DNA of 40,594 bases, taken from positions 15,645-56,238 of the forward strand of contig JAKCDU010000025.1 in the NCBI GenBank assembly GCA_021838445.1. The letters are read 5' to 3'. The notes under the pieces are model-generated. The model saw only the letters and a program-made list of their open reading frames with translations. It was not told the origin of the DNA and made no database searches. The translations under genes were made by a program, and so were the position numbers. Below, in pieces: positions 1 to 40,594 of this stretch (position 1 is the first letter of the stretch; each line of letters begins with the position of its first letter). The stretch comes from Actinomycetes bacterium. Its GTDB lineage: Bacteria; Actinomycetota; Acidimicrobiia; Acidimicrobiales; Palsa-688.

Positions 1-91
1 AACCACAGGATCAGCACGCCCACCGGCCGGGCCTGGGCGCCCGGAACTCCTGCATGGCTTCGAAGGTGGTCGCAGTGTTCGGAGGCTCCAT
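1..91 (-). CDS. possible 5' end of a gene leaving the left edge
   Basis: A minus-strand ATG at 91 opens a frame that stays open to base 1 and reads MEPPNTATTFEAMQEFR and onwards to VGVLILW. I do not recognise the protein. No good ribosome binding site is visible; a leaderless start is possible but the upstream boxes are weak. About 100 bp without a gene separate it from the phosphotransferase remnant. Only 30 codons are visible, so this could be chance. Confidence 0.28.
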
Positions 92-193
92 CTATTGCAG
101 GATCCAGGTATGGTCAGGCCTGAGCCTTTGGTTCAGGCCGCTTCGGGAGCTCGCCTTGCCTGTCGGGTGGGACGGTCCGTCGTCGTCACTGCG

Positions 194-862
194 TCAACTC
201 GAGGGGCCAGGCCCTCCTGCGCCCGTTACGACAGATGAGCCCAAACTACTGTCGAGCTCCCCGGTTACGCCCGGGTCGGCGAGGGCCCGTCTGGTCGCGG
301 GCGGGATGGCGCGGGTCATCTCGAGGAAGCGTCGATCGTCAACGAGGCCACGGTCGAAAAGGGAGCCGCCCACGAGGAGGATCACGGCCATCTTCAGTGA
401 TTGCAAGGCGCGGTACCACGGTCGATGCTGGGCCGCGATGCCGGTGATCCCTTCCCAGTAGGCGACGAATTCATCGGGTGAGAGCGCCCCCGGCAGCGCA
501 GTCAAGGCATTCGGGGTGTTCCACAGCATCTCTGCCCAGCCGATGTCGGCCCGCGGGTCGCCGACCGATGTCAACTCCCAGTCGAACACACCCTGCACCT
601 CCGAGCCGACGAAAGCGAAGTTACCTGGCTTGGCGTCGCCGTGGACGAGCGTCACCACCGGGCACTGCGCCGGCTTCTGCAACCGCAGTTCGGTCACCAG
701 TCGATCCAGCCCCGGAAGGGATCCCTGGCGGACCCGCTCGAGTCGCCTCGTACCACAGCGCCTTGGGGGCCCTGACGGGGGTGCCCTCCAGCGAGCGCAG
801 GATCCGGAACTGGCGGTCGAGGTCGTAAGGTGCACCATACCCGTCATGGCCCTCCTCCAGTC
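194..862 (-). pseudogene. remnant of a CoA-pathway phosphotransferase (APH family)
   Basis: This is a decayed aminoglycoside-phosphotransferase-like kinase of the kind often found beside acyl-CoA dehydrogenases. The C-terminal part is intact and reads VVTLVHGDAKPGNFAF, then FDWELTSVGDPRADIGW, which are the catalytic HGDxxxxN loop and the metal-binding D. Further upstream a different frame (about 755-862) reads YDLDRQFRILRSLEGTPVR then KALWYEA, which is the family's N-lobe. The two pieces are in different frames and join near 750, so roughly 100 residues between the N-lobe and the HGD region are missing. The first part of the N-lobe, including the ATP-binding lysine, is also missing, because the frame runs into the promoter of the divergent acyl-CoA synthetase. 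An open frame of 217 codons exists from 847, but its first 40 residues are frame-shifted nonsense. I infer an internal deletion plus an N-terminal loss; an assembly error is the alternative for the frame change. Confidence 0.75.
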
Positions 863-869
863 CCTGACG

Positions 870-885
870 TTGATGCCGATATCGA
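870..885. promoter_or_regulatory. operator palindrome S1 (TTGATGCC-GATATCGA)
   Basis: Matches the window-wide palindrome TYGAYRTC-GAYRTCRA at 15 of 16 positions. It lies 28 bp before the chosen GTG start of the acyl-CoA synthetase, and a -10-like TACACT follows at 900-905. On its left it abuts the phosphotransferase remnant. Confidence 0.7.
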
Positions 886-913
886 TTTTGCCGGGCCGCT
901 ACACTTCGCCGAC

Positions 914-2503
914 GTGAGGTTGCCGGAGACCATCCCTGCGCTGGCGGAGTCCGCGGCCGAGCGGTTCGGAGACCGTCCCGCGGTCCTGGCCGGTGCGCAA
1001 AGCCTTACTTTCGCCGGGCTGTTCGAGGGGGCCCGCCGCTTCGGGGCGGCGCTGGTCGAAGCGGGTGTGGAGCCACGTGATCGGGTGGCCATCTGGGCCT
1101 TCAACAGCACCGAGTGGATCGTCTCCTACCTGGGGCTGCTCATGGCGGGTGCCACCCTGGTACCGGTCAACACCCGGTTCAAGGGTGGGGAGGTGGCCGA
1201 CATGCTCGCCCGCAGCCACGCCCGGGTCCTGGTCACGACGAGGGACTTCCTAGGGGTCGACTACGTCGAGATGCTGCGGGCGGTGGGGGAGCCTCTGGCG
1301 GACCTCCGGACGATCATCGCGATCCGGAGCGACTCCACGCCCGACATCGAAGGCTGGGACGACTTCTCGAAGCGGGGCACCGAGGAGTCGCTACAGGAGC
1401 TGGACCGGCGGCGGCGGGCGGTCACGGTGGACGATCCGGCCGACATCCTCTTCACATCGGGGACGACGGGCGTGGCGAAGGGTGTGGTGATGACCCACGG
1501 CCGGACGCTGTGGGTGGCGACCGACTGGGTGGCCATGTCGGGGCTGCGGGATGACGATCGCTACCTGATGATCAACCCCTACTTCCACATGTTCGGACTG
1601 AAGAGCGGGATCCTCGCCTGCTTGGTGGCAGGGGCGACCATGCTCCCCGAGCCGACCCTCGACATGGAGCGGGTGTTCGCCCGGGTCGAGCAGGACCGGG
1701 TGACGGTACTGCCCGGTCCCCCGACCCTGTACCAGACCATCCTCGACCACCCCGACCGGGCCCAGCATGACCTGTCCAGCCTGCGCCTCGCGGTAACCGG
1801 CGCTTCCAACATCCCAGTCGAGCTCATCCGCCGGGTGCACGAGGAGTTGCCCTTCTCCACCGTCATCTCCGGTTATGGATTGACCGAGGCCGGCACGGCG
1901 AGCGGGACCGCGCCAGGCGACCCGTTCGAGGCCATCGCCACCACGGTCGGTCGTCCCCGTGACCGCTTCGAGGTGCGCATCGTCGATGACGGCGGGAACG
2001 ACGTCGCCACCGGCCTAACCGGTGAGATCTGGCTGCGCGGCCCGAGCGTCATGGCCGGTTACCTGGACGATCCAGAGGCCACGGCGGCGGCGCTGTCCGC
2101 TGACGGATGGCTGCGCACGGGTGACCTCGGGCTCCTGGACGAGGCCGGAAGGTTGAAGATCGTCGGCCGGCTGAAGGACATGTTCATCGTCGGAGGCTTC
2201 AACGCCTACCCGGTCGAGATCGAGAACCTCCTCCTGCGCCATCCAGATATCCGGCAGGCCGCGGTGGTCGGGGTCCCGGACGAGCGCATGGGCGAGGTGG
2301 GAGTGGCGTTTGTGATTACCAGCCCGGAGGGGTCGGTGACAGAAGCCGACATCATCGCGTGGAGTCGCGATCGCATGGCCAACTACAAGGTGCCCCGGGT
2401 GGTGCACGTCGTCGGCGAGCTACCTGTGAATGCGACAGGCAAGGTCCAGAAGGAACTGCTGCGGGCTCGCGCCACACGGGGCGCAGCCGAGCCTTCGGCC
2501 TAG
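914..2503 (+). CDS. acyl-CoA synthetase (AMP-forming, FadD3-like)
   Basis: It activates a carboxylic acid to its CoA thioester with ATP, in the cytoplasm. The 529 residues show the adenylate-forming signatures in order: ILFTSGTTGVAKGVVMTHG (P-loop), YGLTEAGTASG (A5), GWLRTGDLG (A7) and a terminal NATGKVQKELLRA with the catalytic lysine. The central stretch FHMFGLKSG...VLPGPPTLYQTIL resembles FadD3-type ligases, which act on ring-derived acids in steroid catabolism; the real substrate is unknown. I chose GTG 914 because the family normally starts close to the residues RLPETIPALAESAAERFGDRPA, and because the operator S1 and the TACACT box lie just upstream. The longer ATG 830 frame would translate through the operator. 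The gene stands alone and ends 22 bp before the convergent ACAD. Confidence 0.93.
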   Translation: MRLPETIPALAESAAERFGDRPAVLAGAQSLTFAGLFEGARRFGAALVEAGVEPRDRVAIWAFNSTEWIVSYLGLLMAGATLVPVNTRFKGGEVADMLARSHARVLVTTRDFLGVDYVEMLRAVGEPLADLRTIIAIRSDSTPDIEGWDDFSKRGTEESLQELDRRRRAVTVDDPADILFTSGTTGVAKGVVMTHGRTLWVATDWVAMSGLRDDDRYLMINPYFHMFGLKSGILACLVAGATMLPEPTLDMERVFARVEQDRVTVLPGPPTLYQTILDHPDRAQHDLSSLRLAVTGASNIPVELIRRVHEELPFSTVISGYGLTEAGTASGTAPGDPFEAIATTVGRPRDRFEVRIVDDGGNDVATGLTGEIWLRGPSVMAGYLDDPEATAAALSADGWLRTGDLGLLDEAGRLKIVGRLKDMFIVGGFNAYPVEIENLLLRHPDIRQAAVVGVPDERMGEVGVAFVITSPEGSVTEADIIAWSRDRMANYKVPRVVHVVGELPVNATGKVQKELLRARATRGAAEPSA

Positions 2504-2525
2504 GCGTCGGAGTGGATTCTCTCGA

Positions 2526-4742
2526 CTACTGCGGCAGTCCGAGGCGGCGCTTGGCGATGATGTTGCGCATCACCTCTGAGCTGCCACCCGAGATGGTCAG
2601 GGCCCGTGACCACAGCCAGGCGTCCATCAGGCGCCCGGCCTGCACGCCCACGGTGTCGGGGACGGGACCATGCTCGGCCATGAGCTCGACCCCGTAGCGG
2701 GCGACCCGATTGTAGGTTTCGCTGTAGAGGAGCTTGGCCACCGAGGCATCGCCGGGAAGGTCGGTGCCCGACAGGGCCTGCTCGACGTGATCAGCCACGA
2801 ACGCTCGGGCGGCGTGAGCGTCCGACCCGAGTGCGCCCACCGCGTAGCGGATGTCGTCGCGCTCGTAGGCAGGCTGCTCTCCCACGGTCAGGCTGCGGGC
2901 GACGTCGCAGAGATCGTGCAACAGCAGGTCGAGCAGCAACACGTTGCCGCCGACACCGAAGCGCTCGATCTCCAGCCCTGACATGGCCACGGCCCAACCC
3001 TCTCCGACCTCGCCGAGAAGGTGCTCGGGGCCGACTACGGCGCCGTCGAGGAAGACGTCGTTGAACTCGAAGGCGCTTCCGATGGTCAGCTTGGGTCGAA
3101 CCTCGATACCCGGCGTGGACATCGGGACGACGAACGCCGTCAGCCCGTGGTGGCGCCGGGGACCGGTCGAGGTACGCAGCAACGCCACGCCCATCTGGGC
3201 CCAGTGCCCGTCGGTGGTCCACGTCTTCTGGCCGGTCAGTCGCCACGAGCCGTCGCTTTGCTGCTCGGCCCGGGAGGTGATGCCGGCCAGGTCGCTGCCG
3301 CAGTCCGGCTCGCTGAAGAGCTGGCACCAGATGTCCGCGGCGGCTCGGATACGCGGCAGGTGGTCGGTCTTCTGCCTCTCGGTGCCGAAGCGGAGAAGGA
3401 GGTGGGAAGCGAGCTGGACCTGGTCGATGGGCCGCGGCGCGCGCGCCGCGATGAGCTCCTCGATCACGATCAGCTCGTGGCGCGGGAGGTGGTCGGGATC
3501 GCCTCCCCATTCGGCCGGCCATGACCCTCCGAGCAGCTGATGGTCGTACAGCTGCGCGTACCACGCCCGCAGGGCCATCTCCTGCTCTGGGGATTCCGGT
3601 GCCCGGTGGCCCTCGCGCACCTCGTAGGGCATGTGCTCGGAGATGACCTTGCGGGCCCGCTGGCGGAAGGCCTCCTCGGCGCTGGCACCCTGGTCGGCGC
3701 CGACGGGGACGTCCATCGCCATGATGCTGGCCGTGTGGCTCCGGGCGGCGAAGCTGTTGGTCGCGGTCCTGCGCATGGCGTGGTGCACGGGGAACTCCCA
3801 GGTGAAGCCGATGCCTCCGGCCAGCTGAATGCAGTCGTCCATCGCCGCGACCAGGTGACGGACGAAGTAGGAGTGCGCCGCGCTCACCGTGCTGCGCCGG
3901 TATTGGAGCTTCGCGGTGACGTCGAGGGTGCGAGCGGCGCGCCGAACCAGTGCCGTGCACGCCGCCTCCAGGACGGCCAGGTCGGCCAAGCGGTGCTGAA
4001 GGGCCTGAAAGCTGGCGAGAGGGCGTTCGAATGCCGACCGTTCACTCAGATATGTCCGGATCAACTCCGAGGTCGAGGCGAGCGCCCCCAGGGAGTCGGC
4101 GCAGTAGAGCACCGTCGCCACGTCGTCGAGCAGTGCCTGGTCAGCCATTTCGAGGCGGGCGGCAGGAGCAGACCGCATGGTGATCCGGCCAGCCGGTCGC
4201 AGGGAGTCCACCGCTTCGACCGGCTCGAACGACACCCCGTCGCGGCGGCAGTCAACGGCGAGGACGCCCCGGATCGGGTCGAGCAGGACCAGAACGGCAG
4301 GGTCGGAGCCGATAATCTCGACCTCACCGGACACGGCTCCCGAATCGTCCGAGACGCCCTGGACGCGGCGGGCCAGCACGGCTTCGGCCCGACCCGCCAG
4401 TACTTCCTGGAGAAGCGTGACGTGCGCCGTGTCGCCGGCCAGCGCCGCCGCCGCCACGAGGTTTCCCGTCCACGCCAGTGGGCTGAGCGCCCGGCCCGCC
4501 TCTTCGGCCACGACGCAGGTCCCCACGGGCCACCAGCCGCTCCCGCCGGCGTCTTCTGGCGTGAGCAACCCGAGGAACCCCAGCGCTCCGGCGTCGGCTA
4601 GTCGAGGCAAGCCGGCGAACCACTTGCGCGCCGTCGAACGGAGCATGGCCAGCTCCTCCGGATCCGGGGTGGGCGGAGGCGGCGAGGCGGAGGTTTCGGC
4701 GTGGTCCACGCCCCTCAGTATGACGTCGCCGATCGAGCTCAT
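2526..4742 (-). CDS. two-domain fused acyl-CoA dehydrogenase (FadE34-like architecture)
   Basis: This flavoprotein has 738 residues and two acyl-CoA dehydrogenase units in one chain. Residues 1 to about 350 form a degenerate ACAD half (LGFLGLLTPEDAGGSGW near the start, FERPLASFQALQHRLADL, IQLAGGIGFTWEFPVHHAMRR). Residues about 370-738 form a second, more complete ACAD (WCQLFSEPDCGSDLAGI, LTGQKTWTTDGHWAQ, SGGSSEVMRNIIAKRRLGLP). The Mycobacterium proteins FadE34 (ChsE3) and FadE6 have this layout, and FadE34 oxidises a steroid C24 acyl-CoA. The MCAD-type catalytic Glu motif (YEGT) reads SGGSS here, so the base must lie elsewhere. I start at ATG 4742 (MSSIGDV); a longer frame from 4790 would cross the operator. 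It is divergent from the amidohydrolase operon at 4784 and probably shares operator S2. Confidence 0.92.
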   Translation of the reverse strand: MSSIGDVILRGVDHAETSASPPPPTPDPEELAMLRSTARKWFAGLPRLADAGALGFLGLLTPEDAGGSGWWPVGTCVVAEEAGRALSPLAWTGNLVAAAALAGDTAHVTLLQEVLAGRAEAVLARRVQGVSDDSGAVSGEVEIIGSDPAVLVLLDPIRGVLAVDCRRDGVSFEPVEAVDSLRPAGRITMRSAPAARLEMADQALLDDVATVLYCADSLGALASTSELIRTYLSERSAFERPLASFQALQHRLADLAVLEAACTALVRRAARTLDVTAKLQYRRSTVSAAHSYFVRHLVAAMDDCIQLAGGIGFTWEFPVHHAMRRTATNSFAARSHTASIMAMDVPVGADQGASAEEAFRQRARKVISEHMPYEVREGHRAPESPEQEMALRAWYAQLYDHQLLGGSWPAEWGGDPDHLPRHELIVIEELIAARAPRPIDQVQLASHLLLRFGTERQKTDHLPRIRAAADIWCQLFSEPDCGSDLAGITSRAEQQSDGSWRLTGQKTWTTDGHWAQMGVALLRTSTGPRRHHGLTAFVVPMSTPGIEVRPKLTIGSAFEFNDVFLDGAVVGPEHLLGEVGEGWAVAMSGLEIERFGVGGNVLLLDLLLHDLCDVARSLTVGEQPAYERDDIRYAVGALGSDAHAARAFVADHVEQALSGTDLPGDASVAKLLYSETYNRVARYGVELMAEHGPVPDTVGVQAGRLMDAWLWSRALTISGGSSEVMRNIIAKRRLGLPQ

Positions 4743-4748
4743 GCTAAC

Positions 4749-4764
4749 CTGATGTCGAAATCGT
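4749..4764. promoter_or_regulatory. operator palindrome S2 in a divergent intergenic region
   Basis: CTGATGTC-GAAATCGT matches the consensus at 13 of 16 positions. It sits between the starts at 4742 (minus) and 4784 (plus), directly after a -10-like TAACCT (4745-4750) on the plus strand. A second 12-bp palindrome, CTCGACGTCGAG, follows at 4767-4778 and contains a perfect left half-site. Confidence 0.6.
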
Positions 4765-4783
4765 TTCTCGACGTCGAGGGGAC

Positions 4784-5698
4784 ATGCCAAGCGTTTCAGA
4801 TGCGGCCGGCTCGCCGGCCTCCGGCTGGCCGACGGCAGGGGTCATCGACACCCTGATCGGCTTTCCGACCGACCCTGGGCGCACCTACGCCGCTATCAGA
4901 CGGTCGCTTCGCGACACCGAGTCCCGGGAGCATTTTCAGATGCCCGCCGAGTACATGTTCCACGACGTGCCGGCCCAGCACGACATGGACGTGGATGTCG
5001 GTATCGCCTCCACCCTGGCGGAGATGGACACCTACGGTGTCGCCATCGGCTTGGTCAGCCTTTCGGGTAATCCGCAGCTCGTGGCCCGAGCGCTGGAGCG
5101 TCATCCGGACCGGTTCGTGGCGAGCTGGTCGTTCGATCCCAACGAAGGTATGGCGGGGGTCCGTCGCCTGGTCGAGGCCCACGAGGTGCACGGCCTCAAG
5201 GCCGCCTCGTTCTTCCCTCACGGCAACACTCCCCAGGTGGCCATCGACGACCCTCTGGCCTACGTGTACTACGCCAAATGTGTGGAGCTGGACATCCCCG
5301 TCTTCGTCACCGCCGGGATCCCAGGCCCGCGGGTTCCCTTCCGCTCCCAGCACGTCGAGAAGCTGGATCAGGTCATGTACGACTTCCCGGAGCTGGTGGT
5401 GGTCATGCGGCACGGAGCCGAACCCTGGACCGACCTCGCCGTCAAGTTGATGGTCAAGTGGCCCAACCTGTACTACTCGACCAGCGCCTTCGCTCCTCGG
5501 TACTATCCGCAGGCCATCGTCGATTACGCCAACAGCCGGGGTGCCTCCAAGATCCTCTACGCCGGCTACTACCCGATGGGACTGACCCTTCAACGGATCT
5601 TCTCGGAGCTGCCACAGGTGCCGCTCGAGGACCACGTCTGGCCCCAGTTCCTCAGGGAGAACGCCGCCAAGGTACTCAAGCTCGAGGGGGTGGCATGA
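4784..5698 (+). CDS. amidohydrolase_2-family protein with degenerate metal site
   Basis: A 304-residue TIM-barrel protein of the COG2159 metal-dependent hydrolase/decarboxylase family, shorter than its five paralogues in the window (373-427). The fold is recognisable: ALERHPDRFVASWSFDP, then VFVTAGIPGPRVPF, LVVVMRHGAEPWTDL and LLYAGYYPMG. However, the usual N-terminal D-x-H ligands read IDTLIGFP, and the usual terminal SDYPH reads AGYYPMG, so the H and D metal ligands are absent. It may be a non-metal enzyme, a non-catalytic partner, or a hydrolase with altered chemistry. A good ribosome binding site (GAGGGG) precedes ATG 4784. It is the first gene of a tightly packed operon; its stop overlaps the next start by 4 bp. 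Confidence 0.85.
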   Translation: MPSVSDAAGSPASGWPTAGVIDTLIGFPTDPGRTYAAIRRSLRDTESREHFQMPAEYMFHDVPAQHDMDVDVGIASTLAEMDTYGVAIGLVSLSGNPQLVARALERHPDRFVASWSFDPNEGMAGVRRLVEAHEVHGLKAASFFPHGNTPQVAIDDPLAYVYYAKCVELDIPVFVTAGIPGPRVPFRSQHVEKLDQVMYDFPELVVVMRHGAEPWTDLAVKLMVKWPNLYYSTSAFAPRYYPQAIVDYANSRGASKILYAGYYPMGLTLQRIFSELPQVPLEDHVWPQFLRENAAKVLKLEGVA

Positions 5699-6642
5699 AG
5701 GTCACGGTGCACGAGCCTCTGCGCTTCGAGGTGCTCGCAGACGGCCTCGGGTTCCCCGAGGGCCCAGTGGTCCTGGGCGACGGGGGAGTGCTCGCGGTCG
5801 ACATCGAAGGGGGCCGGGTCGTCCGCGTCGTCGACGGTGTCGTGTCGGTCGTGGCCTCTCCGGGGGGCGGTCCCAACGGCCTGGCCCTTCGAGACCGGCT
5901 GACCGCCGTCGTGGCCAACAACGGAGGCTTCCTCTGGACCACCGTGAACGGGCACAGGATCCCCATTGACCACGCCACCCACACCAACGAGCCGCCCGGT
6001 TTCGGCGGCGGGTGGATCGAGGAGATCGATCTCGCGACGGGTCGGACCACCAGGCTGCACGACAGTTTGGACGGACGTCCCCTCCGCGGACCGAACGACC
6101 TCGTGTTCGACTCGGTCGGTGGTCTCTGGTTCACGGACCACGGCAAGGGACGACTGGAGAGCGTCGATCGCGGCGGGCTCTACTACGCCGCTCCTGACGG
6201 CGCCCTGACCCGCGTTGCCTTCCCGCTTCTCGGTCCGAACGGCGTGGGTCTGTCACCAGACGGCAAGGTCGTCTACGTGGCCGAGACCTACACAGGCCGG
6301 TTGTGGGCGTGGGACCTGTCCGAACCGGGCCGGGTCGCTCCCGCCGCTGGCAGCCTGGCGGTGCGCCACGGAGGCCGGTGCGTGGCGGCGACCCCGTACT
6401 CGTTCGACTCGCTGGCGGTGGAGGCCGACGGCCGGATCGCCATCGGCGCCATCGCCGACGGGATCGTCACGGTGACCCCCGACGGCCGGGAGGTCGATGT
6501 CCACCCCATCCCCGGGGACGTGACCACCAACATCGCCTTCGGCGGATCCGACATGCAGACGGCGGTCATCACCCTCTCCCGTTCCGGGCAGCTGGTCACG
6601 TGCCGCTGGCCCCGCCCCGGCCTGGCCCTGGAGGGGGCATGA
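5695..6642 (+). CDS. SMP-30/gluconolactonase-family protein
   Basis: A 315-residue six-bladed beta-propeller protein. Family landmarks are FPEGPVV near residue 21 (the metal-binding Glu), GGPNGLAL, GPNDLVFDSVGGLWFTDH and GPNGVGLSPDGKVVYVAET. Members hydrolyse lactones or act on other esters, with a Ca2+ or Zn2+ ion in the central channel. Here it may open a lactone produced by the pathway; this is inference from context. It starts with an ATGA overlap on the preceding amidohydrolase and ends with an ATGA overlap on the following dehydrogenase, so the three genes are probably translationally coupled. Confidence 0.9.
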   Translation: MKVTVHEPLRFEVLADGLGFPEGPVVLGDGGVLAVDIEGGRVVRVVDGVVSVVASPGGGPNGLALRDRLTAVVANNGGFLWTTVNGHRIPIDHATHTNEPPGFGGGWIEEIDLATGRTTRLHDSLDGRPLRGPNDLVFDSVGGLWFTDHGKGRLESVDRGGLYYAAPDGALTRVAFPLLGPNGVGLSPDGKVVYVAETYTGRLWAWDLSEPGRVAPAAGSLAVRHGGRCVAATPYSFDSLAVEADGRIAIGAIADGIVTVTPDGREVDVHPIPGDVTTNIAFGGSDMQTAVITLSRSGQLVTCRWPRPGLALEGA

Positions 6643-7814
6643 GCAGCGCGCTCTCCGACGACCCGCCGACGTTTCGGGCCCAGGTCGAGGCCTGGTTCGA
6701 GAGCCACGCGCCGAAGAAGGGGTCGGCCGGGGACTTCTCCGCCATCCACATCATCTCGGGCCGCTCGATCGACGAGTACACGATTGCCGAACACGCCGCC
6801 CTGTCCCGCAGCCGGGAGTGGCAGAAGGCACTCCATGGCGCCGGCCTGGCGGGTCGCTCGTGGACCCCCGAGTACGGGGGGCAGGGTGGTCCGGCCTGGC
6901 AGGACGCCACCATCGCCGAGGTCCAAGGCCGATACGGCGTCTCCACCAAGGTCCTGGCTATCGCCCTCGAGATGCTCCCGCCCGTGCTCATGGCCCACGG
7001 AACGCATGAGCAGCGGGTCCGTCACCTGCCGGCGGTCCTGCAGGGCGACGAGGTCTGGTGCCAGCTCCTGTCCGAGCCCGATGCCGGTTCGGATCTGGGC
7101 AGCGCCAAGACCGTGGCCGTCGGGGTGGACGGGGGATGGTCGGTCACCGGCCAGAAGGTGTGGACCTCGGGCGCCGGCATCGCCGACCTGGCCCTGCTCA
7201 TCGCCCGGACCGAACCGGACGTGGCCGGTATGGCCGGACTGTCGTGCCTCATCTTGGACATGAAGGCTCCGGGGGTGGAGGTCCGGCCGTTACGGCAGAT
7301 TTCGGGTGCCTTCCATTTCAATGAGGTATTCCTGACCGACGTCTTGGTCCCCACCGAGGCGCTCATCGGCGGTCTCGGGGGCGGCCGGGCCGTGCTACGC
7401 ACCATGTTGGCCAGCGAACGGTCGGCCATCGGCGGTGGCACCAGCGCCCGCTCGGCCTCCCAGCTCATGGATCTCGCCGGCACTCTGGGGCGACAGCGCG
7501 ATCCTCTGGTCCGTCAGCTGGTGGCGGCGGCATACATCCGGGAGAAGGTGCTGGACCTCACCGGGCAGCGCGTGGCCTCCGGTGGTTCCCTCCTCGGCGG
7601 CGGCTCGATCACGAAACTCATGTACAGCGAGCACGCCCGGCTGAGCGCCGAGGCCGGCTTGACCCTGCTCGGTGCGTCGGGCGTCGCGGCGACGGCACTG
7701 ACGCAGCCCTGGTTGGACCGCTTCCTCTTCGCTCCGGGGCTTCGCATCGGGGGCGGCACCGACGAGATCCAACGGAACACAATTGCGGAGCGGGGACTGG
7801 GTCTACCCCGCTAG
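6639..7814 (+). CDS. acyl-CoA dehydrogenase (FadE family)
   Basis: A 391-residue single-domain FAD enzyme introducing an alpha,beta double bond into an acyl-CoA. Motifs are WCQLLSEPDAGSDLGSAKT (FAD loop), VTGQKVWTSGAGIADLALL, the substrate-channel stretch ISGAFHFNEVFLTDVLVP and the C-terminal GGGTDEIQRNTIAERGLGLPR. The position of the MCAD catalytic Glu reads GGGT, so the base is probably supplied elsewhere in the chain, as in isovaleryl-CoA-type ACADs. It is the last gene of the 4784-7814 operon (4-bp overlap upstream); 87 bp then separate it from the next amidohydrolase. Confidence 0.94.
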   Translation: MSSALSDDPPTFRAQVEAWFESHAPKKGSAGDFSAIHIISGRSIDEYTIAEHAALSRSREWQKALHGAGLAGRSWTPEYGGQGGPAWQDATIAEVQGRYGVSTKVLAIALEMLPPVLMAHGTHEQRVRHLPAVLQGDEVWCQLLSEPDAGSDLGSAKTVAVGVDGGWSVTGQKVWTSGAGIADLALLIARTEPDVAGMAGLSCLILDMKAPGVEVRPLRQISGAFHFNEVFLTDVLVPTEALIGGLGGGRAVLRTMLASERSAIGGGTSARSASQLMDLAGTLGRQRDPLVRQLVAAAYIREKVLDLTGQRVASGGSLLGGGSITKLMYSEHARLSAEAGLTLLGASGVAATALTQPWLDRFLFAPGLRIGGGTDEIQRNTIAERGLGLPR

Positions 7815-7866
7815 GCCCAACCGGACGGGTGGGTGACCCTTACCGGGTGCCCGTCATTAGCTACAC

Positions 7867-7882
7867 TCGATACCGATGTCGA
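7867..7882. promoter_or_regulatory. operator palindrome S3 (TCGATACC-GATGTCGA)
   Basis: Matches the consensus at 15 of 16 positions. On the plus strand it starts at the last base of a -10-like TACACT (7862-7867), so a bound protein would cover the transcription start. The next start codon is 7902. Confidence 0.72.
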
Positions 7883-7901
7883 AAGAGGTTTCGGACCGAG
7901 G

Positions 7902-9116
7902 ATGTCGAATATGACGAACCATTACGCCATTATCTCCGCCGACACCCATGCCGGCGGCAGTCATGCCCAGTACCGGGACTACCTGGAGTCCAGGTACCAC
8001 GAGGACTTCGACGCTTGGCGGGGCCGGTACCGCAACCCGTTCAAGGATCTCGGCGACGACCGCCGTCTGCGCAACTGGGACAACGAGATGCGCACCCGCC
8101 AGCAGCTGCAGGACGGCGTGGTGGGGGAGGTGATCTTCCCCAACACGATCCCGCCGTTCTTCCCGAGTTTCGTCCTGTCCGCTCCTCAACCCAAGCCCGA
8201 GGACTACGAGCACCGCCTGGCCGGCATCCGGGCCCACAACCGGTGGCTGGCCGACTTCTGCGCCGCCTATCCGGCGCAGCGGGCCGGTGTGGGGCAGATC
8301 TTCTTCAACGACCTGGACGACACCCTCGAAGACGCCAAGTGGATCGCCGAGCACGGTCTGCGGGGTGGTCTCCTGCTTCCCAACATCTCCCCGGACTCGA
8401 CGTGGATCGAGCACCACGCCTACGACCCCTACTGGGAGCCCCTCTGGTCGTTCTGCGAGGAAGCCGGCATCGTGGTCAACATCCACGGCGGCACGGGCGT
8501 ACCGGACTTCGGCAAGGTGCCCGCCGCCCCGCTCCTCTACATCGGGGAGTTCCACTACTACTCGCAGCGACCCTTCCTGCACCTCGTGCTGTCAGGCGTC
8601 CTCGAGCGCCACCCCCACCTCGAGCTCGTCATGACCGAGATGGGAGCCTGGTGGCTGCCGTCGGTTCTGACCCGCCTGGACCGCTCCCTCGAACGAATCC
8701 GTGACACCGGCCAGACCGGCGAGCTCCGCTACGGGGAGGACTCCATCCTCCCCCTGAGCGCCACCGAGTACTTCCGGCGCAACTGTTGGGTGGCCGTGTC
8801 ATCGCCGAAGGCACCCGACGTCGAAGCGATGCTGGAGCTCGGCCTGGATCGGTGCATGTGGGGCTCCGACTACCCCCACGACGAGGGCACGGCGCCGTTC
8901 ACGCGTGAGCACCTGCGCCAGCTGTTCTCGGGATGGAGCGAAGCCGACCTCCGCCGCTTCCTGGCCGGTGAAGCAAGTGAGGTGTACGGGTTCGACCTGG
9001 CCGCCCTGCAGCCGCTGGTGGACCAATGGGGTCCCGCCGTCGACGAAATCTCCAAGCCCCTGATCGACCTGCCGGAGAAACCCAACGAAGCGCTGGTGCG
9101 CGGTCCGATCGGTTAG
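7902..9116 (+). CDS. amidohydrolase_2-family metal-dependent hydrolase
   Basis: A 404-residue TIM-barrel enzyme of the COG2159 family, which includes decarboxylases (ACMSD, LigW) and C-C or C-N hydrolases. Likely metal ligands are visible: ISADTHAGG at the N-terminus, VVNIHGGTG in mid-barrel and MWGSDYPHDEG near the C-terminus, with the conserved ELVMTEMGAWWL between. I chose ATG 7902 (MSNMTNHYAII) because an ACCGAGG ribosome binding site precedes it and the upstream frame runs through the operator. It stands alone under operator S3. The substrate cannot be read from the sequence. Confidence 0.92.
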   Translation: MSNMTNHYAIISADTHAGGSHAQYRDYLESRYHEDFDAWRGRYRNPFKDLGDDRRLRNWDNEMRTRQQLQDGVVGEVIFPNTIPPFFPSFVLSAPQPKPEDYEHRLAGIRAHNRWLADFCAAYPAQRAGVGQIFFNDLDDTLEDAKWIAEHGLRGGLLLPNISPDSTWIEHHAYDPYWEPLWSFCEEAGIVVNIHGGTGVPDFGKVPAAPLLYIGEFHYYSQRPFLHLVLSGVLERHPHLELVMTEMGAWWLPSVLTRLDRSLERIRDTGQTGELRYGEDSILPLSATEYFRRNCWVAVSSPKAPDVEAMLELGLDRCMWGSDYPHDEGTAPFTREHLRQLFSGWSEADLRRFLAGEASEVYGFDLAALQPLVDQWGPAVDEISKPLIDLPEKPNEALVRGPIG

Positions 9117-9124
9117 CTTCGGCG

Positions 9125-9140
9125 TCGATATCGGATACGT
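9125..9140. promoter_or_regulatory. operator S4 (one perfect half-site)
   Basis: TCGATATC-GGATACGT has a perfect left half and a poor right half, 11 of 16 overall. It lies 58 bp before the GTG start at 9198. A second half-site-like CGACATCA lies near 9159-9166. Confidence 0.4.
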
Positions 9141-9197
9141 GGCCCACTGGAACAGGACCGACATCACCCGGCATGTACTGAGGGGAGCTGAGCGCAC

Positions 9198-10817
9198 GTG
9201 ACTACGGTGAAGCACGTCCTCCTGGCCCGGCAAGGGCAGGACCCGGCGCTTCTGTTCGAGGAAGGCAGCTGGACGTTCGCCCAGCTGGTGGAAGAGGGGC
9301 GGCGACGTGTCGCGTTCTTCGAGGCCATCCGTGATCCCGCGGCCCCGCCCCACATCGGGGTACTGCTGGAGAACACCCCGGAGTACCTGTTCTGGTTGAG
9401 CGCCGCCGGGCTGTCGGGCAGCGTGGTCGTGGGTGTCAACTCGACCTACCGGGGGGAGCAGCTGGCCCAGCTCATCACCTACACCGACTGCCAGATCATC
9501 ATCGCCTCGAGCGACATGGTCGGATTGCTGGACGGACTGGATCTGGGCCCGGCGACCGACCGGGTGTTCGTGGTCGACTCCGAGAGCTACAGGAGCCGGA
9601 TGGACGCGACCCCAGCGCAACCTGAGGCCGACCTCCCCGAGGTCAGCGAGGAGGATCTGTTCCTCCTGATCTTCACTTCGGGTTCGACCGGGGCTCCCAA
9701 GGCGGTTCGCTGTACCCAGGGTCGCTTCACCCGCACCGGGATGCACGTCGCGGGGGTAACCGATATCGCCCCTGGACGCGACGTGGTCTACGCCTCACTT
9801 CCGCTCTTTCATTCGAGCTCTCTGTTCACCGGGTGGGCCTCCGCGCTGCACGCCGGTGTGCCCCTTGCCATCCGCCGCCGGTTCTCGGCATCAGGGACCC
9901 TGCCCGACATCCGCCGTTTCGGGGCGACGGTGATGACCTATACCGGCAAGGTGCTGAACTACATCCTGGCCGTGCCCGAGGCGCCAGATGACCTCGACAA
10001 TCCGCTCCGGTTGGCCATCGGCAACGAAGCGTCGCAGCGTGACATCGTCGACACCGCTCGCCGCTTGGGGTGCGAGGTCCGGGACAGCTACGGGTCCACC
10101 GAGGGCATCATCATCATCCGGCGGGACGCGTCGATGCCGGCCGGGGCCCTCGGGCGCGCCGCCGACACGGTCAAGGTCCTCGACCCAGATACCGGAGCGG
10201 AGTGCCCGCCGGCCGCGTTCGATGATCGCGGGGTGGTCATCAACTTCACCGAGGCGGTGGGGGAGATCGTCGAGACGGCGCCCAACAGTGTGTTCGAGGG
10301 CTACTACAGGAACGAGGAGGCCAGCAGGGCCCGCTTCCGGGGCGGCGCCTACTGGTCCGGCGACCTCGCCTACCGCGATGACGACGGATGGTTCTACTTC
10401 GCCGGTCGCAGCAGTGAATGGCTGCGGGTCGACGGCGAGAACTTCGCCGCCGCCCCTGTCGAGGCCATCATCAGCAGGTTCCCGCCGATCCGCTCGGTGG
10501 CGGTCTACGCCGTCCCGGATGATCCCGTCGGGGACCGGGTGATGGCGGCCATCGAGTGGCGCCACGGGGAGCGTGTCGACCCGGCGGCCCTCGACGAGTT
10601 CCTAGCGGATCAGCCCGATCTCGGCCCGAAGTGGGTGCCGCAGTTCGTGCGCTTCGTGCCCGAGCTGCCGAAGCTGGCCAGCATGAAGATCGACAAGCTC
10701 CGCCTGCGCCGGGAAGCCTGGACCGCCGATGGGGTCTGGTGGCGACCTCAACGAAATGCCGATCTCGTGCCGGTGACCGAGGGTGACCGACGATCGCTCG
10801 GGCATCTGCTGAGGTGA
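9198..10817 (+). CDS. acyl-CoA synthetase (FATP/FadD17-like)
   Basis: A 539-residue adenylate-forming ligase. It has LIFTSGSTGAPKAVRCTQG (P-loop), YGSTEGIIIIRR, a YWSGDLAYRDDDGWFYFAGR block and the hinge WLRVDGENFAAAPVEAIISRF typical of the fatty-acid-transport/very-long-chain branch, to which FadD17 belongs. It would activate an acid to its CoA ester in the cytoplasm. GTG 9198 is preceded by GAGGGGAGC at a slightly long distance; no better start is seen. Its TGA overlaps the GTG of the SnoaL-like gene by 4 bp, so the two are co-transcribed. Confidence 0.92.
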   Translation: MTTVKHVLLARQGQDPALLFEEGSWTFAQLVEEGRRRVAFFEAIRDPAAPPHIGVLLENTPEYLFWLSAAGLSGSVVVGVNSTYRGEQLAQLITYTDCQIIIASSDMVGLLDGLDLGPATDRVFVVDSESYRSRMDATPAQPEADLPEVSEEDLFLLIFTSGSTGAPKAVRCTQGRFTRTGMHVAGVTDIAPGRDVVYASLPLFHSSSLFTGWASALHAGVPLAIRRRFSASGTLPDIRRFGATVMTYTGKVLNYILAVPEAPDDLDNPLRLAIGNEASQRDIVDTARRLGCEVRDSYGSTEGIIIIRRDASMPAGALGRAADTVKVLDPDTGAECPPAAFDDRGVVINFTEAVGEIVETAPNSVFEGYYRNEEASRARFRGGAYWSGDLAYRDDDGWFYFAGRSSEWLRVDGENFAAAPVEAIISRFPPIRSVAVYAVPDDPVGDRVMAAIEWRHGERVDPAALDEFLADQPDLGPKWVPQFVRFVPELPKLASMKIDKLRLRREAWTADGVWWRPQRNADLVPVTEGDRRSLGHLLR

Positions 10818-11218
10818 GCGACAGCCTCCCGATCGAGGACCGCCTGGCCATCGCCGATCTGCTCTCGGCCTACGCCCTCCTCTTGGACCAGGGGCGCCTG
10901 GAGGACTGGCTGGAGGTCTTCTGGCCCGACGCCTCGATGGAGGTCCCCGGCCAGCCGGCGATCCACACCCATCAAGGATTACGGGAGATGGCGGCCGGGT
11001 CGCCGATGGGGACCCATATCGCGGCGTCCCCACTCATCAGCCCGGGTGCGACTGCGGATGAGGCGATCGTCGAGCAGGCCTACATCTTCCGCTCGTCGGC
11101 CAAAGGCTGGTTCTCGAGCGGTTGGTACGAGGACCGGGTGGCCAAGCGGGACGGACGCTGGAGGATCATCAGCCGTCGGGTGAATTACGCCCGCCGGCCT
11201 CCACGCAGCCCGTCCTGA
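10814..11218 (+). CDS. SnoaL/NTF2-like protein
   Basis: A 134-residue cone-shaped alpha+beta-barrel protein with the usual order: an N-terminal helix (IEDRLAIADLLSAYALLLDQG), the LEDWLEVFWPDASMEV segment and a C-terminal sheet ending GRWRIISRRVNYARR. Such proteins act as hydratases, isomerases, cyclases or hydroxylase partners; the exact role is unknown. GTG 10814 overlaps the stop of the acyl-CoA synthetase (GTGA). Its position suggests it acts on the CoA ester made by its neighbour or on a downstream intermediate. Confidence 0.85.
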   Translation: MSDSLPIEDRLAIADLLSAYALLLDQGRLEDWLEVFWPDASMEVPGQPAIHTHQGLREMAAGSPMGTHIAASPLISPGATADEAIVEQAYIFRSSAKGWFSSGWYEDRVAKRDGRWRIISRRVNYARRPPRSPS

Positions 11219-11238
11219 CGGCTCGGCGGCCCCGCTGA

Positions 11239-11643
11239 TCAGTCCCTGGGAGGTCGGTCGGCCAGCCCTTCAGGCCCGTGGAAGCGGCATCGACAGCGTG
11301 CGATGCGCCAGCCCTGGGCGGTGCGCACCAGGTCCTCGTCGTACACCGCTTGGCGAAACTTGCTGCTACTCCGTTCGATGAACAGCAGATTACGCATCGT
11401 CGTGGCGCGATCGCCGTCCACGTCGATGACCGGAGGTCCGCCATGGTGGAATCCTCCGGGCGCGGCGGTCGCCATTGCCCGCAGCCCTTCGTGGCCGACG
11501 AACTCCCGACCATAGACCTGGTAAACCGCGTCGGGCGTGAACAAGGCCACCCAGGCTTCTACGTCATCGAGGTCGAGGTAGATGCAGTAGCGGGCCAGGA
11601 GGTCACGGATAGCTGCGTGGTCGTCCACGAGGTTTGCGCCCAT
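11239..11643 (-). CDS. SnoaL/NTF2-like protein
   Basis: A 134-residue NTF2-like fold: DDHAAIRDLLARYCIYLDL, then DVEAWVALFTPDAVYQVYG and DEDLVRTAQGWRIARCRCRF. I chose ATG 11643 (MGANLVDD) because the family starts about here; a -10-like TACCAT lies 6 bp upstream, suggesting a leaderless message. The longer frame to 11868 is low-complexity intergenic translation. It is convergent with the 10814-11218 gene (20 bp between stops) and divergent from the gene at 11813. It is a paralogue of the convergent neighbour, not a close copy. Function unknown; a dehydratase or isomerase is possible. Confidence 0.82.
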   Translation of the reverse strand: MGANLVDDHAAIRDLLARYCIYLDLDDVEAWVALFTPDAVYQVYGREFVGHEGLRAMATAAPGGFHHGGPPVIDVDGDRATTMRNLLFIERSSSKFRQAVYDEDLVRTAQGWRIARCRCRFHGPEGLADRPPRD

Positions 11644-11691
11644 GCTCGGATGGTAGCTGCGCCAGGCGCCTCGCCGCCCGAGAACCATATC

Positions 11692-11707
11692 TTGACATCG
11701 ATAGCGG
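11692..11707. promoter_or_regulatory. operator palindrome S5 (TTGACATC-GATAGCGG)
   Basis: Matches the consensus at 14 of 16 positions. It lies 49 bp upstream of the minus-strand start at 11643 and about 106 bp upstream of the plus-strand start at 11813. Confidence 0.6.
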
Positions 11708-11734
11708 GCCATCCGGCACCCTTCCATCCCGGCA

Positions 11735-11758
11735 CCTTCCCCCCGGCCCCGGGGAAGG
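11735..11758. repeat. 8-bp inverted repeat between two operators
   Basis: CCTTCCCC and GGGGAAGG are separated by 8 bases in the 170-bp divergent region between 11643 and 11813. There is no T-run, so it is not a clear terminator; it may be a protein site or chance in GC-rich sequence. Confidence 0.4.
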
Positions 11759-11790
11759 GCCTTGCAGCCCCGGACCCGGAATGCCATGAT

Positions 11791-11806
11791 CTGATATCGA
11801 GATTGG
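11791..11806. promoter_or_regulatory. operator palindrome S6 (CTGATATC-GAGATTGG)
   Basis: Matches the consensus at 12 of 16 positions, directly after a -10-like CATGAT on the plus strand and 6 bp before the GTG at 11813. The flank CCATGAT-nTGATATCG resembles that of S14 at 27856. Confidence 0.55.
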
Positions 11807-11812
11807 GAAAGG

Positions 11813-12988
11813 GTGCCCGTGACGATTCGCGACATCGGGAGGCTGTTGGGCGCGGACGAAGGCCTCAACCATCAGATCGTCGACACCTTCGCGACCGTTT
11901 CGGAGTCCGACCATGCGTGGACGGAGAAGATCTGGGTCTCCATGGCGAGCACCGACGGGTCGGTGCAGGTCGACTTCGGGCTGGGGAAGTATCACAACAG
12001 GGGCGTCATCGACGGCTTCGGAGGCGTGTCGCGAGGGCGGGAGCAGTGGACCGTGCGCGCCAGCCGGGAACTTCGCTCGGCACCGGAGGCGGCTACGATC
12101 GGGCTGCTGTCCTACGAGGTGGTCGACCCGCTGGGCGCCATCCGAGTGGTGCTCGAGCCCAATGATGTTCAGCCCGGCTCGTTCGACCTGGTGCTCCGAG
12201 GTGTAACGCCCCCTTTCCTCGAGGAGCGCAACCTGGTCCGCAACGGCCAGACGAATCGGGTCGACGTCAATGTGATCCGCTATCACCAGGGCGGATGGGC
12301 GACGGGGGCGGTCACGGTCGGAGGCGACACCTACGACCTCGGCCCAGGCACAGCTTTCGGCTTCCGCGATCACGCTTGGGGTGTCCGCCAGGGTGTCGGG
12401 GTCCCGCCGGGCGACCTCATCGGATCAACCCAGGCCATCGATCGCCGGGCGGGAAAGAGGGGCGTCATGAAGTGGAGTCCCTCGTTCTTCCAGCGTCGTG
12501 ATGGGTCCTACTACGAGACGGCGGTATTTCTGACTGACGGCGGGTGGAACTACACCTCGGCCTATGTCAACGAGGCCGACGGCACCCAGGCCAGGGTTCG
12601 CACGGCCACGCCCAGGATGGAGTACGACCCTCGGACCCGCTTCATCCGCGGCGGCGAGCTCCATCTCGTCATGGAGACCGGCGAGGAGCGGATCATCGAG
12701 GTCCGGGCGCTCGGCGAGTCGGGCTTCTTCCTGAAGACCGCCGGATACGGGTCCTGGAACGGCCACCTTCACGGCTCGGGGAAGGGCCCGTTCCACCTCG
12801 AGGTCGAGCACATCGCCGACTGCTGGGACGACGAGCACCTGAGCCTGCTCGGCCAGTTCCGCGACACGCCGGTGGCCGTACGGGAGGGCGATGCCGCCGG
12901 CTTCGGGATCGTGGAGAGCGTCATCTCCGGGGAGTGGCCCGAGATCGGATTGGGCGCGGACTCCGATCGGAAGGTGTCGTACTCGTGA
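11813..12988 (+). CDS. uncharacterised 391-residue protein, possibly AttH/CrtC-like lipocalin
   Basis: I do not recognise this with certainty. It is soluble, beta-rich and Trp/Gly-rich, with landmarks TEKIWVSMASTDGSVQVDFG, GTAFGFRDHAWGVRQGVG, GGWNYTSAYVN and FFLKTAGYGSWNGHLHGSGKG. The pattern of two beta-barrels with a conserved FRDHxWGxR motif suggests the AttH/CrtC-like family of hydratase or lipocalin-type proteins often found beside steroid or terpenoid CoA genes; this is a weak recognition. GTG 11813 and GTG 11819 are both possible starts, and GGGAAAGGG precedes them. Its stop overlaps the P450 start by 4 bp, so the two proteins are probably made together and may act on the same substrate. 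Confidence 0.75.
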   Translation: MPVTIRDIGRLLGADEGLNHQIVDTFATVSESDHAWTEKIWVSMASTDGSVQVDFGLGKYHNRGVIDGFGGVSRGREQWTVRASRELRSAPEAATIGLLSYEVVDPLGAIRVVLEPNDVQPGSFDLVLRGVTPPFLEERNLVRNGQTNRVDVNVIRYHQGGWATGAVTVGGDTYDLGPGTAFGFRDHAWGVRQGVGVPPGDLIGSTQAIDRRAGKRGVMKWSPSFFQRRDGSYYETAVFLTDGGWNYTSAYVNEADGTQARVRTATPRMEYDPRTRFIRGGELHLVMETGEERIIEVRALGESGFFLKTAGYGSWNGHLHGSGKGPFHLEVEHIADCWDDEHLSLLGQFRDTPVAVREGDAAGFGIVESVISGEWPEIGLGADSDRKVSYS

Positions 12989-14184
12989 CGGCCGAGGTGA
13001 CTGTGCCGCCATACGTCAACGTCTTGGATCCGGCGTTCTACGTGGACCCGTGGGCCGCCTACCGGTGGCTGAGGGACGAGGCACCCGCCTTCTGGGATCC
13101 GGTGCAGCGGTTATGGGCCATCTCGCGCTTCGACGACGTCATTGCCATCGAGCGCGACGGCGTCCGCTACTCGTCATTCGAGGGTTCGCGGCCGCACCTC
13201 GATCAGAGCAGTGACCAGTCGATGATCAACCTGGACGAGCCGGCCCACCAGCAGCAGCGCAACCTGGTCGCCCGCCGGTTCACCCCGAGGGCCGTACGTA
13301 GCCACGAAGAGCACGTCCGCCAGGTCGCCACGGAGATCCTGGATGCTGTCATCCCCCTCGGCGGGTGCGAGGCCATCGAGGCCATCGCCTCCCGCCTGCC
13401 GGCCATGATGGTGGCTGAGCTCCTCGGTTACCCTCCCGAGATGTGGGAGCGGGTCCGGTACTGGTCCGAGCAGGTCATGCTGCTCGCCGGTCAGACGTCA
13501 CCGAGCGGTCCCCCGCACACATCGCACCCGGGACTGCTCCCGGTGCTTCAGGAATGGAGTGCGATGACGCTGGAGCTGGTGGAGCAACGCCGTGCCGATC
13601 CGCAAGATGATCTGATCTCACTGTGGGTCCATACCCCGGGCTGGGATACCAAGCATGTCATGGACGAGGTGATCCTGGTCCTCGACGGCGGAGCGGAGAC
13701 GACCCGTACGGTCATCGGGACGATGATCCGCGACCTGGCTCTCGACCCGGCGCAGCGGCGGTTGCTGGCGGATCGGCCCGAACTCCTGGCCAGCACGGCG
13801 GTTGACGAGTTCATACGCTGGGTCTCGCCGGTTCTGAACATGCGCCGAACCGCCACCCACGACCATGACCTGCATGGCCAGCACATCCACGCCGGTGACG
13901 AGCTGCTGCTCCTGTACCCATCGGCCAACCGTGATCCGCGTGCCTTCGACGATCCTGATGTCCTCGACGTGACGAGGGCCGGCAACCGCCATGTGGCGTT
14001 CGGATTCGGCACCCACTTCTGTCTGGGCGCCCACCTGGCTCGTCTCGAGATACGGGTATTGTTCGAGGAGATGCTCCGACGCGTGCCCGACTGGGAGCTG
14101 GTGGATCCGGAGGAGCCGAGGATACTCCCGGCGACCTTCGCCAGGGCCTACGACCGGATACGGATCCGCTTTGGCCAGGGTTGA
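12985..14184 (+). CDS. cytochrome P450 (CYP142-like)
   Basis: A 399-residue soluble P450. Key features are the I-helix oxygen-binding GGAETT (residues 235-240), the ExxR pair E275-R278 (DEFIRW) and the haem-ligand loop FGFGTHFCLGAHLARLE with Cys346. The length and the HVAFGFGTHFCLGAHLARLE block resemble actinobacterial CYP142/CYP125-type enzymes that hydroxylate a terminal side-chain carbon of steroids; the substrate here is unknown. It needs a ferredoxin and a reductase, and none is encoded nearby. GTG 12985 overlaps the stop of the preceding gene (GTGA); a longer frame from 12544 is only an out-of-frame extension over that gene. Confidence 0.93.
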   Translation: MTAEVTVPPYVNVLDPAFYVDPWAAYRWLRDEAPAFWDPVQRLWAISRFDDVIAIERDGVRYSSFEGSRPHLDQSSDQSMINLDEPAHQQQRNLVARRFTPRAVRSHEEHVRQVATEILDAVIPLGGCEAIEAIASRLPAMMVAELLGYPPEMWERVRYWSEQVMLLAGQTSPSGPPHTSHPGLLPVLQEWSAMTLELVEQRRADPQDDLISLWVHTPGWDTKHVMDEVILVLDGGAETTRTVIGTMIRDLALDPAQRRLLADRPELLASTAVDEFIRWVSPVLNMRRTATHDHDLHGQHIHAGDELLLLYPSANRDPRAFDDPDVLDVTRAGNRHVAFGFGTHFCLGAHLARLEIRVLFEEMLRRVPDWELVDPEEPRILPATFARAYDRIRIRFGQG

Positions 14185-14217
14185 CCCGGGCGGGCGCCGG
14201 TTGGTCCTTGGCATGAC

Positions 14218-14233
14218 CTGACATCGACATCGA
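14218..14233. promoter_or_regulatory. operator palindrome S7 (CTGACATC-GACATCGA)
   Basis: Matches the consensus at 15 of 16 positions, 28 bp before ATG 14262. A -10-like TAGCCT lies at about 14249-14254, the same hexamer as at the S12 promoter. Confidence 0.7.
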
Positions 14234-14261
14234 TGCACGAAAGGCGGATAGCCTCGGGGTC

Positions 14262-15035
14262 ATGACAGGCCAAGAACCCGTTCTTCTCGTCGAAGCCCGC
14301 GATCGGATTCGTATCGTCCGACTCAACCGGCCGGAAGCCCGCAATGCGGCCAACCCCGAGCTCCATCGCCGCCTGGCCGAGGTGTGGCCGGAACTGGAGG
14401 CCGATCCCGACTGTTCGGTGGTGGTGATCACGGGCAACGGCAAGGCCTTCTGTGGAGGGGGCGACATGGGTCTTCTGAAGACCATGAACGAGGAGGAGCG
14501 GGTACGGACTTCAACCCTGGCGGAGGCCCGCCAGATGGTCGAACGTCTCGTGCGTTTCCCCTTGCCCGTCATCGCCGCGGTCAACGGCGCGGCCGTGGGT
14601 CTCGGATGCAGCCTGGCCGGGCTCTGCGACATCGTGATCATGGAGGAGAGCGCCTACCTGGCCGACCCCCACGTCTCGGTGGGGCTCGTGGCTGCTGACG
14701 GCGGCGCGCTGACCTGGCCGGCGATGACCAGCTTGCTACGGGCCAAGGAGTTCCTCTTCACGGGCGAGCGGGTGTCCTCCAGGGTCGCCGTCGAGCTCGG
14801 TCTGGCCAACCGGGTCGTCCCCGACGGCAGCAGCCTCGAGGAGGCGCTCGTGCTGGCCGACAAGCTCGCCCGGCAGCCGGCCCAGGCCCTGAGGGACACC
14901 AAGCGAGCCCTCAACAAGCCCCTCGAGCGGGCCCTGCACGACGTCTTGGACTTCGCCCTGGCCGCTGAGAGCATCTCGAGTGGCAGCGCCGAGCACAGGC
15001 AGATCGTCGACCGGTTCCTCAGCAAGTCGACCTGA
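14262..15035 (+). CDS. enoyl-CoA hydratase/isomerase (crotonase family)
   Basis: A 257-residue crotonase-fold protein. RIVRLNRPEARNAANPELH opens the fold; GKAFCGGGDM and NGAAVGLGCSLAGLCD form the CoA/oxyanion-hole regions. Of the two glutamates used by classical hydratases, the first position reads DPHVSVGLV and the second AADGGAL, so neither Glu is present. This is common in actinobacterial EchA paralogues and points to an isomerase-, hydrolase- or lyase-type reaction, or to hydration with other residues. It stands alone behind operator S7, between the P450 operon and the LLM oxidoreductase. Confidence 0.92.
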   Translation: MTGQEPVLLVEARDRIRIVRLNRPEARNAANPELHRRLAEVWPELEADPDCSVVVITGNGKAFCGGGDMGLLKTMNEEERVRTSTLAEARQMVERLVRFPLPVIAAVNGAAVGLGCSLAGLCDIVIMEESAYLADPHVSVGLVAADGGALTWPAMTSLLRAKEFLFTGERVSSRVAVELGLANRVVPDGSSLEEALVLADKLARQPAQALRDTKRALNKPLERALHDVLDFALAAESISSGSAEHRQIVDRFLSKST

Positions 15036-15136
15036 GGGTGCGCATCACCCCGACGGGCACGTCGTCGGGCACCTCGTCGGGGCCTGTCCAGTACCGCTTC
15101 GAGGTTTGCGGGGCAGTTCCCGAATCTGGGATGATT

Positions 15137-15152
15137 TCGATGTCACGATCGA
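15137..15152. promoter_or_regulatory. operator S8 (TCGATGTC-ACGATCGA)
   Basis: Matches the consensus at 13 of 16 positions; the left half is perfect and the right half shifted. It directly follows a -10-like GATGAT and precedes ATG 15180 by 27 bp. Confidence 0.5.
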
Positions 15153-15179
15153 TAAATGGGCGGGAGAGCCTGGTCCGGT

Positions 15180-16196
15180 ATGAAAGAACTCCGACTGGGG
15201 CTCTTCGCCCCCTTCGTCGACGGCGGGCTCGACCGGTTCGTCGAGCTGGTACGACTGGCTGATTCGCTCGGCTTCTACGCCGTCTGGAGCGGTGAGGCCT
15301 ACGGCACCGACGCGGTGGTCCCGATGGCCTACGCGGCGGCTGTCACCGAACGGGTCCACCTCGGGACCTCGATCATGCAGATGCCGGCGCGGACGCCGGC
15401 CATGACGGCCATGACCGCGGCGACCCTTGACCTCGTGTCCAACGGCAGGTTCCTTCTCGGTCTCGGTATGTCCGGACCCCAGGTGGTGGAAGGTTGGCAC
15501 GGCCAGCCGTTCCGCAAACCGCTGGCCACCACCAGGGAATACGTGGCCATCGTCCGCAAGGCCCTCGAACGCCGGGAGCCGCTGGCCCACGATGGTGAGA
15601 TCTATCAGCTTCCATTTACCGGCCCAGGAGCGACCGGGGTGGGCAAGGCGCTCAAGATCATGGGTCGCCCCCGCCCCGATATACCCATCTACATCGCCGC
15701 CATCGGTCCGAGGAACGTCCGGCTCGCGGCCGAGATCGGCGACGGGTTCCTGCCACACATCTTCAGCCCCACCCGATGGAAGAGTGCCTTCGGGGAGCCG
15801 TTGGCCGGCGTCGATCTGGAGAGATTCGATGTCGCGCCGACCGTGTTCGTCTCGATAGGTAGCGACATCAACGAGTGCCGCGACGCCGTTCGTCCCCATC
15901 TGGCGTTGTACATCGGCGGCATGGGGGCGCGGGGACAGAACTTCTACAACGATCTCATGCGTCGCTACGGCTATGAAGCCGCGGCCATCGAGATCCAGGA
16001 CCTCTTCCTCGCCGGTAAGGCAAAGGATGCGGCCGCCGCCATCCCCGACGAGATGGTGGACGACGTGGCCCTGGTCGGTCCGAAGGAGCGCATCGCCGAC
16101 CAGCTCGGCGCGTGGAGGGAGTCGCCGGTTCGTACCCTGAATCTGTCCGACGTCGACCCCGCCGAGATGCGGACGCTGGCCGAGCTAGTCCACTGA
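15180..16196 (+). CDS. LLM-class F420/flavin-dependent oxidoreductase
   Basis: A 338-residue luciferase-like TIM barrel. It begins with ELRLGLFAPFVDGGLDRFVE and has ERVHLGTSIMQMPARTPAMT, NGRFLLGLGMSGPQVVEGWHG, PDIPIYIAAIGPRNVRLAAE and IGDGFLPH, the standard order of the family. Members are F420-dependent dehydrogenases or FMN monooxygenases; in actinobacteria F420 is common, but the cofactor cannot be decided here. ATG 15180 has CGGGAGA upstream. Its last 12 bp overlap the convergent TetR gene. An incomplete copy of the same family lies at 27191-27568. Confidence 0.93.
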   Translation: MKELRLGLFAPFVDGGLDRFVELVRLADSLGFYAVWSGEAYGTDAVVPMAYAAAVTERVHLGTSIMQMPARTPAMTAMTAATLDLVSNGRFLLGLGMSGPQVVEGWHGQPFRKPLATTREYVAIVRKALERREPLAHDGEIYQLPFTGPGATGVGKALKIMGRPRPDIPIYIAAIGPRNVRLAAEIGDGFLPHIFSPTRWKSAFGEPLAGVDLERFDVAPTVFVSIGSDINECRDAVRPHLALYIGGMGARGQNFYNDLMRRYGYEAAAIEIQDLFLAGKAKDAAAAIPDEMVDDVALVGPKERIADQLGAWRESPVRTLNLSDVDPAEMRTLAELVH

Positions 16197-16910
16197 GCCC
16201 TTGCGCCTCGGTTTGGGGGTCTGCGGGGGCGGCTCCGGTGGTCTCACACCGATGGCGTTGGCCCACAGGAGGCTTAGCTGCTCGACCACCTCGTCGAAGT
16301 CGTACTCCTTGTAACCCTGTGTCAGCCACAACTCGGCGAAGCGTCCGACCATCGCTCCCAGGGCGTCGGCGGCGATGGCCGGGTTCACCCGGGGGTCAGC
16401 CCGCCCCTCGGCCTTGAGCCGGGCGATGGCCCGCTCGGAACGCTCGGCGAAGTGGCGTTGGCTGGCCATCCGCACAGAGTTGACGTGGGGGTCATACCGG
16501 GATGCCTGCTCTATCTTCCCCATCAGCGCCGCCTCATCCCGGTAGCGCTGCAGGTAACGCCGGTTGGCATCGCGGATACGGTCCTCGACGGTCCCTCTGG
16601 GGTTGGGGGGGTCGTCCTCGTCGGGGGGCGCGGTCAGCCTCTCCTCTTGTGCTTCGGCCACCTCCCTGAACAGGTCTTCCTTCGAATCGAAGTAGTGGTA
16701 GAAGGCGCCATAGGAGACCTTTGCCCGCTTGGAGATGTCGGTGATTCGTGCGTTGAGCATCCCGTCACGCTCGAAGACCAGCTTTGCGGCACGGACGAGC
16801 TTGGCTCGGGTCTGTGTTCCCTTCGCCGAGCGGGGCTCGTACCTCTGCCCGGCTTTGGCGGCGGCCACGGCTTTCGGCAACAGGTGATCCTCTCTAGGCG
16901 TATTCGTCAC
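16185..16910 (-). CDS. TetR-family transcriptional regulator
   Basis: A 241-residue regulator. The N-terminal helix-turn-helix spans residues about 35-82 (KLVRAAKLVFERDGMLNA, ITDISKRAKVSYGAFYHYF), followed by a helical ligand-binding domain with PRGTVEDRIRDANRRYLQRYR. The C-terminal tail is Pro/Arg-rich (VRPPEPPPQTPKPRRK). GTG 16910 gives MTNTPRED and is the longest sensible start. It is convergent with the LLM gene and lies downstream of the split ACAD operon on the same strand (81-bp gap). No copy of the 16-bp palindrome is seen upstream, so if it controls that regulon it is probably not autoregulated through it. Confidence 0.93.
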   Translation of the reverse strand: MTNTPREDHLLPKAVAAAKAGQRYEPRSAKGTQTRAKLVRAAKLVFERDGMLNARITDISKRAKVSYGAFYHYFDSKEDLFREVAEAQEERLTAPPDEDDPPNPRGTVEDRIRDANRRYLQRYRDEAALMGKIEQASRYDPHVNSVRMASQRHFAERSERAIARLKAEGRADPRVNPAIAADALGAMVGRFAELWLTQGYKEYDFDEVVEQLSLLWANAIGVRPPEPPPQTPKPRRKGSVD

Positions 16911-16991
16911 AGGGGGACGTGGTCTTCCCCAGTCTCATAAGTATGCCCGCTCCCGCCTGGCCCTCCTGGGACCGGGCGCAGGCGACGTGCC

Positions 16992-17966
16992 TCAGCCGGC
17001 GAAGTCCGCGGCCGCCGGGAGGCTGAGGTCAGGTAGAGCTCCTTTCGACGCGCGCTGGGCTTCGGCCAGCCTGTGGGCCAGCTCGATGGACGTTCCCAAC
17101 AGCGTGTCGAGCGTCAGTACCCGGTTGTGATGCTGGTGGTGGCTGTGCTCCGAGGTGAACCCCATGGCACCCAGAACCTGCAGGGACCGCTCGCACGCCC
17201 GGCGTCCGTTGCGGCCGGCGACGGCCTTCAAGACGGCGTCATGGAGGGGTGGCAGCTCGGGGTAAGTATCGACTGCCTGGGTGGCGAGCGCTTCGATCGC
17301 CGCCAAGTCCACCTGCGCCGCCGCCAGCAGGTGACGGACGGCCTGGAATCCGGCGATGGGACGTCCGAACTGCTCCCTGAGCCCGGCATGCTGCACGGCC
17401 ACCGAGAACGCCGCTTCGGATGCGCCGAGGATCTCGTGAGCCGCGGCCAGGCGCCCGAGCTGGAGGCGGCGGCTGCGCCGGGCGAGAGCTTCGGACTCGG
17501 GGATCCACGTCTCCGGCGCGTCGATGTCGGTCTCGATCTCCCGTAGAGCGGGACCGCCGGGTAGGTCGACGGTCCGGAAAGCTGTCGTCTCGGCGTCGAG
17601 CAACGACACACCCAGGCCGGGCCGGTCGACGGCAATCTGGCCTGGAGCGGGGGGCCCTACGACCAGGTACTGGACACCTCGGCGGGGGGAACGACGCTCG
17701 GCTGCGGATACGGTGACGCCGGATCCTCCCGAGACGTCGCGGTAGGGAAGGGCCATCAGCTGCCCGAGCGCATTGGAGACCGACAGCTCTCGGCCCTGCG
17801 CTCGGAAGAAGGCGAACACCGCCCTTCTGGCCTCCGGGTCGATGTCGAGCATCGGGAGCAGCTCGCTCCAACCCAGGTCGCCGAGAGCCTGCTGGCCGTC
17901 GCGGCCTCGGAGAGTCATCTGGGCCGTCTCGAGCAGAGGGTCCTCGAGATCGTCGAAGAGGCTCAC
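16992..17966 (-). CDS. acyl-CoA dehydrogenase small-type subunit (FadE28/FadE29-type pair)
   Basis: A 324-residue ACAD-like protein that is shorter than normal and lacks the usual FAD-loop SEPDxGSD motif. It keeps the C-terminal helical domain: AFSVAVQHAGLREQFGRPI, AGFQAVRHLLAAAQVDLAAI and VLGAMGFTSEHSHHQHHNRV. Such short ACADs form alpha2-beta2 enzymes with a full-size partner, as shown for the steroid enzymes FadE28-FadE29 (ChsE1-ChsE2). The partner here is the gene immediately upstream, whose TGA overlaps this GTG start by 4 bp. The substrate is unknown; a branched or ring-bearing acyl-CoA is plausible by analogy. Confidence 0.9.
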   Translation of the reverse strand: MSLFDDLEDPLLETAQMTLRGRDGQQALGDLGWSELLPMLDIDPEARRAVFAFFRAQGRELSVSNALGQLMALPYRDVSGGSGVTVSAAERRSPRRGVQYLVVGPPAPGQIAVDRPGLGVSLLDAETTAFRTVDLPGGPALREIETDIDAPETWIPESEALARRSRRLQLGRLAAAHEILGASEAAFSVAVQHAGLREQFGRPIAGFQAVRHLLAAAQVDLAAIEALATQAVDTYPELPPLHDAVLKAVAGRNGRRACERSLQVLGAMGFTSEHSHHQHHNRVLTLDTLLGTSIELAHRLAEAQRASKGALPDLSLPAAADFAG

Positions 17967-19126
17967 GTCGGGAGCTTCAGGACCTGTTTGGCGATTGTGT
18001 CGAGCTGCATCTGCTGCGAGCCGCCGTACACCGTGACGATCCGCGAGAAGAGGTATCCGGCGCGCCGCTCGAGCGCCGCGCCGTCGAAAGGATCCACGGC
18101 CAGATCCGGGTCGGTCCCGAGCACCCAGTCATACAGCGACTTCTCGGCATCGCAGAGCAGGAGCTTGGTGAACGCCGCCCGTGGACCGAGGAGGGCACCG
18201 TGGTGCTCGGCGCGCAGCGCCGCCAGACTCATGGCCCGTACACTCGCCAAGTCGAGGATGGCCTCGCTGAGCAACCCGTCGGCAGCAGGCTCGCTCCAAG
18301 GCAGGCTGTCCAGCAGGGTCTGTTGGAGGAAGCACTGCCGGAACCACGCGAAGGTGCCCCGCTCGTGACCGAGGACGTGCATGGCGACCTTCCACCCACC
18401 ATCCGCATCCCCCAGAATCCGGCCTCCCGGCACCTCGACGGCATCGAAGGTGACCTCGGCCAGTTCGTCGTGGCCGTTGGACTGGGAGATGCTGCGGACG
18501 TCCACACCCGGTGCGGTCATGTCGACCATGAGCGCGGTAATGCCGCGATGGCGGGACTCGGTTGGTCCGGTCCGGGCCAGGACCAGGCACCAGCGCGCGA
18601 AACGAGCCCAGCTCGTCCAGATCTTCCGGCCCGTGAGGGTGTAGCCGCCGGCCGAGGGGACCGCCCGGGTACGGAGCCCGCCCAGATCCGATCCGGAGTC
18701 CGGCTCGGAGAACCCCTGGGCCCAGGTCTGGGTCCCATCCAGGAAGCGCGGGAACACTTCGGAGACGAACTCGCTCGGGCCGAGCGCGAGCAGCGTGGGC
18801 CCGAGCACCTCGAGATGCTCGAAAGCGGCCATACCCCGTACGCCGTGCCTGGCGAGCAGCTCCCACATCGCCGCTCGATGAAGGATCGATCCTCCGAAGC
18901 CTCCGACCTCCTCAGGCCAGCCGTAACGACTCCACCCGCTGCTGTAGAGGTCATGCATCAGGGAGCGGGTGGCCGCCATGTACGAGTCGGTGTTCGCCAG
19001 AGGTGATGTGGCGCCGACGAGACCGTCGGGTCGGGCCGACAGCCACGTGTCCAGGGCTGAAGTGTAGGCCGGCACGTCAAGGTGCTCCGCCCTCTCCGCA
19101 CGGGTCGGCGCAAAAGACATTGACAT
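17963..19126 (-). CDS. acyl-CoA dehydrogenase large-type subunit
   Basis: A full-size ACAD of about 385 residues with WPEEVGGFGGSILHRAAMWE, AQGFSEPDSGSDLGGLRTRA (FAD loop), LTGRKIWTSWARFARWCLVL and the C-terminal VTVYGGSQQMQLDTIAKQVLKLP; YGG replaces the YEG of MCAD-type enzymes. It pairs with the short ACAD encoded next (4-bp overlap). Two in-frame starts exist: ATG 19126, which overlaps the stop of a 50-codon upstream frame as TGATG, and ATG 19120, which lies 7 bp after a TATATT box (19128-19133) with TTGCCA 17 bp further upstream (19151-19156). The second would be a leaderless message whose start is covered by operator S9. Confidence 0.92.
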   Translation of the reverse strand: MSMSFAPTRAERAEHLDVPAYTSALDTWLSARPDGLVGATSPLANTDSYMAATRSLMHDLYSSGWSRYGWPEEVGGFGGSILHRAAMWELLARHGVRGMAAFEHLEVLGPTLLALGPSEFVSEVFPRFLDGTQTWAQGFSEPDSGSDLGGLRTRAVPSAGGYTLTGRKIWTSWARFARWCLVLARTGPTESRHRGITALMVDMTAPGVDVRSISQSNGHDELAEVTFDAVEVPGGRILGDADGGWKVAMHVLGHERGTFAWFRQCFLQQTLLDSLPWSEPAADGLLSEAILDLASVRAMSLAALRAEHHGALLGPRAAFTKLLLCDAEKSLYDWVLGTDPDLAVDPFDGAALERRAGYLFSRIVTVYGGSQQMQLDTIAKQVLKLPT

Positions 19127-19135
19127 CAATATAGG
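19120..19135. promoter_or_regulatory. operator S9 over the ACAD start (TTGACATC-AATATAGG)
   Basis: Matches the consensus at 13 of 16 positions. It overlaps the start codon and the -10 box TATATT of the minus-strand ACAD gene, so binding would block both initiation and early elongation. The TTGCCA -35 box is at 19151-19156, spaced 17 bp from TATATT. Confidence 0.6.
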
Positions 19136-19278
19136 AATTGCTCGGTGATTTGGCAAGCGCCGTTCCTCCCGCGGGCTTCCTCGTCGATGCTCCGGTGGAT
19201 AAACACGATTTCGATATCAGGATCGGCAGAATCGTCGGCGATGTCGAGCGCGCCCGTCAGCCGACCAAATATTGACAT
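19126..19278 (-). CDS. hypothetical 50-residue protein upstream of the ACAD pair
   Basis: A short minus-strand frame starts at ATG 19276-19278, inside operator S11, and ends at TGA 19126-19128, overlapping the ACAD ATG as TGATG. It begins MSIFGRLTGALDIADD and ends GACQITEQFLY; acidic in the first half, no membrane segment. A -10-like CATAGT lies 8 bp before the start, which would make it leaderless. Codon third positions are about two-thirds GC, less than in neighbouring genes. I do not recognise it. The tight coupling to the ACAD start argues for translation; the composition argues for caution. Confidence 0.4.
   Translation of the reverse strand: MSIFGRLTGALDIADDSADPDIEIVFIHRSIDEEARGRNGACQITEQFLY
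19211..19226. promoter_or_regulatory. operator S10 (TCGATATC-AGGATCGG)
   Basis: Perfect left half-site, poor right half (12 of 16). It lies between S9 and S11 in the divergent region 19120-19379, making a three-site cluster. Confidence 0.42.
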
Positions 19279-19287
19279 CGGTATCGA
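19272..19287. promoter_or_regulatory. operator palindrome S11 (TTGACATC-GGTATCGA)
   Basis: Matches the consensus at 15 of 16 positions, and its TTGACA is a consensus -35 on the plus strand toward the gene at 19379, although the -10 17 bp on is weak (CCATCC). The minus-strand ATG of the 50-codon frame lies inside it. Confidence 0.7.
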
Positions 19288-19378
19288 CTATGCGCCATCC
19301 TCTGAGTCCGAAGAGCACCTCGGGCCACGCGGGGTGACACCGGCCGCGGGTCGGTCTGAGGTTGAGGAGCACTGCAGG

Positions 19379-20128
19379 ATGATACGAGTCAAAGCCGCCT
19401 TCTTCAGCTTCACACCTCCGGCGGCTCCTGACGACGACGGCTCCTACCTGCGATGGCATCTGCTCGACCACATGCCGGAGCAGTACCAGCTGCCTGGTAT
19501 CCAGCTGGCCCTGCGCTACATCGCCGATGGCGAGTACCTCACGAGCCGCATCGCCTCATCGGGTCACCTCGAGGAGGTGGGCAATGTGGTCAACTACCTG
19601 GTCGGCGATCCGGTGCAGCAGACCCATGACGACTTCATGCAGCTGGGACGCCGATTGGCCGAGCTGGGACGCTTCCCAGAGGTGCGACCGTCACTGCAGT
19701 TGCGGATGCCGGCGCTTCTGCGCTGGTCTGGCGCACCCCAAGCGCTGGTCTCCGCCGAGGTGGTCCCGTTCCGCCCCCATCGGGGTGTGGTGGTCATCGT
19801 AGAGGAGCCGTTGAGCGATGACGTCGGCGCTTGGCTCCAGTGGCTCCACACCGAACACTACCCGGCGCTCCTCTCCACTCCCGGTACGGCTGGAGCATGG
19901 ATGTACGGATCGACGTCCACGTGGAACCTTCACCCAGTGACGCAGGGCGATCCCCAATACACGACCGTCGTCTACCTCGATGACGATCCGCTAGAGGTCA
20001 CCAGGGCACTCACCCCGGTTCTGGAGGAGCGGTGGAGGACCGGCGCGGTGCGCCCGCTCTTCGCCGGTCCCCTCAGGACCATGATCCAGTGGGAGGCATG
20101 GCGAGGACGAGCCCTACCGGGGAGGTAG
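19379..20128 (+). CDS. EthD-like tandem ferredoxin-fold (dimeric alpha/beta-barrel) protein
   Basis: A 249-residue protein that looks like two repeats of the EthD/DABB fold. The first half begins IRVKAAFFSFTPPAAPDDDG with YLRWHLLDHMPEQYQLPG; the second begins RGVVVIVEEPLSDDVGAWL with LQWLHTEHYPALLSTPGTAG. Each repeat carries the H-x2-x-H/HxPxxxxxPG-like loop of the family. Such proteins accompany P450 or Baeyer-Villiger degradation systems or act as small cyclases and isomerases; the role here is unknown. ATG 19379 has GAGGAG upstream. It leads an operon with the SnoaL-like fragment and the SDR, divergent from the split ACAD genes. Confidence 0.75.
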   Translation: MIRVKAAFFSFTPPAAPDDDGSYLRWHLLDHMPEQYQLPGIQLALRYIADGEYLTSRIASSGHLEEVGNVVNYLVGDPVQQTHDDFMQLGRRLAELGRFPEVRPSLQLRMPALLRWSGAPQALVSAEVVPFRPHRGVVVIVEEPLSDDVGAWLQWLHTEHYPALLSTPGTAGAWMYGSTSTWNLHPVTQGDPQYTTVVYLDDDPLEVTRALTPVLEERWRTGAVRPLFAGPLRTMIQWEAWRGRALPGR

Positions 20129-20141
20129 AGCAGTAGAGCGG

Positions 20142-20441
20142 ATGCTCCAGGGTGACCAGCACCGTGACCTCGTGGCCAACGGGGTGGCCCATTTTGCCGG
20201 ACCGCCGTTGATCGAGCTCGACGGCGACCGGGCCACGGCCATCAACTACTCGTTGATCATGCGCCGGGAGGGCGATCGCTTCTACCTGTGGCGGGTCAGC
20301 GCAGTGCGCTGGGACCTCGAGCGTGAGGCAGGCCGTTGGCGTGTGGCGTGCCGGACCAACCGGCTGCTCGATGCCTCCGGTGCCGGAAGCGAGATGTTCG
20401 GTGCCACCCTGGCGGAGCTCTTCGAGGGGGCTCGGTCATGA
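20142..20441 (+). CDS. SnoaL/NTF2-like protein, N-terminally short
   Basis: A 99-residue protein carrying the second half of an NTF2-like fold: HFAGPPLIELDGDRATAINYS, FYLWRVSAVRWDLEREAGRW and RVACRTNRLLDA. Relatives with this signature usually have about 50-60 more residues at the N-terminus, including the first helices. In-frame codons upstream of ATG 20142 (GEDEPYRGGRAVER) look like the lost part but have no start before running into the EthD gene, so the N-terminus seems truncated by fusion of the two genes. Its stop overlaps the SDR start (ATGA). It may be a nonfunctional remnant or a minimal domain. Confidence 0.7.
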   Translation: MLQGDQHRDLVANGVAHFAGPPLIELDGDRATAINYSLIMRREGDRFYLWRVSAVRWDLEREAGRWRVACRTNRLLDASGAGSEMFGATLAELFEGARS

Positions 20442-21223
20442 CCGCGGGTCGGCTCGATGGCAAGGTCGCGATCATCACGGGGGCGAGCACCGGCCTCGGA
20501 CCGGTGATGGGTGCGATGTTCGTCCGTGAGGGAGCCAAGGTGCTCCTCGCAGCCCGTCGCGAGGATCTCGTCAAGGATGCGGCCGCGGCCGCCGGGGGCG
20601 GCGCTATCGCCATGCGCGCCGATGTCACCGACGAGGCGGACGTCGCATCGATGGTCTCGCGTGCCGTGGAGGAGTTCGGGCACGTGGACATCATGTGCAA
20701 CAACGCCGCAGCTCCGGGGATCGACAGGTGGGTCTGGGAGCAGACCCTCGAGAACTGGAATGCCACCATCGCCATCGACGTGACCGCGGCGATGCTCTGT
20801 ACCAGGGAGGTGCTCAACCAGTCGATGCTCGCCCGGCGCTCCGGGGTGATCCTCAACTTCTCCTCTACCGCGGCTTACCCGGGGATGGTACGCAAGACCC
20901 ACTACGTGACGAGCAAGGCCTCGCTGCGGGCGTTCACCAAGGCGGTCGCGCTGGAGGTGGGTCCCTACGGCATCCGGTGCAACTGCGTAGTGCCGGGCAG
21001 CATCGACACCGATCTCTGGCGGTCCTGGGTCAAAAGGACGGCGGACGAGCAGGGAGTCGATTACGAGGTCCAGCGTGAGCGTCTCCTCCAAGGCGTCGCC
21101 CTTCGAGACATCTCCTCGACCGCGGACGTCGCCCATCTGGCCCTCTTCCTGGCCAGCGACGAGAGCCGTACGATCACCGGACAGTCGATCCCGGTGGACG
21201 CCGGCGGGTACATGCAGGGCTAG
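20438..21223 (+). CDS. short-chain dehydrogenase/reductase (SDR)
   Basis: A 261-residue Rossmann-fold NAD(P)(H) oxidoreductase of the classical SDR family. TGASTGLG (residues 14-21) is the cofactor loop, NNA (88-90) the stabilising motif, SS at about 142-143 the catalytic serine and YVTSK (Y156, K160) the catalytic pair; the C-terminus has LASDESRTITGQSIPVDAGG. A 3-hydroxyacyl-CoA or ring-alcohol dehydrogenase role fits the context but is inference. It ends the 19379-21223 operon, 5 bp from the convergent acyl-CoA synthetase. Confidence 0.94.
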   Translation: MTAGRLDGKVAIITGASTGLGPVMGAMFVREGAKVLLAARREDLVKDAAAAAGGGAIAMRADVTDEADVASMVSRAVEEFGHVDIMCNNAAAPGIDRWVWEQTLENWNATIAIDVTAAMLCTREVLNQSMLARRSGVILNFSSTAAYPGMVRKTHYVTSKASLRAFTKAVALEVGPYGIRCNCVVPGSIDTDLWRSWVKRTADEQGVDYEVQRERLLQGVALRDISSTADVAHLALFLASDESRTITGQSIPVDAGGYMQG

Positions 21224-21228
21224 TCGGG

Positions 21229-22731
21229 TCATGGCCGGGCGTCGGGCTCGGCGGACATCGACTGGCGCAACTCTCGCTTGAGTAGCTTGCCCGCGGCAGA
21301 GCGGGGGAGAGGTTCCTCTCGGATGACGTATGTGCGGGGCACCTTGTACCCCGCGAGGAGGGCCCGGCAGTGCCGGTCGAGCTCGCCGGCGTCCACGGCG
21401 GTCCTGGCTACGATCACGGCTACCACCACCTCCCCCCACCTGGGGTCGGGGCGCCCGATGACGCCTGCTTCCGCCACCGACGGATGGGAGCAGAGCACGT
21501 CCTCCACCTCGACGCCGTACACATTTTCCCCGCCGGTGATGATCATGTCCTTGCTCCGGTCGACGACGTAGACGTACCCCTCTGCGTCGCAGTAGCCGAT
21601 GTCACCGGAGCGGTAGCTGGCGTCACGGAGCACCTGAGCGGTGGCCTCGGACTTGCCCCAATAGCCCAGCATGATGTTCGGACCAGTGACCACGAGCTCG
21701 CCCAGCTCGCCGGGTGCCGCGGAGTGGCCCGACACGTCCTCGGCCCGGACCTCGACCCCGACCACCGGGAGCCCGACCGACCGGGATCGGTCCATGCCGA
21801 GCACCCGCTCCTGGTGGCGGTGGATGGTGGCCAGCGGCGCCATCTCGGTCGCCCCGTAGGACCCGCAGATCTCGGTGCCGGGAAACGTTCTGGCGACGCG
21901 GTCGAGCAACGCGGCGGTGATCGGTGCCCCGCCGTGGCCCAGCAGGCGCATCGAGGAGGTGTCAGCTCCGAGACGTTCCTGGGCGTCACAGAGGGCGGCC
22001 AGCATCGTCGGTACTGCGAACGTGGCGGTGGTGCGGTGGGTCTCGATGGCGCGCAGGGCCATCTCCGCATCGAAGCGGGGTAGGAACACCTGCGCCGCTC
22101 CCACCCAGGTGCAGGGCACCACGTTGAAAGAACCGGCGGCATGGAACATCGGGCTCATCACGAGCCAACGGTCCTCGGCCTGCAGCTCGAAGCCGATGAT
22201 GAAAGACAGGGCATCGGCCAGCTTGTTGCGGTGGCTGAGGGATACCCCCTTGGCTCGGTCCGTCGTCCCACCGGTGTAGAAGATGGCCGCCGGATCGTTC
22301 TCGCCGACCTCGACACATGCGGCCTGACGGTCCGGCACCATCCCCAGATCGATGTCCGTGACGGCGATGACCGAGGGAGCGAGACCACCCGGTAGCCCCT
22401 GCTCGCGGTCGGTGAGGAGGATGTCGGGGGTGCAGTCGTTGCAGGCGGCCCGCAGCTCGGTCTCGGTGTAGCGGGTGTTCAGCGGAACGAATATCCTTCC
22501 GGCCGCCGGCACGCCGAGGTACCACTCGGCATAGGGCACTGAGCCGTCGGCGAGGAACGCGACCCTTCCGCCCGGGGGGACGCCGAGTCGGTCCAGGTGG
22601 ACGGCGACGGCTCGGGTGTGACGACCGAGATCGGCGAAGGTCGTCACCTCACCGGAGAGGCCGTCGACCAGGGCCGGCCGATCGGAGAAGCACGCCGTCG
22701 CCCGGTCGATCGGGCCTCGGAAGGTGGTCAC
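21229..22731 (-). CDS. acyl-CoA synthetase (AMP-forming)
   Basis: A 500-residue adenylate-forming ligase: IFYTGGTTDRAKGVSLSHRN (P-loop), GSYGATEMAPLATIHRHQ, SYRSGDIGYCDAEGYVYVVD, KDMIITGGENVYGVEVEDVL and the terminal PRSAAGKLLKREL with the catalytic lysine. It would activate an acid of unknown structure to the CoA ester. I chose GTG 22731 (MTTFRGPIDRAT), because GAGGAGG lies 8 bp upstream; a longer frame to 22764 includes that ribosome binding site. It follows, on the same strand, the 3' end of a monooxygenase remnant that stops 13 bp upstream, so it was probably the second gene of an older operon. Confidence 0.93.
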   Translation of the reverse strand: MTTFRGPIDRATACFSDRPALVDGLSGEVTTFADLGRHTRAVAVHLDRLGVPPGGRVAFLADGSVPYAEWYLGVPAAGRIFVPLNTRYTETELRAACNDCTPDILLTDREQGLPGGLAPSVIAVTDIDLGMVPDRQAACVEVGENDPAAIFYTGGTTDRAKGVSLSHRNKLADALSFIIGFELQAEDRWLVMSPMFHAAGSFNVVPCTWVGAAQVFLPRFDAEMALRAIETHRTTATFAVPTMLAALCDAQERLGADTSSMRLLGHGGAPITAALLDRVARTFPGTEICGSYGATEMAPLATIHRHQERVLGMDRSRSVGLPVVGVEVRAEDVSGHSAAPGELGELVVTGPNIMLGYWGKSEATAQVLRDASYRSGDIGYCDAEGYVYVVDRSKDMIITGGENVYGVEVEDVLCSHPSVAEAGVIGRPDPRWGEVVVAVIVARTAVDAGELDRHCRALLAGYKVPRTYVIREEPLPRSAAGKLLKRELRQSMSAEPDARP

Positions 22732-22744
22732 CGAACCTGCCTCC

Positions 22745-22885
22745 TCACGAGAACCGGTAGGCACCCGGGTCCGGGTGCCTGGTCATGCGCCAGAAGTCCA
22801 CCAGCCGCCGAGGGCTGGGGACATGCACGCGGCCATCAGGACCTTTGTACCAGGAGTTGGACCAAGGCCGCTGCTCGTCGGGCCC
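22745..22885 (-). pseudogene. C-terminal fragment of a flavin-containing (Baeyer-Villiger-type) monooxygenase
   Basis: The minus frame reads DEQRPWSNSWYKGPDGRV and then LVDFWRMTRHPDPGAYRFS before its stop at 22745. The SWYK...GR...W..TR pattern is the typical C-terminal end of Baeyer-Villiger-type monooxygenases. Only about 45 residues remain; the body is gone and operator S12 with the promoter of the divergent amidohydrolase lies just beyond. A perfect 10-bp inverted repeat lies inside it. The identification rests on a short motif. Confidence 0.6.
22759..22780. repeat. 10-bp inverted repeat
   Basis: AGGCACCCGG and CCGGGTGCCT are separated by only 2 bases, inside the monooxygenase remnant and 28-49 bp upstream of GTG 22731. 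It could be an operator or a fold in the leader of the acyl-CoA synthetase mRNA; no further support is seen. Confidence 0.5.
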
Positions 22886-22934
22886 ACCGGCCCTCCGGGT
22901 CGACGGCGGGGAGCTCCGGGGTCGGAAAGCAAGA

Positions 22935-22963
22935 TTGACGTCGACGTCAACTTGGTGTAGCCT
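22935..22963 (+). promoter_or_regulatory. promoter with perfect operator S12
   Basis: TTGACGTC-GACGTCAA (22935-22950) is a perfect palindrome matching all 16 consensus positions. TTGACG (22935-22940) is a near-consensus -35; TAGCCT (22958-22963) lies 17 bp downstream as -10. It drives the amidohydrolase at 23042 with an mRNA leader of about 75 bases. This is the clearest case of the operator overlapping a promoter. Confidence 0.82.
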
Positions 22964-23041
22964 GGATATCGGACCAGGAAGGCTCGATTCGGTGTTCGAG
23001 CACTGGAGATCATCTGAAGCAGAAGCAGACGGAGGAGTCCC

Positions 23042-24226
23042 ATGCAGCACCTCGATTACCCGGTGTTCGATGCCGACAACCACATGTACGAACAGGCCGA
23101 CGCCTTCACCCGCTATCTGCCCGACGAGTACAAGCACGTGATCAGGATCGCCAACGTGAATGGTCGCGACAAGGTCGTGATCAAGGGCACGATCTCCGAG
23201 TACATCCCCAATCCCACCTTCAGTGTGGTGGCTAGGCCCGGCGCTCAGGAGGAGTACTTCAAGCACGGGAATCCCGAGGGCAAGAGCCGTCGGGAGATCC
23301 TCGGCGAGCCCATGCGTTCACCCGACGCCTTCTTCCGCCCCGAGCCCCGCCTGAAGCTCATGGACGAGCAGGGCGTCGACCGGGCCATCATGTGGCCGAC
23401 CCTCGCAAGCGTGCTCGAGGAGCGTCTGGCCAAGGACCCGGAGGCCACCCATGCCATCATCCACGCGTTCAACCAGTGGATGTACGAGGAATGGACCTTC
23501 AACTACGAGGATCGCATCTTCCCCACCCCGGTCGTCACGCTTCCCATCCTCGATGAGGCGCTCAAGGAACTCGACTGGATCGCCGAACGCGGTGCCAAGA
23601 TCATCCTCATCCGGCCCGCCCCGGTGCCCAACCTGAAGGGCTACCGTTCCTTCGCCCTGCCCGAGTACGACCCCTTCTGGGCCAAGGTCCAAGAGTACGA
23701 CCTCACCGTCGGCATGCACTCGTCCGACGACGGGATGACCCGCTACTACAACCAGTGGGAGGGGCACTACGACGAGATGCTCCCGTTCGCCAATCAGACG
23801 GCCTTCCAGGACGTGCAGCACCTGATGAGCCGGGGCATATTCGACGCCATGTGCTCGACGGTCACTCACGGGATGCTCTCCCGCTTCCCGGACTTGCGGG
23901 TCCTCCCCGTCGAGAACGGCAGCAGCTGGGTCATCCCGCTCATCGAGGCCCTCGGCCACTCCTACGCCAAGCAGCCACGGCTGTACCTGGAGGACCCGGT
24001 CGAGGCTCTCAAGCGCAACGTCTGGATTCACCCCTTCTTCGAAGAGGATCCCGTCGGTCTCATCAAGACCATCGGTCCGGACAAGGTCGTCTTCGGCTCG
24101 GACTATCCCCATCCCGAAGGTATGGCCAATCCGATCTCCTACGCCAACGAGCTCAGGGACCTTCCCGAGGAGGACATCCGGCGGATCATGGGAGGCAACC
24201 TGGCCGCCGCCCTCAAGGTGGCCTGA
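23042..24226 (+). CDS. amidohydrolase_2-family metal-dependent hydrolase
   Basis: A 394-residue COG2159 TIM-barrel enzyme. VFDADNHMYEQADAFTRY provides the N-terminal metal ligands; VGMHSSDDG is the mid-barrel His; VLPVENGSSWVIPLIEAL and VFGSDYPHPEGMANP complete the family pattern. It is close in style to the paralogue at 29202-30410 (DADSHYWEPSDAFTRYRD there), so these two form a subgroup. GGAGGAG lies 5-6 bases before ATG 23042. It is controlled by the S12 promoter. The stop runs directly into the remnant of a liv permease. Substrate unknown. Confidence 0.93.
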   Translation: MQHLDYPVFDADNHMYEQADAFTRYLPDEYKHVIRIANVNGRDKVVIKGTISEYIPNPTFSVVARPGAQEEYFKHGNPEGKSRREILGEPMRSPDAFFRPEPRLKLMDEQGVDRAIMWPTLASVLEERLAKDPEATHAIIHAFNQWMYEEWTFNYEDRIFPTPVVTLPILDEALKELDWIAERGAKIILIRPAPVPNLKGYRSFALPEYDPFWAKVQEYDLTVGMHSSDDGMTRYYNQWEGHYDEMLPFANQTAFQDVQHLMSRGIFDAMCSTVTHGMLSRFPDLRVLPVENGSSWVIPLIEALGHSYAKQPRLYLEDPVEALKRNVWIHPFFEEDPVGLIKTIGPDKVVFGSDYPHPEGMANPISYANELRDLPEEDIRRIMGGNLAAALKVA

Positions 24227-24713
24227 AGGCCGGAGCTGTTTCCGGTGGGCTGTACGCCGCCCTGGCTCTCGCTCTGGTCGTCACTTACCGCAGCAGCGGG
24301 GTTCTCAACTTCGCAACGGCCACCATGTCGTTGCTGGGCGCCTGATGTACGCCTACTTCCGGCAGGGCAAGCTGTTGGTGCCCCTGCCATTCCTGCCGAA
24401 GACGGTCGACTTGGGGACCAGTCTCTCCTTCTGGCCGGCGGCGATCATCTCGATCGCGATATGTGCCGCGGTCGGTCTGCTCCTGTACGTGGTGGTGTTC
24501 CGTCCGCTGCGGGCCGCACCTCCGGTAGCCAAAGCGGTCGTAGCCCTCGTCGAGGAACACGTGGCCTTGGCGCTCGAGGTGGCGGACCGGGCGATGGTAC
24601 TGGTCCATGGTCAGGTCTCCCTCGATCGAACGGCAGCCGAACTTCGCGCTGACACCGCACTGCTCGAGGCCGCCTACTTCGGGGACGGCCCAAAGCCGCG
24701 TGACGAGCGTTGA
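24223..24713 (+). pseudogene. fused remnant of a liv ABC-transporter operon (livH start joined to livF end)
   Basis: Directly after the amidohydrolase a frame reads LKAGAVSGGLYAALALALVV, then TYRSSGVLNFATATMSLLGA and stops at about 24345; this is the N-terminal membrane segment of a LivH permease. In a second frame from 24345 the permease continues MYAYFRQGKLLVPLPFLP... to VVVFRPLRAAPPVAKAV, after which the same frame switches without a break to VALVEEHVALALEVADRAMV and AELRADTALLEAAYFGDG, the C-terminus of a LivF ATPase. So a frameshift inside livH is followed by a deletion that removed the rest of livH and most of livM, livG and livF. An intact fused importer is at 38258. Confidence 0.82.
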
Positions 24714-24829
24714 CCATCTCGGAGCCGGGTCGTTCGGGCGGAGGACCTCGACGGAGCCCCGGACTGCCGGGATCCGATCATGATGGTGAGTAAGGTGAAA
24801 TGTCCCGGCTGTCTGCGAAGGAGAGGCGA

Positions 24830-25951
24830 ATGACCGAGAGCCGTCCGCAGCGTCTGATCTCCGCCGATGATCACATGGACCTGCCCCAGGATCGGGTCAA
24901 GGCATTCCTCCAGTCCAGACATCACGCCAGTTACGACGCGGCTGTCGCCCAGGTAGAGGCGGAGCTGCGGGGACGTAACAACGTCGAGGTGAACCGCCGG
25001 TGGCGGGAGCAGCAGAGCTTTCCGGCGTCCGAGGGGAAGAGCTTCGGTGGCAACGAGAGGCACCTGGCGTTCGGGCGGTCCGGGCACACCGATCCGGTCG
25101 AGCGACTGAAGGACATGGACGCGGACGGCGTGGATGTCTCATCGAGCTACTGTGAGGTGAGCGCCTTCCGCTACCTGTACCTGGTCAAGGACGGGGCCGC
25201 GGAGGCGACGCGTGCGTTCAACACGGCACTCGCCGAGTTCGCCTCGGTCTCCCCGGAACGGCTGGTCGTTTCCTACCAGGTCCCCATCCACGACATCGAC
25301 GTGGCAGTCAACGAGGTGCGGTGGGCGGCGGCCAACGGCTGCAAGTCGCTACAGCTGCCGGTCTTCCCGAACGAGCTGGGCCTGCCCGACTACTGGGACA
25401 CCCGCTACGACCCGCTGTGGGCCGCCATTCAGGACGCCGACCTGCCGGTGTGCCTGCACATAGGGCTCAAGCTGAGCATGGAGGATGTCGCCAAGCGTGA
25501 TCCGACTCCGCAGCGGGCCATCTTCACGTCGATGGTCCCGATGGCCACCGCCGAAGCGCTCGGCATGTGGCTCCTCACCGGTATCCTCGAGCGTCACCCT
25601 CACCTCAAGGTCGTCTTCGTCGAGCCCGGCATCGGCTGGGTGACATGGTGGCTCACGTTCGTCGATGACATGGCTCTTCGCCAAGGCTACGAGTTCCCGA
25701 GCCTCAAACACGAGCCGAGCTTCTACTTCCGTCGCAACCTTCACCTCACGTTCATCGATGAGCCCAATGTGGTCCGCCAGGCCCATGAATGCCTCGGTAT
25801 CGGCAACGTGATGTGGTCCTCCGACTACCCTCACCCGGTCTCGAGCTGGCCGAACTCGCGAGCGACCGTAGAACGCGTCTTCGCGGGCGTGGCCGACGAC
25901 GACCGCGACTTGGTCTGCTACGCAAACGCGACTCGGGTCTGGAACCTGTAG
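24830..25951 (+). CDS. amidohydrolase_2-family metal-dependent hydrolase
   Basis: A 373-residue COG2159 enzyme. Metal-site elements are LISADDHMDLPQDRVKAF, VCLHIGLKLSM, KVVFVEPGIGWVTWWLTFVD and MWSSDYPHPVSSWPNS. The ISADDHMDLP opening and the WWLTFVDDMALRQ helix set it apart from the 23042/29202 subgroup. AAGGAGAGGCG precedes ATG 24830; an upstream in-frame start at 24800 lacks such a site. The 110 bp before it hold no copy of the 16-bp palindrome, so it may be expressed differently from its neighbours. Substrate unknown. Confidence 0.92.
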   Translation: MTESRPQRLISADDHMDLPQDRVKAFLQSRHHASYDAAVAQVEAELRGRNNVEVNRRWREQQSFPASEGKSFGGNERHLAFGRSGHTDPVERLKDMDADGVDVSSSYCEVSAFRYLYLVKDGAAEATRAFNTALAEFASVSPERLVVSYQVPIHDIDVAVNEVRWAAANGCKSLQLPVFPNELGLPDYWDTRYDPLWAAIQDADLPVCLHIGLKLSMEDVAKRDPTPQRAIFTSMVPMATAEALGMWLLTGILERHPHLKVVFVEPGIGWVTWWLTFVDDMALRQGYEFPSLKHEPSFYFRRNLHLTFIDEPNVVRQAHECLGIGNVMWSSDYPHPVSSWPNSRATVERVFAGVADDDRDLVCYANATRVWNL

Positions 25952-26001
25952 TCACGTCGTCTCCACCGACGGGCTCGACCCCGACGAGATGAGCGGTCCG
26001 G

Positions 26002-27054
26002 CTAACCAGCGCCGAGGCGCTCTTCGAGCAGGCCCAGAACGTCCAGATCGACGATGGCCTGGGTGGCACAGAGCATGCCGCGACGACCGGTCTCGAGCGG
26101 CTGCCACTGGGATCCCATGGCCGCGGTCGTCGCCGCCGAGATCCACGAGTACACGGCGAAGAGGCGGTACTGGTCCTCCGCAGTCCGCTGACCCAGGTCG
26201 ATACCGCTGCTCGCCAATCCGGCGCGGTATCGGGAGATCAGCGCCGCTTCGTCGGCGCGCCGCGCGTCCGGGGGCAGGGAGTTGCACAGGAAATAGGAGA
26301 CGTCGCGCATCCCTGGGGCCCGACTGGCGACCGCCCAGTCGAAGAACCCCGTCAGGTCGCCATCAACGAAGAGATTGCCGACGTGGGTGTCGCCGTGGAT
26401 GAGCGTGTGGTCGCCTTCATTCCACAGCGCGGCGATCTCCCGGTACCGCGATATGTAGAGCTCGCCCACCTGACGGACGGCGGGTGGCGTCTCGTCGGCG
26501 AACTGGTCGAGAGCAGATCGCACGATGGCTCCCATGGTCACCATGCGTTGCTCCCGGTTGCGCCCGCGCTCGGCTCCGAGTACCTGGCTGCCCAGCCAGG
26601 GAAGGTCGTGCTCCCAGTAGGCTGCGTGCAAAGTGGCCAGCGCATCGATCAGGGACGCCGCCAGGTCCGAGATGTCGGGGTCGATCGGGTTGGGGAAGCG
26701 ACAACTGGTGGCGCCCAGGTCCTCGAGCACCATCACGAACGACCCGTCGGTCTCGTCGTAGGACGAGTACCACACTCGGGGGACGCGGACGGGGACCTCA
26801 TCGCCGACGGCGGCGTAGAAGCGGGCCTCGGAGACACCCATGCCGACCTTGCGGACGAACTCTCGCTGCTCGGCGACGAAGGGCTGCAGTTTGACGAACA
26901 GCGTCTCAGGTACTGAGCCGTCGGAGTCCAGACGGATCAACGCCCGCCCGGTAGTGCCTGAATGGGCATCCACCACTTCTACAGAGGCGACGTCAGTGTC
27001 CAGCACCTGGCTGAGCCAGTCCGGCGTGAGGTCCTCGACCGAAAATGGAATCAT
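26002..27054 (-). CDS. phosphotransferase of the APH/choline-kinase family
   Basis: A 350-residue kinase-like protein. The N-lobe has TLFVKLQPF with the ATP-binding lysine (about K55), then SFVMVLEDLGA as hinge. The catalytic loop LIHGDTHVGNLF (residues 218-229) and the metal-binding FFDWAVAS (D239) are intact. In actinobacterial CoA clusters such proteins often sit beside ACAD genes and are thought to phosphorylate a hydroxyl-bearing intermediate; a drug-resistance role is unlikely from context. ATG 27054 (MIPFSVEDLTPDWL) fits the family start; longer versions read through operator S13. It is an intact relative of the remnant at 194-862. Confidence 0.92.
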   Translation of the reverse strand: MIPFSVEDLTPDWLSQVLDTDVASVEVVDAHSGTTGRALIRLDSDGSVPETLFVKLQPFVAEQREFVRKVGMGVSEARFYAAVGDEVPVRVPRVWYSSYDETDGSFVMVLEDLGATSCRFPNPIDPDISDLAASLIDALATLHAAYWEHDLPWLGSQVLGAERGRNREQRMVTMGAIVRSALDQFADETPPAVRQVGELYISRYREIAALWNEGDHTLIHGDTHVGNLFVDGDLTGFFDWAVASRAPGMRDVSYFLCNSLPPDARRADEAALISRYRAGLASSGIDLGQRTAEDQYRLFAVYSWISAATTAAMGSQWQPLETGRRGMLCATQAIVDLDVLGLLEERLGAG

Positions 27055-27083
27055 CGAAGGCACCCGCCAATGATGACCGTAAT

Positions 27084-27099
27084 CCGATATCGACGTCAA
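27084..27099 (-). promoter_or_regulatory. promoter/operator S13 (minus: TTGACGTC-GATATCGG)
   Basis: Matches the consensus at 15 of 16 positions. Read on the minus strand, TTGACG (27099-27094) is a -35 with a weak TCATCA 17 bp downstream, pointing at the phosphotransferase start at 27054. A minus-strand frame upstream (TPDRIATFISRLVAQGQIAQ) stops inside it. Confidence 0.68.
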
Positions 27100-27190
27100 C
27101 TCTGGGCGATCTGACCCTGTGCGACGAGGCGGGAGATGAAGGTGGCGATGCGGTCCGGCGTCGCTGGCTTCGGGGCTGGACGGGGAGCTG

Positions 27191-27568
27191 ATGGGCCACA
27201 CCTGGGGCATGTTCGGGTCACCGGTGCCGGAGATTCTTCTCCAACTGGCTCTCGCAATGGCGAAGGCCGCAGGCATACTCGACGGAAATAGGGACAAGGT
27301 GTTCCCCGCTCTGTCCAAAGTCGTGGAAGGCGAAGTGCCGGTCGACTACTACCAGAGCGAGGACATGGTCATCATCGGGACGCCCGACGAGTGCCTGAGG
27401 AAGATCCTTCGATACGAGTCCGTCGGAGTCGACCAGCTGCTCTGCTACGTACAGTTCGGGGACCTGCCCCACGACGCGGTGATGCGGGATCTGGAGCTCC
27501 TGGCCGAGGAGGTCATGCCGAAACTCGAGGAGAGGGGGCATCGAGTGACCGATACCGCGGCAATCTGA
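27191..27568 (+). pseudogene. C-terminal fragment of an LLM-class oxidoreductase
   Basis: The frame reads GHTWGMFGSPVPEILLQL, then DYYQSEDMVIIGTPDECLRK and VGVDQLLCYVQFGDLPHDAV, ending DLELLAEEVMPKLEERGH. This is the last third of a luciferase-like TIM-barrel oxidoreductase (the GTPDEC...GVDQLLCYVQFG segment and the final helix are typical). The N-terminal two-thirds, including the flavin-binding strands, are missing: upstream lies only about 90 bp before operator S13. It could be expressed as a 125-residue piece, but it is unlikely to be active. Confidence 0.75.
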
Positions 27569-27592
27569 TGGATCTGATCCCATTCACCGTTG

Positions 27593-27709
27593 GACATGAC
27601 CGGGACGACCCAGGACATTGCCTGGACGATGCTCTTTCTGGCCGCCGACACCTCACGGTTCATGACCGGTCAGGGGCTACGCCCCAGCGGCGGCGTCCTC
27701 ATGATTTGA
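27593..27709 (+). pseudogene. C-terminal fragment of a short-chain dehydrogenase
   Basis: A frame reads DMTGTTQDIAWTMLFLAAD, then TSRFMTGQGLRPSGGVLMI and stops at 27709. This is the last 38 residues of an SDR (the FLAADTSRFMTGQ...GG signature). Nothing of the Rossmann fold remains. The following 130 bp up to operator S14 contain no gene I can support; a short frame ending AAAGEALVASGGADPVR (stop near 27795) may be one more scrap. Confidence 0.65.
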
Positions 27710-27855
27710 CGGGGTTGCGTGCCGGACGCCTCTCCGGTGTTCGCCGCGGCGGGGGAGGCCCTGGTGGCGTCCGGGGGCGCCGACCCGGTTCGGTAGGCCG
27801 TATCTGGCCGGACTGGAGCGGAAGCCTTGCAGACCACTGTGACAGGTGCCATGAT

Positions 27856-27871
27856 TCGATATCGCTGTCGA
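27856..27871. promoter_or_regulatory. operator palindrome S14 (TCGATATC-GCTGTCGA)
   Basis: Matches the consensus at 15 of 16 positions and directly follows a -10-like CATGAT on the plus strand; the substrate-binding protein starts 18 bp further on at 27889. Confidence 0.7.
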
Positions 27872-27888
27872 ATAGGGGGGTTGGGGAA

Positions 27889-29121
27889 TTGTCTCACTCG
27901 AAGAGGATGGTCGCTCTGGGGGCAGCTGCGATCGCGGTAGTCGCCGGATGCAGCAGTTCCGCCAAACCGGGCACCGGAGCCGGTGCCGCCGCCACCTCCG
28001 GCAAGACCTACACGGTTGGCATCCTGACCGATCTCACTGGTCCCGGCTCGAACACGGGCCAGACCACTCTGCAGGGCATCAAGGCCGGGATCGGGCTGGC
28101 CGCCAAGCAGGGCTACAACATCAAGTACGTCGTCGCCGATACCGGAACCTCCTTGAGCCAGACCCTGACCGCGGCCCAGACGCTCGTCCAACAGGATCAC
28201 GTGTTCGCCGTCATTCAGATATCCGTGGTCGGCTTCGCAGCGGCGCACTACCTGACCTCCTCCGGCGTACCGGTGATCGGCGGTGACGTGGACGGCCCGG
28301 AATGGCTCACCGCCCGCAACATGTTCTCCATATTCGGCTACGCCGATTACACGAAGGTGCAGACGACGCTCGGGGAGATCTTCAAGCAGCTCGGTGCGAC
28401 CACCTTTGGCGGTCTGGCGTACAGCATCGAGCCCTCCTCGTACGACAATGCCAAGGGGGCAGCGGTATCGGCGAGTCTGGCCGGCCTCGAGGACGGGTAT
28501 CTCAATACGCAGGTCCCTCTCGGTTCGACCAACATGGCACCCATCGCGCTGGCGATGAAGAGCGCGGGCGTGGACGCCGTGTACCCCGCAGTGACGTCGC
28601 AGACCTCCTTCGCGCTGATAAACACCCTGCGCCAGGAAGGAGTCAACTTCAAGGCCCTTCTGCCCACCGGCTACGGCGGTGACCTCACCGGAGGCGGACC
28701 CGGGGCGTCCCAAGCGGCGCAAGGGGTGTACTTCACGTCAGCCTACGAGCCCTTCGAGATGAACACTGCGGCGACGCGGCAGATGGCCGCCGCCCTGAAG
28801 ACCTATGCCGGGTGGACGGGTGACCCGACCCTCAGCGAGTACATGGGCTATCTCTCGATCGATGGACTCGTGAAGGGGCTGCAAGCCGCCGGACCGAATC
28901 CCACGGCCGCGTCGTTCATCAACACCATGTTGGGTATCACGAGCTATTCGGCCGCCGGGCTGTGGGGCGGCCACACCTCATCGTTCGCCCTCTCGGGCCG
29001 GGGATCGGTTTCGGGCGCAGACAACTGCGTGTGGATCACCCAGTACACCGGTACGACTTTCCACCTGGTTCCGAACATGAACCCGATCTGCGGCCAGAAC
29101 GTCCCCGGCAAGAGCGTCTAG
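27889..29121 (+). CDS. ABC-transporter substrate-binding lipoprotein (LivJ-type)
   Basis: A 410-residue periplasmic-binding-type protein, anchored as a lipoprotein. The signal reads SKRMVALGAAAIAVVAG-C (lipobox VVAG-C), followed by a Ser/Gly/Ala linker. The mature part has the type-I fold of branched-chain-amino-acid-like receptors: YTVGILTDLTGPGSNTGQ, VLVQQDHVFAVIQISVVGFA, GVPVIGGDVDGPEWLTA and TFGGLAYSIEPSSYDNAKG. TTG 27889 includes the basic n-region; ATG 27907 is the alternative. No intact permease is adjacent (the next gene is convergent), so it is an orphan receptor that may feed the importer at 38258 or once belonged with the decayed liv operon at 24223. Confidence 0.92.
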   Translation: MSHSKRMVALGAAAIAVVAGCSSSAKPGTGAGAAATSGKTYTVGILTDLTGPGSNTGQTTLQGIKAGIGLAAKQGYNIKYVVADTGTSLSQTLTAAQTLVQQDHVFAVIQISVVGFAAAHYLTSSGVPVIGGDVDGPEWLTARNMFSIFGYADYTKVQTTLGEIFKQLGATTFGGLAYSIEPSSYDNAKGAAVSASLAGLEDGYLNTQVPLGSTNMAPIALAMKSAGVDAVYPAVTSQTSFALINTLRQEGVNFKALLPTGYGGDLTGGGPGASQAAQGVYFTSAYEPFEMNTAATRQMAAALKTYAGWTGDPTLSEYMGYLSIDGLVKGLQAAGPNPTAASFINTMLGITSYSAAGLWGGHTSSFALSGRGSVSGADNCVWITQYTGTTFHLVPNMNPICGQNVPGKSV

Positions 29122-29142
29122 ACGCCTAATAGCCGAGCGCCA

Positions 29143-29158
29143 TCGATATCGATATCGG
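29143..29158. promoter_or_regulatory. operator palindrome S15 between convergent gene ends
   Basis: TCGATATC-GATATCGG matches the consensus at 15 of 16 positions, yet it lies between the 3' ends of two convergent genes (29121 and 29202). On the plus strand TACTCT (29174-29179) and GGAGGTG with an ATG at 29188 follow, opening a 20-codon frame antisense to the amidohydrolase end. Confidence 0.62.
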
Positions 29159-29201
29159 TGTTGGGCCACCGGCTACTCTCGGAGGTGATGCCCCTCGGGT
29201 G

Positions 29202-30410
29202 TCAGCCGAAGGTGAGCATCCGGGCGTTGCCCCCCAGGATCTTCCGCTGATCCTCGAGCGGGAAAGCGGACACCTTGGTCAGGAACGAGCGCGGTTCGGG
29301 GAGCCCCTCGGCGTGGGGCCAGTCCGAGCCGAACAGGATGCGATCGACCGGCAGGTGCCTGGCCAGGGTCTCGACGTCGTCCTCGACGAAAGGTGCGACC
29401 CAGCAGTGCTCGATGAACTGGTCAACGGGGTTGCTCTTGAACATCCCCGGATTCTGGCCGTTGACCATCTGCAGGGTGTGCAGAAGCGGGCCGACCCAGT
29501 CGGCGCCGTTCTCGATGTACGCAAAGCGAAGCCCGGGAAATCTCTCGAACAGCTTGTTCGCTACCAGGACGGTGGCGAAGTCCTGGATCAGTCGGTGCTT
29601 CATCAGGTGGGCGGTCAGGCCGGCGACGTTGTCGGCTGCGTCCTTGCCCTCGGTGTACTGGGGGTTGAGCTGCCAGGTGCCGGCGACCGCCTCGGCGACG
29701 TCCACGTAGCCGTCCTCGAAGCCGGCGTGGGCGGTCACCACGACACCCGCCTCTTGCACCCGGGCCCAGAACGGGTCGAACATGGGGTCTCCGGGAGAGC
29801 GGTTGCCGTCGGGCGTGAAGGCGGGGCCGTTGCGGATACTGATGACGCAGGCCCCGTGTTCGAGGCACCACTCGAGCTCGGCTACGGCCCCATCGACGTC
29901 GGAGAGGGTGAGGAACGGTACCCCGAATATGCGGTCCTGGTAGGCGAATCCCCAGTCGTCCTGCAGCCAGCGGTTGAAGGCGCGCAGCACCTCTATGGAT
30001 GCCTCGATGTCGGGCTGCATCGGGCCTTCCATGCAGACACCCTGGGAGGGGAACAGCCAAGCCGCTTCGATACCCTGCTCGTCCATGCACGCCAGGCGGG
30101 CATCGCGCTGGAACCACTCGGGATGGGCGGCCGGGTCCTCGCAGGCAAGTTCGTCCCCCACACGCGCCTTGCTCATCTTTCCTTGGAAGTACTCGTATAG
30201 AGCACCAGGGCGGGGCCGCCTGTGCACGTCGCCGGGCCCGGGGATGATCGGATGGGGCCGATCGCCGAAGAAGTAGCGGGTCTGGCCGCCGACGTGGCGC
30301 AGGACCAACCCTCGGTCCGCGAACTTGGGGTCCCGGTAGCGGGTGAAGGCGTCGCTGGGCTCCCAGTAGTGGCTGTCGGCGTCGAAGAGGGTGGTGATCT
30401 CGGTGGTCAC
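29202..30410 (-). CDS. amidohydrolase_2-family metal-dependent hydrolase
   Basis: A 402-residue COG2159 enzyme. LFDADSHYWEPSDAFTRY carries the N-terminal metal ligands, VVTAHAGFEDGYVD the mid-barrel His, FAYIENGADWVGPLLHTLQ the Glu strand and LFGSDWPHAEGLPEP the final Asp. It is most like the paralogue at 23042. I chose GTG 30410 (MTTEITTLFDADSH), with GGGAG before it; a longer frame to 30473 only overlaps the upstream gene. It follows the N-acyl-amino-acid deacylase-like gene by 14 bp in the same operon, which hints that the two hydrolases act in sequence. Confidence 0.93.
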   Translation of the reverse strand: MTTEITTLFDADSHYWEPSDAFTRYRDPKFADRGLVLRHVGGQTRYFFGDRPHPIIPGPGDVHRRPRPGALYEYFQGKMSKARVGDELACEDPAAHPEWFQRDARLACMDEQGIEAAWLFPSQGVCMEGPMQPDIEASIEVLRAFNRWLQDDWGFAYQDRIFGVPFLTLSDVDGAVAELEWCLEHGACVISIRNGPAFTPDGNRSPGDPMFDPFWARVQEAGVVVTAHAGFEDGYVDVAEAVAGTWQLNPQYTEGKDAADNVAGLTAHLMKHRLIQDFATVLVANKLFERFPGLRFAYIENGADWVGPLLHTLQMVNGQNPGMFKSNPVDQFIEHCWVAPFVEDDVETLARHLPVDRILFGSDWPHAEGLPEPRSFLTKVSAFPLEDQRKILGGNARMLTFG

Positions 30411-30424
30411 TTCTGTGGCTCCCG

Positions 30425-32149
30425 TCAGTCCGTGCCGTGGCGGAGCAGCTTGCCGGGGGTGGCGTCGGTGCACTCCCCCTCGATGAAGGTGGTCCTACCG
30501 TTGACGATTATGCGGTCGTAGCCGATGGCCTTCTGGATCAGCCGCCACTCACCTGCGGGGTAGTCCCAAGCCCGTTCCTGGGGTCCGCTGTCGACCGTGT
30601 CAGGGTCGTAGACCACGACGTCGGCGGGAGCGCCCTCGGCCAGGAAGCCACGACCCTTGAGACCGGCGGCCATGGCCGGGTAGTAGGCGAGCCGCCAGTG
30701 CGCCTCCTCCAGGGACATGATCTCGTGCTCGCGGACCCAGTAGCCGAGCAGTTCCGTAGGGTACCGGGCCGTGGTCACGAACTTGGTATGGGCTCCGCCA
30801 TCGCTGACGCCGGGCAGGGCCACGGGAGAGGTGGCGATCTCCTTCATCGACTCTGGTGGGGTCTTCAGCATCGGTGTCGCAAAGCCCACGCGTAGTTGAC
30901 CGGCTACGGCCACGTCGAGGAAGGCGTCGATCTCGTGCTTGCCCTCACGGGCGGCCACCTCGCCGATGTAGAAACCCTCGTACCTTTCCTTCAGCTCCTG
31001 GGCGTTGGGTACATCGCTGGAGACCCAGTGGATCTTGATGTCGGTGAGGTCGTATCCGGCGCCGAACAACCCGCCCCGCTGCTCGTGCACCTCCTTCATG
31101 GCCTGGCGGCGGCGAGGATCGGCCATCTTGACGATCTTCTCCTCGACGGTCCCGAGGCAAGCCTCCTTCCAGCTCGGGATGCTGTCGGCCAGGTTGTAGT
31201 CCTCCAGGGTGAACTCGGAGACGAAGTTGGTGGTGAGGGCTTGGGCAAAGACCCGCAGACCCTCCTCCTCGTTGAGGTAGGCCAGCTGCTCGAGGGCGTC
31301 CCTGTGGGTGTACTTGGCGCCCCCGTGCTGGTTGAGCGCGCCGTCGGCCAGCAGCGCGTTCCAGATGATCGGCCGGCCGCTCTCCTTGGCCATGAGTGCC
31401 GCCGCATCGAGTGTTCCGGTCAGCTGAGCCACGCCCCGTCGCAGTGAACCCATGGCTCGGGAGAAGGCGATGACCTCGCGGTCGGTCATGCAGTCGGTCA
31501 CCATCGGGGTGCCGTCGTAGTCCAGCTGGACGTTGCCGACCTCCCCGCTGATCTGGGCGCTGAAGCCGCATGCACCAGCTTCCATGCCCTCGATCAGGAG
31601 GCGGCACATCTCGTCCAGCTGCTCGTCGTTGACCCGGTGAGCCTTGGCGTGGTCCACGCCGGCCACGTAGGCGTATAGGGGAGCGAGGGGAACGAAGGCC
31701 ATCACGTTGACCCCCTTCGGCGTACGATCCACGCTGTCGAGGAACTCCGGGAAGGTGACCCAGTCCCACGGCATGCCCGCCCGCATGGTCTTCAGGGGCA
31801 CGGCCTCGTTGCGAGCGAGCGAGAGCATCGCCCGGTCCCGCTCCTCTGGCTTGCACGGGGCGAAGCCGAAGCCGCAGTTGCCTATGACCACGCTGGTCAC
31901 ACCGTGCCAGCCCGACATGGTGCACCACGGATCCCAGAACACCTGGCTGTCGTAGTGGGTGTGCAGGTCGACGAAGCCGGGGGCGACGACCCGGCCGGCG
32001 GCGTCGACCACCTCGGTGGCGTCGGAGGAGGCGATCCGGCCGATCTGCACCACCCGTCCGTCTTTGATTCCCAGGTCGGCCTTGTAACGAGGGGTCTGCA
32101 GGCCGTCGATGACGGTCCCGCCCTTGATGACGATGTCGAGCTCGGACAT
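30425..32149 (-). CDS. N-acyl-D-amino-acid deacylase/D-aminoacylase-like amidohydrolase
   Basis: A 574-residue amidohydrolase-superfamily enzyme. Domain order is an N-terminal beta-sandwich strand pair (LDIVIKGGTVIDGLQTPRYK), the HxH motif GFVDLHTHYDSQVFWDP (H63, H65), GNCGFGFAP with the possible Cys metal ligand, and SDGGAHTKF with the catalytic Asp, ending in IIVNGRTTFIEGECT. D-aminoacylases cleave N-acyl amino acids or related amides; in CoA-type catabolic clusters such proteins are common and their substrates unproven. ATG 32149 has AAGGGGAGGG upstream. It is divergent from a TetR gene and shares the palindrome at 32187 with it. Confidence 0.92.
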   Translation of the reverse strand: MSELDIVIKGGTVIDGLQTPRYKADLGIKDGRVVQIGRIASSDATEVVDAAGRVVAPGFVDLHTHYDSQVFWDPWCTMSGWHGVTSVVIGNCGFGFAPCKPEERDRAMLSLARNEAVPLKTMRAGMPWDWVTFPEFLDSVDRTPKGVNVMAFVPLAPLYAYVAGVDHAKAHRVNDEQLDEMCRLLIEGMEAGACGFSAQISGEVGNVQLDYDGTPMVTDCMTDREVIAFSRAMGSLRRGVAQLTGTLDAAALMAKESGRPIIWNALLADGALNQHGGAKYTHRDALEQLAYLNEEEGLRVFAQALTTNFVSEFTLEDYNLADSIPSWKEACLGTVEEKIVKMADPRRRQAMKEVHEQRGGLFGAGYDLTDIKIHWVSSDVPNAQELKERYEGFYIGEVAAREGKHEIDAFLDVAVAGQLRVGFATPMLKTPPESMKEIATSPVALPGVSDGGAHTKFVTTARYPTELLGYWVREHEIMSLEEAHWRLAYYPAMAAGLKGRGFLAEGAPADVVVYDPDTVDSGPQERAWDYPAGEWRLIQKAIGYDRIIVNGRTTFIEGECTDATPGKLLRHGTD

Positions 32150-32177
32150 TCCCTCCCCTTCACATGCTCCACCAGGA

Positions 32178-32218
32178 AGGTTACTTACTTGCTGAGTCAC
32201 CAGCAAGTCTCATAGATT
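32178..32218. promoter_or_regulatory. divergent promoters sharing a TetR-type operator
   Basis: The 22-bp palindrome ACTTGCTG-agtcac-CAGCAAGT (32187-32208) overlaps two facing promoters. On minus, TTGCTG (32206-32201) and TAACCT (32183-32178) are 17 bp apart; on plus, TTGCTG (32189-32194) and TAGATT (32213-32218) are 18 bp apart. It is unlike the 16-bp palindrome elsewhere and is probably the binding site of the adjacent TetR protein. Confidence 0.75.
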
Positions 32219-32225
32219 TGCTCCT

Positions 32226-33011
32226 ATGAGCATGCAAGGGGAGCGGCGAACCCAGGCGGAGCGGCGCAGTCGCTCGGAGGAGGCCCTCCTCGATGCGGCG
32301 GCCGAGCTGATCGCCGAGCGTGGAGTGGAGGGGGCTTCCCTGGCCAGCATCGGGGACCGGGCCGGCGTCAGCCGGGGGCTGCCCACCCACCACTTCGGAT
32401 CCAAGGACGCCCTGGTCGCCCGGTTGGCGGCTCGGGCCCAGGCACGTATATCGGTCGCCATGCGGGCGGTGGTGGAGCGCCAGTCGCGCCGGTTGGAGGA
32501 CCTGTCAGGCCTCGATGTCGTATACCTGACCGTCGATTCGTACTTGGACCTGTTCGAGGATCCGACCGCCGACGAGCGGGCGCTGCTGGTCATGTGGGGC
32601 TCCACCTTTCCTTCCCTGTCCTCGGTGGACGGGATGATCGATGCCGAGCGACGCAGTTACCAAGGTCTGTCGCAGGTCATAGCCGACGGTCAGAGGGACG
32701 GGTCCATCCGGCTGGACGTCGACCCGACGTCGGCGGCGGTGCTGCTCCTCGGCACTATTCGGGGCGTCGCCGCCCTGCTGCTCACCGACCGGGCCCTCAC
32801 CGACATGAGAAGCGTGCGCCGAACCTGCCATGACTGGGTGACCCGCTCGATGGCTGCCGATGTGGATCCACGACCCGAGGATGGTTCCGTGCGGCCGCTG
32901 AGAGTGCTCCCCGGCGCCGAGGGCGGCCGAGGAGGGCACCGGCCCAGGCGGACGTCGCCTGGCCGCCAGGCGCCGATGGCGACAGATGAGGTCGATATCG
33001 GTATCGAATAG
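32226..33011 (+). CDS. TetR-family transcriptional regulator
   Basis: A 261-residue regulator with the helix-turn-helix at residues about 18-62 (LLDAAAELIAERGVEGAS, LASIGDRAGVSRGLPTHHF), then a ligand domain with YLTVDSYLDLFEDPTADERALL and AVLLLGTIRGVAALLL. ATG 32226 lies 7 bp after a TAGATT box, so the message seems leaderless; ATG 32232 is the alternative. The last 40 or so residues (from VRPLRVLPGAEGGRGG) are low-complexity and Arg/Pro/Gly-rich, and the frame ends inside operator S16 (DEVDIGIE, stop 33009-33011), so the original end was probably lost. It is likely autoregulatory and controls the deacylase operon. Confidence 0.92.
   Translation: MSMQGERRTQAERRSRSEEALLDAAAELIAERGVEGASLASIGDRAGVSRGLPTHHFGSKDALVARLAARAQARISVAMRAVVERQSRRLEDLSGLDVVYLTVDSYLDLFEDPTADERALLVMWGSTFPSLSSVDGMIDAERRSYQGLSQVIADGQRDGSIRLDVDPTSAAVLLLGTIRGVAALLLTDRALTDMRSVRRTCHDWVTRSMAADVDPRPEDGSVRPLRVLPGAEGGRGGHRPRRTSPGRQAPMATDEVDIGIE
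32992..33007. promoter_or_regulatory. operator palindrome S16 (TCGATATC-GGTATCGA)
   Basis: Matches the consensus at 15 of 16 positions. It encodes the last residues of the upstream TetR protein and lies 55 bp before the TTG start of the DUF35 gene, with TAGAGG-like bases in between. Confidence 0.7.
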
Positions 33012-33062
33012 TGGGGTAGAGGTCGGGTACGCTCGGACCGTCGCACCCGAGGGAGAAGAATT

Positions 33063-33503
33063 TTGGACCAGGTCCCCATCAAGGATGGCCTCTTCACTTG
33101 GCCGGCCGCAGAGCCCCGGTTGCTGGGTTCACGTTGTGTTTCCTGTGGGGCCTACACGTTCCCGGCGCAGAGTGGCTGCCCCCGTTGCGCCGGCACCGAC
33201 ATGGAGAGCGTGGAGCTCAGTCGGAGGGGAACGATCTGGACCTGGACCACCCAGGAGTTCCTGCCCAAGGCACCGCCGTACGCCGGGCCCGAGACGGCCG
33301 AGACGTTCGAGCCCTACTACGTGGGTTACGTCGAGCTCGCTGGGGAGCTGCGGGTCGAATCGCGGCTGGTGGGCTTCGAGGACGCCGCTCCCCGTATCGG
33401 CCAGCAGGTCGCGATGGTGGTGGTCCCTTTCAAGACCGACGAGGACGGCAGGGAAGTAATGGTCTACGCATTCGGACCGGCAGGAGAGGCAGACCATGGC
33501 TGA
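33063..33503 (+). CDS. DUF35 zinc-ribbon/OB-fold protein (ChsH2-C-terminus-like)
   Basis: A 146-residue acyl-CoA-associated protein. Four cysteines in two CxxC pairs (SRCVSCGAYTF and GCPRCAGTD) form the zinc ribbon; an OB fold follows (VELSRRGTIWTWTTQEF, EPYYVGYVELAGELRVESRL, QVAMVVVPFKTDEDG). DUF35 proteins bind thiolase-like partners; with Ltp2-type thiolases they form the aldolase complex that shortens steroid side chains. A TTG start at 33063 follows GAGGGAGAAGAA; no ATG fits. Its end overlaps the thiolase start by 8 bp, supporting a fixed complex. Confidence 0.92.
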   Translation: MDQVPIKDGLFTWPAAEPRLLGSRCVSCGAYTFPAQSGCPRCAGTDMESVELSRRGTIWTWTTQEFLPKAPPYAGPETAETFEPYYVGYVELAGELRVESRLVGFEDAAPRIGQQVAMVVVPFKTDEDGREVMVYAFGPAGEADHG

Positions 33504-34611
33504 CGTCGCCATCATCGGAGTGGGCCAGCATCCTTTCGGACGCTTTCCCGGTAAGTCGGCCATCGAGATGGCTGCGGAGGCCACCCGAGGGGCGCTTGGA
33601 GATGCAGGCATCGGGTGGAGGGACGTCCAGTTCGCCTTCGGGGGAAGCTACGAGGTGGACAACCCCGACGCGGTCGTCAACCTGCTCGGCCTCACCGGTA
33701 TCCCGTTCACCGACGTGTACAACGGGTGTGCCACCGCAGCCAGCGCCATCAGCCTGGCGGCCCAGACCATCGAGCTGGGTGCCTACGACATCGGTGTCGC
33801 CATCGGCATGGACAAGCACCCGGTCGGGGCCTTCGCCGCAGACCCTGTGCAGTACGGGGTCCCCAGCTGGTACGGCGAGACCGGCCTGTTCCTCACGCCG
33901 AAGTTCTTCGCCATGAAGATTCAGCGGTATATGCACGACTACGGGATCAGACCTCAGACCCTCGCTGAGGTTGCGGCCAAAGGGTACCGCAACGGCGCTC
34001 GCAACCCGAACGCCTTCCGCCGCTCCCCGCTGTCGGTGGAGCAGATCCTGGATGGGCGCATGGTCAACGACCCGCTCACCCAGTACATGTTCTGCAGTCC
34101 CGACGAGGGCGCAGCCGCCATCGTGCTCTGCCGTGCCGATATTGCCGACCGCTACACGTCAAAGCCCATCTACATCCGGGCCTCCGAGGTCCGGACCCGC
34201 CGCTACGGCGCTTTCGAGGTGCACAGCCCCTCCTTCCCCCTCGAACGGATCGGCGCCCCCACGGTCGACGCCTCCCGCGCCTCCTTCGAACGGGCGGGGA
34301 TCGGCCCGGAGGACGTCGACGTGATCCAACTGCAGGACACCGACGCCGGAGCGGAGATCATCCACATGGCCGAGAACGGGTTTTGCGCCGACGGGGATCA
34401 GGAGCAGCTGATCGCCGATAGGGCCACCGAGATCGACGGCCCGCTGCCCGTCAACACCGATGGGGGTCTCATCGCCAACGGCGAGCCCATCGGTGCCTCG
34501 GGGCTCCGCCAGATCCACGAGTTGGTCCTCCAGCTGAGAGGTACCGAACTGAACCGACGCCGCGCCGGCGCTGCGCTTCGGCGCTTACAGGACCGCGAGG
34601 TGATGCCATGA
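33496..34611 (+). CDS. thiolase-fold lipid-transfer-type enzyme (Ltp2-like partner of DUF35)
   Basis: A 371-residue thiolase-superfamily protein. It has DVAIIGVGQHPFGRFPG at the start, VYNGCATAASAISLAAQ with Cys78 at the nucleophile position, and VNTDGGLIANGEPIGASGLR near the C-terminus, where GEPIGASG replaces the GHPxGxSG of true thiolases. Loss of that His suggests a retro-aldol or other non-thiolytic reaction, as in Ltp2-ChsH2, which splits a beta-hydroxyacyl-CoA to a ketone. Its ATG overlaps the DUF35 gene by 8 bp and its stop overlaps the next ATG by 4 bp. Confidence 0.92.
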   Translation: MADVAIIGVGQHPFGRFPGKSAIEMAAEATRGALGDAGIGWRDVQFAFGGSYEVDNPDAVVNLLGLTGIPFTDVYNGCATAASAISLAAQTIELGAYDIGVAIGMDKHPVGAFAADPVQYGVPSWYGETGLFLTPKFFAMKIQRYMHDYGIRPQTLAEVAAKGYRNGARNPNAFRRSPLSVEQILDGRMVNDPLTQYMFCSPDEGAAAIVLCRADIADRYTSKPIYIRASEVRTRRYGAFEVHSPSFPLERIGAPTVDASRASFERAGIGPEDVDVIQLQDTDAGAEIIHMAENGFCADGDQEQLIADRATEIDGPLPVNTDGGLIANGEPIGASGLRQIHELVLQLRGTELNRRRAGAALRRLQDREVMP

Positions 34612-35891
34612 GTACGCAGACCGAGCACGACTTTCTGCTGGATCCCGAGCCTCGGGTTCGGTACTACACCGTTATCTCCGTGGACGACCATCTGGTCGAG
34701 CCCCCCGACCTCTTCACCGACCGGGAGCCGGTGCGCTTCCGCGGCCGCTTTCCCAAGGTGATCGAGTTGGAGAAGGGTCGGACCTACAGCCGCGAGCACA
34801 GCGACCTTCCCCCACTCACCATCAACCAGGAAGGACGGCAGGCGTGGGCCTACGAGGACCGGGTCTTCTTGCAGATCGGACTCAACGCGGTCGTCGGCCA
34901 CAGGGATCACAGCAGACTCCGCAGCGATCCCTCGACCTTCGCCGAGATGCGGCCCGGATGCTACGACGTCCACGCCCGGGTGAGGGACATGGACATCGCC
35001 GGCATCTGGGCGTCGGTCAATTTCCCCTCGCAGGTCGCCGGGTTCGCCGGAGCGGTGTTCTCCAGTTCGGCCGACCCCGGACTCGGCCAGGCCGTGACCA
35101 GGGCATGGAACGACTGGATGTACGAGGAGTGGCACGGAGCCCACCCGGACCGGCTGATTCCGCTCGGGATCACCTGGCTGGCCGATCCGGTGGTGGGTGC
35201 GTCCGAGATCCGGCGGAACGCAGATCGGGCTTTCTCAGCGGTGTCATTTCCTGAAATGCCCCACCGGTTGGGCTATCCGCCGGCCCACGACGACCACTGG
35301 GAGCCGATCATCCGCGCCTGCGTGGAGACCGGCACCGTGCTCTGTCTACACGTCGGGTCATCCGGGATGCTCCCACTGCCCCCTACCGGTCCCCGATTCG
35401 AGAAGAACGTCACACTGTTCCCGGCCCTCTCATTGCTCGCGTGCGTCGAATGGCTGTGGTCGGGATATCCCGCCCGCTACCCGGATCTGAAGATCGCCCT
35501 CTCCGAAGGTGGCATGGGTTGGGTACCCATGCTGATGGACCGGCTCGAGTTCATGACCGAACACGCCGGCCGGACGGCGGATTTCGAACGGTGGGTCGGC
35601 AGGCGCAGCCCCTCGGAGGTCCTGTCCGACAACTTCTGGTTCTGCTCGCTGGACGATCCCTCCACCCTCGGCCTCCTCGACCGGATCGGCGAGGACCATG
35701 TGATGGTCGAAGTCGACTATCCCCACTCGGACACCACCTGGCCCGACACCCAGGAGGCGCTGCGCTCGTCGTTCTGCCGCGTTCCTGGGCTCTCGGACGC
35801 CCAGGTGGCCAAGCTGACCCATGCCAACGCAGCCGCCCTCTTCCGGCATCCGCTACCCACCGACGGAGCATGGCCCGTCTGCGGGACATGA
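34608..35891 (+). CDS. amidohydrolase_2-family metal-dependent hydrolase
   Basis: The longest paralogue of the set (427 residues). Metal-site elements are VISVDDHLVEPPDLFTDR, VLCLHVGSSGML, KIALSEGGMGWVPMLMDRL and VEVDYPHSDTTWPDT, in the family order; the terminal motif reads EVDYPH instead of GSDYPH. It starts within the stop of the thiolase (ATGA), so it is translationally coupled to a DUF35-thiolase pair, the only amidohydrolase in the window with such a partner. A retro-aldol product may be its substrate (inference). Confidence 0.93.
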   Translation: MSTQTEHDFLLDPEPRVRYYTVISVDDHLVEPPDLFTDREPVRFRGRFPKVIELEKGRTYSREHSDLPPLTINQEGRQAWAYEDRVFLQIGLNAVVGHRDHSRLRSDPSTFAEMRPGCYDVHARVRDMDIAGIWASVNFPSQVAGFAGAVFSSSADPGLGQAVTRAWNDWMYEEWHGAHPDRLIPLGITWLADPVVGASEIRRNADRAFSAVSFPEMPHRLGYPPAHDDHWEPIIRACVETGTVLCLHVGSSGMLPLPPTGPRFEKNVTLFPALSLLACVEWLWSGYPARYPDLKIALSEGGMGWVPMLMDRLEFMTEHAGRTADFERWVGRRSPSEVLSDNFWFCSLDDPSTLGLLDRIGEDHVMVEVDYPHSDTTWPDTQEALRSSFCRVPGLSDAQVAKLTHANAAALFRHPLPTDGAWPVCGT

Positions 35892-36016
35892 TCGGGCGTC
35901 AGCTGCTCGTCGACGCGACGGGCAAGGTGGCAAAAGAGGCCCCGGGCGCCTCCGATCCCGCCCGCCGAAGTGCCGATGTTCGGGCACCGAGCGGCCAGGG
36001 TGTGCCCAACTGCCGG

Positions 36017-36670
36017 TCACGTACGGAAGAGGGGCTCGCGCTTTTCCAAGAAGGCGCTTCGAGCCTCCTTCATGTCGGGTCCACCCAGGTTTACGACCTG
36101 AGCCCACGCTTCGACCTGCAACGCCTGTTCTATCGTCATCTCGAAGCTACGGTTGAGCATCTCCTTCGACATGGAGACCGCCATTTGAGGTAGAGCTAGG
36201 AGCTGGGTCACCAGACCCTGGACCACCTCGTCCAGCCGCTCTGGCGCCTCAACACGGTTGACGAGACCGAGGGCCAGTGCCTGCTCGGCGTCGAGCATCT
36301 CGGAGAGCAGGACCATCTCCTTGGCCCTCTGCATCCCGATGAGCCGGGGCAGCAGCCAGGAGGTGGCGAAGTCCACGGACAGGGCCCGCTTGGAGAAGCC
36401 GGTCGAGAACCGAGACCGTTCGGACGCAACGACCAGGTCGCAAGCGAGCGCCATGCCCAGGCCCGCCCCGACCGCCGGACCGTCCACCTTGGCGATGGTC
36501 GGCTTCTTCATGCTCTGAAGGGCGACCGCGGCGGCGGCGACGTCACGCATGAGTATCAATGGGGGAATGGCGGACGTGTCGGTGGCGCTGAGGTCAGCGC
36601 CCGAACAGAATGCTTCGCAGTCGCACGGCCCCCCAATCTCGACCTGGCCAGCAGCCGGATAGGGGTACAC
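36017..36670 (-). CDS. enoyl-CoA hydratase-family protein, N-terminally truncated
   Basis: The body of a crotonase is clear: EAFCSGADL, KPTIAKVDGPAVGAGLGMAL, ACDLVVASERSRFSTGFSKR, VDFATSWLLPRLIGMQRAKE and LGLVNRVEAPERLDEVV. The normal first 50-60 residues (the LNRPExxNAL strand and helix) are absent: a GTG at 36670 gives 217 residues beginning VYPYPAAGQVEIGG, and a longer frame to 36751 only translates operator S17. VRIQR just before it may be the stump of a VRIDRPE motif, which would indicate an internal deletion of about 40 residues. Lacking the first CoA-binding strands, it is probably inactive. Convergent with 34608-35891. Confidence 0.72.
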   Translation of the reverse strand: MYPYPAAGQVEIGGPCDCEAFCSGADLSATDTSAIPPLILMRDVAAAAVALQSMKKPTIAKVDGPAVGAGLGMALACDLVVASERSRFSTGFSKRALSVDFATSWLLPRLIGMQRAKEMVLLSEMLDAEQALALGLVNRVEAPERLDEVVQGLVTQLLALPQMAVSMSKEMLNRSFEMTIEQALQVEAWAQVVNLGGPDMKEARSAFLEKREPLFRT

Positions 36671-36692
36671 CCGTTGGATTCTGACCAAGATA

Positions 36693-36721
36693 TTGACATC
36701 GATATCGGACCATCGTAGTTT
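36693..36721 (+). promoter_or_regulatory. promoter with operator S17
   Basis: TTGACATC-GATATCGG (36693-36708) matches 15 of 16 positions. TTGACA is a consensus -35 and TAGTTT (36716-36721) lies 17 bp on. It points at the binding lipoprotein at 36840, giving a leader of about 110 bases. On the other strand the frame of the truncated hydratase runs through it. Confidence 0.8.
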
Positions 36722-36839
36722 GTGCCCATCGCACGGGGGTGCTGAGCACATCGATCCGGGATGCGTCCTGAATCGAGGTTGACCAGTTCCGCCTGGCGGC
36801 GTTGCCTATCACCGAAGTGCAAGGACTCGAGGAGGGTCG

Positions 36840-38105
36840 ATGAAGTCATCCAGGCGCATCGTGCTGCGGGGGGTCGCCGCTGCCGCGGCGGTCCTCGCCG
36901 TGAGCGCGTGTTCCAGCTCCAGCAAGAGCTCGACGGCTACGACGGCGGCGACGCCGACGTCCGCGTCGGGCTCGCAGACGACGTCGGCCTCGTCCACCCC
37001 GACGGGGACACCGATCAAGGTTGGGGTCGTATGCAGTTGCACCGGTCCACTCGCCTCGACCGGGGTCGACACGGTCCCGGTTCTGAAGGCGTGGGCCAGT
37101 AGCGTCAACGATGCGGGCGGCATCAACGGGCATCCGATCGACCTGGTGGTCAAGGACGACGCCAGCACGCCCGGTACCTCCCAGGCGGCCGCCGATAGTC
37201 TCATCCAGTCCGATCACGTGATCGCCATCGTGGACGACACCAACGACGACGAGACATGGGCCGCCCAGGTCAAGTCAGCCGGTGTGCCTGTCGTCGGGCT
37301 CAACTCGTCCGAGACCCCGTTCTTCACGAGCTCTGATTTCTACCCCGAGGCCCAGACCGAGGACTCTCTTTTCGCCTCGATCCTCGATTCGGCCAAGTCC
37401 GCCGGGGCGACCAACCTGGGTCTCCTCTACTGCGCCGAAGCGGTCCAGTGCCAGGAAGGCATCGCTCCGCTCAAGCAGGCCGGACAGAAGCTCGGGCTGC
37501 CGGTCACCTTCTCGGCCGAGGTGGCGGCCACCGCTCCCAACTACACGGCCCAGTGCCTGGCCGCCCAGCAGGCCCACGTGACGGCGCTGTTCATCGCCGA
37601 CATCGGCGCCGTGGCCCAGAAGGTCGCCCAGGACTGCCTCACCCAGGGCTATCACCCGATCTACGTCCTCGACGGCCAGACGATCTCCCAGTCGTACGCC
37701 TCCAGCCCCGGTTTGAAGGACAATCTGGTGGGCCCGACCCCGAATGTGCCGTTCTTCGCCAACACCCCGGCGGTCCAGGAGATGAACGCCGCGATCGACA
37801 AGTACCAGCCTGGCCTTCGCCAGGACGCGGTGAAGTACAACGAGTACGCGATGGGCGCCTGGGTCTCCGGAAAGCTGTTCGAGAAGGGCGCCCAGCTCGG
37901 TGGTCTCGGGGCCAACGGGTCCACGCCCAGCTCGGCCCAGCTGGTCAACGGCCTCAACATGATCAACAACGAGACCCTCGGGGGCCTGGCGCCGCCGCTC
38001 ACCTTCACCGCCGGACAGCCCCACCCGGTGGACTGCTGGTTCAACTTTGCCATCAAGAACGGGTCCTACCAGCTTCCCAACGGCACATCCACGACCTGCC
38101 AGTAG
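36840..38105 (+). CDS. ABC-transporter substrate-binding lipoprotein (LivJ-type)
   Basis: A 421-residue lipoprotein. The signal is SSRRIVLRGVAAAAAVLAVSA-C (lipobox AVSA-C), followed by a long Ser/Thr linker (about residues 24-57). The binding domain has KVGVVCSCTGPLASTG, INGHPIDLVVKDDASTPG, GVPVVGLNSSETPFFTS and NLGLLYCAEAVQCQEGIAP. This is the branched-chain-amino-acid receptor fold, but these receptors also bind aromatic or small organic acids; the ligand is unknown. GAGGAGGG precedes ATG 36840. It is followed, after a hairpin, by the fused LivHMG importer. Confidence 0.94.
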   Translation: MKSSRRIVLRGVAAAAAVLAVSACSSSSKSSTATTAATPTSASGSQTTSASSTPTGTPIKVGVVCSCTGPLASTGVDTVPVLKAWASSVNDAGGINGHPIDLVVKDDASTPGTSQAAADSLIQSDHVIAIVDDTNDDETWAAQVKSAGVPVVGLNSSETPFFTSSDFYPEAQTEDSLFASILDSAKSAGATNLGLLYCAEAVQCQEGIAPLKQAGQKLGLPVTFSAEVAATAPNYTAQCLAAQQAHVTALFIADIGAVAQKVAQDCLTQGYHPIYVLDGQTISQSYASSPGLKDNLVGPTPNVPFFANTPAVQEMNAAIDKYQPGLRQDAVKYNEYAMGAWVSGKLFEKGAQLGGLGANGSTPSSAQLVNGLNMINNETLGGLAPPLTFTAGQPHPVDCWFNFAIKNGSYQLPNGTSTTCQ

Positions 38106-38145
38106 GTACGACCTCCTTCCCCGAACCCACCTCGCTTGTCACCTG

Positions 38146-38179
38146 GAGGAGGAGGCCTCGTTCCAGAGGCCTCCTCCTC
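38146..38179 (+). terminator. strong hairpin between binding protein and importer
   Basis: GAGGAGGAGGCCTC (38146-38159) and its exact complement GAGGCCTCCTCCTC (38166-38179) form a 14-bp stem with a 6-base loop, 41 bp after the stop of the lipoprotein. There is no T-run. It may be an actinobacterial-type terminator or, since the importer follows on the same strand, a partial terminator or mRNA stabiliser that makes more binding protein than permease. Confidence 0.75.
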
Positions 38180-38257
38180 ATCCTCATCGTTCAACTCTTG
38201 CGGAATCGACACAAAGATCGCTCACCGGTGCCTTCGGTGGTCCCGGCAGGGGGTAGC

Positions 38258-40594
38258 GTGCACAACTTTCTACCGTTCATCGTCATTGGATTGGCCACCG
38301 GAGCCGTCTACGGCTTGGCGGGTATGGGACTGGTCCTGACCTACAAGACCTCCGGGATATTCAACTTCGGCTACGGGGCGATAGCGGCGCTCGACGTCTT
38401 CCTCTTCTACTTCCTCCACACGGAGCACAAGATGCCGTGGGCGCTGGCCGCCGCCATATGCCTCCTCGTCTTCGCCCCCCTGCTGGGTCTGCTGCTGGAG
38501 CTTCTGGCGCGCTCACTTCACAGCTCCAGCGAGATGGTGAAGGTGGTGGCCACCGTCGGCCTCATTCTCATGGTGCAGGGCCTCAGCCTTCTGTGGCATC
38601 CGACCAATCCCCCCACGCTCGACCACTTCCTCTCCCAGTCGACGGTCAGACTGCTCGGTGTCAACGTCACTTATGAGCAGATCATCCTCTTCGTGTTCTC
38701 CGTGGTCGCGGCGGGGGTCCTGTACTGGTTCTTCCAGTCCGTCCGTCTCGGAGTGGTCATGCGTGGCGTCGTCGACAACGCCGAGTTGGTGTCCATGAGC
38801 GGTGACGACCCCGTGCTGGTTCGGCGCTGGGCGTGGATCATCGGCAGCGTCTTCTCCTCCGTGGCGGGCCTCATGCTGGCGCCCGCGCTCCAGATGGACG
38901 GCGTCACGCTCACGACGGCGGTCTTCGCCGCGTTCGGAGCGGCGGCCATCGGACTCTTCACCAACCTGCCGCTCACATTCGCCGGAGGGCTGATCGTCGG
39001 CATCGCCCAGGCCCTCGTGGACAAGTACTCGGCGACCATTTCGTGGATAGGGGGCCTGCCGCCGGCGCTGCCTTTCGTCATCCTCTTCCTGGTGCTCGTG
39101 CTCCTGCCCCCGAGGCTGCTCGCTCAGAGGCGGCTGGTGGCGACCATGGAGGTCCGGCGGGCCTACCACGCCCCGACCCGGATCCGCCTGGCCGCCGGAG
39201 CGGTCGCCCTGGCGCTGCTCGCCCTCATCCCGGTTCTCGACGCGACCAGGCTGAGCCTGTGGTCGGGGGCCCTGATCGACATGACCCTCTTCCTGTCGCT
39301 CGGCCTGCTCGTGCGCCGTTCAGGGCAGATATCGCTCTGCCATCTCGCTTTCGCCGCAGTTGGAGCTGCCGCCTTCGGACACTTCGCCACCACCTTCGGA
39401 ATACCGTGGCTGCTCTCGTTGGTCCTCGCCGGTCTGGTGGCGGTGCCGGTCGGGGCGTTGATCGCCATTCCTGCCGTCCGGGTGTCGGGCGTGTTCCTCG
39501 CTCTGCTCACACTCGGCTTCGGGATACTTGTGGAGCAGGTGTTCTACACCCGGAGCTTCATGTTCGGGCAGTCGTCTCTGGGGATCGCCTCCCCGCGACC
39601 GGACATCTCCATCGGCGGGTGGAACATGTCGAGCGACAAGGGCTTCTACTACCTGCTCCTCCTCATCACGGCCCTCGCGGTGGCTGTGGTGCTCTGGATC
39701 GCCAACGGCCGCCTCGGGCGACTGCTGGAAGCGATGGCCGGGTCACCTCTCGCCCTCGAGACGCACGGGGCCACTACGAGCGTGCTCAAGGTCATCGTGT
39801 TCTGCGTGACCAGCGCCATGGCATCGGTGGCCGGTGCCCTCACCGCCATGCTGTACCACTACGGAGTGGGCAACTACTTCGTGTCCTTCAACTCCCTGAC
39901 ACTGGTCGCTCTGGTCGTCATCGTGACGGTGGGGGAGCCCTGGTACGCCGTCATCGGTGCCGCCCTCTACTCCGTCATTCCCGGGTACATCAGCGGTCAG
40001 ACGACGAGCACGGTGCTCGAGCTCCTATTCGGTGTGGGAGCGGCGCTGGCCGCGTTTGGCACCCGCGGAGGCGGAGCGCCGCCGGCGGTGCGCGACCTCC
40101 TCGACCGCCTCGGAGGCCGCCGCCCGGCTGTCGAGGCTCCGAAAGACCTCACACCGGAGGAGATGGCGACGCGGACGGCCCGCCGGAGAGAGCTCGAAGG
40201 CACCGCCACCGGCACCAGTGTCGGCACCCGCTCCGGTCTCGTCGTGGGTGACCTCTCGGTCCAGTTCGGCGGTGTCAAGGCGGTCAATGGCGTCACCCTG
40301 GAGGCTCCGGTCGGGTTGATCACCGGCCTGGTGGGACCCAACGGGGCGGGCAAGACCACCACCTTCAACGCCTGCAGCGGTCTCAACCGCCCGACAAGTG
40401 GGACCATCCTGCTGCACGGCTCGGACGTGACCCGCGACGGCCCGGCCGAACGGGCGCGCCGCGGCCTCGGGCGGACCTTCCAGCGCACCGAGCTGTTCGA
40501 CAGTCTCACCGTCCGCCAGAACGTGGCCATGGGCCGCGAGGCCGCCCTCGCCGGCGCCAACCCGCTGTCGCAGCTGGTGGGTTCCCGCCACGGC
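38258..40594 (+). CDS. branched-chain-amino-acid-type ABC importer, LivH-LivM-LivG triple fusion (3' end outside)
   Basis: One frame stays open for 779 codons to the window end. Residues 1 to about 290 are a LivH-type permease (HNFLPFIVIGLATGAVYGLA, SGIFNFGYGAIAALDVFLF, many membrane helices); about 300-590 are a LivM-type permease (LIDMTLFLSLGLLVRRSGQI, GVFLALLTLGFGILVEQVFY); about 590-655 form a charged linker (PKDLTPEEMATRTARRREL); from about 658 follows a LivG ATPase (LVVGDLSVQFGGVKAVNGV, Walker A GPNGAGKTTTFNACSGL, RTFQRTELFDSLTVRQNVAM). GTG 38258 is preceded by AGGGGGT. These parts are normally separate genes. LivF is not seen in the window. The transport substrate is unknown. Confidence 0.9.
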   Translation, partial: MHNFLPFIVIGLATGAVYGLAGMGLVLTYKTSGIFNFGYGAIAALDVFLFYFLHTEHKMPWALAAAICLLVFAPLLGLLLELLARSLHSSSEMVKVVATVGLILMVQGLSLLWHPTNPPTLDHFLSQSTVRLLGVNVTYEQIILFVFSVVAAGVLYWFFQSVRLGVVMRGVVDNAELVSMSGDDPVLVRRWAWIIGSVFSSVAGLMLAPALQMDGVTLTTAVFAAFGAAAIGLFTNLPLTFAGGLIVGIAQALVDKYSATISWIGGLPPALPFVILFLVLVLLPPRLLAQRRLVATMEVRRAYHAPTRIRLAAGAVALALLALIPVLDATRLSLWSGALIDMTLFLSLGLLVRRSGQISLCHLAFAAVGAAAFGHFATTFGIPWLLSLVLAGLVAVPVGALIAIPAVRVSGVFLALLTLGFGILVEQVFYTRSFMFGQSSLGIASPRPDISIGGWNMSSDKGFYYLLLLITALAVAVVLWIANGRLGRLLEAMAGSPLALETHGATTSVLKVIVFCVTSAMASVAGALTAMLYHYGVGNYFVSFNSLTLVALVVIVTVGEPWYAVIGAALYSVIPGYISGQTTSTVLELLFGVGAALAAFGTRGGGAPPAVRDLLDRLGGRRPAVEAPKDLTPEEMATRTARRRELEGTATGTSVGTRSGLVVGDLSVQFGGVKAVNGVTLEAPVGLITGLVGPNGAGKTTTFNACSGLNRPTSGTILLHGSDVTRDGPAERARRGLGRTFQRTELFDSLTVRQNVAMGREAALAGANPLSQLVGSRHG

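Follow-up and report, generated by a model that had tools for sequence, protein, structure and literature searches.

A probable recent pseudogene of a fused livHMG-livF importer operon in an acidimicrobial catabolic gene cluster

The occurrence of pieces of LivH and LivF side by side in a short stretch of actinobacterial DNA raises the question whether such a locus encodes a reduced, fused importer or simply represents the remains of a former importer operon. The locus considered here, hereafter called the scar, is about 490 bases long and occurs in a window of 40,594 nucleotides, i.e., the whole stretch of DNA that was analysed, belonging to a draft genome of 117 contigs and 3,986,990 bases, whose completeness is rated at 96.25% and in which the scar stretch is single-copy as assembled. 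Translation of the frame at 24229 yields 38 residues of LivH type up to the TGA 24343-24345, and an ATG at 24345 opens the next frame over for 122 residues, until 24713. Residues 1 to ~64 of this second frame are of LivH type and residues ~64 to ~114 correspond to the C-terminus of LivF. This succession of a LivH N-terminus, a frameshift, the middle of LivH and an in-frame LivF C-terminus had been proposed in a sequence-only reading of the DNA and is confirmed by the reading frames, by the NCBIfam LivF model (NF008626) and by the whole-genome matches; the positions then given for the frameshift (24343-24345) and for the junction (about 24534-24540) were right. The LivF model aligns with residues 66-113 of the 122-residue frame (E 6e-4, model positions 190-236 of 237), and the whole-genome matches of the same frame reach E 7.6e-20 to LivH in the relative G001 and 7.3e-16 to LivF in the relative G028. 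In these whole-genome comparisons, the similarity of the scar to LivH and LivF is far above chance. The features discussed below are collected in Table 1.

Table 1. Coordinates of the scar and of the neighbouring features in the window.
Feature	Position	Strand	Remarks
Amidohydro_2 gene, intact	23042..24226	+	stop TGA 24224-24226 adjoins livH, truncated at its 5' end
livH remnant, N-terminal piece, 37 aligned residues	24229..24345	+	without start and first 8-10 codons; frameshift stop at its end
livH remnant, second piece, next frame, 62-64 residues	24345..24536	+	matches LivH of relatives
Deletion junction	24534..24542	+	Ala-Val codons align with both proteins of the relatives
livF remnant, last ~50 codons and short tail	24537..24713	+	stop close to the native position
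Luciferase-like monooxygenase, C-terminal stub	27191..27568	+	further remnant near the scar
Short-chain dehydrogenase, C-terminal stub	27605..27703	+	E 6e-5, residues 261-293 of 295, to the window's dehydrogenase 20336-21223
Substrate-binding protein, Peripla_BP_6, intact	27889..29121	+	differs from the receptor type at intact scar-type operons
Other liv operon: receptor, then fused livHMG, intact architecture	36840-40594		runs off the contig end, appears to continue on C67

The relatives that serve for comparison include members of the same genus as the source (G001 and G002), of the same family (G020 and G006) and of the same order (G028). In G001, G016, G020 and G028, a single open frame of 926-954 codons comprises livH, livM and livG, and livF comes next. 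The scar retains, in the same order, homologous pieces of this actinobacterial liv-type importer operon (branched-chain amino acid family, HAAT), made of a fused livHMG and a separate livF, but it differs by the lack of ~3 kb, of the livH start and of the receptor gene, and by its frameshift. Among 41 genomes, G001, G016, G020 and G028 and, more weakly, G002 and G029 carry a LivH and a LivF match of the 122-residue frame on a common contig, separated by ~3 kb, and in each of them the best LivF match of the genome sits in the operon of the LivH match, despite the occurrence of other LivF-like matches. Counting against the pseudogene reading preferred below, LivH and LivF match on different contigs in G003 and G039, the G003 contig ending within the operon. 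Eighteen of the 397 genomes of the order, the source genome included, were matched at E <= 1e-13, and no other match listed at this threshold spans both halves of the scar. Of 20 loci, chosen for matching a scar half, 18 contain homologues of every piece in a single operon, in order and on one strand, the exceptions being G248, devoid of the second livH piece, and G003, devoid of the livF piece. Identities of the scar pieces to the intact operons amount to 39-71% for LivH and 50-72% for LivF. A receptor gene of the type found in G001 stands immediately upstream on the same strand at eight of the 20 loci, downstream on the same strand at four, and in another orientation at two, the remaining six being without a receptor in the DNA examined. 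Since the placement of the receptor differs among intact operons, the receptor need not have been lost at the left edge of the scar.

Compared with the intact relatives, the scar exhibits three inactivating lesions, a 5' truncation, a one-base frameshift and a deletion of ~3 kb, as observed in one draft assembly of one strain. The codons which meet at the junction are 2921-3083 bases apart in 16 of 18 operons, and 3220 and 3223 bases apart in the two G002 operons. At the frameshift site, the same 16 operons carry one base more than the scar, and the G002 pair has a longer insertion. The Ala-Val codons at 24534-24539 align with both proteins, so that the breakpoint is resolved only to a few bases, and a short sequence shared at these codons is a possible cause of the deletion. 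Between 22700 and 28000, the only repeats found were short and imperfect, with no long repeats or inverted ends to explain the deletion, and a promoter/terminator scan of 22765-28000 returned one promoter-like and two terminator-like sequences (0.6 and 1.7, respectively, in shuffled sequences), none of them at the scar. The earlier proposal that a single deletion had removed about three genes is supported as regards one ~3 kb internal deletion, the rest of the draft genome containing nothing close to the lost parts; it has to be amended for the gene count, because livH, livM and livG are fused and two genes, not four, were crossed. Judged from the relatives, the deletion spans one fused livHMG gene, from mid-livH onward, and most of livF.

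At the left edge of the scar, the amidohydrolase gene is intact, and the similarity to its relatives extends through its last codons. The LivH homology begins at 24226-24232, at or a few bases past the amidohydrolase stop, where the LivH of G001 is already 8-10 codons in, and the LivH frame contains no ATG, GTG or TTG from 23851, inside the amidohydrolase gene, to 24325. A homology that begins 8-10 codons in, without a start codon in frame, amounts to a second lesion at this edge, and the adjacency of the amidohydrolase and livH is best read as a rearrangement joint.

The missing parts were searched for in the source genome. With LivH of G001 as a query, the scar itself is recovered at 57% and 56%, and everything else remains at or below 33%; the LivM-LivG part gives 75 matches, the best by E-value at 44% and the most similar longer piece at 49% on contig C67; the G001 operon receptor has a best match of 26%. 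In the absence of close matches, the deleted sequence appears to be gone from the genome, as far as a draft can show. A transfer of the missing segment to another place in the genome was likewise rejected: no close match occurs, and the best candidate, the LivG piece at the end of C67, agrees in all of 42 residues (100% identity) with the terminus of the second liv operon of the window and belongs to that operon.

The loss appears to be recent. Protein identity between the scar and 16 intact operons ranges from 52 to 61% (mean 58%, 146-147 aligned codons), and that of the intact operons among themselves from 48 to 86% (mean 60%, 120 pairs). Out of 30 columns invariant among the intact operons, 29 are kept in the scar and one is altered. 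When the livF piece is run slightly past the native stops, the count is again one of 30, and omitting the intact operons one at a time gives 0-3 for the operon omitted; these invariant-column and identity counts exclude the two G002 operons. With a single invariant column broken, the scar has the look of a young pseudogene, and selection thus acted on the gene until not long ago; one change in ~65 non-synonymous sites means, by inference, that neutral change has not exceeded a few percent. Long neutral decay was considered and rejected: the share of third-position differences is 0.41-0.55 in the scar, inside the range of the intact pairs (0.40-0.70), and becomes 0.41-0.53 and 0.40-0.62, respectively, with livF run past the native stops. 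A tree of the scar-type operons (19 rows, 149 columns) leaves the scar unplaced and not beside the operon of G001, of the same genus, which groups with that of G020 of another genus (95/94). This pairing across genera implies that the family of scar-type operons need not track the species tree.

A functional Liv/HAAT importer requires complete PF02653 permease domains for LivH and LivM, an ABC ATPase domain, the hallmarks of which are Walker A, the signature and Walker B, and a cognate binding protein. At the scar, PF02653 gives a weak score with the 37 residues of the N-terminal livH piece (13.8 bits, for a cut-off of 26.8), and the locus is absent from the 17 permease matches of the source genome. 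Nothing in the 122-residue frame passes any Pfam cut-off, neither a permease nor an ABC ATPase (ABC_tran) domain, LivF being reduced to positions ~190-236 of 237, and no binding protein occurs at the scar. The idea that the fused frame would be a working importer is therefore not supported. An open second half of 122 codons and an in-frame junction do give some appeal to a LivH-LivF mini-importer serving the orphan receptor at 27889. This proposal can nevertheless be set aside almost entirely, since only the last ~50 residues of LivF persist, the frameshift divides a LivH that also lacks a start, and the receptor differs in type and has no liv genes nearby at 18 of 23 loci. Nearly as improbable is that 24345-24713 has been retained to encode a small membrane protein of novel function, its translation depending on the TGATG stop-start overlap behind the livH piece. 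The 122 open codons, the ATG overlapping the frameshift stop and the 29 retained invariant columns would agree with it, but a recent loss accounts for the same facts, the upstream livH piece is devoid of an in-frame start codon (ATG, GTG or TTG) between 23851 and 24325, and the 397 genomes of the order offer no further listed match at E <= 1e-13 across both halves. The more specific version, in which this livH'-livF' protein would act on the other liv importers of the genome, is equally far-fetched.

A more serious competitor, though still an unlikely one, is a mis-assembly or sequencing error that would have joined fragments of a single intact operon, or from two different organisms, while the gene is really whole. 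The division of the draft into 117 contigs, the single occurrence of the junction and the constraint still apparent in the scar speak for an error, and the good conservation would also be compatible with a young assembly error. Yet an error would have to account for three separate lesions inside 490 bases, the other contigs of the genome, whose completeness is rated at 96%, contain nothing close to the missing 3 kb, some 30 other long frames of the window are free of internal stops, so that base errors are infrequent, and further gene stubs lie close by. This decay next door, which affects a monooxygenase and a dehydrogenase, equally counts in favour of a pseudogene. The scar is very probably a recent pseudogene of a fused livHMG-livF operon from which no transporter is made. 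Pseudogenes left by internal deletion are a common kind in bacteria, and the scar is likewise truncated, frameshifted and internally deleted, with nothing different of note, its in-frame junction alone conferring the look of a fusion gene. It is a genuine feature of the assembled sequence and ordinary in kind.

Comparison of the sequence with the relatives shows the lesions themselves; the succession in which they arose, the involvement of shared bases and the rearrangement beside the amidohydrolase are inferred. Starting from an operon with a fused livH-livM-livG gene plus livF, the livH start would have been lost and the livH remnant joined to the end of the amidohydrolase gene, ~3 kb from mid-livH to late livF would have been deleted, perhaps by way of a short sequence common to both ends at the Ala-Val codons, and a single base would have been dropped from the remaining livH. 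The receptor gene of the operon is also missing from the genome as assembled. For annotation purposes, 24345-24713 is best named a pseudogene remnant and not a LivH-LivF fusion. The locus offers a clean, apparently young case of importer loss in a catabolic gene cluster that retains another liv operon, and no title retrieved from the literature on liv pseudogenes, microhomology pseudogenes, fused liv genes and Acidiferrimicrobium concerned it.

The receptor at 27889 had been considered as the former partner of the importer, a suggestion that did not survive comparison: in a BLASTP comparison confined to the receptor of the intact G001 operon, it gives E 0.52. A receptor match occurs at 14 of the 20 operon loci, and in every case the G001 receptor, never that of 27889, was the query with the best score. 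Conversely, 18 of 23 loci of 27889-type receptors, which centre on 23 of the 37 listed places of the family, show no liv permease or ATPase gene within up to 9 kb per side, several of the 23 being truncated by contig ends. The other five (L235, L236, L242, L243 and L247) do hold a liv-like permease or ATPase gene at E <= 1e-8, these genes belonging to other lineages; one of the loci lies in the source genome, on contig C10. The family is expanded, with 12 matches in G002, 11 in G006 and four in the source genome, the 27889 receptor included, and its many receptors may share few importers. The 17 permease matches of the source genome show that other importers exist. Nothing links the 27889 receptor to the scar, to which it should not be assigned.

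A check suggested earlier was to look in relatives for an intact livHMGF downstream of the amidohydrolase. None of 80 loci of amidohydrolase relatives shows a scar-type operon there; the downstream DNA covered amounts to 500 bases or more at 77 of them and to 3000 or more at 68. The relatives at 89-90% identity in G020 and G006 lie in 14-20 kb of examined DNA that is devoid of liv genes. Nine of the 80 loci display some receptor or liv match: L074, L081 and L103 have downstream liv genes of other lineages, L096 has liv genes upstream, L097, from a Frankia, has a divergent scar-type livH upstream (65% over 127 residues), and L038, L054, L085 and L108 have receptor matches only. A link between amidohydrolases and liv genes receives partial support in another form, as a different Amidohydro_2-like gene occurs upstream and on the same strand at five of the 20 scar-type operons (G020, G170, G089, G167 and G271, i.e., L156, L213, L219, L220 and L222), nearest to the window gene 34608 and not of the 23042 type, hinting that this type of enzyme and the importer are linked. 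The amidohydrolase 23042-24226 is nearer to copies from another genus (90% in G020, 89% in G006) than to those of its own genus (71% in G001, 60% in G002), a pattern hinting at horizontal exchange or differential loss.

Including the scar, three remnants occur within 3.5 kb, and two whole genes (24800-25951 and 26002-27054) lie between them. The gene at 24800 has an 81% relative at L224 (G002:C445, 1158-2303), and a liv operon of G002, a distant one, stands ~4.5 kb away from this relative.

The other liv operon of the window shares the gene architecture of the scar-type operon but belongs to a different lineage, with 28% identity between its LivH and the scar-type one of G001. The contig ends together with the window, in livG, where window positions 40469-40594 overlap L250 (G000:C67) 5294-5419 with 42 identical residues, and beyond the overlap C67 contains the rest of livG and a livF at 39% to LivF of G001, so the operon appears, from this overlap, to continue on C67.

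Finally, an operator-like motif, TTGACRTCGATATCG, and a palindrome upstream of the amidohydrolase 23042, TTGACGTCGACGTCAA, recur in the window, e.g., at 11692, 19272, 22935-22950, 27085-27099, 29137-29158 and 36693-36707. There are 25 matches at up to 3 mismatches, for 1.35 expected, and GATATCGA has 11, for 0.63 expected; in the whole genome, all four sites with 0 or 1 mismatch fall inside the window. This distribution suggests a cluster-specific regulator; two putative TetR-type frames, at 16185 (-) and 32226 (+), qualify as candidates solely through their location.
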